Source: Plantactinospora sp. BC1
GTDB lineage: Bacteria; Actinomycetota; Actinomycetes; Mycobacteriales; Micromonosporaceae
Direction: 5' to 3'
DNA: 64,000 nt
Assembly (NCBI RefSeq): GCF_003030345.1
Contig: NZ_CP028158.1
Location: 2,480,001 to 2,544,000, forward strand
The notes below the pieces were generated by a model, which saw nothing but the letters and a program-made list of their open reading frames with translations, was not told the DNA's origin and did not search any database. Below, one piece after another: positions 1 to 64,000 of the stretch (the stretch's first letter is position 1; each line of letters opens with the position of its first letter). Position numbers and translations under genes: made by a program.

Positions 1-1
1 G

Positions 2-823
<822 letters not shown>

Positions 824-905
824 CCGGGCCTGGTCGCTCAGCGGCTGCTGCCGGGTGGGCATCCGGGTCGTCCCGGCGGGCGCCTGGTCGGGTAACCGCC
901 TGCAT

Positions 906-962
906 TCACCTGGACGCCAGAGGCGTAACCGGAGCCCGATAACGCCTCTGGTGTCCAGGTGA
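906..962. terminator. Long hairpin after the fumarase gene
   Basis: Arms 906-926 and 942-962 are 21 bp and complementary except for one G.T pair, with a 15-nt loop. There is no clear T-tract on either side, so it may be a GC-type intrinsic terminator, which is common in actinomycetes, or a small structured element. It lies between convergent genes (fumarase on +, small conserved gene on -). Confidence 0.6.
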
Positions 963-1128
963 TCGCCAGGACGATCGTGGACCCGACCGGGTGCCGACGC
1001 GGGCACGGGGGCGGGCCAGGTGGTGGCCTTCACCGGCCGGGGCACTTTCGGCACACCGGAGTCCTGACGCCAGCCGTCCGGGTCGCCCGTAGCGCCATGA
1101 GCCACCTCGCCGAGGTGACCAGGTCGAT

Positions 1129-1162
1129 GTTGCCCGTCGGGCGGCGCTGGCCGACGGGCAAC
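1129..1162 (-). terminator. Hairpin just past the stop of the small minus-strand gene
   Basis: Perfect 12-bp arms GTTGCCCGTCGG (1129-1140) and its complement (1151-1162) enclose a 10-nt loop. The hairpin starts 9 bp beyond the stop of the gene at 1171-1425. No T-run follows. It is most simply the terminator of that gene. Confidence 0.55.
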
Positions 1163-1170
1163 TACTCGAC

Positions 1171-1425
1171 TCAGCCGGTGCGTGACAGTGCACTGGTGCG
1201 GACCAGCACCTGCCGTTCGGGACCGGCGCTGCCGTCCCCGCGCAGCTCCACGCCGCGCAGGGACAGCCACTCGAGCCGTGGATACCGGCCGAGATCCGCG
1301 CCGACCCGGGTGACCCGGAGGACGAGCGGGCCGGTTCCGTAGCAGTAGTCGGATTCGGCGAATTGCAACACGTCCCCGGCGGCCGGCACCGGCCGGGACC
1401 GCTCGGCTCTTGCAGAGGCGTCCAT
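1171..1425 (-). CDS. Small conserved hypothetical protein, 84 aa
   Basis: The function is not known to me. I place the start at the ATG at 1425 (MDASARAE), because the codons further upstream read as low-complexity Arg/Pro sequence, and GAGGAG lies a little upstream. The body AAGDVLQFAESDYCYGTGPL followed by LRVTRV and LEWLSLRGVELRG is a compact beta-rich pattern that I recognise from small conserved proteins of Micromonospora relatives, without an assigned role. The protein has no signal peptide or membrane segment. It is a single-gene unit, divergent from the AfsR-like regulator and followed by a hairpin. Confidence 0.65.
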   Translation of the reverse strand: MDASARAERSRPVPAAGDVLQFAESDYCYGTGPLVLRVTRVGADLGRYPRLEWLSLRGVELRGDGSAGPERQVLVRTSALSRTG

Positions 1426-1671
1426 TTCCTGGCGTCTCCTCAGGTGTGGATGGCGGCGAAACCGCTGCTCCGACACGGTGCGTCCGTCGCCCCCACGGGC
1501 CGGCGGGCGCACCGCCCCCGTCGATGTGTCTCACCTGTGTCGTGCGTCCCAGCGCACAGTGTGGGCGGTGGCACTCTCGTTCCACTGCCAGGCCGCTATC
1601 AAGTCGATTCTGCTCCGCGTGATTGTCGGGTTACTCTGCTGCCGGACGCGACCTCGGTCAGGAGCTGGCGC

Positions 1672-4668
1672 ATGCGGTTCGGGATCCTTGGGCCGCTTCA
1701 GGTGAGCGGCGGTGAGTCGACGGTGACCGCCGGCCGGGACAGGGTTGTCCTGGCGGTACTACTTCTGCATGCCCCGCAGGTGGTACCGGTCGACGAACTG
1801 GTCGACGCGGTCTGGGACGCGGACCCGCCGGTCACCGCGCGCGGACAGTTGCAGACCTGCGTCTCCCGGCTGCGCCGGCTCTTCGTGGCGGCCGGAGTGC
1901 CCGGTGAGACGATCGTCACCGGACCGGCCGGCTACCGCATCGTGCTCGGGCCGGACGACCTGGACGCGCACCTCTTCGAGCGGCTGGTCGCCGCGGCCCG
2001 CAGCGCCGCCGCCGAGCAGCACTGGCCGGAGGCCCGGGAGGGCTACCGGTCCGCGCTCGCGCTCTGGCGCGGTCCGGCGCTCGCCGGGATCACCGGTACG
2101 GCGGTCCGCCGGGGCGCCGCGTCCCTCGACGAGCAGCGCATGCTGGCGATGGAGGACAGCTTCGAGATCGAGCTGCGGCTCGGCGGCCGCAGCGGTGACC
2201 TGGTCGCCGAACTGACCGACCTGGTGGAACGCCACCCGCTGCGGGAACGGCTCCGGGGCCAGCTGATGCTGGCGCTCGCCGACAGCGGCCGGCGGGCCGA
2301 GGCGCTCGCGGTGTTCCGGGCCGGCCGGGAGATCCTCGCCGGCGAGCTGGGCATCGAGCCCGGGGCGGCGCTGCGGGAAATCCACCGACGGGTACTCGCC
2401 GGCGAGATCGGGCCGGCGGAGGACGAGCCCCCGCCCCGGTCACCGGTACGCGCCCTGCCCCGGGCCATCGAGGACTTCACCGGCCGGCACGAGACCATCA
2501 CCCGGCTGCGCAAGGAGATCGAGGAGGCGGGTCCGAACTTCTCCGCCGTCTACGTCATCGACGGCATGCCGGGCAGCGGCAAGACGGCGCTGGCCGTACA
2601 CCTGGCGACGGCGCTCGGCGCCGCGTACCCGGACGCGCACCTCTTCGTCGACCTGCACGGGCACAGCCTGCACAGCCCGCTGCCGACCAGCACCGCCGTC
2701 GGCACGCTGCTGCGGCAACTCGGCATACCCGGGGAGCGGATCCCGGCCGACCTCGACGACCGGCTGGCGCTGTGGCGTACCGAGCTGGCCACCCGGCGCG
2801 CCCTGCTGGTGCTGGACAACGCGGCCAGTACCGCCCAGGTCGGGCCGCTGCTGCCGGCCGCACCCGGCTGCCTGACCGTGGTGACGAGCCGACGCCGGCT
2901 GGTCGGGCTGGACGGGGTACGCGCGCAGTCGCTGACGGTGCTGGAGCCGGTCGAGGCGGTCGACCTGCTGGCCCGGATCGTCGGCCCGGAACGGGTCCGG
3001 GCCGAGCCGGCGGCGGCCGAGGAGGTGGTCCGGCGCTGCGGGTACCTGCCCCTGGCGATCCGGCTCGCCGGTGCCCGGCTGGCCCACCGGGCACGCTGGC
3101 GGGTGGCCGACCTCGCCCAGCGGCTCGGCGACCCGGACCGCCCGGTACTCGCCGAGTTCGCCGTCGAGCACCGGACCCTGGCGGACGCCTTCGCGCTGTC
3201 GTACGCCCAGTTGCCGGAGCCGGTACAGCGGACGTTCCGGCTGCTCGGGGCGCATCCCGGTGTGCAGCTCGACCAGTACGCCTGTGCCGCCCTGACCGAG
3301 CTGCCGCTCGGGGTGGTCCGGGAACACCTCGACGAACTGGTCGACGCGCACCTGGTGGACGAGGTGGACGCCGGGCGGTTCCGCCTGCACGACCTGGTCC
3401 GGGAGTACGCGGCCGAACTGGTCACCGTGGTCGGCGGCGAGTCGGAGCGGCGGCAGGCGTTGCAGGCGCTGCTCGACTACTACCTGCACACCGCCGCCTC
3501 GGTGAGCCAGGTGCTCGAACCGACCGGAAACCTGCGGATGGCCGTACCCGGGCAACCCGCCCGCCCCGACCTGGTCGCCGCCGCGGCCCGGGACGGGCGG
3601 AACTGGCTGGAGGCGGAGCGGCGCAACCTGGTGGCGCTGGTCCAGCTGGCGGTGCAGGAGGGGCTGCACCGGTACGCCTGGCAGCTCGCCCGGGCCAACT
3701 GGCGGCAGCTCTATCTCGGCGGCCACCTGGACGAGTTGATCCAGACGCACACCGACGGGCTGCGGGCGGCGGAGGCGCTCGGCGACGACGCCGGGATCGC
3801 CATCATGCACAACTACCTCACCTCGGCGTACTTCCGGCGCGGCGAGTACCAGCGCTCGGTGGAGTCGCTGCGGGTGGTGATCGCGATCTGGGAGCGGCTC
3901 GGCGACATCGCCGGGCGGTCGGTGGCGACGGTGAACCTCGGCCTGCCGTTGATGATGCTCGGCCGGACCCGGGAGGCGGTGCACCACCTCGAACTCGGGC
4001 TGGAGCTGGCCCGGCAGACACCGGGCTGGCACGCGATGCCGAACGCGCTGACCAACCTGGCCAGCGTCTACCTCACCGTCGGCCGCTACTCCGACGCGCT
4101 GCGGGTGCTGCGCAACCGGCTCTTCATGGCCCGCCAGGTCGGCAAGATCGCCATGGTGGCGGACACCCTGGGCTCGATCGGCGGGGTCTACGGGCGGCTG
4201 GGCCAGCGTGACCGGGCGCTGCGGCACATGTCCGTGGCGTTGCGCATCCAGCAGGCCCGGGGGAACCCGTTCGCCGTCGCGGACCTGCTCAACGAGATCG
4301 GCAGCATCGAGCGGCAGTGCGGCCGGCCGGAGGTGGCGGTGCAGCGACACCGGGAGGCGCTGGCCGCGATGCGGGACGCCGGGGACCGGGCCGGCGAGTG
4401 CGCCGCCCGGAACCTGCTCGGCCGCGCCCTGCTCGATCTGGGTGACACCGCCGCCGCCCTGGACCTGCACCGGCAGGCGCTGCTCGGCGCGACGAAGATC
4501 CAACTGCCGTACGAGCAGGCGCGGGCGCTGGACGGGCTCGCCTGCTGCCTGCGGGACAGCGATCCGGCGGCCGCCCGGTCGTACTGGACCCGCGCGCTCG
4601 CCCTGCTGGTCCAGATCGACTCGCCGGACCAGCACGACGTACGGCGGCGGCTGGCCGAGCTGGACTGA
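1672..4668 (+). CDS. AfsR/SARP-family transcriptional regulator with NB-ARC and TPR domains, 998 aa
   Basis: This is a cytoplasmic STAND-type transcriptional activator. The start is ATG 1672, preceded by AGGAG; it opens with MRFGILGPLQV, the usual SARP beginning. Domains: OmpR-like winged helix (about 1-85), bacterial transcriptional activation domain (about 92-235), NB-ARC ATPase with P-loop GMPGSGKT at residues 298-305 and Walker B LLVLDN near 376, then helical and TPR repeats (about 600-990). The length and order match AfsR, a global regulator of secondary metabolism in Streptomyces. No biosynthetic cluster lies beside it here, so its targets cannot be inferred from context. Confidence 0.9.
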   Translation: MRFGILGPLQVSGGESTVTAGRDRVVLAVLLLHAPQVVPVDELVDAVWDADPPVTARGQLQTCVSRLRRLFVAAGVPGETIVTGPAGYRIVLGPDDLDAHLFERLVAAARSAAAEQHWPEAREGYRSALALWRGPALAGITGTAVRRGAASLDEQRMLAMEDSFEIELRLGGRSGDLVAELTDLVERHPLRERLRGQLMLALADSGRRAEALAVFRAGREILAGELGIEPGAALREIHRRVLAGEIGPAEDEPPPRSPVRALPRAIEDFTGRHETITRLRKEIEEAGPNFSAVYVIDGMPGSGKTALAVHLATALGAAYPDAHLFVDLHGHSLHSPLPTSTAVGTLLRQLGIPGERIPADLDDRLALWRTELATRRALLVLDNAASTAQVGPLLPAAPGCLTVVTSRRRLVGLDGVRAQSLTVLEPVEAVDLLARIVGPERVRAEPAAAEEVVRRCGYLPLAIRLAGARLAHRARWRVADLAQRLGDPDRPVLAEFAVEHRTLADAFALSYAQLPEPVQRTFRLLGAHPGVQLDQYACAALTELPLGVVREHLDELVDAHLVDEVDAGRFRLHDLVREYAAELVTVVGGESERRQALQALLDYYLHTAASVSQVLEPTGNLRMAVPGQPARPDLVAAAARDGRNWLEAERRNLVALVQLAVQEGLHRYAWQLARANWRQLYLGGHLDELIQTHTDGLRAAEALGDDAGIAIMHNYLTSAYFRRGEYQRSVESLRVVIAIWERLGDIAGRSVATVNLGLPLMMLGRTREAVHHLELGLELARQTPGWHAMPNALTNLASVYLTVGRYSDALRVLRNRLFMARQVGKIAMVADTLGSIGGVYGRLGQRDRALRHMSVALRIQQARGNPFAVADLLNEIGSIERQCGRPEVAVQRHREALAAMRDAGDRAGECAARNLLGRALLDLGDTAAALDLHRQALLGATKIQLPYEQARALDGLACCLRDSDPAAARSYWTRALALLVQIDSPDQHDVRRRLAELD

Positions 4669-4755
4669 GCGGTCCGGGCGGCCGACCCCCGCCCGGTTCC
4701 CGGGGCCCGGATCCGTGACGGCGATCATCTGCGAGCCGGCCCGGGTCGAGGCAGG

Positions 4756-6165
4756 ATGGAACGCGTGACCACACCAGAGGCGGCCGGCTACCGGATCGAA
4801 CGCGACACGATGGGCGAGGTGGAGGTGCCCGTCGACGCGCTGTGGCGGGCCCAGACGCAGCGCGCGGTGCAGAACTTCCCGATTTCCGGACGGGGGCTCG
4901 AATCGGCGCACATCCGGGCGTTGGCCCAGATCAAGGGTGCCGCCGCGATGGTCAACGCCGAGCTGGGGGTGATCGACGAGGCCGTCGCCGGAGCGATCGT
5001 CACCGCGGCCGCGCACGTCGCCGACGGCGGCTACGACGACGAGTTCCCGATCGACGTCTTCCAGACCGGATCCGGCACCTCGTCGAACATGAACGCGAAC
5101 GAGGTGATCGCCACGCTGGCCGCCCGCGAGCTGGGCCGCGAGGTGCACCCGAACGACGACGTGAACGCCGCCCAGTCCAGCAACGACGTCTTCCCGTCCT
5201 CCATCCACCTGGCCGCCACCCACGCCGTGGTGCACGACCTGCTGCCGGCGCTGCGGCACCTCCAGTTCGCGCTGGAGTCCAAGGTGGACGAGTTCGCCGA
5301 GGTGGTGAAGGCAGGGCGGACCCACCTGATGGACGCCACCCCGGTGACGCTGGGCCAGGAGTTCTCCGGCTACGCCACACAGCTCCAGTACGGCATCGAG
5401 CGGCTGGAGAGCTGTCTGCCCCGGCTCGCCGAACTGCCGCTCGGCGGTACCGCCGTCGGCACCGGGATCAACACCCCGGTCGGCTTCGCCCCGAAGGTGA
5501 TCGAGAAACTGCGCGAGATGACCGGGCTGCCGCTGACCGAGGCGCGCAACCACTTCGAGGCGCAGGGCGCCCGGGACGGGCTGGTGGAGGCATCCGGTCA
5601 GCTCCGTACGGTCGCGGTCGGCCTCTACAAGATCGCGAACGACATCCGCTGGATGGGCTCCGGCCCCCGGGCCGGGCTGCGCGAGTTGCAGATCCCCGAC
5701 CTGCAACCCGGTTCGTCGATCATGCCCGGCAAGGTCAACCCGGTGGTCTGCGAGGCGGTCCGGCAGGTCTGCGCCCAGGTGATCGGCAACGACGCCACCG
5801 TCGCCTTCGCCGGTTCGCAGGGCGACTTCGAGCTGAACGTGATGCTGCCGGTGCTGGCCCGCAACGTACTGGAGTCGATCCGGCTGCTCGCCAACGTCAG
5901 CCGGCTGCTCGCCGACCGCTGCGTGGTCGGCCTGGTCGCGAACGTCGACGTGGCGCTGGCGTACGCCGAGGGCTCGCCGTCGATCGTCACCCCGCTCAAC
6001 CGCTACCTCGGCTACGACGAGGCGGCCTCGATCGCCAAGGAGGCGCTGGCCAAGGAGCTGTCGATCCGCGAGGTGGTGCTCGCCCGAGGGCACGTCGAGG
6101 CGGGCCGGCTCACCGCCGAGCAGCTCGACGAGGCGCTCGACGTACTCCGGATGACCCACCCCTGA
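4756..6165 (+). CDS. fumC: Class II fumarate hydratase
   Basis: This iron-independent, homotetrameric fumarase hydrates fumarate to malate. The superfamily signature [11 protein letters not shown] is at residues 319-329, and the substrate-binding block [16 protein letters not shown] lies near residue 100. The length (about 469 aa) is normal for the family. ATG 4756 or GTG 4765 could be the start; the latter has a better spaced AGGATGG. The gene follows the AfsR-like regulator by 87 bp on the same strand and a HAD gene follows within 35 bp. With the class I enzyme upstream this gives two non-homologous fumarases, one oxygen-labile and one stable. Confidence 0.93.
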
Positions 6166-6199
6166 CGTTCCCGGCCCGGCGGCGCCTACCCTCGTACCC

Positions 6200-6877
6200 G
6201 TGGGGGTGCGCACGATCGTCTTCGACGCGGACGAAACCCTGCTGGACCTGCGGCCGGCGGTGACCGGTGCGCTGGTGGCCGTACTGGCCGAGATGCGGCG
6301 GCTCACCCCGGCGGCCCGGGCCGTCACCCTGGCCGAGATCGAGGGGGACTGGGACGCCGTCTTCGCCGCGCACGCCACCGAGCCGGTGACCCGGATCCGC
6401 CGGGCCGCGCTGGCCCGGTCACTGGCCCGGGCCGGCCTCACCGCCGAGCTGGAGCCGCTCGCCGAGCTGTATTTCGCCCGGCGGTTCGCGCTGACCCGCC
6501 CCTTCGCCGACACTCTGCCGGCGCTCGCCGCGCTGCGCCGGTCGTACACGCTCGGCTTCGCCACCAACGGCAACAGCCGGGCGGACCGGTGCGGGCTGGC
6601 CGCCGAGTTCGCCTTCGAGGTCTACGCGCACGTCGGAGGCGTACCCAAGAAGCCCTCACCGGCGTTCTACGCCGCGGTACTGGCGGCGGCCGGGGTGCCG
6701 CCCTCCTCGGTGGTGCACGTCGGCGACTCGCCGGGCAAGGACGTCGAGGCGGCCCAGGCGGCCGGGCTGCGCGCGGTCTGGCTCAACCGCACCGCCCGCC
6801 AGCGCCCGCCCGGCCTGCACCCCGACGCCGAGATCCGCTCCCTCGCCGAGCTGCCTGCGGTGATCGAGCGCTGGTAG
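6200..6877 (+). CDS. HAD-superfamily hydrolase (HAD-IA type), 225 aa
   Basis: Likely a soluble phosphatase of unknown substrate. Motif I is FDADETLL (nucleophile D9, acid/base D11), motif II is around FATNGN, motif III lysine is in GVPKKPSP, and motif IV is VGDSPGKDVEAA. The helical cap between motifs I and II fits the subclass that includes YjjG-like nucleotidases and haloacid dehalogenases. The start is GTG 6200, with GTG 6206 as an alternative. It sits 34 bp after fumC and may be cotranscribed. Confidence 0.85.
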   Translation: MGVRTIVFDADETLLDLRPAVTGALVAVLAEMRRLTPAARAVTLAEIEGDWDAVFAAHATEPVTRIRRAALARSLARAGLTAELEPLAELYFARRFALTRPFADTLPALAALRRSYTLGFATNGNSRADRCGLAAEFAFEVYAHVGGVPKKPSPAFYAAVLAAAGVPPSSVVHVGDSPGKDVEAAQAAGLRAVWLNRTARQRPPGLHPDAEIRSLAELPAVIERW

Positions 6878-6895
6878 CGGCACCGTCGGCGGAAC

Positions 6896-6946
6896 GAGTG
6901 GCCTCCCGAGCCGCCGGGACCACTCTCTTCCGGAAACTGCGTGATC
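6896..6946. repeat. Interspersed intergenic repeat, copy 1
   Basis: This 51-bp stretch between convergent HAD and IclR genes aligns without gaps to 10408-10458. Shared blocks are GAGTGGC, GGGACC, CCGGAAA and GCGTGATC. It contains a partly self-complementary segment (GAGTGG with CCACTC), so it may also act as a terminator. Confidence 0.55.
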
Positions 6947-6950
6947 TTCC

Positions 6951-7637
6951 TCAGGCGAGCGCGGCGGCGATCTCGGTGGCGGCGGTGCGGACGTGCGGGC
7001 CGGTCTTGGTCATGTCCAGCGGGGCCAGGGCGACCACGCCGACGCTGGCCTCCAGGCCGGGGACCCCGAGTACGGGTGCGGCCACGCCGTACGCGCCGGG
7101 CTGGAGTTCGCCGCTGGTCGCGACCGGTTCGGCCCGGCCCTGCCGCCCGGCCAGGATCGCCCGGCCGGCCGCGCCCCGGCCCAGCGGGTGCCGCGCCCCG
7201 GTCCGGTACGCGACGTGGAACGACGTCCAGCTCGGCTCGACCACCGCCAGCGCCACCCCCTCGGCACCGTCGACCACGGTCAGGTGCGCGGTCGCCCCGG
7301 TCTGCTCGGCCAGCCGGCGCAGCGCCGGCAGCGCCCCGTCGGCGAGCAGCGGCTGGGCCCGCCGGGCCAGGTGCAGCAGCCCCGCGCCGAGCCGCAGCCG
7401 GCCACCCGCGTCGCGGCGGACCAACCCGTGCTCGCTGAGCGCGCCGAGGAGTCGGTAGACCACCGCCCGGCCGACGCCGAGCCGGGCGGCCGCCTCGGTC
7501 ACGGTCAGTCCACCGGAGGCGTCGGCGACCAGGTGCAGCAGCCGCAGTCCCCGGTCCAGGGTCTGCGCGGTCTCGCCGGCCCGGCCCGGGGGCTCCTTCG
7601 CTGGGCCGGCCGCTCCGCCGCCCGCCACCCTCGCCAC
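6951..7637 (-). CDS. IclR-family transcriptional regulator
   Basis: A DNA-binding regulator with an N-terminal winged helix (AQTLDRGLRLLHLVAD, then LTVTEAAARLGVGRAVVYRLL, LSEHGLVRRD) and a C-terminal ligand-binding domain (TGATAHLTVVDG, HPLGRGAAGRAILAG, VAAPVLGVPG). These are in the usual IclR order. The start is uncertain: GTG 7637 gives 228 aa, and the frame stays open upstream to a GTG at 7718; neither has a good ribosome site. It is divergent from cysS, with about 165 bp between. The regulated gene is not evident. Confidence 0.85.
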   Translation of the reverse strand: MARVAGGGAAGPAKEPPGRAGETAQTLDRGLRLLHLVADASGGLTVTEAAARLGVGRAVVYRLLGALSEHGLVRRDAGGRLRLGAGLLHLARRAQPLLADGALPALRRLAEQTGATAHLTVVDGAEGVALAVVEPSWTSFHVAYRTGARHPLGRGAAGRAILAGRQGRAEPVATSGELQPGAYGVAAPVLGVPGLEASVGVVALAPLDMTKTGPHVRTAATEIAAALA

Positions 7638-7801
7638 ACCAGGCAGCGTACGGCCGGCACCGGCCGGTACGGCACCGGGCACAACCCGCACCGGCGGCGG
7701 GCACGTTGGCGGCGGCACGTGTGGCGGCGGGTTGGGCGGTGCCGCTCTCGGCGGTGGTCGCGGGGTGAGCCGCGGCAGGCATCGGTCGGTACCCTTGTAC
7801 G

Positions 7802-9223
7802 GTGACGCTACGCCTCTATGACACCGCCACCCGATCGGTGCGGGACTTCGTCCCCAAGCACGCCGGCAAGGTGGGGGTCTACCTGTGTGGCCTCACCGTC
7901 CAGTCTCCGCCGCACATCGGCCACCTCCGGGGCGGCGTCAACTACGACGTGCTGCGGCGCTGGCTGCTGCGCAGCGGCTTCCAGGTGGACTTCATCCGCA
8001 ACGTCACCGACGTCGACGACAAGATCCTGACCAAGGCGGTCGAGCAGGGCCGCCCGTTCTGGTCGATCGCGTACGCCAACGAGGTGCTGCTCGGCGCCGC
8101 CTACCGCAGCCTCAACGTGCTCCCGCCGACGTACGAGCCGAGGGCGACCGGGCACATCCCGGAGATGCACGAGCTGATCAAGAAGTTGCTCGCCGACGGG
8201 CACGCCTACGTCGCCGACGACGGTTCCGGAGACGTCTACTTCGACGTCCGGTCGTACCCGGAATACGGCGACCTGTCCGGTCAGCGCCCCGACGCCACCC
8301 AGACGCAGATCGCCGAGGAGGTCGTCGAACGGGGCAAGCGGGACGCCAACGACTTCGCGCTCTGGAAGGGTGCCAAGCCGGAGGAGCCGGCGGACGCGGC
8401 CTGGCCGTCGCCGTGGGGGCCCGGCCGGCCCGGCTGGCACATCGAGTGCTCGGCGATGTGCTGGCGCTATCTCGGCGCCGAGTTCGACATCCACGGCGGC
8501 GGGCTCGACCTGACCTTCCCGCACCACGAGAACGAGCAGGCCCAGTCCCGCGCCGCCGGCCTGCCCTTCGTCCGGTACTGGGTGCACCACGGCCTGCTCA
8601 ACCTCGGCGAGGCCAAGATGAGCAAGTCGCTGGGGAACGTGGTCGACCTCGACCACGTCGCCTCGATCGGGATCCGCCCGGTGGAGCTGCGCTACTACCT
8701 GGTCGCCCCGCACTACCGGTCCCGGATCGACTACTCGGACGAGTCGCTGCGCGAGTCCGCCGTGGCGTACCGCCGGGTGGAAGGCTTCGTGCGGCGGGCC
8801 GTGGAACGGGTCGGCGCGGGGGCGCTCGGTGAGCTGCCGGCCGGATTCGGCGCCGCCCTGGACGACGACCTCAACACCTCGGCCGCGGTCGCGGTGCTGC
8901 ACGACACGGTCCGGGACGGCCAGATCGCGCTGGCCGGCGGGGACGACGCCGGGACCAGGGCCGCGCTCGCCGTGGTCCGTGCCATGCTCGACGTGCTCGG
9001 TCTCGACCCCCTCGACGCGGCCTGGCGCAGCGAGGGGCAGGATGGGCAACTGCGGTCCGTGGTCGACGCGCTGGTGGCGCTGGCCCTGGAGCAGCGGGCA
9101 CAGGCCCGCAGCCGCCGGGACTGGGCCGCCGCCGATTCGGTACGGGACCAGCTCAAGCACGCGGGCGTGGTGGTCGAAGACACCCCGCACGGACCGCGTT
9201 GGACGATCGGAGAACAGGACTGA
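7802..9223 (+). CDS. cysS: Cysteinyl-tRNA synthetase
   Basis: Class I aminoacyl-tRNA synthetase charging tRNA-Cys. HIGH motif at residues 38-41 ([11 protein letters not shown]), zinc-ligand Cys near residue 29 (YLCGLT), the [11 protein letters not shown] block, and KMSKS at 272-276. Length of 473 aa is normal. It starts at GTG 7802. Its stop overlaps the start of rlmB (TGATG), so the two are translationally coupled, a common actinobacterial arrangement. Confidence 0.97.
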
Positions 9224-10377
9224 TGCCCGGAAATTCGCCACGCAGAGGGCGTCGGGTCAGCGCCAAGAAGGGCGCCACCACGGGCTCCGGAGGCAAGAAC
9301 CGGGATGCGCTCAAGGGCCGGGGCAAGACGCTGCCCGCCGACGAGCGGCCCTGGCACAAGGCTTACTCCGGCACCGAGCAGTTGCCGCAGCGCACCGCCT
9401 GGAAGCAGGCGAAGGAGCGCCGGGCCGCCGCCGAGGAGGGCCGGGCGCCGAAGATCGGCGTACCGGGGAGCAAGGACACCACCTGGGGTGCCGGCGGCGC
9501 CGGTACGAAGAAGGGCGGCCGCAAGTCGGTCAGCGCCGGTCGGGGTGCGGCCACCGCCGGGCGTACCGGTGGCAAGCCGGCCCCGCGCCCGGGTCCCCGG
9601 GTCGCGCCGGGCCGCCGCTCCGCTCCCGGCCGGGAGGCGGCCGAGCTGCTGGTCGGCCGGAACCCGGTGGTGGAGGCGCTCCGGTCGCAGGTGCCGGCCA
9701 CCGCGCTCTACGTCGCGCAGGGCATCGACATCGACGACCGGGTCAACGAGGCGGTCCGGACCGCCGCCGACCGGGGCATCGCGATCCTGGAGGTCAGCCG
9801 CAACGAGCTGGACCGGATGACCGGCGGGGTGCTGCACCAGGGGATCGGCGTGCAGGTGCCGCCCTTCGCCTACCAGCCCTACGAGGACATGCTCGCGGTG
9901 GCGCTCGAGCAGCCCTCCCCGCTGCTGGTCGCGCTCGACGGCATCACCGACCCGCGCAATCTCGGCGCGGTGATCCGTTCGGCGGCCGCCTTCGGCGCGC
10001 AGGGTGTCTTCGTACCCGAGCGGCGGGCCGCCGGGATCACCGCGACCGCCTGGCGGACCAGTGCCGGCGCGGCGGCCCGGGTACCGGTCAGCCAGGTCAC
10101 CAACCTGACCCGGGCGCTCAAGCTCGCCCAGCAGGAGGGGTTCATGGTGGTCGGGCTGGACGCCGACGGCGAGACCGACCTCTACGACCTGGAGGTGGCG
10201 GTCGGCCCGCTGGTGGTGGTGGTCGGCTCCGAGGGGCGCGGCCTGTCCCGGCTGGTCGGCGCCACCTGTGACCTGCGGGTCAGCATCCCGATGGTCTCCG
10301 AGGTCGAGTCGCTCAACGCCAGCGTCGCCGCGGCGGTCGCCCTCGCCGAGGTCTCCCGGCGCCGCCTCGCCGCCTGA
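9223..10377 (+). CDS. rlmB: 23S rRNA (guanosine-2251)-2'-O-methyltransferase RlmB (TrmH/SpoU family)
   Basis: An AdoMet-dependent rRNA ribose methylase. The start is ATG 9223, overlapping the cysS stop by one base. The first about 140 residues are a Lys/Arg/Gly-rich, low-complexity extension ([32 protein letters not shown]), typical of actinobacterial RlmB. A substrate-binding domain ([13 protein letters not shown]) and the SPOUT catalytic domain follow: motif 1 [16 protein letters not shown], motif 2 [13 protein letters not shown], motif 3 [12 protein letters not shown]. The assignment to G2251 is by family, not shown directly. Confidence 0.93.
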
Positions 10378-10407
10378 CGCTCCGCGTCCCGCCCGGCTCC
10401 CCGCGCA

Positions 10408-10458
10408 GAGTGGCTTCCGTGCGGACCGGGACCGCACGTGCCCGGAAAGAGCGTGATC
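10408..10458. repeat. Interspersed intergenic repeat, copy 2
   Basis: Ungapped match to 6896-6946 (GAGTGGC, TCC, GGGACC, CCGGAAA, GCGTGATC). It lies in the 171-bp gap between rlmB and the Hsp70-like gene. Conservation of spacing between blocks suggests a dispersed structured element. Confidence 0.55.
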
Positions 10459-10548
10459 ATCACGCGCGGGGTCGGGCGGGCCGGGGGTGGGGGCCGGGAC
10501 GTAGCATGCGGGGCCGGGTAATCCCTCGCCCTGCGGAGGAGTCGGGTA

Positions 10549-13287
10549 ATGGCGGGTCAGGACGGAGGGTACGGGCTCGGGGTCGACCTCGGGACCTCGC
10601 ACACCGTCGCGGTGCTGCGCTGGCCGGACGGCCGGACCAGGCCGCTGCTCTTCGACGGGCAGCCGATCCTGCCGTCCGGCGTCTTCCTCGACGACGCCGG
10701 ACGGTCACACGTCGGGCGGGACGCCCAGCGACTTGCCCAGGCCGACCCGGCCCGCTACGAGCCGAACCCGAAGCGACGGATCGACGAAGCCGCCGTACTC
10801 CTCGGTGACCGCGAGATCGCCACCGTCGACCTGCTGGCCGGCGTACTCGGTGCGGTGGCCGGGGCGGCGGTGGAGGCGGTCGGGTTCCTGCCGCCGGCCG
10901 TACTCAGCTATCCGGCCAGTTGGGGAGCCCGCCGCCGGGACACCCTGGCCGCCGCCGTCGCCCGGGCCGGCTGGCCGCCGGTGACGGCCGACACCGACGG
11001 GTCGCCCCGGCCGCCCGGCGGCACGCTGCTGGTGCCCGAGCCGGTCGCCGCCGCCCGCTACTTCGCCGACGTGTTGCGCCGGCCGGTGCCGGTCCGGTCC
11101 GCGCTGGCGGTCTTCGACTTCGGCGGCGGCACCCTGGACATCGCGGTGGTCCGCAACGAGGGGACCGACGGGAACGGCCGGGCCCGGTTCGTGGTGGTCG
11201 GCTCGGGCGGCGTCGCCGACCTCGGCGGGCTCGACCTCGACGCGGCACTGGTCGAGCACCTGGGCGGGGTGATCCGGGCCGCGCACGGGCCGATCTGGGA
11301 GCAACTGTGCCGACCGGCCACGGCCAGCCAGTGGCGCGCCCGCCGGCAGTTCTGGGACGACGTACGCGGGGCCAAGGAGATGTTGTCCCGGGCCACGACC
11401 GCGCCGGTACCGGTGCCCGGCGTCGAACAGGCGCTGCACCTGACCCGGGACGAGTTGGAGAGCGTGGTCACCCCGCTGCTGCGCAGGGGTGTCTTCGAGG
11501 CCGCGTCGGTGATCGCCGGCTGCCGGCTCGGCGACGACCAGCTCGCCGGGCTGTTCCTGGTCGGCGGCTCCTCCCGGGTGCCGCTGGTGGCCCGGATGCT
11601 GCACGCCGAACTCGGCATCGCGCCGACCGTGCTCGAACAGCCGGAGTTGCCGGTCGCGGAGGGGGCGCTCGCCGAACTCCCGGGCACGACGGCACCGGCG
11701 GCGGCCCGGGGCAGCGCCGGGGTGCCGGGACAGATCCCGGGGCAGATTCGGGGGTACGAGGTCGGGGCGGCGATGGTCTCCGCCCCGCCGGCGGTCGGCG
11801 GCTATTCCGGGCAGCCGGGTCAGCCGCCCGCGCCGGGCGGGCCGGGCGTGCCGGGTCAGCCGGTGCCGCCGAGCCAGCCGCTCGTGCCGGGTCAGCCGGT
11901 TGGGCCGGGTCAGCCGGCCGGCCTGGTACGCCGCCGGGCGGTCTGGATCGGCGTGGGTGCGCTGGTGGCGTTGGTCGGGGTGGTCGTCGCGACGCTGCTC
12001 TACCTGACCCGCGATCCCTATCCCGGCCTCGACTTCGCCTCGTTCCGGGAGGTCGACCGGATCGCCACCCGCGAGGAGAACCCGTCCGCGCTCTTCACCG
12101 CCACCGCCGGCGAGCGGGCGTACGCCGGCTACCAGCGGACCGACCGGCGGCTGGACATCGCGGTGCTGGCCGCCGAGTCGGCGAAGGTCGAACGGTGGAT
12201 CACCACGGAGGTCGGCGCCGAGCGGTGGGACTGGATCAAGGCGCTGCCGGACGTACTGCTGGTCAAGGCGAAGGTCATCGGCAGCGGTACCCCGGGTGAC
12301 ATGATCGCCTTCGACCCGGCGAACGGCGCGAAGCTGTGGAGCCGGCAGGTCAACGGCGACGACGGGATCTTCCTCTTCGACGAGTACGTCGTGGTGCTGG
12401 ACGAGACCGCCGACACGCTGGTCGGGGTCGACGCGCGCAGCGGCCGGGTATGGACCCTGCCGAACCCGAAGGGCGAGTACGACAGCGACTCCGTCGTCTA
12501 CCCGGTGCGGACGGCCCGGCAGCTCGGCGGTGCCGACGAACCGACCGTGGAGGCGACACCGCCGAATCCGGGTGACGAGCCGCGACTCGTGCAGATCGGC
12601 GCGGACGACTCGATCCGGGTGGTCGACGTGACGAACGGCAGGGTGCTGAAGTCCCGGGCCGCCGCCGCCGACACCGACGACAAGGTACTGGCGTACGAGG
12701 GGCAGCTCTTCGTCGCCCCGTCGACCGGCGGCTACGCGCTGGCCCGGTACGACCTGGCGTCGCTCGGCGCGCCGACCACCATCTACAACGCGGTGGACAA
12801 GAGCCGCCGGCCGACCGCCCTGGAGCCCTGCGGTGAACAGCAGGTCTGCCTGCTGGAAACCGCCGGGTCGAGCGGCGAGAGCACCGAGCTGGTGGCGGTC
12901 CGGACCGACCAGGGCGGCAACCAGCAGGCCGCCTGGCGGAGGAAGGTGCCGCAGGCGCAGGGGCTGCTGCCGATCGGCGAGCGTGTCCTGGTCCGGCTCG
13001 ATTCCAGCGACCCGGTGGCGAAACTCTTCTCCGCCGAGGGGGACGAGAAGCTGAGCCGGGACGGGTTCGCCGTCCGGGTCGACGGCGGCAACCTGCTGGT
13101 CTTCGCCGAGGCGCCGGCACCGTACAACCAGGACGCCAGCGTCGCCGGGGTGGTCGCCGAATCCGGCGAGCTGACCGAACTCGGCCAGCTCAAGCAGGTG
13201 GTCCCCGCCTCCTGTTCCTGGAACAGCTCGGTCATCGTCTGCGGCGCCCGCTCCGAGTTCGTGGTGGCCCGTTTCGTCGCCGGATAG
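10549..13287 (+). CDS. Membrane-anchored Hsp70/DnaK-like ATPase fused to an extracytoplasmic domain, 912 aa
   Basis: The N-terminus is an actin/Hsp70-type ATPase: phosphate-1 loop GLGVDLGTSHTVAVLRW near residue 8, phosphate-2 DFGGGTLDIAV near 190, and the adenosine motif LVGGSSRVPLV near 345. No DnaK substrate-binding domain follows. Instead a Pro/Gly/Gln-rich linker (about 400-460) leads to one transmembrane helix (about 465-486, VWIGVGALVALVGVVVATLL). The remaining 425 residues outside the membrane have repeated short beta motifs (DPANGAKLWSRQV, DARSGRVWTL, DVTNGRVLKS) resembling a PQQ-type beta-propeller. GGAGG precedes ATG 10549. The role is unknown; the layout suggests coupling of cytoplasmic ATPase state to an outside sensor or envelope partner. 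Confidence 0.85.
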   Translation: MAGQDGGYGLGVDLGTSHTVAVLRWPDGRTRPLLFDGQPILPSGVFLDDAGRSHVGRDAQRLAQADPARYEPNPKRRIDEAAVLLGDREIATVDLLAGVLGAVAGAAVEAVGFLPPAVLSYPASWGARRRDTLAAAVARAGWPPVTADTDGSPRPPGGTLLVPEPVAAARYFADVLRRPVPVRSALAVFDFGGGTLDIAVVRNEGTDGNGRARFVVVGSGGVADLGGLDLDAALVEHLGGVIRAAHGPIWEQLCRPATASQWRARRQFWDDVRGAKEMLSRATTAPVPVPGVEQALHLTRDELESVVTPLLRRGVFEAASVIAGCRLGDDQLAGLFLVGGSSRVPLVARMLHAELGIAPTVLEQPELPVAEGALAELPGTTAPAAARGSAGVPGQIPGQIRGYEVGAAMVSAPPAVGGYSGQPGQPPAPGGPGVPGQPVPPSQPLVPGQPVGPGQPAGLVRRRAVWIGVGALVALVGVVVATLLYLTRDPYPGLDFASFREVDRIATREENPSALFTATAGERAYAGYQRTDRRLDIAVLAAESAKVERWITTEVGAERWDWIKALPDVLLVKAKVIGSGTPGDMIAFDPANGAKLWSRQVNGDDGIFLFDEYVVVLDETADTLVGVDARSGRVWTLPNPKGEYDSDSVVYPVRTARQLGGADEPTVEATPPNPGDEPRLVQIGADDSIRVVDVTNGRVLKSRAAAADTDDKVLAYEGQLFVAPSTGGYALARYDLASLGAPTTIYNAVDKSRRPTALEPCGEQQVCLLETAGSSGESTELVAVRTDQGGNQQAAWRRKVPQAQGLLPIGERVLVRLDSSDPVAKLFSAEGDEKLSRDGFAVRVDGGNLLVFAEAPAPYNQDASVAGVVAESGELTELGQLKQVVPASCSWNSSVIVCGARSEFVVARFVAG

Positions 13288-13349
13288 CACGGCACCCCGC
13301 CCGAGGTCGCCGGCTGGCCCGGGCCGGTCGTCGGCGGCAAACTACGTTC

Positions 13350-14420
13350 ATGAATATCCAGCCGATCCGGCGGTCGGTCCTGCTTCTCGGGGTACCCGCG
13401 CTGGTGCTCAGCGCGGTGGCGACGCTGCTGGCCGGTGCGGCGCTGCGTGCGGCCGGCCGCGACCCCGGGCCGGACCCCGTCGTCCGGTTCACCGCCGCGG
13501 TCAAGCTGCTCGCCGACCCGTCCGAGGTGGTACGCGCGGGCGGCGTACACGCCTTGGAGGGGCTGCTCCGGGAGGCGCCGATCGAGCAGCCGACCGTCAC
13601 CTCGGTGCTCGCCACCTTCGTACGTCGACAGTCGCAGGCGGACGTGGCCGGTGCGGTGGACGGCTCCGCCGGGCGGCCGGCGGGTGCCGGGCGGCGGCCC
13701 GGGGTGGACGTGCAAGCGGCGTTGACGGTGATCGGCCGGCGGGACGTCCGCTGGGACCGCCCCGGTGACCGGGTGGACCTGACCGGGGCGGTGCTGACCG
13801 GGGTGTCGCTGGTACGGGCGCGGCTGACCGGGGCGTTGCTGACCGGTGCCCGGCTCGACGGGGCCGACCTGACCGGCGCCCGACTCGACCGGGTCGACCT
13901 CGACGACGCCGACCTGCGCGGTGCCGTACTCGATCGGGCGAGCCTGCGGGAGGCCCGGCTGCACGGCGCGGACCTGACCGAGGCGCGGATCAACATGGCG
14001 ATGCTCGACCGGGCGACGCTGGCCGGTGCCGTGCTGGTCCGGGCGGCGCTGGACGGGACCGGGTTGACCGGTGCGGTACTCGTCGGTGCGGACCTGCGCG
14101 GCGCCCGGCTCGACGCCACGAACCTGACCGCCGCCGACCTGACCGGGGCGAACCTCAGCGACGCGTACCTCGGCTCGGTGACCGCGCCCGGAGCGGAGCT
14201 GGTCCGGACCCGGCTGGTCGGGGCCAACCTGGTCGACATCGACCTGACCGACGCCCGGCTGACCGGGGCGAACCTCAACCGTGCGCTGATGCACGGGGCC
14301 ACGATGATCGCCACCGAGGTCACCGCCGAGCAGATCAGTTGTGCGGTGCTGAGCGACCGGACCCGGCTGCCGGCCGCGATGACCACCCCCGGGTCCCCGG
14401 CTCCGACCTGCGCCGACTGA
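13350..14420 (+). CDS. Pentapeptide-repeat protein with N-terminal membrane segment, 356 aa
   Basis: Residues about 9-33 (VLLLGVPALVLSAVATLLAG) form a membrane anchor or uncleaved signal. The next about 100 residues carry helices (VVRFTAAVKLLADPSEVVRAGGV) also seen in other actinobacterial pentapeptide-repeat membrane proteins. From about residue 140 to 330 the sequence is tandem A(D/N/R)LxG-type pentapeptides (GADLTGARLDRVDLDDADLRGAVL is the style), predicting a right-handed quadrilateral beta helix. The function is not known. It lies 62 bp after the Hsp70-like gene on the same strand and may be cotranscribed. Confidence 0.85.
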   Translation: MNIQPIRRSVLLLGVPALVLSAVATLLAGAALRAAGRDPGPDPVVRFTAAVKLLADPSEVVRAGGVHALEGLLREAPIEQPTVTSVLATFVRRQSQADVAGAVDGSAGRPAGAGRRPGVDVQAALTVIGRRDVRWDRPGDRVDLTGAVLTGVSLVRARLTGALLTGARLDGADLTGARLDRVDLDDADLRGAVLDRASLREARLHGADLTEARINMAMLDRATLAGAVLVRAALDGTGLTGAVLVGADLRGARLDATNLTAADLTGANLSDAYLGSVTAPGAELVRTRLVGANLVDIDLTDARLTGANLNRALMHGATMIATEVTAEQISCAVLSDRTRLPAAMTTPGSPAPTCAD

Positions 14421-14606
14421 TCCCGGGCGGGCGACCGCCGTCCGGTGTGGCGCCGGCCACCGTACGGTCGGTGTTCCCGGGCAGCGAGATCTGTCCACTC
14501 AGGGGGGCGATCATCCCGTTCTGATCGGGTACGATCCTCATCCACCACGTGCCTGAACTGCGGTTTGGGGCTCCGTCCTGCCCGGATCTTCCGCTCGAAG
14601 GTGAAC

Positions 14607-16085
14607 ATGACACCTCTTGAATCGTCGGGTCGTCCCTCGCCCGGGGGCCGCTCGGTGTGGCTGGCAACCTTTTTCTTCACCGTCCTGGCTGGTGCGGCGG
14701 CCGTTGGCGCCGCCGTGCTCGACACCGACCGGCAGCGGTGGGCGGCCACCGGGCTGGCGGCGGCCGCCGCCGGGCTGACCCTGGTGCTGCTGGCGGTGCT
14801 CCGGCGCCGGCAGCGGGCCGCCCGGGCCGCGCTCGACGCGCGTGAGCGGGAGTTCGAGCGTCAGGTGCGCAGCCACCAGCACCAGTTGGTGGAGCGTGAG
14901 ACGCAGTGGCGGGAGCGGGACGAGGCCCGATCGGCGGCGGTGGAGCGCGCCCTCGAACACCTGCTCCGGGTCCGGCTCCCGGCGGTGCTGGCCGGGTCGC
15001 CGGTGCCGTCCACCCCGCGCGACCCGCTGCTGGACGACCGGACGGCCGGCCTGGTCGACGGCATCCTCGCCGAGGCGACCAGCGCGTTGAAGCGGTCGGA
15101 CGAGCGTGAGGAGTCGTTGCGGCTCGCGGTGGTGGCGCTCTCCCGACGGGTACAGACGGCGGCGCACTCCATCCAGGAGCAGGTCTCACTGATGGCCGAG
15201 CGGCACCAGCACGATCCGGACGTGGTGGAGTCCAGCATGCGGGTGGACCACGCCGCCGCGCAGCAGGCCCGGCACGCGCAGAGTCTCGCCGTGCTCTGTG
15301 GAGAGTGGCCGGGGCAGCAGTGGCAGGAGCCACTGGCCATGGTGGACGTGGTGCGGGCGGCCTCGGCCCGGATCCTGGCGTACCAGCGGGTCGAGGTCTC
15401 CGGTGACCAGGACGTGGCGGTCGCCGCCGAGGTGGTGGAGCCGGTCATCCACCTGGTGGCGGAGTTGCTGGCCAACGCCACCCAGTCGTCGCCGCCGGCC
15501 ACCAGCGTGCCGGTGACGGTGCGGCGGGTGCAGCGCGGTGCGGTGATCGAGATCGACGACGGTGGCATCGGGATGGACGACCACCGGCTGGAGCAGGCCC
15601 GGGAGACGGTTTCCGGGCGGCGTGCGGTCGGGCTGGGCGAGCTGGGTGAGATTCCGCAGACCGGGCTCGCCGTCGTCGGCCACTACGTACGCCGGCACGG
15701 GTTCCGGGCGGATCTGAGCGAGTCGCCGTACGGTGGGCTGCGGGCCGTGGTGCTGATCCCGTCGAAGGTCGTGGAGACGGTGGACCCGCCGGAGGCGGTC
15801 GTGATGCGCCCGCCCGTCGCGGTCGCGGCGCCGGCCGTGGCACCGGAACCGGCAGCGGAGCCGGGGCCGAGGCCGGTCGAGGCGGAGCCCGTCGACCCGG
15901 CGTCCGGTGTGACGCTGCCGCGTCGGCGGTCGCGTCGGGGCGAGGCGGTGTCGGCCGCCCCGGAGGCGGCGGAGCCGGTGGTGTCGGCTTCGGAGCCGAC
16001 GCCGGAGCAGGCCGGTTCCTGGATGGGCGCCTTTCTCTCCGGCGGCCAGACCGGGACCGGGCCTGGTCCGGAGGGCTCCCACTGA
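14607..16085 (+). CDS. Conservon sensor-like histidine kinase/ATPase (CvnA), 492 aa
   Basis: First gene of a conservon. Two N-terminal membrane helices (about 17-38 and 46-64) are followed by a coiled coil (about 65-120) and a HATPase domain with N box ELLANATQSSP and G1 box DDGGIGM. A dimerisation-like helix with the DHAAAQQARHAQ block occurs where nitrate-type sensors have the phosphorylated His region. No large sensory domain is present. The tail (about 395-492) is Ala/Pro/Glu-rich and disordered. The start is ATG 14607 with AAGGTG upstream. In Streptomyces, CvnA forms a membrane-associated complex with CvnB-D reminiscent of G-protein signalling. Confidence 0.88.
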   Translation: MTPLESSGRPSPGGRSVWLATFFFTVLAGAAAVGAAVLDTDRQRWAATGLAAAAAGLTLVLLAVLRRRQRAARAALDAREREFERQVRSHQHQLVERETQWRERDEARSAAVERALEHLLRVRLPAVLAGSPVPSTPRDPLLDDRTAGLVDGILAEATSALKRSDEREESLRLAVVALSRRVQTAAHSIQEQVSLMAERHQHDPDVVESSMRVDHAAAQQARHAQSLAVLCGEWPGQQWQEPLAMVDVVRAASARILAYQRVEVSGDQDVAVAAEVVEPVIHLVAELLANATQSSPPATSVPVTVRRVQRGAVIEIDDGGIGMDDHRLEQARETVSGRRAVGLGELGEIPQTGLAVVGHYVRRHGFRADLSESPYGGLRAVVLIPSKVVETVDPPEAVVMRPPVAVAAPAVAPEPAAEPGPRPVEAEPVDPASGVTLPRRRSRRGEAVSAAPEAAEPVVSASEPTPEQAGSWMGAFLSGGQTGTGPGPEGSH

Positions 16086-16114
16086 CCGCCGACTACCACG
16101 GAGGATGACGAACG

Positions 16115-16537
16115 ATGAGCGCGCAGCAAGACCAGAGCTGGATGCTGGCCGAGGTGGTCTCGGTGCCGTACGTCCGGCACGCGGTGGTGCTCTCCGCCGA
16201 CGGTCTGGCGATGGTCCGGTCCGAGCACACCGAGCAGGACGTCGCCGACCGGCTCGCCGCGGCCTGCTCCGGGTTGCAGTCGCTGGGTCGGAGCGTGGGT
16301 CGGGAGTTCGGGTCGGGCGGGCGGTCCCTTCGTTCTCTGCTGATCGAGTTCGACGGCGGTTACCTCTTCGTCCGGCGGGCCGGTGACGGCTCGCACCTGG
16401 CTGTGGTGACCGAACCGGCTGTCGACCCGGCACTCATCGCCCACCAGATGCAGGCCCAGGTCAACAAGATCGGTGAACGCAACCTCGCCACCACGGCCCG
16501 GCACGGCGTCGGAGCGGTACCGGGGGCCGGAACATGA
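16115..16537 (+). CDS. Roadblock/LC7-domain protein (CvnB), 140 aa
   Basis: Single roadblock domain (WMLAEVVSVPYVRHAVVLSADGLAMVRSE through LLIEFDGGYLFVRRAGDGSHLAVV), the fold of GTPase-activating or GTPase-interacting partners such as MglB. GGAGG precedes ATG 16115. It lies 29 bp after cvnA. In conservons this protein is thought to act with the GTPase-like CvnD. Confidence 0.92.
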   Translation: MSAQQDQSWMLAEVVSVPYVRHAVVLSADGLAMVRSEHTEQDVADRLAAACSGLQSLGRSVGREFGSGGRSLRSLLIEFDGGYLFVRRAGDGSHLAVVTEPAVDPALIAHQMQAQVNKIGERNLATTARHGVGAVPGAGT

Positions 16538-16559
16538 CTGATCGGACCGGGGAGCCTGG

Positions 16560-16931
16560 ATGATCTCTCCTGACGACCGGAGCCGCGGATACCGCGACTC
16601 GGCGCTGCGGCCGTACGTGCTCACCAAGGGCCGGGCCCGCCCGTCGCGCAACACGATCAGCGTGGACACCCTGCTGATCGCGACGGATCCGGCGCCGTCG
16701 CTACCGCTCTCGGCCGGTCGTCAGGAGCGCGCCCTGCTGGCGATGTGCCGGGGGCTGCTCTCGCTCGTCGAGGTCGCCGCCCGGCTGGAGTTGCCGGTGA
16801 GCGTCGTACGCGTGCTCGCGAGCGACCTGGTCGACTCCGGCCACCTGACCGCACGGGCCGGCAGCCCGGATACCGCCCAACCCTCCCGGGAACTACTGCA
16901 AGAGGTGCTGAATGGACTCCGTGCCCTCTGA
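16560..16931 (+). CDS. DUF742 protein (CvnC), 123 aa
   Basis: DUF742 is the third conserved conservon component. Hallmarks are RPYVLTKGRARPS near the N-terminus, then a winged-helix-like part (QERALLAMCRGLLSLVEVAARLELPVSVVRVLASDLVDSG, residues about 57-100) and a C-terminal VLNGLRAL that overlaps the next gene. ATG 16560 has GGGGAG upstream. The winged helix could bind DNA or act in complex assembly; the biochemical role is unsettled. Confidence 0.9.
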   Translation: MISPDDRSRGYRDSALRPYVLTKGRARPSRNTISVDTLLIATDPAPSLPLSAGRQERALLAMCRGLLSLVEVAARLELPVSVVRVLASDLVDSGHLTARAGSPDTAQPSRELLQEVLNGLRAL

Positions 16932-17550
16932 CGGGTACCTGCCGGGCAGCGTGACCAAGTCGGTGAAGATCCTCGTGGTCGGCAGCTTCGGAGTCGGCAA
17001 GACCACGCTGATCGGCTCGGTCAGCGAGATCACCCCGCTCCGGACCGAGGAGACCCTGACCCAGGTCAGCGAGGGGGTGGACGACCTCACCGGCCTGGAG
17101 GGCAAGCGCACCACGACGGTGGCGATGGACTTCGGGCGGATCACGCTCAACGAGACCCTGGCCCTGTACCTCTTCGGTACGCCCGGACAGCGGCGCTTCT
17201 GGGACCTGTGGGAGGGGCTCGCCTCCGGTGCGGCCGGCGTGTTGGTGCTGGTCGACACCCGCCCCGGGCGGCTGGAGGCCAGCTTCGAGGTGTTCGACCA
17301 GTTGGAGATCGGCACCCAGATGCCGTTCGTCGTGGCGGTCAACCACTTCCCGGACACGGTCCGGCACGGCGCCGAGGAACTGCGTACCGCGTTGGATCTG
17401 CTGCCGGAGACCCCGATCGTGGACTGCGACGCCCGGGACCGGGCCTCGGTGCTGAACGCGTTGACGACTCTCGTCGAGTACGCCGTCGATCTTGCCGGCG
17501 GCTCGACTCCGGCCCGGAACACTCCGGCTCCCCAGAAGGTGATCTCGTGA
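16912..17550 (+). CDS. Small GTPase-like ATP/GTP-binding protein (CvnD), 212 aa
   Basis: Fourth conservon gene, overlapping cvnC by 20 bp. The P-loop is GSFGVGKTT (about 24-32), followed by the switch region TTTVAMDFGRI and G3-like LFGTPGQRRFW. The usual G4 motif NKxD is replaced by NHFPD, a deviation seen in this family. The C-terminal 20 residues are disordered. It resembles MglA/Rab-type switches and probably cycles on the membrane complex with CvnA and CvnB. Confidence 0.92.
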   Translation: MDSVPSDGYLPGSVTKSVKILVVGSFGVGKTTLIGSVSEITPLRTEETLTQVSEGVDDLTGLEGKRTTTVAMDFGRITLNETLALYLFGTPGQRRFWDLWEGLASGAAGVLVLVDTRPGRLEASFEVFDQLEIGTQMPFVVAVNHFPDTVRHGAEELRTALDLLPETPIVDCDARDRASVLNALTTLVEYAVDLAGGSTPARNTPAPQKVIS

Positions 17551-18821
17551 CAGCCGCGATCTTCCGCCGGGAGCCGGGCGCTCCCACCTCCCTCGACGAC
17601 ATGACCGGGTTGACGCCGCTCATCTCCACGACGAAGTGTCCGGAGCCGCGGCACGTCTTCCAGAAGCTGCGGGAGGAGTACGGCCCGGTCGCGCCGGTCG
17701 AACTCGAACCGGGGATCAACGGCTGGCTGGTCCTGGGCTACCAGGAGATCCTGACGGTCGCCCGGCAGGAGCAGGCGTTCTCCGCCGACCCGGCCAACTG
17801 GTCGGTGTACCAGGAGAACAGGCTGGCGCCGGACTCGCAGGTCCGGGCGATGATGTCACCGTACGACAACGCCTTCTTCACCGACGGCGAGCGGCACCGG
17901 CGGCTGCGCGCCCCGATCGACGGTGGGCTCGGCAGGATCGACCAGCGGCAGATGCGACGTGCCGTGGCCGCCCTCTGCACCGAGGTGATCGGCGACTTCG
18001 CCGGCCGGGGCGAGGCGGACCTGGTCGCGGACTACGCCGCGGTCATCCCGGTGCTCGCCATGGCCGACGTCTTCGGCATGGACGCCGCCCAGGGGCGCGC
18101 CCTCTATCGGGGGTTGCTGGAGCTGTATTCCTGGCAGGGTGACGCGGCGGCCGCCCGGGAGCGGGTCGTGGGGCTGATCGCCGAGGCGGTCGCGGCGCGC
18201 CGGGCGGCGCCGACGAAGGACCTGACCAGTTTCCTCGCCGGCCATCCGAACCTGCGCAGTGACGCGGAGATCTACGACACGGTCCTGCTGCTGATCGTGG
18301 GGGCGAACGAGAACGCCATCAACTGGATCAGCCAGACGCTCCGGCTGATGCTCACCGACGAGCGGTTCGGCGGGCGCCTCCGGGGCGGCCGGCTCGGCGT
18401 GGACGACGCGCTGGACGAGGTGCTGTGGCGGGATCCGCCCTTCACGAACGTGGCGGCCCGGTACGCGCTGAAGGACACCGAGCTGGCCGGGCAGCCGATC
18501 CGGCGCGGCGACGCGCTGATCCTCGGGCTGGCCGCCGCCAACGCCGATCCCCGGATCCACACCGGCGGCGAGACGTTCAGCGAGGTCGGCAACCGGGCGC
18601 ATCTCTCCTGGGGTGCCGGTCCGCACTCCTGCCCGGCTCGGCTTCCGGCCCGGCTGATCGTCCGTACCGCCGTCGAGACCGCCCTGCACCGGCTGCCGGG
18701 GGTCCGGTTGGCGATTCCGGCGGAGGAGGTGGCGCCGGTCGACTCGGCGTGGACCCGTGGTCCGGCGTCGCTGCCGGTACGCTTCACGCCCGTCCAGCAG
18801 CTCGACGCCGCGCAGTCCTGA
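17547..18821 (+). CDS. Conservon cytochrome P450 (CYP157-like, EXXR motif absent)
   Basis: Fifth conservon gene; GTG 17547 overlaps the cvnD stop (GTGA), giving 424 aa. The heme-ligand loop HLSWGAGPHSCPA keeps the Cys, but Trp replaces the usual Phe. The K-helix reads LDEVLWRDPPF: the invariant Arg of EXXR is Trp, as described for CYP157 enzymes. The I-helix reads IVGANENAINW and lacks the usual acid-Thr pair used in oxygen activation. These three changes suggest unusual chemistry or a heme-sensing rather than catalytic role; this last point is inference. Redox partners are not encoded nearby. Confidence 0.92.
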   Translation: MTAAIFRREPGAPTSLDDMTGLTPLISTTKCPEPRHVFQKLREEYGPVAPVELEPGINGWLVLGYQEILTVARQEQAFSADPANWSVYQENRLAPDSQVRAMMSPYDNAFFTDGERHRRLRAPIDGGLGRIDQRQMRRAVAALCTEVIGDFAGRGEADLVADYAAVIPVLAMADVFGMDAAQGRALYRGLLELYSWQGDAAAARERVVGLIAEAVAARRAAPTKDLTSFLAGHPNLRSDAEIYDTVLLLIVGANENAINWISQTLRLMLTDERFGGRLRGGRLGVDDALDEVLWRDPPFTNVAARYALKDTELAGQPIRRGDALILGLAAANADPRIHTGGETFSEVGNRAHLSWGAGPHSCPARLPARLIVRTAVETALHRLPGVRLAIPAEEVAPVDSAWTRGPASLPVRFTPVQQLDAAQS

Positions 18822-18848
18822 CCCGTTCCCGGCCGGGGTCGGCGGGGG

Positions 18849-19529
18849 TCAACCGGTGGCGGTTCCCCGGCTGAGTCGGCGGGTGGTGGCGTGCAGGCCG
18901 AAGAGGGTGTAGCCGACCAGGATCGGGGTCAGCGGGGGCAGGATCAGCACGCAGAGCAGGGTCGCCAGCGCGACCGTGCCGGCGGTGCCGAGCAGGGTCA
19001 CCGGGCGGTCCCGTACGGTCCGGGACGCCTCCCGGAGCGCGTCCCGCCAGCCCTGGCCGCCCCGCTGGCCGAGGCGTACCACGGTCAGTCCGGCGAAGCC
19101 GCCGGCCGCCGCCGCCAGTGCGGCGGTGACCGCGACCAGCACCGGGCCGCCCGGTACGACACCCCGGGTCAGCGCGAGCAGGTTCACCGCGAGCAGGACG
19201 GCGGCGATCCCGGCGAGCAGGCTGGGCAGGATTCCGGGGAGTACGGCCCGGCGGAAGTCGCGCAGCACCGGGCGTACCCCCGGCCAGCTCCCGGTCTCGA
19301 TGGAGGAGTGCAGCGCGGCGCTGCCGGTGGCGACCGCGGCGCCCGCGGTGACCACCGGCAGCGAGGCGATGGTGACGACGATGCCGAGCAGCGCCAGGTC
19401 GCTGGCGGTACGCAGGGTTTCCCGCCAGTCCGGTCGGGGTGCCGCCGACAGCGGCTCCTCCGGCCAGGCCGGTCCCTTCTCCGGCGCCCGACGCGGGCTC
19501 TCAGCCATCGTCGTCACCTGCGCCCGCAT
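18849..19529 (-). CDS. Polytopic membrane protein, possibly DUF624/YesL-like
   Basis: After about 40 polar residues there are five or six hydrophobic helices (LALLGIVVTIASLPVVTAGA, LPGILPSLLAGIAAVLLAVN, PVLVAVTAALAAAAGGFAGL, LLGTAGTVALATLLCVLILP, LTPILVGYTLFGL). ATG 19529 or ATG 19508 could be the start. It is the last gene of the LacI/ABC importer operon, 38 bp after the second permease. YesL-type proteins commonly accompany sugar ABC importers, including pectin loci of Bacillus, so the tentative family call rests on topology and context. Confidence 0.7.
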   Translation of the reverse strand: MRAQVTTMAESPRRAPEKGPAWPEEPLSAAPRPDWRETLRTASDLALLGIVVTIASLPVVTAGAAVATGSAALHSSIETGSWPGVRPVLRDFRRAVLPGILPSLLAGIAAVLLAVNLLALTRGVVPGGPVLVAVTAALAAAAGGFAGLTVVRLGQRGGQGWRDALREASRTVRDRPVTLLGTAGTVALATLLCVLILPPLTPILVGYTLFGLHATTRRLSRGTATG

Positions 19530-19567
19530 GCGCTACCACCACACCACTCCACCCGTGCCCTCCCGGT

Positions 19568-20470
19568 TCATCCTTTCAGCCCGCTGGTGTTGATGCCCTC
19601 GACCAGCATCCGCTGGAAGGCGATGAAGAAGAGGAAGACCGGCAGCAGCGAGAGCAGCGACATCGCGAACATCGGGCCGACCGCGCTCTGGCTGGTCGAG
19701 TCGATGAAGAGGGTCAGCGCCACCGGCACGGTGTAGTCCTCTAGGTCGGAGAGGTAGACCAGTTGCCGGAAGAAGTCGTTCCAGGTCCAGATGAACGAGA
19801 AGATCGCCGTGGTGACCAGCGCGGGGCGGCTCAGCGGCAGGATCACGTGCCGGAAGATACCGTACGAGCTGGCCCCGTCGATTTTGGCCGCCTCGTCCAG
19901 TTCGCGCGGAATGCCCCGCATGAACTGCACCATCAGGAAGACGAAGAACGCCTCGGTGGCGAGGAACTGCGGCAGCACCAGCGGCAGGTACGGCCAGGCG
20001 GCGCCGACCATCCCGGTCTTCTGGAACAGGATGTACTGCGGCACGATCAGCACGTGCCCGGGGAGCAGCAGTGTCCCGATCATGACGGCGAACCAGAGCC
20101 CGCGCAGCCGGAACCGCAGCCGCGCGAAGGCGTAGGCGGCGAGCAGGCAGGAGATGCCGTTGCCGACAACGGTGAGCAGGCTGACCACCGCGCTGTTGAA
20201 GAAGAACCGGCCGAAGTTGACGTCGAAGTTGGTCCAGCCGTCGGTGAAGTTGCCCGGGGTGAACTCGCGGGGGAGCAGCCCGATGTTGCTGACGATCTCC
20301 TCCTGCGACTTGAACGAGGTGCCGATCATCCAGAAGAGCGGATAGAGCACCACCGCGAGGATTGCGATCAGGATCAGCAGCCGGACGGCCTGCCGGCCGG
20401 CGCCGCCCGGGCGACGGCGGGCGGTCGCCCGGCCGCCGGGGCGGGGCAGGGTCGGAGTCTGGGCGACCAT
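19568..20470 (-). CDS. Carbohydrate ABC transporter permease, MalG type, 300 aa
   Basis: Inner-membrane permease of a CUT1-family sugar importer. Six membrane helices, with the cytoplasmic EAA loop ELDEAAKIDGASSYGIFRHVILPLSRPAL that docks on the ATPase, and the C-terminal MLVEGINTSGLKG typical of MalG/LacG proteins. Start ATG 20470 shares one base with the stop of the upstream permease, so translation is coupled. It probably imports oligogalacturonides or another pectin product, from context. Confidence 0.93.
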   Translation of the reverse strand: MVAQTPTLPRPGGRATARRRPGGAGRQAVRLLILIAILAVVLYPLFWMIGTSFKSQEEIVSNIGLLPREFTPGNFTDGWTNFDVNFGRFFFNSAVVSLLTVVGNGISCLLAAYAFARLRFRLRGLWFAVMIGTLLLPGHVLIVPQYILFQKTGMVGAAWPYLPLVLPQFLATEAFFVFLMVQFMRGIPRELDEAAKIDGASSYGIFRHVILPLSRPALVTTAIFSFIWTWNDFFRQLVYLSDLEDYTVPVALTLFIDSTSQSAVGPMFAMSLLSLLPVFLFFIAFQRMLVEGINTSGLKG

Positions 20471-21453
20471 CAGTTTCCGTCTCCGTCCGAGTAGTGCACC
20501 CAGAACCGGCCGGTGCTGAAGAAGACCACGGTGATCAGGGCGATCGCGACCAGGAAGACCCAGGCCATCGCGGAGGCGTAGCCCATCTCCAACTCGGTGA
20601 AGCCGGTGATGTAGAGGTTCAGCGTGTACATCAGGGTGGAGTCGACCGGTCCGCCGGTGCCGTTGCTGAGCACGAACGCCGCGGTGAAGCCCTGGAACCC
20701 GTTGATCGTCTCCAGTACCAGGTTGAAGAAGATCACCGGGGAGAGCATCGGCAGGGTGATGTTGACGAACTGCCGGAGCTTGTTGGCGCCGTCGACCGCC
20801 GCCGCCTCGTACAGCTCGGTCGGCACCTGCTTCAGCCCGGCCAGGAAGATCACCATCGGCGCGCCGAACTGCCAGATGGCGAGCACCATCAGGGTCTCCA
20901 GGGACCACTCCGGGTCGTTGACCCAGGGCTTGCCCTCGATCCCGAAGAGGCTGAGGAACGAGTTGAACGCGCCGTCCCGGTTGAACATGCTGACCCAGAC
21001 GATCGCCAGCGCCACGCTGCCGCCGAGCAGCGACGGCAGATAGAAGAGACCCCGGAACAGCCCGACTCCGCGCCAGGCGCGGTTGAGCAGCAGCGCGACC
21101 CCGAGCGCCGCGGCCAGCTTCAGCGGTACGGCGATCAGCCCGAACGAGAGCGTCACCTGCACCGCGTGCCAGTACGACGGGTCGGCGGTGAACATCCGCT
21201 CGTAGTTCGCCAGCCCCACCCACTCGACGTCCGACAGGTCGGTCAGGATGTCGTAGTTGGTGAAGCTGAGATAGAGCGACAGCAGCATGGGAATCGCCGT
21301 GATGGCCATCAGGCCGATCAGCCAGGGCGACAGGAAGACGTAACCGGCCAGACCCTCGCCGTGCCGGGTCCGTCCGGGCCTCCGCGACTTGGCGGAGGCC
21401 CGGACGGTTTCCCTGGCCGGCGGAGTCGGGTTGGGCGCCGTGGTCAACGCCAC
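20470..21453 (-). CDS. Carbohydrate ABC transporter permease, MalF type, 327 aa
   Basis: Partner permease with six predicted helices beginning at LAGYVFLSPWLIGLMAITAIPMLLSLYLSFTNY. The EAA loop is ELYEAAAVDGANKLRQFVNITLPMLSP. The N-terminal about 30 residues are basic and cytoplasmic. It lies 31 bp after the binding protein and overlaps the MalG-type permease by one base. With these two genes and the MsmK-type ATPase at 37.5-38.6 kb, a complete importer can be assembled. Confidence 0.93.
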   Translation of the reverse strand: MALTTAPNPTPPARETVRASAKSRRPGRTRHGEGLAGYVFLSPWLIGLMAITAIPMLLSLYLSFTNYDILTDLSDVEWVGLANYERMFTADPSYWHAVQVTLSFGLIAVPLKLAAALGVALLLNRAWRGVGLFRGLFYLPSLLGGSVALAIVWVSMFNRDGAFNSFLSLFGIEGKPWVNDPEWSLETLMVLAIWQFGAPMVIFLAGLKQVPTELYEAAAVDGANKLRQFVNITLPMLSPVIFFNLVLETINGFQGFTAAFVLSNGTGGPVDSTLMYTLNLYITGFTELEMGYASAMAWVFLVAIALITVVFFSTGRFWVHYSDGDGN

Positions 21454-21484
21454 GAGCCAACTCCTCTCCGAACGTGTGACCGCG

Positions 21485-22828
21485 CTACGCGATCGCTGCC
21501 TTGGCGGCCTCGTAGTAGGCGGCGGCGGCCTGGGCCGGGGTCTGCCGCCCGTACTGGACCTCCTCGGCGAACTTGATCAGCTCGGACCGGACCTTGCTGT
21601 GCCCCTTCAGCGGCACCTGCGGGGACGGGCCGAACTTGGCGCCGAGTTCGTTCTCGACCTGGATCGACTGCTTCATCGCCGGGTCGGTCACCGAGTCGCT
21701 GACCGCCTTGCGGACGTCCAGGTTGGACGGCAGGCCACGGTCGGTACCCAGGATCTTGCCGGCCTCCGGGTCGTTGGCCAGGAAGTTGATCACGTCGACG
21801 GCGACGTCCGGGTGCTTGGTCTTGCCGAAGACCGAGAAGTACATCGAGGCCCGGGCCCACTGCGCGCTCGGGTCACCCGGGTAGGAGACGACGCCCAGCT
21901 CGTCCTTGGTGTTCTTCTTCAGCTCCGGCATCTGGTTGGCCCAGACGAACGAGGTACCCGCCTTGCCGGTCACCACGAGCTGCTTGGTGATGTCGGTGGC
22001 GTTGCCCTCGTGGATCACGTCCGGGGTCGGGGTGGCCCCCTGGTCGCGGGCGCCCTTCCACAGCTCGAACCACTTGGTCACGTCGTCGGCGGTGAAGCCG
22101 AGTTCCTTGCCCTTGTAGAGGTCCTTGCCCTGCTGGCGCAGCCAGACCCAGAACGCCTTGTAGTCGGCGCTCGGGTCCATCGTGCCGGGGATCTTGGTGA
22201 CCTTGCTGGCGTTCGCCGCCCAGGCGATGAACGCCTCCCAGGTCATCCCGATGGTCGGCTCCGGCAGGCCGTGCTTCTGCAACAGCGACTTGTTGTAGAC
22301 CAGACCCTGGGTGTTCTCCCCGAACGCGACCCCGGCGAACTTGCCGTCGACCACGCCGTACTCGTAGAGGCTCTTCGGGAACTTGCTGACGTCGAGCTTC
22401 CCCTCGTCCTTGTACTTCGTCAGGTCGAGCGTGGTGTTCCGGGACGCGTACTCGGTCAGGTAGTTGTCGTCGATCTGGAAGATGTCCGGGGCGTCGCCGC
22501 CGGCGGTCAACGTGGCGAGCTTGTCGAAGTAGCCCTGGTTGGCCTGCCAGGTCTTCTTGAACGTCACGTTGGGGTGCTTGGCGGTGTAGAGCGCCAGGGC
22601 CTCCTCGGTGAGCTTGGCGCGCGCCTCCCCACCCCACCAGAAGATCGAGAGTTCGACCTTGGCGTTGGGGTCGGTGCTCGCCTCCTCGCCGCCGCCGCAG
22701 GCGGTGGCGCCGAGCACGAGGGGAAGGGCGACCATCGCGGCGGTGATCCGGAGCAGGCCTCGACGGTGCAGGGTACGGCGGCTACGCGCGGCAGGCACGT
22801 TTGCCCTCGGGGGTGTGGCGGGGTGCAT
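21485..22828 (-). CDS. Extracellular sugar-binding lipoprotein of the ABC importer, 447 aa
   Basis: Family 1 solute-binding protein. It has a twin basic N-region, a hydrophobic core and a lipobox LGATAC (Cys44), predicting lipid anchoring outside the membrane. Then VELSIFWWGGEARAKL, a typical start of CUT1 binding proteins, and conserved GGDAPDIFQIDD and PSNLDVRKAV blocks. AAGGAG lies upstream of ATG 22828. It is separated by 19 bp from the LacI-family regulator gene upstream. The tryptophan-rich N-terminal strand is common in oligosaccharide binders. The ligand is inferred to be pectin-derived. Confidence 0.93.
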   Translation of the reverse strand: MHPATPPRANVPAARSRRTLHRRGLLRITAAMVALPLVLGATACGGGEEASTDPNAKVELSIFWWGGEARAKLTEEALALYTAKHPNVTFKKTWQANQGYFDKLATLTAGGDAPDIFQIDDNYLTEYASRNTTLDLTKYKDEGKLDVSKFPKSLYEYGVVDGKFAGVAFGENTQGLVYNKSLLQKHGLPEPTIGMTWEAFIAWAANASKVTKIPGTMDPSADYKAFWVWLRQQGKDLYKGKELGFTADDVTKWFELWKGARDQGATPTPDVIHEGNATDITKQLVVTGKAGTSFVWANQMPELKKNTKDELGVVSYPGDPSAQWARASMYFSVFGKTKHPDVAVDVINFLANDPEAGKILGTDRGLPSNLDVRKAVSDSVTDPAMKQSIQVENELGAKFGPSPQVPLKGHSKVRSELIKFAEEVQYGRQTPAQAAAAYYEAAKAAIA

Positions 22829-22847
22829 TTTCGCTCACTCCTTGGCG

Positions 22848-24011
22848 TTAGGAGGCGACACTTTCGGGGGTGGCCGCGGTCACGTCGCCCGGGACCGGAT
22901 GGCCGTGCGGGCCCGGGCGAGCAGGAGATGCCGCGCCCGGACGGTCGGCTGCTGCCGCCGTTCCGGGCCGGTCGGCCGAAGCCGCCGGACCGACACCCGT
23001 CGAGTCGCGGATGACCAATTCGGTCTGCAGGCTTACCTGTGCGGTGGTGCGACGGTCGTCGGTGGTGCTGGTCCGTCCACCGCCGCGACCGGCGCGAGCG
23101 GAGGCGGAACCGTCGTGTTGCAGGAGCATGTCGACGGCCGTCCGGCCGGCGGCCGCGGTTGGCGTGGCCACCGTCGTCAATTTGGGCCGGGTGAGGCGGC
23201 TCAGCGCGATGTCGTCGATGCCGACCACGCTGATGTCCCGGGGCACCCGTAGCCCGAGTGAGTCCAGCCCTTCCATCAGGCCGATGGCCATCAGGTCGTT
23301 GTAGGCGAGTACGGCGGTGGCGCCGCTGCGGCGTACCTGTTCGGCCATGGCGATGCCGCCGCCCTCGGTGGGCGGGTTGGGGCCGAGCACGGTCAGCGAG
23401 GCGTCCGCGGCCCGGGCGGCGGCGGTGGCCGAGCGGCGGATCTCCCGGTTGGTCCAGGAGCCGCGCGGCCCGCCGAGCAGGGCGAGGTCGCGGTGTCCGA
23501 GCCCGGTCAGGTGTTCGACGGCGAGCCGGGCGCCCTGGCCGACGTCCATCACCACCGCCGGCAGGCCGGTGACCTGGCGGTTGATCACGACCAGCGGCAC
23601 CTCGCGGCTGAGCTGCTCGATCAGGCTGTTGCTCATCCGGGGGCTGCACAGCAGCACGCCGTCGACCTGCTTGGCCAGGGCGTGCACCAGGTCCTCCTCG
23701 GCCGCCGGGTCCTCGTTGGTGTCGGCGATGAAGATGTGGTAGTCGCGCTGCCGGGCCTGGCTCTCCGCCGCCTTGATCAGCGGCGGGAAGAACGGGTTGG
23801 CGATGTCGGCGATGATCAGGCCGATGTTGTGGGTGCGCCCGGTGATCAGGGCCCGGGCGGCCCGGTTGGGCCGGTAGCCGAGGTGTTCGGCGCAGGCCAG
23901 CACCCGGTTCCGGGTCTCCGGATTGACCAGGTGTGGGGCCGAGAACGTCCGCGAGACGGTGGAGATGTGCACCCCGGAGGCCCGCGCGACGTCTCGAATG
24001 GTGGCTGGCAC
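22848..24011 (-). CDS. LacI-family transcriptional regulator of the pectin/uronate locus
   Basis: Helix-turn-helix ATIRDVARASGVHISTVSR then hinge GYRPNRAARAL, and a periplasmic-binding-type sensor domain (IGLIIADIANPFFPPLI, VLAYNDLMAIGLMEGL, ISVVGIDDI). I choose GTG 24011, just ahead of the HTH, with GAGAGGA five bases upstream; the open frame extends to a TTG at 24062. The C-terminus carries an unusual Arg/Gly/Thr-rich insert (about residues 300-320) and a 60-residue Ala/Pro-rich tail not found in typical 340-residue members. It is first in the importer operon and divergent from the uronate operon, with three operator candidates between. Confidence 0.92.
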   Translation of the reverse strand: MPATIRDVARASGVHISTVSRTFSAPHLVNPETRNRVLACAEHLGYRPNRAARALITGRTHNIGLIIADIANPFFPPLIKAAESQARQRDYHIFIADTNEDPAAEEDLVHALAKQVDGVLLCSPRMSNSLIEQLSREVPLVVINRQVTGLPAVVMDVGQGARLAVEHLTGLGHRDLALLGGPRGSWTNREIRRSATAAARAADASLTVLGPNPPTEGGGIAMAEQVRRSGATAVLAYNDLMAIGLMEGLDSLGLRVPRDISVVGIDDIALSRLTRPKLTTVATPTAAAGRTAVDMLLQHDGSASARAGRGGGRTSTTDDRRTTAQVSLQTELVIRDSTGVGPAASADRPGTAAAADRPGAASPARPGPHGHPVPGDVTAATPESVAS

Positions 24012-24066
24012 GCGAGTCCTCTCTGTGGCTGCCGGTGTGTCTGCCGTCACTTGGTTGGCCAATTAA

Positions 24067-24080
24067 TGCAAACGGTTGCT
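24067..24080. promoter_or_regulatory. LacI-type operator candidate 1
   Basis: TGCAAACGGTTGCT fits the LacI/GalR-family pattern TGNAANCGNTTNCA except for the last base. It lies 56 bp upstream of the chosen lacI-family start, so autoregulation of the importer operon is plausible. Confidence 0.6.
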
Positions 24081-24124
24081 CACGTGTCAACGGGGATCGG
24101 TTACGGCTTTGTTGCGGTACGCAG

Positions 24125-24144
24125 CTATGGGAGTGCTCCCATAG
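24125..24144. promoter_or_regulatory. Perfect palindrome resembling a CebR-type operator
   Basis: CTATGGGAGTGCTCCCATAG has 9-bp perfect arms around TG. Its core TGGGAGTGCTCCCA differs in one base from TGGGAGCGCTCCCA, the operator described for the Streptomyces cellobiose regulator CebR. It lies midway between the two divergent operons. Confidence 0.6.
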
Positions 24145-24218
24145 TTACAAATCCGGATATAGGCCGCAGCTTTGCTACCGGCCGTTGACGGGTGCCCGGG
24201 TTGCGTGGTTACTTCTCC

Positions 24219-24232
24219 TGCAAACCTTTGCA
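24219..24232. promoter_or_regulatory. LacI-type operator candidate 2
   Basis: TGCAAACCTTTGCA is a near-perfect 14-bp palindrome sharing TGCAAAC with candidate 1. It sits 21 bp before the start codon of the first uronate-operon gene, overlapping the expected transcript start or leader, which suits repression. Confidence 0.6.
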
Positions 24233-24252
24233 GCCAACGGAGGCGAGCTGGG

Positions 24253-25581
24253 ATGACGGTAACCCCGGGAAGGCAGCGTTTCGCCCTGGTCGGCACGGGC
24301 GCGCGCGCGGAGATGTTCGTCCGCGCCCTGGTGCTGGACCACCCGAACACGGCCGAACTCGTCGCCTTCGCCGACGTCAACCCGGCCCGGATGAACGCGC
24401 ACAACGGCTGGCTCGCCGAACTCGACTTCGAGCCGGTGCCGACCTACCTGGCCAGCGAATTCTCCAGCATGCTGGAGAAGGAACGGGTCGACGTGGTGCT
24501 GGTGACCACGGTGGACCGGACGCACGACGAGTACATCGTCGCGGCGCTGCGGGCCGGCTGCGACGTGATCACCGAGAAGCCGATGACCACCGACGTGGCC
24601 CGGTGCGAGCGGATCCTGTCCGCCGTTGCGGAAACCGGCCGGAAAGTTTCGGTCGCCTTCAACTATCGCTACAACCCATTGCACGAGAAGGTCCGGGAGG
24701 TGCTCGCCGAGGGCGCCATCGGCGAGATCGGCTCCGTGCACTTCGAGTGGCTGCTCGACGTACGCCACGGTGCCGACTACTTCCGGCGCTGGCACCGGGA
24801 CAAGGCCAACTCCGGCGGGCTGATGGTGCACAAGGCGAGTCACCACTTCGACCTGGTCAACTGGTGGCTGGACGCCAGGCCGGTGCAGGTCTACGCCGCC
24901 GGCCGGCTCTTCTTCTACGGCGACGTCGCCGGGAAGCGGCACGGCTACGCCCGCCCGTACGACCGGGCGCACGGCTCGCCGGCCGCCGCGGACGACCCGT
25001 TCGCGCTGCACCTGGCCGACCACCCCCGGCTGCGGGCGCTCTATCTGGAGGCGGAGGCCGAGGACGGCTACCACCGCGACCAGAACGTCTTCGCGCCCGG
25101 GGTGACCATCGAGGACGACATGGCGGTGCTGGCGCAGTACGACAGTGGTGCCACCATGACCTACCACCTGACCGCGTACGCACCCTGGGAGGGCTACCGG
25201 GTGATGTTCAACGGCAGCCGGGGACGGCTCGAACTCGAGGTGGTGGAGAGCGACTTCGTCAGCCCGCAGGCGGCCGGCGAGCTGAAGGGTGCCGCGCTGC
25301 ACGGCGTACAGGCAGCCGTGGAGGAGGGCTGGGCGAAGATCACGCTGCGGCCGTTCTGGGAGCAGCCCCGGGAGGTACCCGTCTCCGGCTACACCCGCAC
25401 CGGACACGGCGGCGCGGACGCCCGGATGACGGCGGTGCTCTTCGGCGGCCACACCGACCCGATGGACCGGGCGGCCACCGCCCGGGACGGCGCACTCGCC
25501 CTGCTCACCGGCCTGGCCGCGAACCGATCCTTCGAAACCGGGCAGCCGGTCCGCGTCGCCGAGCTGCTCACCATCCCCTGA
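24253..25581 (+). CDS. Gfo/Idh/MocA-family oxidoreductase, 442 aa
   Basis: NAD(P)-dependent sugar oxidoreductase family. Rossmann motif FALVGTGARAEMFVRAL at the N-terminus, the dinucleotide/substrate lysine in ITEKPMT, and the C-terminal domain with GGLMVHKASHHFDLVNWW. It starts at ATG 24253 with GGAGG 10 bp upstream. The protein is longer than the usual 340-380 aa because of an insert around HGYARPYDRAHGSPAA. It is the first gene of the uronate operon; the substrate is probably a uronic acid, an oligouronide end group or a derived sugar acid, by context only. Confidence 0.88.
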   Translation: MTVTPGRQRFALVGTGARAEMFVRALVLDHPNTAELVAFADVNPARMNAHNGWLAELDFEPVPTYLASEFSSMLEKERVDVVLVTTVDRTHDEYIVAALRAGCDVITEKPMTTDVARCERILSAVAETGRKVSVAFNYRYNPLHEKVREVLAEGAIGEIGSVHFEWLLDVRHGADYFRRWHRDKANSGGLMVHKASHHFDLVNWWLDARPVQVYAAGRLFFYGDVAGKRHGYARPYDRAHGSPAAADDPFALHLADHPRLRALYLEAEAEDGYHRDQNVFAPGVTIEDDMAVLAQYDSGATMTYHLTAYAPWEGYRVMFNGSRGRLELEVVESDFVSPQAAGELKGAALHGVQAAVEEGWAKITLRPFWEQPREVPVSGYTRTGHGGADARMTAVLFGGHTDPMDRAATARDGALALLTGLAANRSFETGQPVRVAELLTIP

Positions 25582-25598
25582 TCGCAAGGAGCCGACCC

Positions 25599-27035
25599 GT
25601 GTCCGCACCGTCCGACCGGCCCGACCTGCTCTTCCCGTCCGAGCCCAGCCAGCGGGCCATCGCCCGCGAGCTGTACGCGCTGGTCCGGGACCGGCCGCTG
25701 ATCTCGCCGCACGGGCACGTGGACCCGGGCATCCTCGCCGACGACGTCGCCTTCCCGGACCCGGCACGGCTGATCATCGTGCCGGACCACTACCTGACCC
25801 GGATGCTGCTCAGCCAGGGCGTCACCCCGGCCGAGCTGGGCGTACCGGCGGTGGACGGCGAGCCGGTGGAGACGGACGGCCGCACCATCTGGCGCCGGTT
25901 CGCGGCGCACTGGCACCTGTTCCGGGGCACCCCGAGCCGGCTCTGGCTGGAGGAGACCTTCCGGAACGTTTTCGGAATCGAGACCCGCCTCTCCCCGGCC
26001 ACCGCCGACGAGATCTACGACGCGATCGCCGCGCAGCTCGGCCAGCCGGAGTTCCGGCCCCGGGCGCTCTTCGAACGCTTCAACATCGAGGTACTGGCCA
26101 CCACCGAGTCGCCGCTCGACGAGCTGGGCCGGCACGCCAAGCTCGCCGCCGACGGCTGGGGCGGACCCGGCGGCCGGGTGATCACCACCTTCCGGCCGGA
26201 CAACGTCGTCGACATGGAGTTCGACGGCTGGGCCGGCAACGTCGCCCGGCTCGGCGAGATCACCGGCGAGGACACCGGCCGGTACCCCGGCTACCTCGCC
26301 GCGCTGCGCAGCCGCCGCGAGGCGTTCATCGCCGCCGGGGCGACCTCCACCGACCACGGCCACCCGACCGCGCTGACCCTGCGGCTGACCGAGGCGGAGG
26401 CGGGCGCCCTCTACGAGCGCGGGCTGCGCGGCGAGGCCACCGCGGAGGATGCCGAGGCGTTCCGGGCGCACATGCTGGTCGAGTTCGCCAGGATGTCCAT
26501 CGAGGACGGGCTGGTGATGCAGCTGCACCCCGGCTCGGTACGCAACCACAACCGCTGGCTCTACGCCAAGCACGGCCGGGACGTCGGCGGCGACATCCCA
26601 CAGGCCACCGAGTACCTGCACGCGCTCACCCCGCTGCTCGACGCGTACGGCAACGATCCCCGGCTGCGGCTGGTCGTCTACACGCTGGACGAGTACACCT
26701 TCACCCGGGAACTGGCCCCGCTGGCCGGCGGCTACGCGGCGCTCTACCTCGGCGCGCCCTGGTGGTTCCTGGACTCGCCGGAGGTGCTGCGCCGGTTCCG
26801 CGAGGCGGTCACCGAGACCGCCGGCTTCTACAACACCGCCGGGTTCGTCGACGACACCCGGGCGTTCTGCTCCATCCCGGTACGCCACGACGTGGCCCGG
26901 CGGATCGACGCCGGCTTCCTGGCCCGGCTCGTCGCCGAGCACCGGCTGCCGGCCGACGAGGCGGCCGAGACCATCGTCGACCTCGCCTACCACCTGCCCA
27001 AGAAGGTCTTCAAGCTCGGAGGCACTGACAGGTGA
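25599..27035 (+). CDS. uxaC: Uronate isomerase
   Basis: Isomerises D-galacturonate to D-tagaturonate and D-glucuronate to D-fructuronate, the entry step of bacterial uronate catabolism. Amidohydrolase-fold features: metal-binding HxH in SPHGHVDP, TTESPLDEL, TTFRPDNV, TDHGHPTAL, MQLHPGSVRNHN and the C-terminal LAYHLPKKVF. Length of 478 aa is normal. It starts at GTG 25599 with AAGGAG upstream, 17 bp after the first oxidoreductase. Confidence 0.96.
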   Translation: MSAPSDRPDLLFPSEPSQRAIARELYALVRDRPLISPHGHVDPGILADDVAFPDPARLIIVPDHYLTRMLLSQGVTPAELGVPAVDGEPVETDGRTIWRRFAAHWHLFRGTPSRLWLEETFRNVFGIETRLSPATADEIYDAIAAQLGQPEFRPRALFERFNIEVLATTESPLDELGRHAKLAADGWGGPGGRVITTFRPDNVVDMEFDGWAGNVARLGEITGEDTGRYPGYLAALRSRREAFIAAGATSTDHGHPTALTLRLTEAEAGALYERGLRGEATAEDAEAFRAHMLVEFARMSIEDGLVMQLHPGSVRNHNRWLYAKHGRDVGGDIPQATEYLHALTPLLDAYGNDPRLRLVVYTLDEYTFTRELAPLAGGYAALYLGAPWWFLDSPEVLRRFREAVTETAGFYNTAGFVDDTRAFCSIPVRHDVARRIDAGFLARLVAEHRLPADEAAETIVDLAYHLPKKVFKLGGTDR

Positions 27036-27088
27036 GCGCGAGGAATGAGCGAGCGCAGCGAGTGAGTCCCGCAGTCGCGAACGAAAGG
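27036..27088. repeat. GAGCGAGCGCAGCGAGTGAG-type intergenic sequence
   Basis: Inside an operon, the 61 bp between uxaC and the dehydratase gene contain AATGAGCGAGCGCAGCGAGT followed by GAGTCCCGCAGTCGCGAACG. This purine-rich GAGCGNNCGC style recurs between genes in many actinobacterial genomes, in my recollection, so I annotate it as a probable dispersed repeat. Only one copy is visible in this window. Confidence 0.4.
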
Positions 27089-27096
27089 CAAGCTCA

Positions 27097-28407
27097 GTGA
27101 GTGTGACCATCACCGGCGTCGACGTGCACGACGTGCGGTTTCCGACGGCGGCGGCCGGGGACGGCTCGGACGCGATCAACCGGGGCGACTACTCGGCCAG
27201 CTACGTCGAGTTGCGCACCGACGCGCCGGACGGGACCTTCGGGGCCGGGTTCACCTTCACCAACGGCCGGGGCAACGAGCTGACCTGCGCCGCCATCCGG
27301 GCCCTCGCCCACCACGTCGTCGGCAGGACGATGGCGGAGATCGTCGCGGAGCCGGTGGAGTTCTGGCGGTCGCTCAGCGCCGACGTGCAGCTGCGCTGGC
27401 TCGGGCCGGAGAAGGGCGTCATCCACATGGCGACCGGCGCCCTGGTCAACGCGGTCTGGGACCTGCGGGCCAAGCTGGAGGGGAAGCCGCTGTGGCGGCT
27501 GCTCGTCGAGATGCCGAGCGAGGAACTCGTCCGCAACGTCGACTTCCACCACATCATCGACGCGATCAACCCGGCCGAGGCCGCCGCGATCCTGGACAAG
27601 GGACAGGTCGGCCTCGCGGACCGGCTCGCCGAGCTGGAACGGGACGGCTTCCCCTCCTACACCACCTCGGTCGGCTGGCTCGGCTATCCGGACGACAAGG
27701 TCCGGGCGCTGACCCGGGAGGCGTACGCCCAGGGGTGGCGGGCGATGAAGATGAAGGTCGGCGGCCCGGTCGAGGACGACGTACGCCGGGCGCGGATCAT
27801 CCGCGAGGAGATCGGCCCGGACGCGCTGCTGATGATGGACGCCAACCAGGTCTGGGACGTCGACGAGGCGATCGAGAACATGTCCCGGCTGGTCGAGTTC
27901 GACCCGTACTGGATCGAGGAGCCGACGCACGCCGACGACGTACTCGGGCACGCCCGGATCGCCGAGGCGGTGACCGGGCTCTCCGGCGGGCGCTGCCGGG
28001 TCGCCACCGGCGAGGTGGCGGCGAACCGGGTCATCTTCAAGCAACTCATGCAGGCCGAGGCGATCGGGGTCTGCCAGATCGACGCCTGCCGGATCGGCGG
28101 GGTCAACGAGGTGCTCTCGGTGATGCTGATGGCGGCGAAGTTCGGCGTGCCGATCTGCCCGCACGCCGGCGGCGTGGGGCTGTGCGAGTACGTCCAGCAC
28201 CTGGCGATCTTCGACTATCTGCGGGTCGGCACCTCGCTGGACGGCCGGATGGTCGAGTACGTCGACCACCTGCACGAGCACTTCGTCGACCCGGTACGCA
28301 CCCGGGGCGGCCGCTATCTGCTGCCGGAGCAGCCCGGTTACAGCTCGACGATGAAGCCGGGCTCGATCGCCGAGTACTCCTTCCCGGACGGCCCGGTATG
28401 GGCGTGA
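27097..28407 (+). CDS. Enolase-superfamily sugar-acid dehydratase, L-fuconate dehydratase-like, 436 aa
   Basis: Dehydrates a sugar acid to a 2-keto-3-deoxy acid. The N-terminal capping domain (GAGFTFTNGRGNELTC) and the KxK base pair in AMKMKVGG are of the L-fuconate dehydratase type. Metal ligands are in MMDANQVWD, YWIEEPTHADD and ATGEVAANRV, with the catalytic His in CPHAGGVGLCEYVQH. GTG 27097 has AAAGG upstream. Between uronate isomerase and a fructuronate/tagaturonate-reductase-like gene, D-altronate or D-mannonate is a credible substrate besides L-fuconate; FucD enzymes are known to accept several acid sugars. No fucose genes are seen nearby. Confidence 0.88.
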   Translation: MSVTITGVDVHDVRFPTAAAGDGSDAINRGDYSASYVELRTDAPDGTFGAGFTFTNGRGNELTCAAIRALAHHVVGRTMAEIVAEPVEFWRSLSADVQLRWLGPEKGVIHMATGALVNAVWDLRAKLEGKPLWRLLVEMPSEELVRNVDFHHIIDAINPAEAAAILDKGQVGLADRLAELERDGFPSYTTSVGWLGYPDDKVRALTREAYAQGWRAMKMKVGGPVEDDVRRARIIREEIGPDALLMMDANQVWDVDEAIENMSRLVEFDPYWIEEPTHADDVLGHARIAEAVTGLSGGRCRVATGEVAANRVIFKQLMQAEAIGVCQIDACRIGGVNEVLSVMLMAAKFGVPICPHAGGVGLCEYVQHLAIFDYLRVGTSLDGRMVEYVDHLHEHFVDPVRTRGGRYLLPEQPGYSSTMKPGSIAEYSFPDGPVWA

Positions 28408-29903
28408 CCGTCGGCGCGTCGCGGCTGGGCCTCGGCGCACTGCGCAAGCTGCCGGAGGCGAGCCGCCCGCTGGTCCGGCCCGGTGCGGTACCGGCCGGGA
28501 TCGTGCACCTCGGGCTGGGCGCGTTCCACCGGGCCCACCAGGCGGTCTACACCGAGGAGGCGGTGGCGGCGGCCGGTGGTGACTGGGGGATCGTCGGGGT
28601 GGCGCCGCGCAGCACCGACATGATGACCAAGCTCGCCGCCCAGGACTGCCTGTTCAGCGTGACCAGCACCTCCGGGGCGGGCAACCAGACCCGGGTGATC
28701 GGGGCGTTCGCCGAGGTCCGGCACGCGGCCAGCGACCCGGCGGCGATCGTCGCGCTGCTGGCCGACCCGGCCATCCGGGTGGTGACGCTGACGGTGACCG
28801 AGAAGGCGTACCAGCTCGATCCGGCGACCGGCCGGCTCCGCCCGGACGAGGCGGTGCTCGCCGACCTGACCACCGACCGGCCGCCGCAGACGGTGCCCGG
28901 CCTGCTGGTCCGGGGCCTGCTGGCCCGGGCGGTCGCCGGTGCCGGGCCGATCGCCCTGGTCAGCTGCGACAACCTGCCGTCGAACGGGGAGCGGTTGCAC
29001 AGCCTGGTCGGCCAGGCGCTCGGGGTGGTCGGTGCGGGTGCGGGCGGCCGGTCCGAGTGGATCGCCGACTGGCTGCGCGAGAACGTCAGCTTCCCGGGCA
29101 CCATGGTGGACCGGATCGTGCCGGCGAGCACCGCGCAGACCCTGGCCGACGCGCAGGCGGCGCTCGGGGTGAGCGACCTGGCGGCGGTGGCCGCCGAGCC
29201 GTACCGGCAGTGGGTGATCGAGGACCGGTTCCCGGGCGGGCGACCGGCCTGGGAGCGGGCCGGTGCGGTACTCACCGACGACGCCGGCCCGTGGGAGCGG
29301 CTCAAGCTGCGGGCGCTGAACGGGGTGCACTCGGCCACCGCCTATCTCGGTGCGCTGGCCGGTCGGGAGACCATCGCCGAGGCGCTGGAGATCCCGCACC
29401 TGGCCGGGGTGCTGCGCCGGCTGATCGCCGAGGACGTGGCGAGGAGCTTCACCCCGCCGGACGGCGTCTCGGTGGTCGACTACGGCGAGGAGGTGCTGGA
29501 ACGCTTCGCCAACCCGGTGATCCGGCACCGCACCATCCAGATCGCCATGGACGGCTCGCAGAAGCTGCCGCAGCGGGTGCTGCACACCATCGAGGACCTG
29601 CGCGCGGCCGGGGCCCGGCCCCGGTGGGCGGCCCTGGTGGTGGCGGCCTGGATGCGCTTCGCCCAGGGCCGGGCCGACGACGGTACTCCGCTGCCGCTGG
29701 ACGACCCGCTCGCCGACCGGATCCGGGCGGTCCTGGCCGACGGAAAGCAGTCGCCGGCCGGGACGGTGGAGGCGCTCTTCGGGCTGACCGAGGTGTTCCC
29801 GGCGGAACTGGCCGCCGACGACGAGGTACGCGACCTCGTGGTCGAGTGGCTCACCGCACTGGACCGGCACGGGGTGGAGAAGACGTTGGCGGGTGCGGCA
29901 TGA
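28398..29903 (+). CDS. Mannitol dehydrogenase-family oxidoreductase (fructuronate/tagaturonate reductase-like), 501 aa
   Basis: NAD-dependent long-chain polyol dehydrogenase family. N-terminal nucleotide-binding stretch GIVHLGLGAFHRAHQAVYT, SCDNLPSNGERL, FPGTMVDRIVPAST, and catalytic Lys/Asn/His in LKLRALNGVHS. ATG 28398 overlaps the dehydratase end by 10 bp. After UxaC, the likely reaction is reduction of fructuronate to mannonate or tagaturonate to altronate; mannitol dehydrogenase activity remains possible from sequence alone. Confidence 0.9.
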   Translation: MGVTVGASRLGLGALRKLPEASRPLVRPGAVPAGIVHLGLGAFHRAHQAVYTEEAVAAAGGDWGIVGVAPRSTDMMTKLAAQDCLFSVTSTSGAGNQTRVIGAFAEVRHAASDPAAIVALLADPAIRVVTLTVTEKAYQLDPATGRLRPDEAVLADLTTDRPPQTVPGLLVRGLLARAVAGAGPIALVSCDNLPSNGERLHSLVGQALGVVGAGAGGRSEWIADWLRENVSFPGTMVDRIVPASTAQTLADAQAALGVSDLAAVAAEPYRQWVIEDRFPGGRPAWERAGAVLTDDAGPWERLKLRALNGVHSATAYLGALAGRETIAEALEIPHLAGVLRRLIAEDVARSFTPPDGVSVVDYGEEVLERFANPVIRHRTIQIAMDGSQKLPQRVLHTIEDLRAAGARPRWAALVVAAWMRFAQGRADDGTPLPLDDPLADRIRAVLADGKQSPAGTVEALFGLTEVFPAELAADDEVRDLVVEWLTALDRHGVEKTLAGAA

Positions 29904-31132
29904 CCGGGCTCGGGGCGCCGCCGAGGGTGGCACTGGTCGGGGCGAGCGGGCACGGCATGTGGCACCGCCGGATCATCGCCCCGCTGCACGACGCCGGGAA
30001 GCTGGAACTTGTCGCGCTGGTCGACGTACGCCCGGTGGAGGCGGCGCCGGACGCGCCGGTACCACCCGGTACGGGCGTCTTCACCGATCACCGCGAGATG
30101 CTCGCGGCGGCCCGGCCGGAGGTGGTGGTGGTCTGCACCCCGCCGCACACCCACCTGCCGATCGCGCTGGACGCGATCCGGGCCGGCGCCGACCTGCTGC
30201 TGGAGAAGCCGCCGGTGCTCTCGCTGGCCGAGCACCGCACGCTCGCCGCCGCGCTGGCCGAGCACGGCCGGGTGGCCCAGATCGGTTTCCAGGCGCTCGG
30301 CTCCGAGGCGCTGCGCGAGCTGACCTCGGCGGTGGCCGACGGCCGGCTGGGCCGGGTCACCGGGATCTCCACGGTGGCGTCCTGGCAGCGCACCGACGGC
30401 TACTACGCCCGTGCCCCGTGGGCCGGCCGGCGCAGCCTGGACGGGCGGCCGGCGCTGGACGGCGTACTCGTCAATCCGTTGGCCCACGCGGTGATGCAGT
30501 GCCTGGCGGTGGCCGGGTCGGCGGTGTCGGCCGGCGCGGTCTCGCCGTCGGGCGCGGTCGACGGCGCGCCGCCGGACTGGCCGGCGCAGGTGGAGCTGGA
30601 GCGCTACCGGACCCGGCCGATCGAGGTGGACGACACCGCCGCGCTGCGGGCGACCCTCGGCTGCGGCCTGCCGGTGCTGGCCGCGGTCACGCTCGCCGGT
30701 GAGGACTTCGTCGCCGGTGAGGTGATCGTGCACGGTACGGCCGGTCGGGCGGTGCTGGAATACCCCACGGACCGGTTGACGCTGCCCGGTGACCCGGGGC
30801 CGCGCGAGGTGTCGGGCCGGGTGAACCTGCTGGAGAACCTGTTGGCGCACCGGGCGGATCCGGCGGGCGTGCCGCTGATCGCGCCGCTGTCCCGTACGGC
30901 GGCGTTCACCGCCCTGGTGCAGGCGATCTCGGCCGCTCCGGAGCCGGCGTCGGTCGGCGCCGAGTGGGTGGTGGCGACCGGTGCGGGGCCGGAGCGGGTA
31001 CTGACGATCCGGGGCGTCAACGCGGCGCTGCGCCGGGCGGCGGCGGAGGGCGCACTCCTGTCGGAGCTGGGTGTGCCGTGGGCGGTGAAGCCGCACCGGA
31101 CTGCGGTGGAGAGGGAGACGGGCGATGCGTGA
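29900..31132 (+). CDS. Second Gfo/Idh/MocA-family oxidoreductase, 410 aa
   Basis: Rossmann start VALVGASGHGMWHRRII, catalytic-lysine motif LLEKPPVLS, and a family C-terminal domain with LVNPLAHAVMQCL. ATG 29900 overlaps the preceding stop by three bases (ATGA), so translation is coupled. It differs strongly from the first oxidoreductase of the operon, suggesting a separate substrate or step. It ends the operon; an AT-rich region of 250 bp with the next promoter follows. Confidence 0.87.
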   Translation: MTGLGAPPRVALVGASGHGMWHRRIIAPLHDAGKLELVALVDVRPVEAAPDAPVPPGTGVFTDHREMLAAARPEVVVVCTPPHTHLPIALDAIRAGADLLLEKPPVLSLAEHRTLAAALAEHGRVAQIGFQALGSEALRELTSAVADGRLGRVTGISTVASWQRTDGYYARAPWAGRRSLDGRPALDGVLVNPLAHAVMQCLAVAGSAVSAGAVSPSGAVDGAPPDWPAQVELERYRTRPIEVDDTAALRATLGCGLPVLAAVTLAGEDFVAGEVIVHGTAGRAVLEYPTDRLTLPGDPGPREVSGRVNLLENLLAHRADPAGVPLIAPLSRTAAFTALVQAISAAPEPASVGAEWVVATGAGPERVLTIRGVNAALRRAAAEGALLSELGVPWAVKPHRTAVERETGDA

Positions 31133-31288
31133 CGGCCGGGCCGGCTGCGTGAGAACGGACGACGGACTGCAAATCTCGGGGACAATCGTCCGATAGAAAT
31201 CGGACCGAATATCCTCTACTCGGCACAGGGCCGCCGAGCTAATCATTATTGTCCTCGTTCGATGCAACATATCTGCAAACAGAACGCA

Positions 31289-31318
31289 TTGACACCTTTA
31301 AGCGCTTCTCCCTACCGT
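31289..31318 (+). promoter_or_regulatory. Predicted promoter with embedded LacI-like half-palindrome before the first pectate lyase
   Basis: TTGACA (31289-31294) and TACCGT (31313-31318) are separated by 18 bp. The spacer carries TTTAAGCGCTTCTC, whose core AAGCGCTT is palindromic and fits the AANCGNTT core of LacI-family operators. The surrounding 31180-31350 is unusually AT-rich for this genome. The lyase start follows 67 bp downstream. Confidence 0.5.
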
Positions 31319-31384
31319 TCAATAAGAAGAGATTTCGTAAGCATTACGAGATCCGGCGAACGGTAGACAGACGCGGAGAGTGTG

Positions 31385-32746
31385 ATGCGATCGAGCAGGT
31401 TGACCGCGGCCGTGGTCGGTGGTCTTCTCGTGGTCTCCGGCGCCCTGGTGGCGGCGCCCGCGACGGCCGGCGCACACGGTGCGGACGGACTGTCCTGGGG
31501 AGCCCGTCTGCTGGGCCGGCAGGCGTTGCCGGCCGGTGACGGCTGGGCCTCGGCCGGACCGGGCACCACCGGCGGGTCGGCGGCCGCCGCGGACCAGGTG
31601 CACCTGGTCCGGACCCGCGGCGAGCTGGTCCGGGCGCTCGGTGGCGACAACGCCACCAACAGGAACAACGCTACTCCGAAGATCATTTATGTCAAGGGGA
31701 CGATCGACGGGTTCGAGTCCGACGACGGGCGGCTGCTCGACTGCGCCGACCTGGCCGACCCCGAGTACTCGCTCGACGCGTACCTGGCCGCGTACGACCC
31801 GGCGACGTGGGGGCGGGTGCCGCCGTCCGGGCCGCTGGAGCAGGCCCGGGTCCGGTCGGTGGCGAACCAGACCCGACAGACCCAGATCAACGTCGGTCCG
31901 AACACCACCATCGTGGGGCTGCGCGGCGCGACCCTCACCGGGCTGACCCTGATGGTGGACACCGCCAACAACGTGATCGTGCGGAACCTGACCTTCGCCG
32001 ACGCCCGGGACTGCTTCCCGGCCTGGTCGCCGACGGACGGGGAGGCCGGAGCCTGGAACTCCCAGTTCGACCTGATGTCGGTACGCCGCAGCGAGAACGT
32101 CTGGGTCGACCACAACACCTTCACCGACGGCGACAACCCGGACAGCGGGCTGCCGGTCTATTTCGGACGGCCGTACATGGTGCACGACGGGTCGCTCGAC
32201 ATCACGCACACCGCCAGCCGGGTGACCGCCTCGTACAACCGGTTCGTGGCCCGGGACAAGGTGATGCTGATCGGCTCCTCGAACACCGTCGGCCCGGACG
32301 TCGGCCGGCTCGACGTCACGCTGCACCACAACCTCTTCGACGGCACCAGGCAGCGGCTGCCCCGGGTGCGGTTCGGCCGGGTCGACATCTACAACAACGC
32401 CTACCGGCTCGCCGGTGACGGCTTCAGCTATGCGATCGGGATCGGCGTGCAGTCCGCCGTCCACGCCGAGAACAACCACTTCACCCTCGGCACCGGCATC
32501 ACCGCCGCGGACCTGCTCTACGACTGGGACGGCACGGTGCTCACCGAGCGGGGCAACTGGGTACGCGAGGGCCGGAAGCCGGCCCGGCCGGTGAGCCTGC
32601 TGGCCGCGTACAACGCCGAGCACGACCCCGACCTGGGTGGCGACGCCGGATGGACGCCGACGCTGCGGGCCGGACCGGTGCTGCCCGCTCCCCTCGTACC
32701 GCTGGTGGTGCAGGCCCTTTCCGGAGCCGGCCGGCTGCCGGTCTGA
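31385..32746 (+). CDS. Secreted pectate lyase, polysaccharide lyase family 1, 453 aa
   Basis: Cleaves polygalacturonate by beta-elimination outside the cell, with calcium. A Sec signal (RLTAAVVGGLLVVSGALVAAPATAGA) spans about residues 1-31. PL1 features: NTTIVGLRGATLTG, ENVWVDHNTFTDGDN, DITHTASRVTASYNRF and LHHNLFDGTRQRLPRVRFG with the catalytic Arg, then IYNNAY. GGAGAG precedes ATG 31385 (GTG 31382 is an alternative). The insert around EYSLDAYLAAYDPATWG is characteristic of the PL1 subgroup with PelA-like longer loops. It has no carbohydrate-binding module. Confidence 0.93.
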   Translation: MRSSRLTAAVVGGLLVVSGALVAAPATAGAHGADGLSWGARLLGRQALPAGDGWASAGPGTTGGSAAAADQVHLVRTRGELVRALGGDNATNRNNATPKIIYVKGTIDGFESDDGRLLDCADLADPEYSLDAYLAAYDPATWGRVPPSGPLEQARVRSVANQTRQTQINVGPNTTIVGLRGATLTGLTLMVDTANNVIVRNLTFADARDCFPAWSPTDGEAGAWNSQFDLMSVRRSENVWVDHNTFTDGDNPDSGLPVYFGRPYMVHDGSLDITHTASRVTASYNRFVARDKVMLIGSSNTVGPDVGRLDVTLHHNLFDGTRQRLPRVRFGRVDIYNNAYRLAGDGFSYAIGIGVQSAVHAENNHFTLGTGITAADLLYDWDGTVLTERGNWVREGRKPARPVSLLAAYNAEHDPDLGGDAGWTPTLRAGPVLPAPLVPLVVQALSGAGRLPV

Positions 32747-32909
32747 CGCCCGACCCGCTCGTCCTGCCGGTGTGACCGCTGGCCCGGCCGTCCCGCCGGG
32801 TCCAGCCAGCGGCGGCGCGGCGCCGCCGAGAACGCAGTACCCCCACACCGCCGCCGTCGCCGCGCCGACGGCGGCCCACACCCCCACCACCGCCACAGGG
32901 AGGTTCACC

Positions 32910-34532
32910 GTGCACGCAGACCAGTCCCGGGGACGACCGAGATGGCGGCTGACCGCCGTCGCGGGCGCGGCCGGGTTGCTCACCGCCGCCGCGATGACGG
33001 TGGCGATGCCGGCCGCCTTCGCCGACACCCTGCTCACCGACAACTTCGAGGACGGCAACTCCTCCGGCTGGTCGACCTCGGGCGGGAGCTGGTCGGTGGC
33101 GACCGACGGCAGCCGGGTCTACCGGCAGTCCGGGCAGAGCAGCGACGCGCGTACCCTCACCGGCACCACCTCCTGGCGCGACTACGCCGTGCAGGCCCGG
33201 GTCAAGCCGACCGGGTTCGGCGGCGCGAACCGGCACGTCGGGGTGATCGCCCGGGCACAGAGTTCCAGCCGCTACTACGCGCTCGTGGTGACCAGCGGCG
33301 GTGGGGTGCAGCTCGTCAAGCGCGACGGTTCGGCGCCGGTCGCGCTGGCCAGCGGTTCCGGCGCGGTACCGCTGAACACCTGGGCCACGCTCCGGCTGGA
33401 GGCGACCGGCAGCACGCTGCGCGGGTACGTCAACGGCAGCCTCTCGGTGCAGGCCACCGACTCCGTACTCTCGACCGGGCGGGTCGGCCTGGCCGCCTCG
33501 TACGCCAGCGGCTCCTTCGACGACGTCGAGGTGGCGACGGTGACCGGTACGCCGCCGACCGGTGGCCCGACCGGCGGGCCGACGCTGCCGCCGACCGGTC
33601 CGCCGCTCGACCCGGGCGCCCCGCCGATCGGCTTCGCCTCGGTGAACGCGCTCGGCCAGAACGGCACCACGGGTGGGGCCGGCGGCCCGACGGTGACGGT
33701 CTCCACCGCCACCGACCTGCTCACCGCGATCGGCCGGTCCGGCCCGCTGAACATCCGGGTCAACGGCATGATCGCGCTGCCCGGCCCGATGCACGACGTG
33801 ACGTCCGACAAGACCATCGTCGGGGTGGGCGCCAGCTCCGGGATCACCGGCGGCGGGTTGAACATCGGGCTGCCGGTCAGCGACGCGACCAGCCCGCCGG
33901 CGAACGCCGTACACAACGTGATCATCCGGAACCTGAACTTCCGGAACACCGTCGACGACGCGATCAACGTGCAGATGTTCTCGCACCACGTCTGGATCGA
34001 CCACAACGACCTGTCGGCCGGTTACGACGGCCTGATCGACGTCAAGCGGGGCGCCAGCTACGTGACGGTGTCGTGGAACCACACCCACCACCACACCAAG
34101 AACATGCTGCTCGGGCACGACGACAGCAACGCGGCGCAGGACACCGGGTATCTGAAGGTCACCTACCACCACAACTGGTTCGACCGTACGCCGCAGCGCA
34201 ATCCGCGGGTCCGGTTCGGCGACCCGGTGCACGTCTTCAACAACTACTTCGTCTACAACACGGACGTCGGGGTGGCCTGCCAGATGAACTCGGGCTGCGT
34301 GGTCGAGGGGAACTACTTCGAGGACGTCGAGGTGCCCTGGTCGATCAGCTACGCCGGAGACCGGGGCCGGCTGGTGGCCCGCAACAACGTGCTGGCCGGT
34401 ACGAGCGAGCCGGGTGACTCCGGCGGTTCGGTGACCGAGCCGAGCAGCTACTACTCCTACACCGTCGCCGACCCGAACGGCATCCGGGCGACGGTGATGG
34501 CGGGCAGCGGTACCGGGAAGCTGTCCTTCTAG
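32910..34532 (+). CDS. Secreted pectate lyase with N-terminal laminin-G-like module, PL1, 540 aa
   Basis: GTG 32910 follows AGGGAGG at ideal spacing. Signal peptide to about AFA/D (residue 38). A beta-sandwich module (about 40-205: DNFEDGNSSGWSTSGGSW, ARVKPTGFGG, RGYVNGSLSV) resembles concanavalin-like carbohydrate-binding domains. A Thr/Pro/Gly linker (211-240) leads to the PL1 domain with FSHHVWIDHNDLSAGYDG, TYHHNWFDRTPQRNPRVRFG and VFNNYFVYNTDVG. It is close kin to the next gene, with the same first module and catalytic motifs, so the pair probably arose by duplication. Confidence 0.93.
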   Translation: MHADQSRGRPRWRLTAVAGAAGLLTAAAMTVAMPAAFADTLLTDNFEDGNSSGWSTSGGSWSVATDGSRVYRQSGQSSDARTLTGTTSWRDYAVQARVKPTGFGGANRHVGVIARAQSSSRYYALVVTSGGGVQLVKRDGSAPVALASGSGAVPLNTWATLRLEATGSTLRGYVNGSLSVQATDSVLSTGRVGLAASYASGSFDDVEVATVTGTPPTGGPTGGPTLPPTGPPLDPGAPPIGFASVNALGQNGTTGGAGGPTVTVSTATDLLTAIGRSGPLNIRVNGMIALPGPMHDVTSDKTIVGVGASSGITGGGLNIGLPVSDATSPPANAVHNVIIRNLNFRNTVDDAINVQMFSHHVWIDHNDLSAGYDGLIDVKRGASYVTVSWNHTHHHTKNMLLGHDDSNAAQDTGYLKVTYHHNWFDRTPQRNPRVRFGDPVHVFNNYFVYNTDVGVACQMNSGCVVEGNYFEDVEVPWSISYAGDRGRLVARNNVLAGTSEPGDSGGSVTEPSSYYSYTVADPNGIRATVMAGSGTGKLSF

Positions 34533-34541
34533 CGGTCCCCG

Positions 34542-34572
34542 CGCGCGGCGGTGCCGGTCGCACCGCCGCGCG
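34542..34572 (+). terminator. GC-rich hairpin after the second pectate lyase
   Basis: Arms CGCGCGGCGGTGC (34542-34554) and its perfect complement (34560-34572) enclose a 5-nt loop, starting 10 bp after the stop. No T-run follows. It separates the second and third lyase genes, which therefore probably have separate promoters. Confidence 0.55.
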
Positions 34573-34711
34573 GCCCGCCGCACCTCTGTGCCTGGTCCGC
34601 CGCACTTCGTCCCGGGCCGACCCGGCTCCTAAAGATCGACAACTGTCAATGGATGGCTTCCTGGATCGAGGCCGGTGCCCGAAAGGGCAGACACATAACC
34701 GAGGAGGTTCC

Positions 34712-37321
34712 GTGAGTACCACCGACACCCGGCGGAGACATCGTCGTCGCGGGCTCCTGCTCGCGACCGGCTCCGCGTTCGTCGCGGTCGCCCTCGCGAT
34801 CGGGATGGGCGCCACCGCCCAGGCCGCGACGCTCTTCTCCGACGACTTCGAGGACGGCAATTCCACCGGCTGGACCACGTCCGGCGGCTCCTGGTCCGTC
34901 GACACCGACGGCAGCCGGGTGTACCGGCAGTCCGGCACCAGCAGCGACGCCCGGGCCCTGGCCGGCACCACGAGCTGGGCCAACTACACCGTGCAGACCC
35001 GGGTCAAGCCGACCGCGTTCAACGGCTCCAACCGGTTCGTCGCGCTGCTGGCCCGGGTGCAGAGCAACACCAGCTACTACTACCTGGCGCTGCGCAGCAA
35101 CAACACCGTCGAGCTGAAGCGGCTCTCCGGCGGCTCCTCGACCACTTTGGACACCGCCAGCGTGACCGTCGGGCTGAACAACTGGCACACGCTGCGGCTC
35201 GACGTGTCGGGCAGCTCGCTGCGCGGGTACGTCAACGGCACGCTGCTCACCGAGGGCACCGACAGCTCCTACGGCACCGGCCGGATCGGGGTGGCGACCT
35301 TCAACGCCACCGCCAACTTCGACGACGTACTCGTCAGCGACAGCGTGAGCACCCCGACCACGCCGCCGACCGGTGGCCCGACCACCACCCCGCCGCCGAC
35401 CGGCAACCCCGGCGCCAACGTGGCCGACGGCTGGGCCGGAGTCAACGCGCTCGGCCAGAACGGCACCACCGGAGGGGCGGGCGGCCCGACCGTCACCGTC
35501 AACTCGGCGGCGCAGTTCGTCACCGAGGCGGCCTCGGCCGGACCGAAGATCATCCAGGTGAGCGGGATGATCGACCTGCCCGGCCCGATGCACGAGGTCA
35601 GCTCGGACAAGACGATCGTCGGCCTCGGTGCCAACTCCGGCTTCACCGGCGGCGGCCTCAACATCGGCCTGCCGATCGACGACGACATCACCTCGCCGCC
35701 GTCGAACGCCGTGCACAACGTCATCCTGCGGAACCTCAACTTCCGGGACTGGGACGACGACGCGGTCAACGTGCAGATGTTCTCGCACCACATCTGGATC
35801 GACCACAACACCTGGACCACCGGTGGCGACGGCGGCGTCGACGTCAAGCGCGGCTCGTCGTACGTGACGATCTCGTACAACCACGCGGACGGCACCGACA
35901 AGAACATGCTGCTCGGGCACGACGACGGCAACGCCGCCCAGGACGTCGGCTATCTGAAGGTCAGCTACCACCACAACTTCTTCGACAACACCAACCAGCG
36001 CAACCCCCGGGTCCGCTTCGGCGACCAGGTGCACGTCTACAACAACTACTACCTGAACACCGGGAACTACGGTGTCGCGTCGACCGAGAACGCCGGCGTG
36101 ATCGTCGAGGGCAACTACTTCGAGAACGTCGACGACCCGTACCACCTCGGCGAGGGGGACTCCGGGGACGGCCGGCTGGTGGCCCGGAACAACTGCCTGA
36201 TCAACTCGGGCTCGGGGCAGACCGGCGGCAGCGTCAGCAACCCGCCGTACCCGTACACCATCCAGACCGCCTGCGACATGAAGGCCGTCGTCTCGGCGCA
36301 GGCCGGGGTGGGCCGGGTCGGGTTGCCCGGCGGCCCGACGACGAACCCGACCACCAACCCGACGACGCCCGCGCCCACCACGCCGGCCGCCACGACGCCG
36401 CCGCCGACCAGCGGCCCGCCGCAGACCGGTCTGGTCGGCTGGGCCGCCCAGGCCGGTGGCACCACCGGCGGGGCCGGCGGTGCCACGGTGACGGTGAGCA
36501 GCTTCGCCGACTTCCGGACCCAGGCGCAGTCCTCGGGAGCCAGGACCATCCTGGTCAACGGCATGCTCAGCGGCTCGGGGACCGTGGAGATCACGGCGAA
36601 CAAGACGATCCGCGGCGTCGGGGCGAACTCCGGCGTCTCCGGCACCACCCTCAACATCGAGGACATGCAGCCGGCCAACGTGATCATCCAGAACATGAAC
36701 ATCCGTGGGGTGACCGGCGGGGACGCGATACAGATCGAGAACGCCACCCACATCTGGCTCGACCACAACACGTTCTCCAGCACGATCGAGGACGATCCCG
36801 ACTTCTACGACGGCATGATCGACATCACCCACGCCGGTGACTACATCACGGTGTCCTGGAACGTCGTCCGCAACCACTGGAAGACCTCGCTGGTCGGCCA
36901 CTCCGACGGCAACTCCGGCGAGGACGTGGGTCACCTGCGGGTCACGTACCACCACAACTGGTTCGACCGGACCTTCGAGCGCAGCCCCCGGGTGCGCTTC
37001 GGCGAGACGGTACACGTCTTCAACAACTACTACTCCAACGTCAACAACAACGCCGACTCGTACGCGATCGCGTCCACCATGAATGCCGGGGTACTCGTCG
37101 AAGCCAACGTCTTCGAGAACGTGCAGCAGGCGTGCTGGTCGGCGAGCGGGTACGCCGACTCCGACCCCGGACGGCTGGTCGCCCGGAACAACTCGCTGAC
37201 CAACTCCGGCCCGTGCGAGGTCAACGGCTCGGTGGCCGCGGTCCCGTACGGCTACACCGCCGACAACGTCGGCACGGTCAAGGCATCCGTCACGGCGGGT
37301 GCGGGTGCGGGCAGGCTCTGA
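34712..37321 (+). CDS. Bimodular secreted pectate lyase with two PL1 catalytic domains, 869 aa
   Basis: GTG 34712 follows GAGGAGG. Signal peptide ends about AQA/A (residue 38). Order: laminin-G-like binding module (40-205), Thr/Pro linker (213-235), first PL1 domain (236-535: MFSHHIWIDHNTWTTGG, SYHHNFFDNTNQRNPRVRFG), a second Thr/Pro linker rich in NPTTNPTT (538-573), and a second PL1 domain (574-869: ATHIWLDHNTFSS, TYHHNWFDRTFERSPRVRFG). Both catalytic Arg/Asp-rich centres look intact. The two domains are clearly different in sequence, so they are an old fusion, not a recent duplication, and may prefer different methylation or chain-length states. Confidence 0.93.
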   Translation: MSTTDTRRRHRRRGLLLATGSAFVAVALAIGMGATAQAATLFSDDFEDGNSTGWTTSGGSWSVDTDGSRVYRQSGTSSDARALAGTTSWANYTVQTRVKPTAFNGSNRFVALLARVQSNTSYYYLALRSNNTVELKRLSGGSSTTLDTASVTVGLNNWHTLRLDVSGSSLRGYVNGTLLTEGTDSSYGTGRIGVATFNATANFDDVLVSDSVSTPTTPPTGGPTTTPPPTGNPGANVADGWAGVNALGQNGTTGGAGGPTVTVNSAAQFVTEAASAGPKIIQVSGMIDLPGPMHEVSSDKTIVGLGANSGFTGGGLNIGLPIDDDITSPPSNAVHNVILRNLNFRDWDDDAVNVQMFSHHIWIDHNTWTTGGDGGVDVKRGSSYVTISYNHADGTDKNMLLGHDDGNAAQDVGYLKVSYHHNFFDNTNQRNPRVRFGDQVHVYNNYYLNTGNYGVASTENAGVIVEGNYFENVDDPYHLGEGDSGDGRLVARNNCLINSGSGQTGGSVSNPPYPYTIQTACDMKAVVSAQAGVGRVGLPGGPTTNPTTNPTTPAPTTPAATTPPPTSGPPQTGLVGWAAQAGGTTGGAGGATVTVSSFADFRTQAQSSGARTILVNGMLSGSGTVEITANKTIRGVGANSGVSGTTLNIEDMQPANVIIQNMNIRGVTGGDAIQIENATHIWLDHNTFSSTIEDDPDFYDGMIDITHAGDYITVSWNVVRNHWKTSLVGHSDGNSGEDVGHLRVTYHHNWFDRTFERSPRVRFGETVHVFNNYYSNVNNNADSYAIASTMNAGVLVEANVFENVQQACWSASGYADSDPGRLVARNNSLTNSGPCEVNGSVAAVPYGYTADNVGTVKASVTAGAGAGRL

Positions 37322-37426
37322 CCGGCCCGATCGGCCGCCGACGCCGCTCGGCTCCGCCGTGACCTGATCGGCGCCCGCCGGAGTCGCCCGGCACCGCGAG
37401 CCCGGCGGAAGGTCCGGTGGAAAACG

Positions 37427-37466
37427 ATCGGGGCGGTCGCTTCCAGCAGGAAGCGACCGCCCCGAT
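37427..37466. terminator. Strong bidirectional intrinsic terminator
   Basis: Perfect 18-bp arms at 37427-37444 and 37449-37466 enclose the loop AGCA. On the minus strand the stem is followed by CGTTTTCC, giving a U-tract, so it clearly terminates the msmK-like gene (ends at 37484) and can also stop readthrough from the pectate lyase on the plus strand. Confidence 0.85.
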
Positions 37467-37483
37467 TCGGTCGGTCGGCCGGA

Positions 37484-38575
<1,092 letters not shown>

Positions 38576-38896
38576 GGTGCAGCGCTTCCTTCCACCGGCA
38601 GGAACGTGCCGGACGATCCGAGTGAAAGAACGACCGGCGCGCTACCGCACCGGTCCGTGGACGGCATCCGGCCGGCCGTGGCCAGCGTCGGGTGTCATCC
38701 GCGTCACGCCACGGTAAACGGGTTTTTCTCACATGCCAAGGTGAGGCGGCGTTTCTGGGATGTACCTGACGAACATTTCGGGCATCCGGGCATGGTCCGT
38801 CACCAAGCGCTTCCGAGGCCACCCGGTGTCGGGTATCGGAATCGGTGCCACCCATGGTAGGAGGGCATCTGTCGCTATGCTGACCACGAACATCGC
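38576..38896. other. Intergenic region between the ATPase gene and tRNA-Thr
   Basis: No gene is seen. It must hold the promoter of the minus-strand ATPase gene and that of the tRNA. TATGCT at 38876-38881 is a plausible -10 for the tRNA, 15 bp before its 5' end; a good -35 is not evident. An open frame antisense to the tRNA extends into this region, but it is an artefact of tRNA sequence. Confidence 0.4.
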
Positions 38897-38973
38897 GCCC
38901 CTGTAGCTCAGTTGGCCAGAGCACTCGCCTTGTAAGCGAGTGGTCGTCGGTTCGAGTCCGACCGGGGGCTCCA
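38897..38973 (+). tRNA. tRNA-Thr (anticodon TGT)
   Basis: A full cloverleaf can be drawn. Acceptor GCCCCTG pairs with CGGGGGC (one G.T), discriminator T then an encoded CCA. The anticodon stem CTCGC/GCGAG encloses the loop CTTGTAA, giving anticodon TGT for threonine. T arm GTCGG-TTCGAGT-CCGAC. The 3' half is repeated at 48381-48425, showing that a genomic island used this gene as its integration site while keeping it intact. Confidence 0.95.
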
Positions 38974-38981
38974 ACTACACC
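38929..38981 (+). repeat. Left attachment repeat (attL) inside tRNA-Thr
   Basis: 53 bp from CTTGTAAGCGAG through the tRNA 3' end to CTCCAACTACACC, identical to 48381-48433. Sequences diverge immediately on the right side (AGGCG here, GGGAC at the other copy). Confidence 0.92.
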
Positions 38982-39020
38982 AGGCGTTCCGCGACGGGAG
39001 CCCGTTCGGTCGGCCGGGTT

Positions 39021-39031
39021 GACAGCAACGC
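39021..39031. repeat. Putative integrase arm-type site, left
   Basis: GACAGCAACGC occurs here, 40 bp inside attL, and twice near the right end (48267-48277 and 48279-48289), and I noticed it nowhere else in the window on reading. Tyrosine integrases bind such short repeats beside the att core. Confidence 0.5.
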
Positions 39032-39034
39032 CGA

Positions 39035-39277
39035 TCATGACAGCCGCCCGTCGAGCTTGCCGAGCGCTTGACGCATCGCGTCAAGATTGGCGTGAGCGTA
39101 GACCTTGAAAGTGATTTTCACGTCGGCATGCCGGGCGATGGCTTGGACGACATGCGGCGGGACACCCAGCTCCATCAGCAGCGATACGACAGTGTGTCGT
39201 AGATCGTGCAGGCGGACGCCGGGCAACCCGGCAGTCTCCCGGAGCAACTGTGTCGTCGAAGACATCTGGGAGCCCAA
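39035..39277 (-). pseudogene. Tyrosine integrase remnant (C-terminal 80 residues)
   Basis: The remaining frame encodes the C-terminal catalytic part: LHDLRHTVVSLLMELGVPPHVVQAIARHADVKITFKVYAHAN, with the HxxR box (HDLRH), the second His (RHAD) and the nucleophile Tyr (VYAHAN). The first catalytic Arg, the core-binding and the arm-binding domains are missing; a normal integrase has about 370-450 residues. The expected upstream coding sequence on this strand is not found. It ends about 50 bp from attL, exactly where an island integrase should be. Confidence 0.85.
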
Positions 39278-39911
39278 GAACGGCTAGCGACCTCTGGACT
39301 CGGGGCCGCAGCGTAGAGACGGTGTGGCCTCTTTGTCTCCCTGTTTAGATGTGTGCGACGGGAAGGAGCGCGGCCGGCTGCCGGCGAAGGTGGTTCAAAC
39401 TCTCTGTACGTCTTCAAGGCGGCCCTGAACGGGCCGCAAGCGCCGCCACCTGGGCGCGCGCCGACCGCTGCCGCTGTCGCTCTGCGGCCGTCACGCCGGA
39501 TGCCCGGCGGCTGGCGCGGAGAGCGGGAAGCCCGGAGGGCCGCCGCAGAACGACAGACCTTGAGGGCTGTGGTGGTGGGCTGGCAGCCGGCCGGGCCGCG
39601 CGGCCACGAGCCCGCCCGGCGTAGGGGAGCGCACTCCGGCCGCGTCGGCGAGCTGGCGGCGGTCGCGGGGTTGCGGTTAGGGCGCCTCCGGCGGGGGCGC
39701 TCCGGCTCCAGGATGGCCGGGGCTGCGCGTCGGGTCCAGGTCCGTGGGTGGTTGCGGTAGGCCATCCCGCCTGCCATCGACCCGGGCAAGCCGAGCAGAC
39801 CACCGCCCGACCCGCCAGCGTCCGAACCTGCGTCAAGGTCCGCTTGACGTGGCGGGCCGGGCGGCGGCCCGCTCCCCAGAGGACGGGTCGACGGCAAACG
39901 GGATGGCGAAG
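39278..39911. other. Gene-free or decayed stretch beside the integrase remnant
   Basis: About 630 bp. Long open frames exist on both strands but all are Arg/Pro/Ala-rich and resemble no family I know. The missing integrase part is not recognisable here in any frame, so it seems to have been deleted, not frameshifted. I see no clear regulatory signal. Confidence 0.4.
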
Positions 39912-40976
39912 CTAGCTGCTGGTCCGCGCCGTAGAGCACGGCTCCGAAGCAAATCCTGACGCAACCAGTCGGTCGATCGCTCGATCAATGTGATTGGGAG
40001 TGAAGAGCTTCGCCTTGCGAGGTGTCCAGGACGAGACGTAGTCGTAGACGCTAGGTCGATCGCGCAATGCAGGCGTGGCGTGGGTGAGGGCCCAATGGAC
40101 CGTGGAAAGAAGCTCAAGCCCGTAGGGCGTCTCCCAACCAGCCACTAGTCGCGACACGGCCATCAGATGCTCCAGCGTTGCTGAATGATCATCGAGGTAG
40201 TGTCGAGCTTCCACGTCCGCGCCATCAAGGACCGAAATTTGCGGCTCCCTACTTCGGTCGCCATATCCGGAAGTGAAGTGCCCCTCCATCGTTACGAGCA
40301 CGTGGTTCAAGTTCTCGGCGTAAGGTCCGTAACGGGCGCGTACGTAGTTCAGTTTGAGCGCCTCGCCGCTTTCCTGAAGGAAGTACGCCAGCTTCTGCAC
40401 TTCTAGCGCCGAGAGTCGGAACGAATCAGCTTCACGGTATTGCTTCAAGAGCAGCAGCAACGACGCACGACCTAACGTCATGTTAGGGCGCTTCGTGCGG
40501 ATAGGCATTTGCTCTGCTTCAGGAGCGCCGTTAGGAACGAACAGTAGGACGTCCGCGTCGATGCCAGCGAGGCGCTGGATGATCAGCTCGCGCACTTCGC
40601 TCCATTGCAGTCCGCCGTTCCCGCATCCCAGCGGGGGAATCGCAATAGAACGGATCCCGTGCTCGTGTATGACCTCGACGAGGTCGTGGAGCCCGGCATC
40701 GATATCTTGGATACGACTCCCGCCCCTCCAGTGACGCTTGGTGGGGAAGTTGATGATGTATCGGGGGGATGTCAGCTGCCCTGTCTCCCACACGAACATC
40801 TTGCCTGGGACGACTTCACCCTGTTTTGCCGCTCGCTCGTACGCTCGGAAGTTGCCAGGGAAGGCTTGGCGGAACTGTAGCGCTATCCCCTTACCTGCCA
40901 CACCCACCGTGTTGACGGTATTAACCAGGGCATCAGCTTCTGCACGTAGAAGATTGCCTGTCAGTTCCTTGATCAC
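39912..40976 (-). CDS. darG: DarG antitoxin: macro-domain DNA ADP-ribosyl glycohydrolase, 354 aa
   Basis: DarG removes ADP-ribose from thymidine on DNA and binds DarT. The macro domain (about 1-155) has ALVNTVNTVGVAGKGIALQF and AIPPLGCGNGGLQW, the ADP-ribose binding loops. The C-terminal part (about 165-354: SLLLLLKQYREADSFRLSALEVQKLAYFL, then ARYGPYAENL) is the DarT-binding domain found in full-length DarG. I choose GTG 40976 because GGGAGGTG stands five bases upstream, although the frame is open to 41009. It follows darT by 17 bp in one operon. The visibly lower GC differs from the chromosome. Confidence 0.93.
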   Translation of the reverse strand: MIKELTGNLLRAEADALVNTVNTVGVAGKGIALQFRQAFPGNFRAYERAAKQGEVVPGKMFVWETGQLTSPRYIINFPTKRHWRGGSRIQDIDAGLHDLVEVIHEHGIRSIAIPPLGCGNGGLQWSEVRELIIQRLAGIDADVLLFVPNGAPEAEQMPIRTKRPNMTLGRASLLLLLKQYREADSFRLSALEVQKLAYFLQESGEALKLNYVRARYGPYAENLNHVLVTMEGHFTSGYGDRSREPQISVLDGADVEARHYLDDHSATLEHLMAVSRLVAGWETPYGLELLSTVHWALTHATPALRDRPSVYDYVSSWTPRKAKLFTPNHIDRAIDRLVASGFASEPCSTARTSS

Positions 40977-40993
40977 TTTTTCACCTCCCAATC

Positions 40994-41620
40994 CTAGCCA
41001 TAGTACCACCCTGGACGCTTGATGCAGCGTATGCCGAGGGAGTGCTTCATCACGATTTCCTCTAGCGCTAAGCGCACTGACTCCGTTCGCGCGCCGAGGG
41101 CCATGATTGCCGGTAATGGCACCCGCTCCCAGACTAGAAACTCCGCCTGCCGGCGCCGCTTTCGGTCGGGGTCGGCGTCTGTGTCATTCCAGTACTTCTG
41201 TTCCATCAGCGGCAAGTCGACCTGCTCCAGGTCCCGCAGGTCGTTATAGAATGCTTTTGGCTCACGGATTGGATGCCCATCCGTAAAGGCAAATGGGAAC
41301 CCATTCTGGACTATAGTCTCGGCTGTTGTGGCAAAGTAGATGATATCGTCCTGATTCTCGGGCTTCCCGGTCACGTTCCCGTTTTTGTAAGTAAACAACA
41401 TCGGTGAACGGGTTCCGAAATAGAAGGGTACATACTTGTCGAGCGTTTCCCCCGGCGGAACCTCCACGAGTGTAATCGCCCGTTGTTCCTTCAGATTCGG
41501 ATAAGCAATATTCCGTGCCGCCTGTCCTGAGGCGCGACACAGGCTGTCACAGAGGAGAGCTCCCGCCTCGATAACCTTCTCCAGGTTTGTGATGTGCGTG
41601 AAGTGGTAGATGGGCGTCAC
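40994..41620 (-). CDS. darT: DarT toxin: DNA thymidine ADP-ribosyltransferase (DUF4433), 208 aa
   Basis: DarT uses NAD+ to ADP-ribosylate thymidine in single-stranded DNA, blocking replication; as a toxin-antitoxin pair with DarG it defends against phages. IYHFTHITNLEKVIEAGAL is the NAD-binding start, followed by VPFYFGTRSPMLFTYKNGN, and the catalytic Glu near residue 161 lies in RRQAEFLVWERVPL, matching the usual position. It starts at GTG 41620 (GAAGGTG upstream). It is probably the first gene of the darT-darG operon. Confidence 0.94.
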   Translation of the reverse strand: MTPIYHFTHITNLEKVIEAGALLCDSLCRASGQAARNIAYPNLKEQRAITLVEVPPGETLDKYVPFYFGTRSPMLFTYKNGNVTGKPENQDDIIYFATTAETIVQNGFPFAFTDGHPIREPKAFYNDLRDLEQVDLPLMEQKYWNDTDADPDRKRRRQAEFLVWERVPLPAIMALGARTESVRLALEEIVMKHSLGIRCIKRPGWYYG

Positions 41621-41805
41621 CTGAGCGTCACCTTCACTTCACCCCTCCCTACCACCGCCCGGTGTGCCGGTGAGCGTACCGGGGGCCTCCGACACTCGCC
41701 ATGGAGCGTGGCAGGAGGACGCGCATGGCGGTGGCACGGCCTGGGGCAGGCAAACATGCCCGCCTCCGACCTTTGATCAGATGACTTTTAAAGGCAAGGC
41801 GGCAG

Positions 41806-43227
41806 TCAGCGCGACGGCCAGCGGGTCGGCTGCGGTGGCATGGCAGTCGGACGGATCCCGAGAGCGACCTGGGCGTGGGTGCGCAGCACCTCGCTGCCGA
41901 TCCCCACAGGAAGGCTGGCGTAGTTGTGGGCCAGCGCGACGGGGATGACCGCATCTTGATAGAGCCGCGTGCCGACGGCGTCGAGGAACTCCAAGCTTGA
42001 CCGGAGCGTGGGATAGGCGGTCAGGTCCACTCCATCCCGATCGTCGATCACGGTGCCACCCTTCAGGCGAGGCACGGACAGGACATGGACGCGCGCGTCA
42101 CGGGTGCGGTAGATGAAGCGGCGACCGAAGTCGGTGTCCCTGCCGTAGGCACTGGCGGGACCGGGGACAACCCACCGTCGCAAGTACCCGTCGGGCAGGG
42201 AGACGAGGGTGCCGGGGGGAAGAAGGCCGAGGGCAGCCAGCTGCCGAGCGTGGTCCACCAGCACCCCAGTCTTCTGTAGCCCGAGGATTGGGGGACTCAA
42301 CCACCCCCTTCTGCTGACGGAGGTGTGCACGGCCTGGAGGAAGCGCTCCGCGTGCCTCTTGAGGTCGGCGGCTGCCCCGCTGACCAGCAGCGGCCCATCG
42401 AGGACGAACGCGGTGTGCTGGTATTCGGTACCACGGGCGAAGCAGCGAATGAACCAGAGGAAGACGAGCACTTCGACAACGCTCATAAGGCGGCCCAGCG
42501 CCATGAGATTGCTGCCCTCGGGGGCAACCTCAATGTGCAACTGAAGGACGTCGATCGGGTAGATCGGCTCATTGCAGCTGGGACACGAGATTGGATCCGC
42601 CCCCACCATGTGCGGCCCGGCGAACCCACACGACGGGCACTTGGACACGGACAGGGACGTCGCCGGGACGTCGGGGGTACCAGTCCACACGTAGAACAAC
42701 ACGTCCAGCAGGGAGGCGAGGTCGTCCTCCCGGTCTCCCATGCGGGGAACCCGGAAAATGGTATCCACAGCTTCGCGGAAGGCCGACTTCTGGTCTTGCC
42801 CGTCCCGATAGTTGATCACGGAGGTGGGGATCACGTTCTTCAGCACGTAGCCGACCGCTGCACGGCCGATCTCTCCGGGGTTGACGAACCGGTCCGAGGG
42901 AGGAGCGAGCATCCGCCGCAGGTCCACATGTGCGACGGCGACCTGCAGGTAGCCGACGCGGGCCGCTGGAAAGTCGGGTAGAACCTCAACTTCCGCTGGG
43001 CTCCCATCGACGGCCACCGCTCGGCTCGTCGGCCGGCTAAGCAGCGGAAGGTCCGGCCCCGAAGTGCGCAGCGCAACGATGTCGTTCTCGATCGCCTGTC
43101 GCGCCTCGGCGCGGTCGGGAAGATTCATGTTGCGCAGCGCCGTGGTCACGGCAGGGTCGGCGACGAGGCCTCGGTGGTTGAGCCGGTCGGCGCGCTCGGA
43201 GCGGCCGTACTCATCGTTGTAGGGCAT
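41806..43227 (-). CDS. NurA-domain nuclease-like protein with zinc ribbon insert, 473 aa
   Basis: NurA is the nuclease partner of the HerA translocase. Visible NurA features are the N-terminal metal-binding VAVDGSPAEVEVLPD, the mid-domain FVLDGPLLVSG, GLQKTGVLVDHARQL, and a C-terminal IPVALAHNYASLPVG. An insert at about residues 196-220 carries two CPSC pairs (KCPSCGF and SCPSCNE), predicting a zinc ribbon. It starts 6 bp after the herA stop on the same strand, so the two form one operon. A role in DNA-end processing as phage defence is inferred from the partner and from the island. Confidence 0.85.
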   Translation of the reverse strand: MPYNDEYGRSERADRLNHRGLVADPAVTTALRNMNLPDRAEARQAIENDIVALRTSGPDLPLLSRPTSRAVAVDGSPAEVEVLPDFPAARVGYLQVAVAHVDLRRMLAPPSDRFVNPGEIGRAAVGYVLKNVIPTSVINYRDGQDQKSAFREAVDTIFRVPRMGDREDDLASLLDVLFYVWTGTPDVPATSLSVSKCPSCGFAGPHMVGADPISCPSCNEPIYPIDVLQLHIEVAPEGSNLMALGRLMSVVEVLVFLWFIRCFARGTEYQHTAFVLDGPLLVSGAAADLKRHAERFLQAVHTSVSRRGWLSPPILGLQKTGVLVDHARQLAALGLLPPGTLVSLPDGYLRRWVVPGPASAYGRDTDFGRRFIYRTRDARVHVLSVPRLKGGTVIDDRDGVDLTAYPTLRSSLEFLDAVGTRLYQDAVIPVALAHNYASLPVGIGSEVLRTHAQVALGIRPTAMPPQPTRWPSR

Positions 43228-43233
43228 GGGGAA

Positions 43234-45402
43234 CTACCACCGATCGTCGAGGTCGCCGCCGAACAGGTCATCACGGTGCACCGGCGCCGCCGGTCCGAGG
43301 GCATCACCGGACGGCAAACCAGGCGGGACCACCTGGGCGGCTTCGGCGGTGGTGCGGGCCGCGGCGATCATGGCCACGTCGAACTTGGCGATCTGAACCG
43401 GCACGATGTACCGCCCGCTCATGGTCTTTAGGCGGACAAAGCCCCGGTCCTCACTGCCCCGGATGGCGTCACCGAAGGACTCGAAGTCGTAGTACTTCGA
43501 CAGTTCGTTGACTTCGTGCTTGCTGTTGAGGTGAGCAACGATCCAGTTGTAGGTGTTGCTCAGGACCTCGTCGGCCACGGAGCGTACCTCCTGGGTGGCG
43601 TACATCAGACCGATCTTGAGCTTGCTTGCGGTCCGCGCGAGCAGCACGTAGGGATCCCGCTCCTGGCTGCCGAACTTCGACTTCTCGAAGAGGGTGTGGG
43701 CCTCCTCGATGACAATCTGCATCTTCGGCGGCTCCTCGTTCTGGCGGAACACTTCCCCACCTTTGTCGAGAACGTGCATGATGATCCGCTCGGAGATCGC
43801 TTGGAGCACCGACTGCGTGCCGCGGGACAGCTCGACGATGACAATCTTCCCCTCGGAAAGCTCGTCGTAGATGTCGAGCGCGAAGTTGCCGTTAGCGTGC
43901 GGATTGTGGAACGGAGCGACGTCGCGCATGCGGGCGATGCCGGCGCGGTTGGTGCTGGACTCGAAGACGCCCATGACGGCCTGGGTAGCCTCTTCGCGCA
44001 GCCAGTAGGCAATGGTGCCCTGGGTCGTGCTCGGCCCTTCGTCCTTGTGCTCGACGAGCCACTCGCAGACCTTGATCAGATCCTGCCGACTCCTGATGGT
44101 GACGCGCCCGCCGCTGACCTTTGTAATCCCGGCCTGTGTGTCGGTGATGATCCGGTCGGCGATCGCGGCCGCCATCTTGAGGCTGTAAAACCATCGCTGG
44201 GGCAGACGAAAGTCTGCCTTCGCAAGCAGGGCGTAGAAGAACATGCGCGCCCGAGCGACGTGGTCCTTCGCGCTGTTGAGCGCCTGCGGGTTCGGGTAGT
44301 CGGCGGGGTCCGGGTCGGAGAGGTCAGCACTGACGAAGCGCGTGACGTACTTGGCGTTACTGGCACCAGCGAGCAGCACGTCCGCAATGACCTGACGCGC
44401 CGGCTCGAGCATCCCCGGATCGAAGAAGTTCAGCTGCAGCGCCCGGCCAGGTTCGTCGGCGCGGAGACCATAGCGATAGATGCTCACGTACTCCGCGCCC
44501 AAGTCGGCCAGCGCTGTGCCGTCCTGCTTGTTGACGTTCGCGTACTCGCCCTGCGGATCGAACAGCAACTGACCGATGCGCTCGCCGTTCTCACAGGCGT
44601 GTCGGAAGACCGCGGTGGTGAGGGTCTTCACGGTGTTGGACTTGCCGGTGCGGGTCATGCCGAAGATGGCGGTCTTCTGCTCAATGAAGTCACCGACCCG
44701 TACGGCGACTGGCACCTCATGCTCCTGGCGCAACTTCGCGCGCCGACGGGTGCTGGCGTACCGCACGTGGCCGATCGGCAGCAGCTGCGGGGCGGTCCCC
44801 TCCTCGGCCTCGGCCTCGGTGACCGATGGGTACGAGGCGATGATCTCCAGCGCCGCCGGGGACGGCTTGAAAACCCGGTAGGAGGTGGCCGCGTAGAGGT
44901 TGTCCAGGTCGCTGCCGAACGCCAGGTACTGCACGCCGTTGGTCGTGACGTCGGCGTAGAAGGTGCCCAGAATGCGGCACCGTAGACCGCTGTACTGCAT
45001 CCGGTCGCGGGTCAGGTTGTCGATCGGGACGGACGACGAGTCCAGGGTGACGGCGGCGGCGTCTGGCGCAGCGTCGCCCCAGACGGCATCGTGCCTGGCG
45101 GCGGCCTCGCGGATCTCGGTCAGCTCGGTCTGACGCGGGATTGGTGCCGTGCCCTCGACGCGCAGCAGCAGCACTTCGTCGTCGTCTTCATTTCCGGCAG
45201 GCACGCCAGCCTGTCGAACGGTCGCCAGCAGGAAGCAGAACTCGGGGATCCCACCGGCTGCCCGCTTCCACGCGTCGTTGGTCACGACAGTGGCGCCCCG
45301 GAAGTCGATGTCGAAGATCCGGCCGACGTCGACTCCGTCCAGCAGAGCGTTGAGGGGGCTCACCTCGGCTTGAGCGCGAGCAGAGCCGATCGGCATGGTC
45401 AT
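43234..45402 (-). CDS. HerA-like hexameric DNA translocase ATPase (DUF87), 722 aa
   Basis: FtsK/HerA-family ATPase. An N-terminal beta-barrel HAS-like part (residues about 1-230, LPIGHVRYAS) precedes Walker A GMTRTGKSNT (about 250-260). LLFDPQGEYANV follows, and Walker B is MQIVIEEAHTL (about 558-568), with a C-terminal arginine-finger region (LLARTASKLKIGLMYATQE, VLSNTYNWIVAHLNSKHEV). GAGAGGAA lies upstream of ATG 45402. It is paired with the NurA-like gene; HerA ATPases coupled to nucleases or NADases are a recurring defence theme. The island setting makes defence more likely than housekeeping repair. Confidence 0.92.
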   Translation of the reverse strand: MTMPIGSARAQAEVSPLNALLDGVDVGRIFDIDFRGATVVTNDAWKRAAGGIPEFCFLLATVRQAGVPAGNEDDDEVLLLRVEGTAPIPRQTELTEIREAAARHDAVWGDAAPDAAAVTLDSSSVPIDNLTRDRMQYSGLRCRILGTFYADVTTNGVQYLAFGSDLDNLYAATSYRVFKPSPAALEIIASYPSVTEAEAEEGTAPQLLPIGHVRYASTRRRAKLRQEHEVPVAVRVGDFIEQKTAIFGMTRTGKSNTVKTLTTAVFRHACENGERIGQLLFDPQGEYANVNKQDGTALADLGAEYVSIYRYGLRADEPGRALQLNFFDPGMLEPARQVIADVLLAGASNAKYVTRFVSADLSDPDPADYPNPQALNSAKDHVARARMFFYALLAKADFRLPQRWFYSLKMAAAIADRIITDTQAGITKVSGGRVTIRSRQDLIKVCEWLVEHKDEGPSTTQGTIAYWLREEATQAVMGVFESSTNRAGIARMRDVAPFHNPHANGNFALDIYDELSEGKIVIVELSRGTQSVLQAISERIIMHVLDKGGEVFRQNEEPPKMQIVIEEAHTLFEKSKFGSQERDPYVLLARTASKLKIGLMYATQEVRSVADEVLSNTYNWIVAHLNSKHEVNELSKYYDFESFGDAIRGSEDRGFVRLKTMSGRYIVPVQIAKFDVAMIAAARTTAEAAQVVPPGLPSGDALGPAAPVHRDDLFGGDLDDRW

Positions 45403-45746
45403 CGCGTTCTGGTTCCTCTCAGCTACTCGTCCGCGGTGCCGGGAAGGCTCGTGATCACGAGCTCTGAAGATCCCGGCGACCGCCTGCAGGTTGTGGCGCT
45501 CAGATCAATGTGGACGCGCGAACGGTACGCCATGCCACCGACAAAGCCAGTCGATCCGGTCTCCGAGGGCCTGGCAGTTCCGGCCGGCCCAACGCTGTAG
45601 GAGGGGTAGCTGGGCAGACCACACCCCGTCTCGATCGGGTCACCGGCGGCAGTTGCGATACGGCAATGATGCCCGACGGTGACGGGTACGTACACCCGAA
45701 GGGGACACGGATATGTCGGCCGTTAGTGGGATCCAGCCGGGGCCTG
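45403..45746. other. Intergenic stretch between herA and the methyltransferase gene
   Basis: 344 bp without a convincing gene; short open frames on both strands show no family signal. It should contain the promoter of the herA-nurA operon and the end of the restriction-modification unit. Confidence 0.4.
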
Positions 45747-46787
45747 CTACGAGCTAAGGACTCTGTAGCGGTCCGACCCTGGTATCAAGCAGAAGTTTGT
45801 GACTAGCAGTTCGTCCTTGACGGTACGTTTCTCTGACCCTGCGGCTGTGTACCGGTGAGAAACATGCAACGTGGCCTGCCCTGGCCGCGCTCTGTACAGG
45901 CCACGGATCGTCTGGTTGTCGTCGTAGGACAGGCACCAGCGATAGGGAGCGTCGGGGCCTAGGGCGTTAGCAAGGTCGCTGTGCTCGGAGCTGTCGAAGG
46001 ACCACTGGTACAGCCATCGGGCTTTGTCGACATACGGTGGATCAAGGTAGACGACCACTTCGCTGGGCTCCAGCATCCCGTAGCGCTTGGGGATGTTGGC
46101 GAGCGCGGTTCGCCAATCGGCTTCCCAAACATCGAGCAGACGGCCCGTGGCAGCCAGCTCTGCGACTCCCTTGATCCGGCGCGTGAGGCCGTCCAAGCCG
46201 AAGCGACAACCGATCTTGTACGCCGAAGTCTGAGCGCGGCCGCCGATCGGGCCGGCACGCCCATGCAAGATGCCTGAGAACGTGGTCCGGTTGAGGAAGA
46301 GACACTTCAGCGCCCGCTCACGACGTCCCCGGGGATTACTGGCACGCCACCAGTCCCATCGGGCGACGGTGACCGGCTCTTCGTGCATCGCATCGATTAG
46401 CCAACGAGCGTCGAACGCTGCTGTCCTCCAAAAGGCGGCGATCAGAGGATCGATGTCAGCAAGTACGCCGTGCTCGACGACACCTGCCCCAAGGAGTCGA
46501 AGGGTTGTCGTGGCGCCGCCGGAGAAGGGTTCGACCACCAGCCGAGGCGGGGGAACGTTCGCTCGGATGAGTGACTCGATGACAGGGACGAGCTGACGCT
46601 TCGCGCCCGGATAGCGTAGCGGGCTGATGACGGAATGTCGGAAGAGTGCTTCATCCGTTAGAGCCGAAGGCTTGTCTAGGACTGCCTCAGGAGGCCACGG
46701 CATCCGGCGCGCGGCGGCCTTCTGCTGGCTTCCCATCGACTGTCCCTCCTGCGTCCCGACTGGGTCGCCGTCGGTGCGCCTGATCAT
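45747..46787 (-). CDS. D12-class N6-adenine DNA methyltransferase (Dam-like), 346 aa
   Basis: Methylates adenine in DNA, probably protecting host DNA from the neighbouring nuclease. AdoMet motif PLRYPGAKRQLV followed by VEPFSGGATTTL, and the catalytic DPPY in VVYLDPPYVDK (about residue 263), are in the order of the alpha/D12 class. Starts at ATG 46787 (GGGGAG upstream) or ATG 46736, which has a better GGAGGG site. It is 27 bp downstream of the endonuclease-like gene. The recognition sequence cannot be read from the sequence. Confidence 0.92.
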   Translation of the reverse strand: MIRRTDGDPVGTQEGQSMGSQQKAAARRMPWPPEAVLDKPSALTDEALFRHSVISPLRYPGAKRQLVPVIESLIRANVPPPRLVVEPFSGGATTTLRLLGAGVVEHGVLADIDPLIAAFWRTAAFDARWLIDAMHEEPVTVARWDWWRASNPRGRRERALKCLFLNRTTFSGILHGRAGPIGGRAQTSAYKIGCRFGLDGLTRRIKGVAELAATGRLLDVWEADWRTALANIPKRYGMLEPSEVVVYLDPPYVDKARWLYQWSFDSSEHSDLANALGPDAPYRWCLSYDDNQTIRGLYRARPGQATLHVSHRYTAAGSEKRTVKDELLVTNFCLIPGSDRYRVLSS

Positions 46788-46814
46788 AGCCAGCTCCCCG
46801 ACAATCCGTAGAGA

Positions 46815-47357
46815 TCAGTACCCGACCAGGAGAACGCCCTCGAAGGGCAGCCGCAGTCGCTGACTTGCGTAGATGGCGTCGAACTGGTCCCGAGCCTCTC
46901 GGAACGCAGCCACGGAAACTTGGCGTCCGTTGCTCTGATGGCGGTACGCGATGGGCAGCAGCAGGGCCAGGTAGCGCGCGTCGAGGATGAGGCTGGTTCG
47001 CACGATGTCGCGGTACACGGCATTGCCCCTTGCGCCACGTCCAGCCTCGACCTCGACAACAATGCCCTCTTTGTCATGGAAGGCGTCGATGTCGTACGAG
47101 ACCTCCGACCGGCCGTTGTCGCCGAACAGCACAGGGCGGCGGATCTTGCCAGCTGATGTCTTGGCCGTTTCGACGGCAAAGCCCAAGGCCGTGAGGCCAG
47201 GGGCAAGATGCTGGAGAACCGTGTCGCTCGTGAGGCCAAGACGGGGGGTAAGGGTCGAGACCGCGGGCTCGGCTGCTGTGACCACAGACAGGAGATCCCC
47301 CACCCAAGCAGGCGGCCGCACGTTTCGGGGATAGTAGTTCCAAGATGGGTACGGCAT
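46815..47357 (-). CDS. Putative type II restriction endonuclease (PD-(D/E)xK, BglII/BstYI-like), 180 aa
   Basis: The core reads VSYDIDAFHDKEGIVVEVEAGRG: an Asp followed ten residues later by ExE, the PD-(D/E)xK arrangement, then NAVYRDIVRTSLILDARYLALLLP, the helix and strand that follow in BglII/BstYI-like enzymes. The length fits a small type II subunit. ATG 47357 is the first gene of a unit with the methyltransferase. The family link is by motif only and could be wrong; a role as an R-M nuclease is strongly supported by the gene pair. Confidence 0.72.
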   Translation of the reverse strand: MPYPSWNYYPRNVRPPAWVGDLLSVVTAAEPAVSTLTPRLGLTSDTVLQHLAPGLTALGFAVETAKTSAGKIRRPVLFGDNGRSEVSYDIDAFHDKEGIVVEVEAGRGARGNAVYRDIVRTSLILDARYLALLLPIAYRHQSNGRQVSVAAFREARDQFDAIYASQRLRLPFEGVLLVGY

Positions 47358-47416
47358 GCCCGAAGGTTAGCTGCCTCATGAAGCCCTAGAAGATCCTCGG
47401 GGGCGCGATCTTGATC

Positions 47417-47974
47417 ATGAGTCAGCAGGTCCTGAGGAACTTGTCGGTGGGTCGCGGCATCGTCCGTAGCATGAATGACGGCATCGAAGTGTCCAAGCCT
47501 CGGCTGCGGATCGAGCTGGTACCGAGACCCCTGTGGGGCAAGACATTGGCCAAGACCCTTCCACGCTCGAAGTGGCGGGCACTCCGTGCCTGGGCGCTCG
47601 GTCGGGCTCATAACGCCTGTGAAGTCTGCGGATTCCGTCCCGTCGACGGCAAGGGTTTGATCTGCCACGAAGTGTGGGAATACGACGACGATCAGATGAT
47701 CCAAACCCTGGCAGGCTTGGAGATCCACTGCACAGAATGCGATCACGTGACGCACTTCGGGCGTACTACAACGCTTGGTCAGCCGGAACTGGTGGCGGCG
47801 GCCCGTGTACGCCTTGGTCGGGTCAATGGATGGCCTCCAGAACAGGTGCGCGCTTATGAACTGGCCGCGCGTGAGCAGTGGCGTGCGAGGAGCGCCCGCG
47901 AGTGGATTCAGGACCTCAGCTGGTATGAACGCTGGCTCGCAGGAGGCACGGAGGAATTTCTGCTCCAGCAGTAG
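47417..47974 (+). CDS. HNH-like zinc-finger nuclease family protein, 185 aa
   Basis: A treble-clef motif pattern: CEVCGF near the middle, then ICHEVWEYDDDQ and IHCTECDHVTHFGRT, giving two Cys pairs and His residues in the order of HNH-type small endonucleases. It is the only island gene on the plus strand, divergent from the restriction unit by about 60 bp. The start could be ATG 47417 or ATG 47471; the latter (MNDGIEVSKPRLRIELVP) begins at the conserved part. It could be an accessory or independent defence nuclease; the function is not certain. Confidence 0.7.
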   Translation: MSQQVLRNLSVGRGIVRSMNDGIEVSKPRLRIELVPRPLWGKTLAKTLPRSKWRALRAWALGRAHNACEVCGFRPVDGKGLICHEVWEYDDDQMIQTLAGLEIHCTECDHVTHFGRTTTLGQPELVAAARVRLGRVNGWPPEQVRAYELAAREQWRARSAREWIQDLSWYERWLAGGTEEFLLQQ

Positions 47975-48266
47975 CGCGGAGGTCTCTTCGTGATCCAGCC
48001 ACCCGAGCAGCCAAGCACCCAACGACGGCGGACACGGACGGACGCAGGAGCGCTTCACTGCGGGCAGGTTCGCAAGCGAGACGTCGGGCAGTGGTGAGGC
48101 AGCAAGAAGGCAGCGCAGACCTTGATCACAGCTCGTGCCAGATGTAACGGGACGGACTGTGTCACCTGCGTGACGACCCCAGTTAGTACCATCCGACAAC
48201 CGCCAACAGCTTGCATCCGCATCCCCCCAGCGGGGGTCAGTCTGACGGGCCGGCGGCACGGCTGTC

Positions 48267-48289
48267 GACAGCAACGCTGACAGCAACGC
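48267..48289. repeat. Two putative integrase arm-type sites, right end
   Basis: GACAGCAACGC at 48267-48277 and 48279-48289 are tandem copies, 12 bp apart, matching 39021-39031 near the left end. They lie in a 400-bp gene-free stretch (47975-48380) before attR, where I see no gene. Confidence 0.5.
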
Positions 48290-48380
48290 CGCCGGCCGGC
48301 GGCACGCTGGCGAGCGCAGGGACGGACGGAGCTTCGAGCGTGCAGCCGTCCCCGGACCTGTGCGGACGCGGTGCACAGAG

Positions 48381-48433
48381 CTTGTAAGCGAGTGGTCGTC
48401 GGTTCGAGTCCGACCGGGGGCTCCAACTACACC
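48381..48433 (+). repeat. Right attachment repeat (attR), a tRNA-Thr 3' fragment
   Basis: Identical to 38929-38981. It holds only the anticodon loop to CCA of tRNA-Thr; no acceptor, D arm or anticodon 5' stem precedes it, so it is not a working tRNA. GCAC 8 bp before the repeat also matches the tRNA, with four mismatches between. Confidence 0.92.
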
Positions 48434-48515
48434 GGGACACCCTCTCGAAGGCGTCAGACGAGCGGGGCGACGCGGCGTAAATCCACCGGCGAACCGGCGG
48501 CCCGGGAGTGGGCGG

Positions 48516-49136
48516 TCACGGGGCGGGTGTCTGCGGAGCCGGGTCGACGACGCAGGCGGTGATCTGCCGTGGTCCCTCGGGCGTCACGACGGTCAGCGTC
48601 AGCAGGGTCGTACCGGTGGGGCAGGTCGGGCCGGGCGGCCCGGGTCCGCCGGAGGGACCGGGTTCGCCCGTCGGGCCGGCGGGTCCCTCCGGGCCGGCGG
48701 GGCCTTCCGGTCCGGTCGGGCCGGCGGCGCCCGGACCCCCGCTCACACCCGGTGGGCCCGGATCGCCGGCCGGACCAGGTTCGCCCGGCGGGCCGGGATC
48801 TCCGGGCGGGCCCGGATCGCCCGGTCGGCCGTCCCGGCCGGGCAGCCCCGGCGGGCCTGGCGGACCCTCCGGTCCGGCCGGGCCCTGCGCGCCGCGCAGG
48901 TTGGCGGGGTCGACGACGCATTCGCCGCCGAGTTGGCGTACCTGCTGGCAGAGCTGCTCGGCGCCGGAGACGGCGGTCGCCGCCCGGCGCTGCTCGACGG
49001 CGGCCTGCCGGCCCAGCCTCGCCCAGGCCCAGCCGCCGGCCGCCGCGACCAGCGCGGTCGCCACCACCACGATGATGAGCCGGCGCCGGATGCGCCGGTC
49101 CATCCGGCGGCGGAAGATTTCCGTCTCCTCGGTCAT
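48516..49136 (-). CDS. Membrane-anchored collagen-like protein, 206 aa
   Basis: An N-terminal basic segment and one membrane helix (about 18-40, [20 protein letters not shown]) precede a short Cys-containing helix and then about 30 uninterrupted Gly-X-Y triplets ([12 protein letters not shown]), a collagen-like triple-helix region, and a 35-residue globular end with two Cys. GAGGAGG lies upstream of ATG 49136. It follows a small coiled-coil gene and a phage-hydrolase-like gene on the same strand. Such collagen-like proteins occur in phage-related and surface structures. Confidence 0.85.
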
Positions 49137-49207
49137 CGCGCCTCCTCGCGGCGATCCGGCCTGCCGATCTCGCCTGGGTCATCACCGAAGGTCGTCAGGC
49201 CCGGCGG

Positions 49208-49516
49208 TCATGCCGGACCGTTGGGGCGGTAGCGGTGCAGTTCGCGTTCGACGAGGGCGAGCGCGTCCTCGGCGGCCCGCCGGGCCCGGCGCGCCTCGTC
49301 GATGGCCTGTTGCAGCCCCTCCGCGCGCTGTTCGGCGGCATCGGTCCGCCGTGCGGCGTCGTCCGCGCGCTTCTCGGCGCGGTCGATCGCCTCCTGGTAC
49401 TCCTTGCGATCGGCCCGGTTGGCGTTGAGCAGGTACGCCACGATCATCACGAGCAGCCCTCCGACGCCGACGGCACCGAAGCCGCCGGTCGGGAGGAGAT
49501 TTGCCAGTTCACCCAC
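49208..49516 (-). CDS. Small membrane protein with a coiled coil, 102 aa
   Basis: One hydrophobic helix (about 12-31, [20 protein letters not shown]) is followed by a highly charged coiled coil to the C-terminus ([28 protein letters not shown]). Single-helix proteins with this layout sit next to endolysin-type genes in phages and have been called holin-like, but no specific family is recognised. It starts 3 bp after the phage-hydrolase-like gene stop. Confidence 0.7.
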
Positions 49517-49519
49517 ACG

Positions 49520-50344
49520 TCAGCTCGCCGGGGTGCCCAACTTCGCCGCCAGTTCCGCCGCCCGGTCGCCGAACGCGGACCTCAGGGCCGCCGCGACGCT
49601 GTCGATGTCGCGCTGGCCGAGCCCGGCCAGTACGCCGTCGACGATGGCCTTCTCGTCGGTGGTGTCCCGGCCGACGGCGTCGAGCAGGGTCGCCTGGCTG
49701 ACGGTCAACTGCTGGACCCGGGCCAGCAACTGCTGGATCCCGCCGTCGGCCAGCACCTTCGCCTTGGTACGGGTTGCGATCTTGTCAATCGTCGCGTCGT
49801 CCACGTCTTCCTCCGTCGGGTCTCCGAGCGCGATCGCGAGGATCCGCTCCATCACGCGTCTGTCGGCGCAGTGGCGCCGGTCGAGGGTCAGGTGCCAGTG
49901 CCACAGGTGGCTGGAATCGCTGCTGGCGGCCCGGTTCCGCACGTTGTCCCAGCCGTCGACGACCTTGTCGCCGTCGACGTTGCCGTAGAACTCGCGTACC
50001 TCTTCGAGTTGACCGGCGCGCAGCGCGGCGTAGAGCCGTTTGCACTGCGCGACCATCTGGCCGGCCGAGCCCGGCGTGAAGTCGACTCCGGCGACGTGTC
50101 GCTGTTGGACGGCGGTCAGGCCCGACTGCACGGTGTACGTCCGGGAGGTGCAGTACCGGGACTTGAGGATCCACTCCTGGGATCGGTGGGCGCCCCGCAG
50201 GTGGTTGTTGTCGCCCTTGACCCCGAAGGTGCCCCGGGGGCGTCTGGTACGCCGGCACAGTTCGTCGCCGAGCCAGTCCAGTTCCGGCGTGACGATCTCC
50301 CGACCCCACCATGATTCAGCTTGTAATTGCGCATAGGTCGGCAT
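49520..50344 (-). CDS. Phage-type protein with peptidase-like motif, possible endolysin, 274 aa
   Basis: The N-terminal domain has GDNNHLRGAHRSQEWILKSR, a conserved start of proteins I recall from actinobacterial phages, and a later SSDSSHLWHWHLTLDRRHC block. The His, Asp and HxH arrangement resembles the M15 peptidase fold that cleaves peptidoglycan peptides, though the match is only by motif. The C-terminal 110 residues are helical (KADGG, ATLLDAVGRDTTDEKAIVDG). ATG 50344 has AGGCAGG upstream. The gene leads a three-gene unit with the coiled-coil and collagen-like genes, right of the island border. Confidence 0.65.
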   Translation of the reverse strand: MPTYAQLQAESWWGREIVTPELDWLGDELCRRTRRPRGTFGVKGDNNHLRGAHRSQEWILKSRYCTSRTYTVQSGLTAVQQRHVAGVDFTPGSAGQMVAQCKRLYAALRAGQLEEVREFYGNVDGDKVVDGWDNVRNRAASSDSSHLWHWHLTLDRRHCADRRVMERILAIALGDPTEEDVDDATIDKIATRTKAKVLADGGIQQLLARVQQLTVSQATLLDAVGRDTTDEKAIVDGVLAGLGQRDIDSVAAALRSAFGDRAAELAAKLGTPAS

Positions 50345-50553
50345 CGAACCTGCCTATTGTGAAAAGTTCTCTAATATAGGGTGCTACAGGCTAGTATTGA
50401 TATTTGCCGTGACTCGCCATATTGCGGAAGAAACAGTCGTCAACCCGACAGTGTCGTACCGGGACACGCCCTGACCGGCGGCTACGCGACGCCATCCCGG
50501 GGCGGGTACGGGCGCATACCATCGGCTCCGATGCCAGCGGCCGGGGAGCGCGG

Positions 50554-51762
50554 ATGACCAGGTACGTGATCGTGGGCGGCGGGATCCTCGGGCTCGCGGT
50601 GGCGCACCGGCTGCGTACCGACCGGCCCCGGGACACGGTGACCGTGCTGGAGAAGGAGTCCGGCTGGGCCGCCCACCAGACCGGCCACAACTCGGGCGTC
50701 ATCCACGCCGGGGTCTACTACCGGCCGGGGAGTCTCAAGGCGACGCTCTGCCGGGCCGGCAGCGCCTCGATGGTGCGGTTCTGCGCCGAGCAGGAGTTGC
50801 CGTACGAGGTCTGCGGCAAGCTGATCGTCGCGGCCGAGGCGGCCGAACTGCCCCGGCTGCACGCGCTGCACGAGCGGGCGCTCGCCAACGGGCTGCCGGT
50901 CACCCTGCTCAACGCGATCGAGGCGGCCGAACACGAGCCGCACGTCGCCGCCGTCGCCGCGCTCCGGGTCGCCTCCACCGGGATCGTCGACTTCGGCGCG
51001 GTCTGCCGGCGGCTCGCCGAACTCCTCGCCGCGAACGGCGCCGACCTGCGGCGGAACACCAGGGTCACCGGGATCCACGGGGTCGCCGGGAGCCACGGCC
51101 GGGCCGGCGGCGTCGTGGTGCGCACGAGTACCGGCGAGGTGACCGGCGACGTACTGGTGAACTGCGCCGGGCTGCACGCCGACCGGATCGCCGCACTGGC
51201 CGGCATCGACCCGCCGGCCCGGATCGTGCCGTTCCGAGGCGAGTACCACGAGCTGGTGCCCCAGCGGCGGAAGCTGGTGCGTGGACTGATCTATCCGGTA
51301 CCCGACCCGCAGTTCCCGTTCCTCGGCGTACACCTGACCCGGATGATCGACGGTACGGTGCACGCCGGCCCGAACGCGGTGCTCGCGACCGCCCGGGAGG
51401 GCTACTCGTGGCGCCGGTTCGACCCGCGCGACGTCTGGGAGCAGGTCGGCTACTCCGGCCTCTGGGCGCTGGCCCGCCGGCACTACCGGTACGGGCTGAC
51501 CGAGGTGACCCGCTCGCTGTCCCGGAGACGCTTCGCGGCCAGCCTGGCCCGGCTGGTGCCGGAGTTGACCGAGGCCGACATCGTCCCCGCCGGAGCCGGC
51601 GTACGCGCCCAGGCCGTACGCCCGGACGGCAGCCTGGTGGACGACTTCCTCATCGTCGAGACGGAGCGGCAGGTGCACGTGCTGAACGCGCCGTCGCCGG
51701 CCGCGACCAGCTCGTTCGAGATCGCCCGGCACATCGTCCACCGCCTCCCCGCCGACCGTTGA
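50554..51762 (+). CDS. lhgO: L-2-hydroxyglutarate oxidase-like FAD enzyme
   Basis: FAD-dependent oxidoreductase of the DAO superfamily oxidising L-2-hydroxyglutarate to 2-oxoglutarate. Dinucleotide motif YVIVGGGILGLAVAHRL at residues 4-20, then KESGWAAHQTGHNSGVIHAGVYY (the family's HxxGHNSGV block) and IPFRGEY-like PFRGEYHEL. Start ATG 50554 has GGGGAG upstream; the frame is open further upstream but lacks homology. Length of 402 aa is normal. It is a single-gene unit. Confidence 0.9.
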   Translation: MTRYVIVGGGILGLAVAHRLRTDRPRDTVTVLEKESGWAAHQTGHNSGVIHAGVYYRPGSLKATLCRAGSASMVRFCAEQELPYEVCGKLIVAAEAAELPRLHALHERALANGLPVTLLNAIEAAEHEPHVAAVAALRVASTGIVDFGAVCRRLAELLAANGADLRRNTRVTGIHGVAGSHGRAGGVVVRTSTGEVTGDVLVNCAGLHADRIAALAGIDPPARIVPFRGEYHELVPQRRKLVRGLIYPVPDPQFPFLGVHLTRMIDGTVHAGPNAVLATAREGYSWRRFDPRDVWEQVGYSGLWALARRHYRYGLTEVTRSLSRRRFAASLARLVPELTEADIVPAGAGVRAQAVRPDGSLVDDFLIVETERQVHVLNAPSPAATSSFEIARHIVHRLPADR

Positions 51763-51799
51763 CGCCTCCCCGCCGACCGTCGACCGCCTCCCCGTCGGC

Positions 51800-51850
51800 C
51801 GTCGACGACTGCCGACCGTCGACGACTGCCGACCGTCGACGACTGTCGAT
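51800..51850. repeat. 17-bp tandem repeat, three copies
   Basis: CGTCGACGACTGCCGAC repeats at 51800-51816 and 51817-51833, with a third copy to 51850 differing at a few positions. It lies between the hydroxyglutarate oxidase gene and a small membrane-protein gene. Each copy contains the GTCGAC palindrome. Confidence 0.8.
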
Positions 51851-51919
51851 CACTCGATCACTGTGCGTCACCGGATCGGGTGATGGTGATCGTCGACCGG
51901 TGCCGGTGACACTGGCCGG

Positions 51920-52156
51920 GTGGACCGTCCCGGTGTCGCCATCCTGCTGGTCGGAGTGGCGTTCGGCCTCTTCGCGGGCACCGCGTACGCGGTGGCCCGG
52001 CGGGCCTGGGTGGACTACCGCAAGACCAGGGCGAGCCTGCCCGGACTCCGCAGGACCGCGTGGACGGTGACCCGGATCGCTACCAGCCGTGGCGGCATCG
52101 TGCTGCTGATCTGCCTGGTCGCCGTCGGCTGGGCCGCAGCCGGCGGCGAACGCTGA
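51920..52156 (+). CDS. Small membrane protein, 78 aa, two helices
   Basis: GTG 51920 opens MDRPGVAILLVGVAFGLFAGTAYAV, a first helix, then a basic cytoplasmic segment, then GGIVLLICLVAVGWAAAG, a second helix. No family recognised. It is convergent with the FAD oxidoreductase gene, six bases apart. The frame keeps a coding-like GC pattern, but without homology I cannot rule out a spurious call. Confidence 0.55.
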   Translation: MDRPGVAILLVGVAFGLFAGTAYAVARRAWVDYRKTRASLPGLRRTAWTVTRIATSRGGIVLLICLVAVGWAAAGGER

Positions 52157-52162
52157 CCTCGG

Positions 52163-53641
52163 TCACGCTCGGCGTGCGCTGCGGGCCAGCAGGCCGTGTC
52201 GGGGGATGGTCCGGATCGGCTCGGTGGCGGCGCCGGCCCGCCGGAGGATGTGGTTCGCGGCGAGCATCCCGGTCAGGGCGGCCCGCTCCAACAGCGCGCT
52301 GGGCAGCTCGGTGCGGATCCCGTCGCCGGCCAGATAGAGCCGGTCCGCGTCGGTGAGCACCCCGGGCCGGTCGGCCGAGCAGCCCGGCCGGAACGCCGGG
52401 GCCCGCCGCTCGACCCGGCAGCGCAGGTCCCGCACCGGCAGGTCGGCGACCTCCGGCCAGAGCCCGGCCAACTCGGCCCACATCCGCCGGGCCAGCTCCG
52501 GCGCGGGCACGCCGTCCGGGCAGGCGTACGCGTGCAGCTCCAGCACCGCACCGCCGGTCCGGTCGGCCCAGTCGCGGGAACCTGCCTCCAGCCGGTGGTA
52601 GAGGGTCACCGAGTCCAGGGTGGGCTGCCGGGACACCCCGCTGAACACCGCCCGGTCCGGCGCCACGTCGCCGGCCAGCCAGTACCGGGCGATCGCGTAC
52701 GGCGGGCCGGCGCCGAGCCGGGCCGCCCGTCCGGCGAGTACGGGTGCCCGGGCGGCCAGCTCCGGCGAGCCGGCCAGCAGCGCGGTCAGGGCCGGCGGAT
52801 CCACGGCGAGCACCAGGTTCCCGGCCCGGTGCCCCTCTCCGGTGCCGGTCTCCAGCCGCCAGCCGTCGCCGTCGGGCAGCACCGCCGCCACCGGCCGCCC
52901 GAGGAGGATCCGGGCACCGTGCCGGCGCAGGTGCGCGGCGAGCGGTTGCCAGATCGCCGACTCGTAGTCCCGGTCCGGTGCGTCGAAGCCGAGCCCCTCC
53001 GGGTTGCCGAGGAAATAGAAGTGGAAGTTCGCCACCAGCTCCGCCGCGGAGAGGTCGGCCTCGTGGTTGAAGAACGAGTGCGCGAAGACGTCGAAGAGCA
53101 TCGCCCGGGCCCGGTCCGGCAACCGCAGCCCGTCGAGCAGCTCCTCGGCGGTGGTGTGGTCGAGTTCGGCGTACGTCTGTCGCGGGTGGTAGGCAAGCAG
53201 CGGCAGGGCGGCCCGGCCGTCCATCCGGCGCAGGTCACGCAGGCGCAGGCTCGGACTGCGGGCGAGCAGCGCCAACAGGCTCCACGGTGGCCTCGCCGGC
53301 AGCCGGCCGAAGTCCTCGGCCGGCCAGTCGGCGTGCAGCACCGGATAACCGGGTACCGGCCGGAGCAGGCCGAGCGTCGGGTCGATTCGGCGCAGGATCG
53401 CGCGCAGGTTGTGGTACTGCCGGAAGAAGGCGTGGAAGCCGTGGTCGACCGGCGCGACGGTGCCGTCGGTAAGCGTCTCGGGCCGGGTGTCGAGCCGGCC
53501 GCCGAGCCGGGGCCGCGCCTCCAGCACGGTGACCCGGACACCGCGCTCGGCGAGGACGACCGCCGCCGAGATCCCGGCGACACCGCCACCGACCACCAGC
53601 GCGTCCGTGTCGCGCCGTACCCACCCCGACGAGGGTCGCAT
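52163..53641 (-). CDS. FAD-dependent oxidoreductase, carotenoid desaturase/CrtU-like, 492 aa
   Basis: Amine-oxidase/phytoene-desaturase fold: DALVVGGGVAGISAAVVLAERG, LEARPRLGGRLDT, then DHGFHAFFRQYHNLRAIL and the C-terminal FAD block LYLAGDGIRTELPSALLERAALTG. The DHGFHAFFRQYHN motif is typical of the isorenieratene-synthase (CrtU) and related carotene-modifying group, but no other carotenoid gene is nearby, so the substrate is open. The start overlaps the stop of the upstream MSMEG_6728-type gene by one base, showing a two-gene operon. Confidence 0.85.
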   Translation of the reverse strand: MRPSSGWVRRDTDALVVGGGVAGISAAVVLAERGVRVTVLEARPRLGGRLDTRPETLTDGTVAPVDHGFHAFFRQYHNLRAILRRIDPTLGLLRPVPGYPVLHADWPAEDFGRLPARPPWSLLALLARSPSLRLRDLRRMDGRAALPLLAYHPRQTYAELDHTTAEELLDGLRLPDRARAMLFDVFAHSFFNHEADLSAAELVANFHFYFLGNPEGLGFDAPDRDYESAIWQPLAAHLRRHGARILLGRPVAAVLPDGDGWRLETGTGEGHRAGNLVLAVDPPALTALLAGSPELAARAPVLAGRAARLGAGPPYAIARYWLAGDVAPDRAVFSGVSRQPTLDSVTLYHRLEAGSRDWADRTGGAVLELHAYACPDGVPAPELARRMWAELAGLWPEVADLPVRDLRCRVERRAPAFRPGCSADRPGVLTDADRLYLAGDGIRTELPSALLERAALTGMLAANHILRRAGAATEPIRTIPRHGLLARSARRA

Positions 53642-54141
53642 CAGGACTCTCCGGGTGGTGGGGCCGGGGGCCGGCAGGCCGGTGGGCGGTCGGAGCCGGG
53701 CCAGACGTACGGCACCTCCGGCACGTCGCCGAAGATCGGGCCGTAGTGCACCGGATCCTTGCGCAGCAGTGCCGAGCGGTGACTCAGGTGCAGCTCCTCC
53801 CGGCCGAGCCAGGGCGGCAGCTCACCGGCGGCGGCCAGCTCGTCCTGCCGGCGTACCCGATCCAGGCCGCAGCCGGCGGCGAGGTCGGCGACCAGGGTGC
53901 CGGCGCAGGTGTCGGCCCGGCCGGTCGAAACCCACTCGGCACAGATGTCCAGGCCGTACCGGACCAGCGCCTCCTCGTAACCGGCCCACATCTTCACCGC
54001 CGGGTGGTGGCGCCAGCCGTAGCCGGGACGGACCAGGCCGCGCAGCACCTGGATCGCCTCGACCCGCTGCTTGCCCAGCCGCAGCGGGTCCAGGCTCCGG
54101 GCGGTCCGCCCGAAGTCCGGGTACGGCAGGAAGGTCTGCAC
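53641..54141 (-). CDS. MSMEG_6728-family protein, 166 aa
   Basis: The N-terminus MQTFLPYPDFGRTARSLDPLRLGKQRVEA, then GYGWRHHPAVKMWAGYEEAL and HLSHRSALLRKDP, match the conserved blocks of a mycobacterial-type family of unknown function that I recall being compared with pyrimidine-dimer glycosylase-like folds. No experimental role is known to me. It is the first gene of the operon with the FAD oxidoreductase. Confidence 0.85.
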   Translation of the reverse strand: MQTFLPYPDFGRTARSLDPLRLGKQRVEAIQVLRGLVRPGYGWRHHPAVKMWAGYEEALVRYGLDICAEWVSTGRADTCAGTLVADLAAGCGLDRVRRQDELAAAGELPPWLGREELHLSHRSALLRKDPVHYGPIFGDVPEVPYVWPGSDRPPACRPPAPPPGES

Positions 54142-54257
54142 CCGGATGCACTACCCGTCACCGCGCGTTCCATTCATCGACACGCTGGGTGATTGTACTG
54201 TCTCGTCCGCTTCCCGGACGGCTCCCGCGTACTGATCACAGTGACTACCATCCGGGC

Positions 54258-56270
54258 ATGGCGGATCTCTGGCGGACCCGGGCCCGGCGCGCGTTCGAGA
54301 CCCGACTGCGGGACGGCCTGCGCACCAACGGAGATCACCGGCCGCACTACGTGGTCTGTGGCCAGGACGCCCTCGCCGTCCACCTCGTCACCGAGCTGCT
54401 CGGCAACGACCCGCAGGGCAGCGGCGTACGGGTGACCGTGATCGTGCCGTACCGCCGCCGGCCGGACGGGCCGGACATCCGCTCGATCCGGGGCGTCCGG
54501 GTGATCCAGTCGGACCGGCTCGACGAGGAGACCTTCAAGACGGCCGGGCTGGTCGGGGCGACCGGTCTGGCCCTGCTGCACCAGGACGACGTGGGCAACA
54601 TCCACGCGGCGCTCTGCGCCCAGGAGGTCGAGCCGGACCTCCGGGTGGTGCTGCGGATGTTCAACATGAGCCTCGGGCACGGGATCCGGCAGCTCTTCCC
54701 GAACAGCGCCGTACTCTCCGACGCCTCGATGGCCGCGCCCGCGTTCGTCGCGGCGGCGCTCGGCGAGGTCGCACCCTCGTACTTCCGGCACGGCGGTCGT
54801 ACCCTCTTCGTCGCGCCCCGGGCCGAGGTCCGGCCGGAACAGGTGGTCTGCGGGCTGGCCGACACCCGGGACCCGAACCATCCGGTGGTGCTGCCCGGCG
54901 ATCCGGCCGACGCCGACCTGGTCCTCGCCGAGGCGGTCGGCCAGGGCGGGCAGGTCGGCACCGAGCAGGCCACCCGGCGGCGGCTGCTGCGCACCCAGCG
55001 GTGGCGGCGGCGGCGGATCTCGGTGCTGCTCCGGGCGGTACGCTCGTTCGCCACCCGCAAGATCGGGATGGCCACCATCGCGGTGCTGGTCGTGGCGGTG
55101 GTGCTCGGCTTCCTGCTCTCCTTCGCCGAGCACACCAGCATCGGGGACGCGATCTACCTGACCATGGTGACCACGATCGTCGGTGCCGACCCGGACACCA
55201 CCAAGGGCGCGGCGGCCCAGGTCCTCCAGGTGGTGCTGAACCTGGCCGGGCTGGCGCTGATCCCGCTGATCACCGCCGCCGTGGTGGACGGGATCGTCAA
55301 GGCCCGGCTGGCGCTGGACGCCGGGCTGCTGCCGAGCGAGCGCAGCGGGCACGTGGTGGTGGTCGGGCTCGGCAACGTCGGTACCCGGGTGATGTGGCAG
55401 CTGCACGACCTCGGCGTCGAGGTGGTCGCCATCGACAAGGATCCGGAGGCCCGGGGTGCGGCGGTCGCCCGGCGGCTGAACATCCCGCTGATCGTCGGCG
55501 ACGCCGCCCGGGAGGAGACCCTGGACAACGCCTCGGTCGGCACCGCCCAGGCCCTGGTGGTGGTCTCCACCGACGACGTGACCAACCTCCAGGCGGCGCT
55601 GAACGCCCGGGCGCTCCGCGCCGACCTGCGGGTGGTGCTGCGGCTCTTCGACGGCGACTTCGCGCAGCGAATCCAGAAGACGTTCCGGATCGGCGTGTCC
55701 CGCAGCGTTTCCTACCTGGCCGCGCCGTCGTTCTCGGCGGCCCTGCTCAACCGGGCGGTGATCGCGACCATCCCGGTGGCCCGGCACGCCCTGCTGGTCG
55801 CGGAGGTGCCGATCGCCTCCGGCGCGGCACTGGCCGGGCAGGAACTGCGGGTGGTCAGCCAGGCGGAGTGGGTCCGGGTGCTCGCGCTGACCGGCGCCGG
55901 CCAGCGGCGCGCCGAGTGGGCGCCGCCGCCGGGGCACCAACTCCGGCCCGGGGACGTGTTGACCGTGGTGGTCCGGCGGGCCGGGTTGAACCGGCTGCTC
56001 AGGGAGGCGAGTACCCCGCTTCCGCCGCCACCGGAGTCGGGAGCGGGGGCGACGCCTCGATCCGAACCGGCGGGCCGGTCGTCGTCGGATCCGAGCCGGC
56101 CCAGCCGGCGGACCGTACCCCGGCAGGCCGGCCGGTCGACGGCCCGGGACCGCACCGGTGAGCAGTCCGGCCAGCCGGGCCGGGCGGGTACCCGGAGCCA
56201 GCCGGGCCGGACGGCGCGGCGGAGCCAGCCGGTCCCGCCGCCGGCCCGCCGGCCCGATCCCCCGCACTGA
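54258..56270 (+). CDS. RCK-pore-RCK ion-channel-like protein (TrkA-N domains), 670 aa
   Basis: Start ATG 54258. A first NAD-binding/RCK half (about 28-250, HYVVCGQDALAVHLVTELL) comes before the membrane part, the reverse of ordinary channels. Two membrane helices (about 271-292 and 320-345) flank a pore-like loop TTIVGADPDT where a potassium filter would read TVGYGD. A second RCK domain follows from about 365 (HVVVVGLGNVGTRVMWQL) with a TrkA-C-like end, then a 90-residue Pro/Arg/Ser-rich tail. The order and altered filter recall the CASTOR/POLLUX ion-channel family. The transported ion is uncertain. Confidence 0.82.
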   Translation: MADLWRTRARRAFETRLRDGLRTNGDHRPHYVVCGQDALAVHLVTELLGNDPQGSGVRVTVIVPYRRRPDGPDIRSIRGVRVIQSDRLDEETFKTAGLVGATGLALLHQDDVGNIHAALCAQEVEPDLRVVLRMFNMSLGHGIRQLFPNSAVLSDASMAAPAFVAAALGEVAPSYFRHGGRTLFVAPRAEVRPEQVVCGLADTRDPNHPVVLPGDPADADLVLAEAVGQGGQVGTEQATRRRLLRTQRWRRRRISVLLRAVRSFATRKIGMATIAVLVVAVVLGFLLSFAEHTSIGDAIYLTMVTTIVGADPDTTKGAAAQVLQVVLNLAGLALIPLITAAVVDGIVKARLALDAGLLPSERSGHVVVVGLGNVGTRVMWQLHDLGVEVVAIDKDPEARGAAVARRLNIPLIVGDAAREETLDNASVGTAQALVVVSTDDVTNLQAALNARALRADLRVVLRLFDGDFAQRIQKTFRIGVSRSVSYLAAPSFSAALLNRAVIATIPVARHALLVAEVPIASGAALAGQELRVVSQAEWVRVLALTGAGQRRAEWAPPPGHQLRPGDVLTVVVRRAGLNRLLREASTPLPPPPESGAGATPRSEPAGRSSSDPSRPSRRTVPRQAGRSTARDRTGEQSGQPGRAGTRSQPGRTARRSQPVPPPARRPDPPH

Positions 56271-56317
56271 GCCCGCTACGACTCCGACGGTCGGTGGCCC
56301 GGCTGCGATCCTGGCGG

Positions 56318-57532
56318 TCAGCCGACCTCGATGCCGAGTACGGCCTGCTCGTCGGGGCGGTGCACCAGTTCGTCGGCGAGGAACGACTGCACGGCCGGGG
56401 CCAGCCCGACGTCCCGGCCGGCCCGCTCGGAGAGCCGCCAGCGGTGTTCGATGACCTGTGCGAAGAGTTCGGCCGGTTCGAGCTTCTTGCGCAGGTGCGC
56501 CGGCACGGCCCGGACCACCGGCTCGAAGACCTCGGTCAACCAGCGGTGCGCGGCCTGCTGCTCGTCGGTGAGGTCGCTCTCCGCCCGGTAGGTGTCCAGG
56601 TCGTTGAGGAGCCGCCGGGCCTGGTTCTCCTCGGCGTCCAGTCCGGTCAGCCGGAGCAGTCGGCGGCTGTGGTAGCCGGCGTCGACCACCTTGGGCCGGA
56701 CCAGGTAGCGCCCGCCGTCCACCACGGACATCGCCACCTCGGCGACGTCGAAGCCGAGCTCGTTGAGCCGGCGAATCCGGCCCTCGATGTCGTGCCGGGC
56801 CTCCCGCTCGATCTGCTGCTCGTAGGTGATCTCGTGCCACAGCCGCTGGTAGCGCAGCACCACCTCCTCGCAGACCACCTCCGGGTCGATCGAGGGGTGC
56901 AGCAGCCCGGCGGCCTCCAGGTCCAGCGCCTCGCCGAAGATGTTGACCCGGGCGATCTCCAGGTCCTCCTCCCGCTGCCCGTTGGAGAGCCGGGTGTGCA
57001 GCGCCCCGGTCTCGGCGTCGACCAGATAGGCGGCGAAGGCGCCGGCGTCCCGCCGGAAGAGGGTGTTGGAGAGCGAGCAGTCGCCCCAGAAGAAGCCGGT
57101 CAGGTGCATCCGGACGATCAGCGCGGCCAGCGCGTCGAGCAGCCGGTTCAGCGTCTCGGGGCGCAGCGTGTGCGAGAAGAGCGCCCGGTAGGGCAGGGAG
57201 AACTGGAGGTGCCGGGTGATCAGCACCGGGTCGAGCGGCTCGCCCCGCTCGTCGTGCCGGTCGGCTACGATCGCGACCGCCTCCACGGAGGGGAAATCGA
57301 TCCGCTCCAACGCGCGGAGCAGGTCGTACTCCCGCTCGGCCACCCGTTCGCCGGTCTCCTTGACCGCGTAGACGGTGCCGGCGAGGCGGACGAACCGCAC
57401 GATATGCCGGGAGATTCCCTGGGGTAGCGCCACCAACTGGTCGGCGGGCCACTCCTCCAGCGGAGTCGACCAGGGAAGGTCGAGCAGCGCCGGGTCGACG
57501 AGGGCCGAGGTGATCCGCACGGCAACAAGCAT
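56318..57532 (-). CDS. DUF4032 protein with kinase-like N-terminal domain, 404 aa
   Basis: The N-terminal part has a protein-kinase-like pattern typical of lipopolysaccharide kinases: YAVKETGERVAEREYDLLRAL (Lys and Glu), GFFWGDCSLSNTLF (catalytic-loop Asp and Asn) and AYLVDAETG (DFG-like). The C-terminal domain (about 250-404) is DUF4032. ATG 57532 (MLVAVRITSALVDP) is preferred over the upstream ATG 57574. It is convergent with the ion-channel-like gene, 47 bp apart. The substrate is unknown. Confidence 0.85.
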   Translation of the reverse strand: MLVAVRITSALVDPALLDLPWSTPLEEWPADQLVALPQGISRHIVRFVRLAGTVYAVKETGERVAEREYDLLRALERIDFPSVEAVAIVADRHDERGEPLDPVLITRHLQFSLPYRALFSHTLRPETLNRLLDALAALIVRMHLTGFFWGDCSLSNTLFRRDAGAFAAYLVDAETGALHTRLSNGQREEDLEIARVNIFGEALDLEAAGLLHPSIDPEVVCEEVVLRYQRLWHEITYEQQIEREARHDIEGRIRRLNELGFDVAEVAMSVVDGGRYLVRPKVVDAGYHSRRLLRLTGLDAEENQARRLLNDLDTYRAESDLTDEQQAAHRWLTEVFEPVVRAVPAHLRKKLEPAELFAQVIEHRWRLSERAGRDVGLAPAVQSFLADELVHRPDEQAVLGIEVG

Positions 57533-57648
57533 GCCGCTCCGGGCCGCGCCGCGCCGCCTCACGTGTGCGGGCACACATCGCCGACCCGCCCGAGCACGGC
57601 CGCCGTCCTGTGCCGGCTCCGCCCGGCCGGCCCGGTAGCGTGGTCGGA

Positions 57649-58401
57649 ATGCGGGAGACCACGACGGTACGCCGACCGCTGCGGCTGCGCCCCGTCCGTC
57701 CGGCCGGCTGGTGGCTCGACGGCGTACTGGTCGCGGCGGTGGTCGCGTTGACCGCCGCGCTCGCCGCCGGTGCGCTGCTCGGAATCGACCTGGCGGTACG
57801 GGACTGGGTCGACGCGCACCGGCCCGGACCGGCGTACTGGGTGGCCCGGGTCTTCAACTCGCTGGGCCAGGGCGGCTGGTTCCTGATGCCGATCGCGTTC
57901 GGCCTGGCGGTGCTGGTCGGCTGGCGCACCCGGTCGGTCCGGCCGCTGCTGGTGCCGATCGGCGCGTTCGTGCTGACCTCGTTCACCATCGGCCCGATGA
58001 AGCTGTGGCTGGACCGGGGCTATCCGCACAACTTCGAGCTGGCGCACCCGGAGGAGCTGTTCAGCGACCCGGCGGGCGGCACGGCGTACCCGTCCGGACA
58101 CGTGGCGAACGCCGTCGTCTGGTACGCGGCGATCGCGCTGCTGCTCGCCGCGCTGCTGCGTACCCTCGGCCGGCCGGACGCCCCGCCCGGCCTGTACGCC
58201 GTGATCCGGCTGGCGCCCCCGGTCATCGTCTTCTGCACCACCACCTACCTCGGCTGGCACTGGATCACCGACTCGGTCGCCGGGCTGCTGCTCGGACTCT
58301 TCCTCGGCCGGCTGCTCGACCGGGTGCCGTGGGACGACGTACCGCTGCCGTCCCTGCCGGGCGGGGTGCACCGACGCGGAGTGTTCACCGACGACCTCTA
58401 G
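57649..58401 (+). CDS. PAP2-family membrane phosphatase, 250 aa
   Basis: Six predicted membrane helices. Phosphatase motifs: KLWLDRGYP (KxxxxxxRP-like), YPSGHVAN (PSGH), and LGWHWITDSVAG in place of SRxxxxxHxxxD, with the His and Asp kept. It probably dephosphorylates a lipid phosphate such as undecaprenyl diphosphate or phosphatidate. ATG 57649. The permease gene follows 10 bp later. Confidence 0.9.
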   Translation: MRETTTVRRPLRLRPVRPAGWWLDGVLVAAVVALTAALAAGALLGIDLAVRDWVDAHRPGPAYWVARVFNSLGQGGWFLMPIAFGLAVLVGWRTRSVRPLLVPIGAFVLTSFTIGPMKLWLDRGYPHNFELAHPEELFSDPAGGTAYPSGHVANAVVWYAAIALLLAALLRTLGRPDAPPGLYAVIRLAPPVIVFCTTTYLGWHWITDSVAGLLLGLFLGRLLDRVPWDDVPLPSLPGGVHRRGVFTDDL

Positions 58402-58411
58402 ATTCGGCGTC

Positions 58412-59686
58412 GTGCAGGAACTGGAGCGCCGGCTCGGCGTACCCGACGCGGTGGTCATCGGCCTGGGGTCGATGCTCGGGGCCGGGGTCTTCGTGGTCTT
58501 CGCCCCGGCGACCGCCGCCGCCGGCAGCGGCTTCGGCCTGCTCGGCGCGCTGGCCGTCGCCGGCCTGGTCGCCTACTGCAACGCCACCAGTTCGGCCCGG
58601 CTCGCCGCCCGCTATCCGGAGTCCGGCGGCACCTACGTCTACGGCCGGGAGCGGCTCGGCCCGTTCGCCGGGTTTCTCGCCGGCTGGGGCTTCGTGGTGG
58701 GCAAGACCGCGAGCTGCGCGGCGATGGCGCTGACCATCGGGGCGTACCTGTGGCCGGGGCACGCCCGGCTGGTCGCGGTGGCCGCCGTGCTGGCGGTGAC
58801 CGGGGTGAACCTGCGCGGCGTGCAGAAGACGGCCCGGGTCACCCGGTGGCTGGTGGCGGTGACGCTCGGCGTACTGGCCCTGGTGGCGCTGGTGGGACTT
58901 CTCGGCGGAGAGTTCCGGCCGGTACGGCTCGGTGACGCCGTCGGCGGGCCGGCCGGGGCCGGCGTACTCACCGCCGCCGGGCTGCTCTTCTTCGCCTTCG
59001 CGGGATACGCCCGGATCGCCACCCTCGGCGAGGAGGTACGTGACCCGGAGCGGACCATCCCCCGGGCGGTACCGGTCGCGCTCGGGATGGTGCTGGTGAT
59101 CTATCTGGGGCTGGCCGTGGTCGCGCTCTCGGTGCTCGGGCCGGCCCGGCTGGCGCACTCGGCCGCACCGCTCGCCGAGGTGGTGGACGCCGCCGGGCTC
59201 CCCGCGCTGGGCTGGCTGGTCCGGGCCGGCGCGACGGTGGCGGTGCTCGGCGTGTTGCTGGCGCTGGTCGCCGGGGTCGGTCGGACCGGGCTGGCGATGG
59301 CCCGCCGCCGTGACCTGCCGGGTGCGCTGGCCGCCGTGCACCCGACGTACCGGGTGCCGCATCGGGCCGAACTCGCCGTCGCCGGGGTGGTGGTGCTGGT
59401 GGTGGCGCTCGGCGACGTCCGGCACGCGATCGGCTTCTCCAGTTGTACCGTGCTGGTCTATTACGCGATCACCAATGCCGCCGCGCTGACCCTGGGCAGG
59501 GACCCGGGCCGCAGGCTTCCGGTCCGGTTTCTCGCCGGTCTCGGGCTGGCCGGCTGCCTGCTGCTCGCGGTCACCCTGCCGGTCGGCAGCGTGCTGGCCG
59601 GCTTCGCCGTGCTCGCCGTCGGCGCCCTCGGCTACGCCGCCCGCCGGCTCGCCCGACACCCGGGCGGCGACGGCGGCTCGCGGTGA
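58412..59686 (+). CDS. APC-family amino-acid permease, 424 aa
   Basis: About twelve hydrophobic helices beginning GLGSMLGAGVFVVFAPATAAAGSG, the APC substrate-binding loop of helix 1, with LFFAFAGYARIATLGEEVRDPERTIPRA, the classic helix 6 and following loop. It starts at GTG 58412, 10 bp after the PAP2 gene. The substrate is probably an amino acid; specificity cannot be read. Confidence 0.92.
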   Translation: MQELERRLGVPDAVVIGLGSMLGAGVFVVFAPATAAAGSGFGLLGALAVAGLVAYCNATSSARLAARYPESGGTYVYGRERLGPFAGFLAGWGFVVGKTASCAAMALTIGAYLWPGHARLVAVAAVLAVTGVNLRGVQKTARVTRWLVAVTLGVLALVALVGLLGGEFRPVRLGDAVGGPAGAGVLTAAGLLFFAFAGYARIATLGEEVRDPERTIPRAVPVALGMVLVIYLGLAVVALSVLGPARLAHSAAPLAEVVDAAGLPALGWLVRAGATVAVLGVLLALVAGVGRTGLAMARRRDLPGALAAVHPTYRVPHRAELAVAGVVVLVVALGDVRHAIGFSSCTVLVYYAITNAAALTLGRDPGRRLPVRFLAGLGLAGCLLLAVTLPVGSVLAGFAVLAVGALGYAARRLARHPGGDGGSR

Positions 59687-59763
59687 GCGGCCGGCGGGTC
59701 ATACCCAGGTACGAGCGCGGCGCTGCTACCGCAGGGCGACGCGCATTCCACTGATCCCCTCCT

Positions 59764-60024
59764 ATGGTCGAGCGCATGAAGAAGGCTCTCGCCGTGCTCG
59801 GAATCCTGCTCGGGCTCTATCTGATCGTCCGCGCGGTCGCCGAACCGTTCGTGATCGACATGACCGATCCGGCGACCTACCAGCGGGACTGGGGCGGGCC
59901 GAGCCTGGCCGGGGTGCTGCTGGTCCACTGTGGTCCCGGGGTCGTCTCCGCGGTACTGCTCGGACTGGCCGCGCGTTCGTGGTGGCGGCGCCGGGCGGCG
60001 ACCGGAGGCGGCCGGGACGGTTAG
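59764..60024 (+). CDS. Small membrane protein, 86 aa, two helices
   Basis: MKKALAVLGILLGLYLIVRAVAEPF (helix 1), a short extracytoplasmic loop with DPATYQRDWGGPSL, then LAGVLLVHCGPGVVSAVLLGLAA (helix 2) and a basic tail. ATG 59764 or ATG 59776. The same pattern recurs as a hypothetical protein in relatives, in my recollection, but I know no function. Its stop codon lies inside a tandem repeat (60009-60092). Confidence 0.7.
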   Translation: MVERMKKALAVLGILLGLYLIVRAVAEPFVIDMTDPATYQRDWGGPSLAGVLLVHCGPGVVSAVLLGLAARSWWRRRAATGGGRDG

Positions 60025-60092
60025 TGAGTCAGCGGCCGGGACGGCGAGTGAGTCAGCGGCCGGGACGGCGAGTGAGTCAGCGCCGGGACGGC
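60009..60092. repeat. 24-bp tandem repeat, over three copies
   Basis: The unit GTGAGTCAGCGGCCGGGACG (plus GCGA) starts at 60024 and 60048; a third copy at 60072 has a one-base deletion, and a partial unit precedes at 60009. The repeat lies between the end of the small membrane-protein gene and the DHFR-like gene. Confidence 0.8.
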
Positions 60093-60112
60093 CGTGTCGT
60101 GCAGGGCGGTGC

Positions 60113-60739
60113 CTAGACGAAGGCGGCGAGGCCCTCGTAATCCGCGACCGGGGCGGTGCCGACCGCCTCGTACTCGAGCAGCAGGAGGCCGGTCGCCGTC
60201 ACCTCGGAGTGGACCAGTCGGAAGCCGACGGCCGCGCCCGGGTGGTCGAACAGCCGCCGCCCGGCACCGGTGACGGTGGGGGCGATGACGAGCCGGAGCG
60301 TGTCGACCAGGCCGGCCGACAGCAGGGTGCTGCCGAGCCGGGCGCTGCCGTGGATTTGGAGTTCCCGTCCGGGGCGTGTCCTGAGTTCCCCGACGGTCTG
60401 GACCGGGTCGCCCCGGAGCACCGTCGTCGGGTGCCAGTCTCCCTCGGTGAGGGTGTTCGTCACGACGTACTTCGGCAGCGAGTTCATCCGTACGGTGAAC
60501 GGGTCGGCCGGGTCGGTGATCCGCGGCCAGTCGCGGGCGAACGCCTGGTAGGTCCGCCGCCCGAGCAGCAGTCCGTCGGCGAGGTCCAGCCACTGCGAGG
60601 TACGCCGGACGAACGACCCGTCCATGTGCGGTACGAGCCAGCCGCCCCGGGTGAAGCCGCCGGTGGGGTCCTCGGTCGGCGAGCCCGGTCCCTGGCTGAC
60701 CCCGTCCAGGGTGACGAACTCGGTGAGAGCGATCCTCAT
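60113..60739 (-). CDS. Dihydrofolate reductase-family (RibD C-terminal-like) protein, 208 aa
   Basis: NAD(P)H-binding reductase fold: RIALTEFVTLDGVSQGPG at the N-terminus, GGWLVPHMDGSFV, LLLGRRTYQAFARDWP, then ELQIHGSARLGSTLLSAGLVDTLRL. This YyaP/YwjB-like group is common and of unknown substrate. It starts at ATG 60739, overlapping the SRPBCC gene stop by four bases. The unit ArsR-SRPBCC-DHFR is a frequently seen actinobacterial operon. Confidence 0.9.
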   Translation of the reverse strand: MRIALTEFVTLDGVSQGPGSPTEDPTGGFTRGGWLVPHMDGSFVRRTSQWLDLADGLLLGRRTYQAFARDWPRITDPADPFTVRMNSLPKYVVTNTLTEGDWHPTTVLRGDPVQTVGELRTRPGRELQIHGSARLGSTLLSAGLVDTLRLVIAPTVTGAGRRLFDHPGAAVGFRLVHSEVTATGLLLLEYEAVGTAPVADYEGLAAFV

Positions 60740-61212
60740 CGGGCCGCCTCGGCCTCGGTGAGCCCGGCGAGCTGTTTGGTCACCGATCCCCAGCCCTCGG
60801 CGAAGCCGAGTTCCTCGTGCCGGGCGCGGGCGGCGGGATCGCCGTGCCGGAGGAGAATCCGGTAGTCGGTGCCGTCTGGATGATCGCTCAGGGTGATCTC
60901 GGCGGTCATCGGGACCGGAGCCGGGTGCGTCGGTCGCCATCCGCTGTCGATCGCGTTCGTGAAGACGATCCGCTCCAGTTCGTCGACGACGAGGAAGCTC
61001 GCGTCCATGTGCGGGACGAACTCCACCCCGTCGTCGCTCATCCGGGTCACCAGCCCGCCGCCGGGCCGGACCTCCAGGCGGTCGACCCGACAGAGGGTCG
61101 GCGCCGGCAGCCACCACTTCGCGAAGCGGGACGGATCGGTCCAGGCCCGCCAGACGACGGCGCGGGGCGCGCGGATGACCCGCTCCAGGGTCAGGTCAAG
61201 GTCGGGGTTCAT
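60736..61212 (-). CDS. SRPBCC (AHSA1-like) domain protein, 158 aa
   Basis: The START/Bet v1-type fold is indicated by LTLERVIRAPRAVVWRAWTDPSRFAKWWLP, VRPGGGLVTRMSDDG and an end LTEAEAAR. Small ligand-binding or polyketide-cyclase-like domain, partner unknown. It lies between the ArsR regulator gene (16-bp overlap) and the DHFR-like gene, and is predicted to be co-regulated with both. Confidence 0.88.
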   Translation of the reverse strand: MNPDLDLTLERVIRAPRAVVWRAWTDPSRFAKWWLPAPTLCRVDRLEVRPGGGLVTRMSDDGVEFVPHMDASFLVVDELERIVFTNAIDSGWRPTHPAPVPMTAEITLSDHPDGTDYRILLRHGDPAARARHEELGFAEGWGSVTKQLAGLTEAEAAR

Positions 61213-61546
61213 GGTCGTTCTCCTCCGGGTCGGTGACGAGCCGTTCGAGGCGGTCGGTCCGCTCCTCCCAGATCCGGCGCTGTTCGGCCAGCCAGTCGTC
61301 GAGGAGGGCGAGACGGTCGCGGTTGAGCACGCAGGTGCGTACCCGACCGGATTTGACCGTGCGGATCAGGCCGTTCGCCTCAAGCGTGCGTACGTGCTTC
61401 ATGAACGAGGGAAGGGTCATCGGGAACTCGCGGGCGAGATCGCCGACGCTCGTCGCACCACGGCCGAGGCGTCGGATGACGTCACGCCGGGTCGGGTCGG
61501 CCAGGGCGACGAAGACGCCGTCGAGCTCCGCCGAATACTGTGCCAT
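61196..61546 (-). CDS. ArsR-family winged-helix repressor, 116 aa
   Basis: MAQYSAELDGVFVALADPTRRDVIRRL, then DLAREFPMTLPSFMKHVRTLEANGLI, is the ArsR/SmtB winged helix of the type that controls SRPBCC operons. It lacks the Cys metal-binding motif, so it probably senses something other than a metal. ATG 61546 is the chosen start. An inverted repeat just upstream (61551-61577) is its probable operator. Confidence 0.9.
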   Translation of the reverse strand: MAQYSAELDGVFVALADPTRRDVIRRLGRGATSVGDLAREFPMTLPSFMKHVRTLEANGLIRTVKSGRVRTCVLNRDRLALLDDWLAEQRRIWEERTDRLERLVTDPEENDHEPRP

Positions 61547-61550
61547 GCGG

Positions 61551-61577
61551 CTAAGTATTGCGCGCCAGAACACTTAG
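61551..61577. promoter_or_regulatory. Probable ArsR operator palindrome
   Basis: CTAAGTATT (61551-61559) and AACACTTAG (61569-61577) are inverted with one mismatch, 9-bp spacing, and lie 4 bp upstream of the ArsR start codon. Autoregulation of the ArsR-SRPBCC-DHFR operon is expected. Confidence 0.6.
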
Positions 61578-61643
61578 CGCAAGGGCAAAGTGTTCGTGGT
61601 CGGTCGGCCGGTCGGGTCGCTCGGCCGGTCAGCCGCTCGGTCG

Positions 61644-62600
61644 CTACCGGGTGGTGGTGATCCCGCCGCCGCAGGGCGCGCCGGCCTCGATCGCGGCGGT
61701 CACCCGGTACGCCGAGATGAAGGCGCCGATCGCCGGGTCGTCCGCCTCCTCGACGGCGAGCTGGTAACCCCAGGCCTGGAGCGAGATCGGTGCCGACTGT
61801 CCCGGGTACGGGCTGATCATCATGTGCGACAGCCCGCGTACCCGAGCCTGCAGCTTGCCCAACTCGGACGGCGGCAGGCCGGGCCGGTACGTGATCCACA
61901 CCGCGCCGTGTTCCAGGCTGTGCACGGCGTTGCCGTCCTCGATCGGCGCTAGGTAGATGTCGCCGTTGCAGTTCTGCCACCGCTGGAAGTGCGGCCCACC
62001 GGCCGGCGGGGTCATCGGGTAGCTCACCGGCTCCTGGACGTGGTCCGTCGAGAGCGCACCCGGGTTCGTCTGCCGATAGTTGATCACCCCGGAGAGGTCC
62101 CCGGCGCTCGCGTCGTCGCGCTGCTGGTACCAGAGGAAGCCGGCCACCCCGCAGACGAGCAGCAGGAGCAACGCCACCCCACCGGCCACGATCCCGATGA
62201 TCAGCCCGGTACGCGAACCCGACTTCGCGGGCGGCACCGGCTGGCCGTCCTGGTACGGATACCCGGGCTGGCCGCCCTGGTGCGGATAGCCCGGCTGTCC
62301 GTAGCCGGGTGGCTCGCCGTACCCGGGTTGGGGTGCGGGGTAGCCCTGCTGCGGGACCGGCGGCATCCCGTGACCCGGGGGAGCACCGGTGGCCGGTGGT
62401 CCATAGCCGGGCTGTGGCTGCTGCGGCGGGGGTCCATAGCCGGGTTGCTGCGGCGGCCCGTACCCGGGCTGTGCGGGTGGCGGTGGTGCCGGATATCCGG
62501 GCTGCTGCGGAACCGGCGGCGGTGCGTACCCGGGCTGCGGGGGCAGCGGTCCCGGCGGCGTACTGGGTTGCTGCGGCTGCGGCGGTTCCGGGTTGCCCAT
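61644..62600 (-). CDS. DUF3105 membrane protein with Pro/Gly/Tyr-rich N-terminus, 318 aa
   Basis: A long disordered repeat-like N-terminus (about 1-128; PQQPGYGPP-type units) leads to one membrane helix (about 132-155, GLIIGIVAGGVALLLLLVCG) and an extracytoplasmic DUF3105 domain with EPVSYPMTPPAGGPH, HSLEHGAVWITYRPGL. The LEHG motif may bind a metal. Function unknown. Confidence 0.88.
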   Translation of the reverse strand: MGNPEPPQPQQPSTPPGPLPPQPGYAPPPVPQQPGYPAPPPPAQPGYGPPQQPGYGPPPQQPQPGYGPPATGAPPGHGMPPVPQQGYPAPQPGYGEPPGYGQPGYPHQGGQPGYPYQDGQPVPPAKSGSRTGLIIGIVAGGVALLLLLVCGVAGFLWYQQRDDASAGDLSGVINYRQTNPGALSTDHVQEPVSYPMTPPAGGPHFQRWQNCNGDIYLAPIEDGNAVHSLEHGAVWITYRPGLPPSELGKLQARVRGLSHMMISPYPGQSAPISLQAWGYQLAVEEADDPAIGAFISAYRVTAAIEAGAPCGGGITTTR

Positions 62601-62752
62601 GTCTGTCTACGCCTCCCGGCCAGGGGTGTGGGACCCGATCGTACCGAGACGGCTTCGGTGGACGGCTTCGGTGGTGTCCCGGTATGCCGGTCGGCGGGTC
62701 GACGGATTTCGACGGGGCGGCGTACCGGCGCGATTGGCGACAGGGGCTCGCG

Positions 62753-62956
62753 TCACTGCTCCTCGTCGCCCTCGCCGATCAGTTCCGGGCGGTGCTTGGC
62801 GATCCACTTCTCGACGTCGGAGGCGCGCCACACCTTGCCCTGCTGCAACTCGGCGATCGGCGCCGGGAACGACCGGTGGGACGTGATGGCGTACACGCGT
62901 TGCCGGCTGATTCCACCCAGTCGCATCCGGATCTCGTGTGCGCCCATCAGTCGCAT
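62753..62956 (-). CDS. Small excisionase/AlpA-like HTH protein, 67 aa
   Basis: MRLMGAHEIRMRLGGISRQRVYAITSHRSFPAPI followed by VWRASDVEKWI is the MerR-superfamily HTH_17 pattern found in excisionases and small regulators. No integrase is nearby, so a regulatory role is as likely as excision. It is divergent from the 199-residue gene, with a cluster of CGTCAA repeats between. Confidence 0.85.
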   Translation of the reverse strand: MRLMGAHEIRMRLGGISRQRVYAITSHRSFPAPIAELQQGKVWRASDVEKWIAKHRPELIGEGDEEQ

Positions 62957-62975
62957 GAACGCGACCGTAGGCGCC

Positions 62976-63052
62976 CGTCAAGAGGCATGCGTCAACTTGT
63001 CGCACGTCAACATGCTGTGCGCTCTTGACTAGTACTGTAGTCATGCGTCAAG
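62976..63052. promoter_or_regulatory. Cluster of CGTCAA-type repeats between divergent genes
   Basis: GTCAAG/GTCAAC words occur at 62976-62982, 62988-62996, 63003-63011 and 63044-63052 in direct order, and once inverted (CTTGACT, 63024-63030). Spacings are 12-15 bp between the first three. The likely binding protein is the HTH protein at 62753-62956. A TTGACT at 63025 could be a -35 for the following gene. Confidence 0.5.
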
Positions 63053-63091
63053 GTGGTTCGAGTCGGTTGATCGGCTAGCGGGAGGCTTTCG

Positions 63092-63691
63092 ATGTTCAGT
63101 GCTGATGCGGAACCAGGCCCCACCACGCCGAGTCCAGAAGCGACCCGGGCGGCGGCCGGGGCCCCACCACACGTACCGGTGGATACCCCCGAGGCGAGTG
63201 CGGCGTGGGCGGCGGAGCAGGTCGCGGGTGAGCTGCGGGAGGCGTACCTGACCGTTGCGGCGGCAGCCGCGCTGCTGGAGCGGACCGGGGCCGGCTCAGC
63301 GCACCCGGAGCTGCGGCAGGCCCGCCGCTGCACCGAGGACGCCCTCGACCTGGCCAACCACGCGGAGCAACTGCTCGGCGGCGGGATCCGGCGGGTACAC
63401 GAACGTTTCGGCCGGGACGAGGTGACCAGCATCGGGCAGGTCGCCGGGATGCTGACCGTGTCCCAGACCAAGTTCGCCGAGGTGGCCGAGCGGATCGCCG
63501 GGCTGCCTGACCGGCTGCGCGGCGCCGGGCAGCGGCTCCGGGACGCGGGCGACCCCGACTACTCCACCGACGTGGTGACCGAGCAGTGGTCGCAGGCCGC
63601 CGAGCAGCTCGGCTCGATGACGGCCAGCCTGACCGAGGCGGCCGGCGCGCTGGCGACGTACACCGATCGGCTGACCGGCGCGACCAGCTAG
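63092..63691 (+). CDS. Hypothetical helical protein, 199 aa
   Basis: After a Pro/Ala-rich 35-residue start the rest is predicted helical with heptad-like patterns (AAWAAEQVAGELREAYLTVAAAAALLERT, QTKFAEVAERIAGLPDRLRGAGQ, TASLTEAAGALATYTDRLTG). No known family. GGGAGG precedes ATG 63092. Located between the AlpA-like HTH gene and the DivIVA-type gene. The helices may interact with DivIVA-like coiled coils, but this is guesswork. Confidence 0.65.
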   Translation: MFSADAEPGPTTPSPEATRAAAGAPPHVPVDTPEASAAWAAEQVAGELREAYLTVAAAAALLERTGAGSAHPELRQARRCTEDALDLANHAEQLLGGGIRRVHERFGRDEVTSIGQVAGMLTVSQTKFAEVAERIAGLPDRLRGAGQRLRDAGDPDYSTDVVTEQWSQAAEQLGSMTASLTEAAGALATYTDRLTGATS

Positions 63692-63883
63692 AGCCTCTCT
63701 CGGACGCTGTGGGGCACGGCGGCCGGGAGTGGGAAAGGGCCCGGGGCGGATGCCGGGCTCCGGCCGCCGGCTGTCCGGATGGTCGGCGGCCGACCCCGTC
63801 CGCCTCGGCGCCGCCCCCTCGCACCCCTGACGGAGGACCGACGTGCAAGGAATCCATCTGCCGGCGCCGGCCCGAGGGCCGCG

Positions 63884-64000
63884 ATGACCTATCGAGCCGG
63901 GCGGCGCAGCCAGCCGTCCCAGGTCCGCGCGACCACGTTCCGTTCGCGGTGGCGCGGCCTCGACCCCGAAGAGGTGTACGCCTACCTGCGCCGCCTCGCC
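63884..64000 (+). CDS. DivIVA-domain protein, N-terminal part (cut by window edge)
   Basis: The 39 visible residues contain ATTFRSRWRGLDPEEVYAYLRRLA, which matches the DivIVA N-terminal pattern (FxxxxRGYDxxEVDxFLxxLA). These proteins sense membrane curvature and help polar growth in actinobacteria. ATG 63884 with GAGGG upstream. The remaining gene lies outside the window, so domains after the N-terminus cannot be judged. Confidence 0.7.
   Translation, partial: MTYRAGRRSQPSQVRATTFRSRWRGLDPEEVYAYLRRLA

Follow-up and report, generated by a model that had tools for sequence, protein, structure and literature searches.

A tRNA-Thr island in Plantactinospora sp. BC1 carrying a DarTG2 pair and a putative restriction-modification-like methyltransferase-HerA-NurA module

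Defence genes in tRNA-borne islands are commonplace. TdpAB(C) is a phosphorothioate system in which TdpC is the phosphorothioate-forming enzyme of the locus, with a solved complex (8wet/8wfd). Iyer et al. reportedly predicted in 2004 a NurA-superfamily restriction-modification system with a NurA-type nuclease as the endonuclease. In Thermus thermophilus HB27, the 14.9-kb element ICEth1 is inserted at the 3´ end of tRNA-Ile, is flanked by 47-bp repeats and encodes a XerC-family integrase, a type IIG restriction enzyme, a NurA-like nuclease, the HerA-family ATPase TdtA and an N4-N6 methylase (PMC5365140). DNA donation by ICEth1 requires the NurA-like nuclease and TdtA (PMC5365140), whereas transfer was little affected when the methylase was lost, which argues against a strict restriction-modification pair in ICEth1 (PMC7767461). 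DarTG, in turn, is described as protective against phages (PMC11543638). A 2026 review of anti-phage nucleases contains no word starting with Tdp, HerA or NurA (PMC12904381). By title and start of abstract, we found no published description of a three-gene HerA-NurA-methyltransferase module save ICEth1.

Here we analyse a 9.45-kb block lying between tRNA-Thr(TGT) and a copy of the 3´ end of this tRNA in the soil-type actinobacterium Plantactinospora sp. BC1 (genome 8.33 Mb), within a window of 64,000 nucleotides, the whole stretch of DNA to which all positions refer. The reading that we favour, and consider rather probable, is that the block combines a DarTG2 pair with a methyltransferase-HerA-NurA module acting as a restriction-modification-like system, next to an integrase relic in tRNA-Thr, and that its role would be defence. 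An earlier interpretation made from the letters of this DNA (the sequence-only reading) had seen five kinds of attack genes; these are replaced here by two coherent units and two genes of uncertain role.

ARAGORN finds a single tRNA in the window, tRNA-Thr(TGT) at 38897–38973 (+), which is the integration site. The left copy of a 53-bp repeat (attL, 38929–38981, +) lies inside the tRNA 3´ end and the right copy (attR, 48381–48433, +) at the far end of the block. Compared over 38929–38984 and 48381–48436, the direct repeats are identical at 55 of 56 positions (98%) with a start-to-start spacing of 9452 bp, bearing out the duplication noticed in the sequence-only reading. The GC content of 38982–48380 is 64.1%, as against 72.2% elsewhere in the window, and 72 overlapping segments of the same length outside the island range from 69.5 to 74.4%, all above the island's value. 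A 341-base query that covers the repeat, run against the organism's own genome with 17 of 110 candidate places scored, returned four matches: itself, the copy at 48381, and two much weaker hits, 51 and 70 bases long, both inside the tRNA part. With one strong second copy only among the places scored, a general repeat rather than an attachment site is ruled out.

The tRNA-Thr locus of relatives, the comparison proposed in the sequence-only reading, is empty in two of six same-genus genomes (G001 and G004), where the tRNA runs into the sequence that follows 48433. In G004 (locus L037), window 38256–38981 aligns to 1–729 and window 48381–49136 to 677–1361, with one 53-base copy (677–729) common to both flanks; G001 (L038) has the same single-copy junction. 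G006 and G003 carry other DNA of ~2.3–3.2 kb at the site, a junction in G002 joins window 39066 to 50498, and the contig of G005 stops at the site. The HerA gene is present in none of the six same-genus genomes, which rules out an island native to the genus, and in one of 40 relatives overall, a same-family genome (G022, 42%). Relatives all carrying the same genes at this place with host-like base composition, or a general repeat, had been named in advance as evidence against an island, and neither was found. The data thus support the block being an acquired, foreign genomic island of the tyrosine-recombinase type.

The integrase is cut down to a C-terminus of 80 aa from a tyrosine recombinase (39035–39277, −; PF00589, 3.7e-9), as had been noticed; the island holds this end and scattered homologous DNA in place of an intact gene. 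The nearest integrase relative found, in G016, is 84% identical over 70 aa and carries a single in-frame stop. The integrase locus of G016 is matched by the window in two separate places, 38903–39244 and 39785–39908, and 39372–39775 matches DNA in G014 and G003. Since G003 has the integrase end and the stretch 39374–39863 (80%) but different DNA beyond, the insertion site has apparently received DNA more than once, and the integrase end may be left over from an earlier event. Fixation of the island in the chromosome after loss of mobility, as previously suggested, is plausible, but the near-perfect repeats could still be served by a related integrase in trans, and immobility would follow from the integrase relic only in the absence of such an enzyme.

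The first coherent unit is DarTG. DarG, the macrodomain antitoxin (39912–41009, −), scores 442 bits against NF048014 (cut-off 250) and 2.8e-25 against Pfam Macro, and DarT, the ssDNA ADP-ribosyltransferase toxin (40994–41620, −), scores 215.9 bits against NF048013 (cut-off 150) and 1.5e-51 against PF14487. The earlier identification of both genes, which overlap by 16 bp, thereby holds above curated cut-offs. DarG having a macrodomain, the pair is of the DarTG2 subtype by the subfamily rule given in PMC11543638, and nothing about it is unusual compared to the known system. Membership of DarTG in a conserved HerA module was considered and ruled out, since neither DarT nor DarG has a match at E<0.05 among the best 80 of 403 HerA loci described below.

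The second unit is built around HerA and NurA, which had also been recognized before. HerA, an ATPase/translocase of 722 aa (43234–45402, −), is assigned by PF01935 (3.2e-14), and its family profile matches TdpA at 2e-20. The adjacent 473-aa protein (41806–43227, −) is identified by fold as a NurA-like nuclease with a zinc ribbon; the best match of its predicted structure is TdpB of TdpAB, a comparison made with a single, moderately confident model (pLDDT 74.5; the other four models 40–61). A profile match of NurA to the designed zinc-finger protein 2i13 (3e-8) was dismissed as due to the zinc ribbon only. The island thus contains the pair characteristic of TdpABC, a TdpA-like HerA with a TdpB-like NurA, and differs from TdpABC in having a DNA methyltransferase in place of the sulfur-modifying enzyme; no phosphorothioate-forming enzyme occurs in the locus, where each gene is otherwise assigned. 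HerA also matches the mad8 model of MADS (8.1e-13), with no match to the other mad models among the scanned island proteins, and is found in six plasmid records, each at <60% identity.

The third gene of this unit encodes a D12-class adenine-N6 DNA methyltransferase with a DPPY motif (45747–46787, −; PF02086, 1.2e-12). It matches PADLOC PD-Lambda-5_B (7.7e-60), but is linked here to HerA-NurA, and the PD-Lambda-5_A partner has no match among the scanned island proteins. When one genome per species (84,980 species) was scanned with a HerA alignment, 403 relatives were found, and the analysis kept the best 80. Among these 80, NurA follows HerA in 79, the contig ending there in the 80th, and a DNA methyltransferase of either the D12 class or the unrelated N4/N6 class is near HerA in 76, counting two (L130 and L147) at distances of 1.9 and 2.2 kb. 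In the four loci without a methyltransferase, the contig ends after a further 1, 16, 29 and 454 bp downstream. D12 enzymes account for 58 of the best 80 loci: 40 lie downstream, 16 share the upstream position seen in the window, and 2 are downstream on the opposite strand. N4/N6 enzymes account for 18, as detected by a profile for which eight of these 80 loci supplied the seed; Pfam assigned N6_N4_Mtase to the eight seed ORFs and to neither of two other ORFs submitted. Walker A occurs in 77/77 HerA and DG-[PSTR]-L in 74/77 NurA; of 57 D12 enzymes, 51 have DPPY and 6 have DPPF, and SPPY is present in 16 of 17 N4/N6 enzymes, the 17th being cut by a contig end. The best 80 loci bear 12 phylum names (52 loci are from Actinomycetota and 2 are unnamed), many being metagenome bins, and the three-gene set recurs across many bacteria and archaea.

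Within the HerA loci, the window methyltransferase is closest to enzymes encoded upstream of HerA-NurA (L080, a Streptosporangium locus, 73–74%; L076, 64%; L078, 59%; L087, 58%). As this comparison was confined to HerA loci, a control search was made with the methyltransferase only, in 394 genomes and with the window's own gene excluded. Of six relatives at 52–56% identity, five adjoin NurA and one adjoins HerA, where two of the six (G101 and G146) were already among the HerA loci and the loci span only ~1.5 kb on each side. Among eleven relatives at 33–37%, including a second gene of the host, one adjoins NurA. Judged by these gene neighbourhoods, METHYLTRANSFERASE belongs with HerA-NurA rather than with the small nuclease encoded next to it.

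With the small nuclease (180 aa, 46815–47357, −) as the restriction enzyme, the sequence-only reading had listed a restriction enzyme plus methyltransferase as a kind of its own. Its gene lies 27 bp from that of the methyltransferase on the same strand, and its model (pLDDT 67.8) resembles OkrAI, BglII and BamHI (Foldseek 9.2e-5 to OkrAI 3odh), a likeness by fold only. An ordinary type II restriction-modification pair, with HerA-NurA as a separate unit, could be read from this, and at locus L186 a relative of the nuclease adjoins an ORF read as a likely cytosine-5 methyltransferase. However, the methyltransferase family is tied to HerA-NurA in the best 80 HerA loci and in the 394-genome control, and in the six loci examined, out of eight with relatives of the nuclease, HerA, NurA and methyltransferases of the D12 and N4/N6 families considered here are all absent. 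Conversely, the best 80 of 403 HerA loci contain no nuclease relative beyond one weak match (L152, E 0.019). We therefore regard the type II pair as unlikely; the earlier grouping is not supported in the form proposed, adjacency being the sole argument for a partnership of the nuclease with the window methyltransferase. The nuclease family is rare, with four other genomes in a draw of 396 and four others in a draw of 394, the weakest relative in each draw having E near 6e-4, and a search of phages gave no match.

HerA-NurA might alternatively be a DNA-repair pair engaged in end resection, with the methyltransferase as an orphan neighbour. The near-constant methyltransferase in the best 80 HerA loci speaks against this, as do the absence of HerA-NurA from all six same-genus genomes, its location in an island, and the clearly higher likeness of NurA to TdpB; we consider repair very improbable. 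The NurA family PF09376 has no match in the organism's own genome, a result that says little about a housekeeping NurA because PF09376 also misses the NurA of the window.

The relationship between the three genes was examined by pairwise identities and trees, leaving out three loci in which the HerA gene is in two pieces (L125, L131 and L146) and one without NurA at a contig end (L141). Across the 57 rows that have a D12 enzyme, the window being one of them, identities correlate strongly between HerA and NurA (r 0.98) and less so between HerA and the methyltransferase (0.61) and NurA and the methyltransferase (0.63). The window and L080 share 44% identity in HerA, 34% in NurA and 73–74% in the methyltransferase, compared to 51, 44 and 49%, respectively, for the window and L075. 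In careful trees of 31 hand-chosen rows, both forced groupings are rejected by AU tests (p 6e-51 and 8e-50), with the reservation that the groups were defined once the trees were known and that the HerA branches of the window and L075 are long. On the HerA tree, methyltransferase class and position are strongly clustered (9 changes vs a shuffled mean of 31.8), so exchange of the methyltransferase is occasional. These sequence comparisons indicate that HerA-NurA is one co-inherited unit, that the methyltransferase is an exchangeable cassette, and that the cassette in the window is from another branch than its HerA-NurA pair. What this analysis adds is the near-constant methyltransferase link, the occurrence in one module of methyltransferases from two unrelated classes, and the cassette exchange.

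Linkage of a DNA methyltransferase to a nuclease, seen in 76 of the best 80 of 403 HerA loci and in the 394-genome control, is what a restriction-modification system has, and the three-gene set probably destroys unmarked invading DNA. Because the methyltransferase is of the D12 class, it would label host DNA as self by means of N6-methyladenine, presumably at particular sites. By likeness to TdpAB, a HerA hexamer and a NurA dimer would load onto invading DNA, then pump and shred molecules without the methyl mark, which the complex may be able to read. DarTG would form a second, toxin-based layer. With its NurA-type nuclease as the proposed restriction endonuclease, the module resembles the prediction reportedly made by Iyer et al. 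2004, possibly for another family.

The strongest functional rival is that the module is a DNA-donation machine of the ICEth1 type, in which HerA exports host DNA and NurA trims it. The architecture of ICEth1 is strikingly like that of the island in gene content, tRNA site and repeats (PMC5365140): both are tRNA elements that combine a restriction enzyme and a DNA methylase with a HerA-family ATPase and a NurA-like nuclease, as compared by description rather than by sequence. ICEth1 differs in its gene order (NurA-TdtA-methylase), its N4-N6 methylase, its intact integrase and its demonstrated DNA donation. Moreover, donation by ICEth1 depends on the competence system of the recipient, and TdtA (568 aa) and its NurA (377 aa) differ in size from the proteins of 722 and 473 aa found here. 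We hold a donation machine to be quite improbable.

A broader proposal, which we advance tentatively and rate at somewhat less than an even chance, is that the restriction-modification-like module represents a widespread restriction type, in which a fixed, generic HerA-NurA arm reads whether the methyl mark is present and is combined with methyltransferases of unrelated classes that are swapped between loci. This would be a methylation counterpart of TdpABC with specificity set through cassette exchange. If so, a common HerA-NurA family would make up a restriction system in which no single methyltransferase is tied to the nuclease arm, and the question arises of how the translocase senses base methylation when methyltransferases are swapped. 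It would also allow comparison of a similar machine in phosphorothioate-gated (TdpAB), methyl-gated (the module here) and DNA-export (TdtA) uses.

An ORF of 530 aa (46784–48376, −) overlaps the small nuclease gene in another frame; scans with Pfam, PADLOC and NCBIfam placed it in no family, and it was set aside as a non-gene, as was ORF 45423–45695 after the same scans. The scanned island ORFs include no conjugation or phage structural gene, in agreement with the sequence-only reading, barring weak PHROG matches to terminase subunits by HerA (7e-4) and the HNH protein (0.009). The same reading had linked all cargo to defence or DNA modification, which fits DarTG, with its reported phage protection, but is uncertain for the HNH endonuclease (47411–47974, +). 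The latter belongs to a phage HNH family (phrog_5200, 3.2e-26) with one member annotated as a homing endonuclease, and has relatives at <60% identity in 232 phage records and one in the best 80 of 403 HerA loci (L116).

Among the best 80 of 403 HerA relatives, two HerA-NurA loci with a methyltransferase of the N4/N6 class (L126 and L136) are almost identical and come from two halophilic archaeal genera. One of them sits on a Halorarius plasmid, and together with the near-identity this suggests a recent transfer. At three of the same 80 loci, the HerA gene is split in two pieces (L125, 2251-6416; L131, 8001-10950; L146, 7890-10022). In the first two, the pieces are separated by an ORF on the opposite strand, perhaps an insertion element. 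The host itself encodes a second methyltransferase of the D12 class (G000:C1:3930434-3931168, L206) with 34% identity to that of the island; neither HerA nor NurA is found within about 1.5 kb on either side of it.

Between the integrase relic and DarG, a non-coding-looking stretch (window 39372-39863) matches DNA of the same-genus relative G003 (L035, 1208-1687) and of another genome, G014 (L179, 2602-3001), at 80-87% identity. The neighbours differ in both genomes; the stretch is a travelling piece of some kind. At the tRNA site of G002, also of the same genus (L034, 1-2639), the match from the tRNA side ends within the integrase relic at window 39066 and resumes at 50498, a junction that probably reflects a deletion in which both an element and the right flank were lost.

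A short way beyond the island's right end, CCGGGC-rich repeats of 18 bp each occupy window 48748-48827. An ORF across the corresponding region of G003 (L035, 3927-4976) reads as Gly-Pro-rich and collagen-like. Left of the island, the protein encoded at window 34649-37321 (+) is pectate-lyase-like and contains a 3-keto-disaccharide-hydrolase domain as well as lectin-like sequence of domain type.
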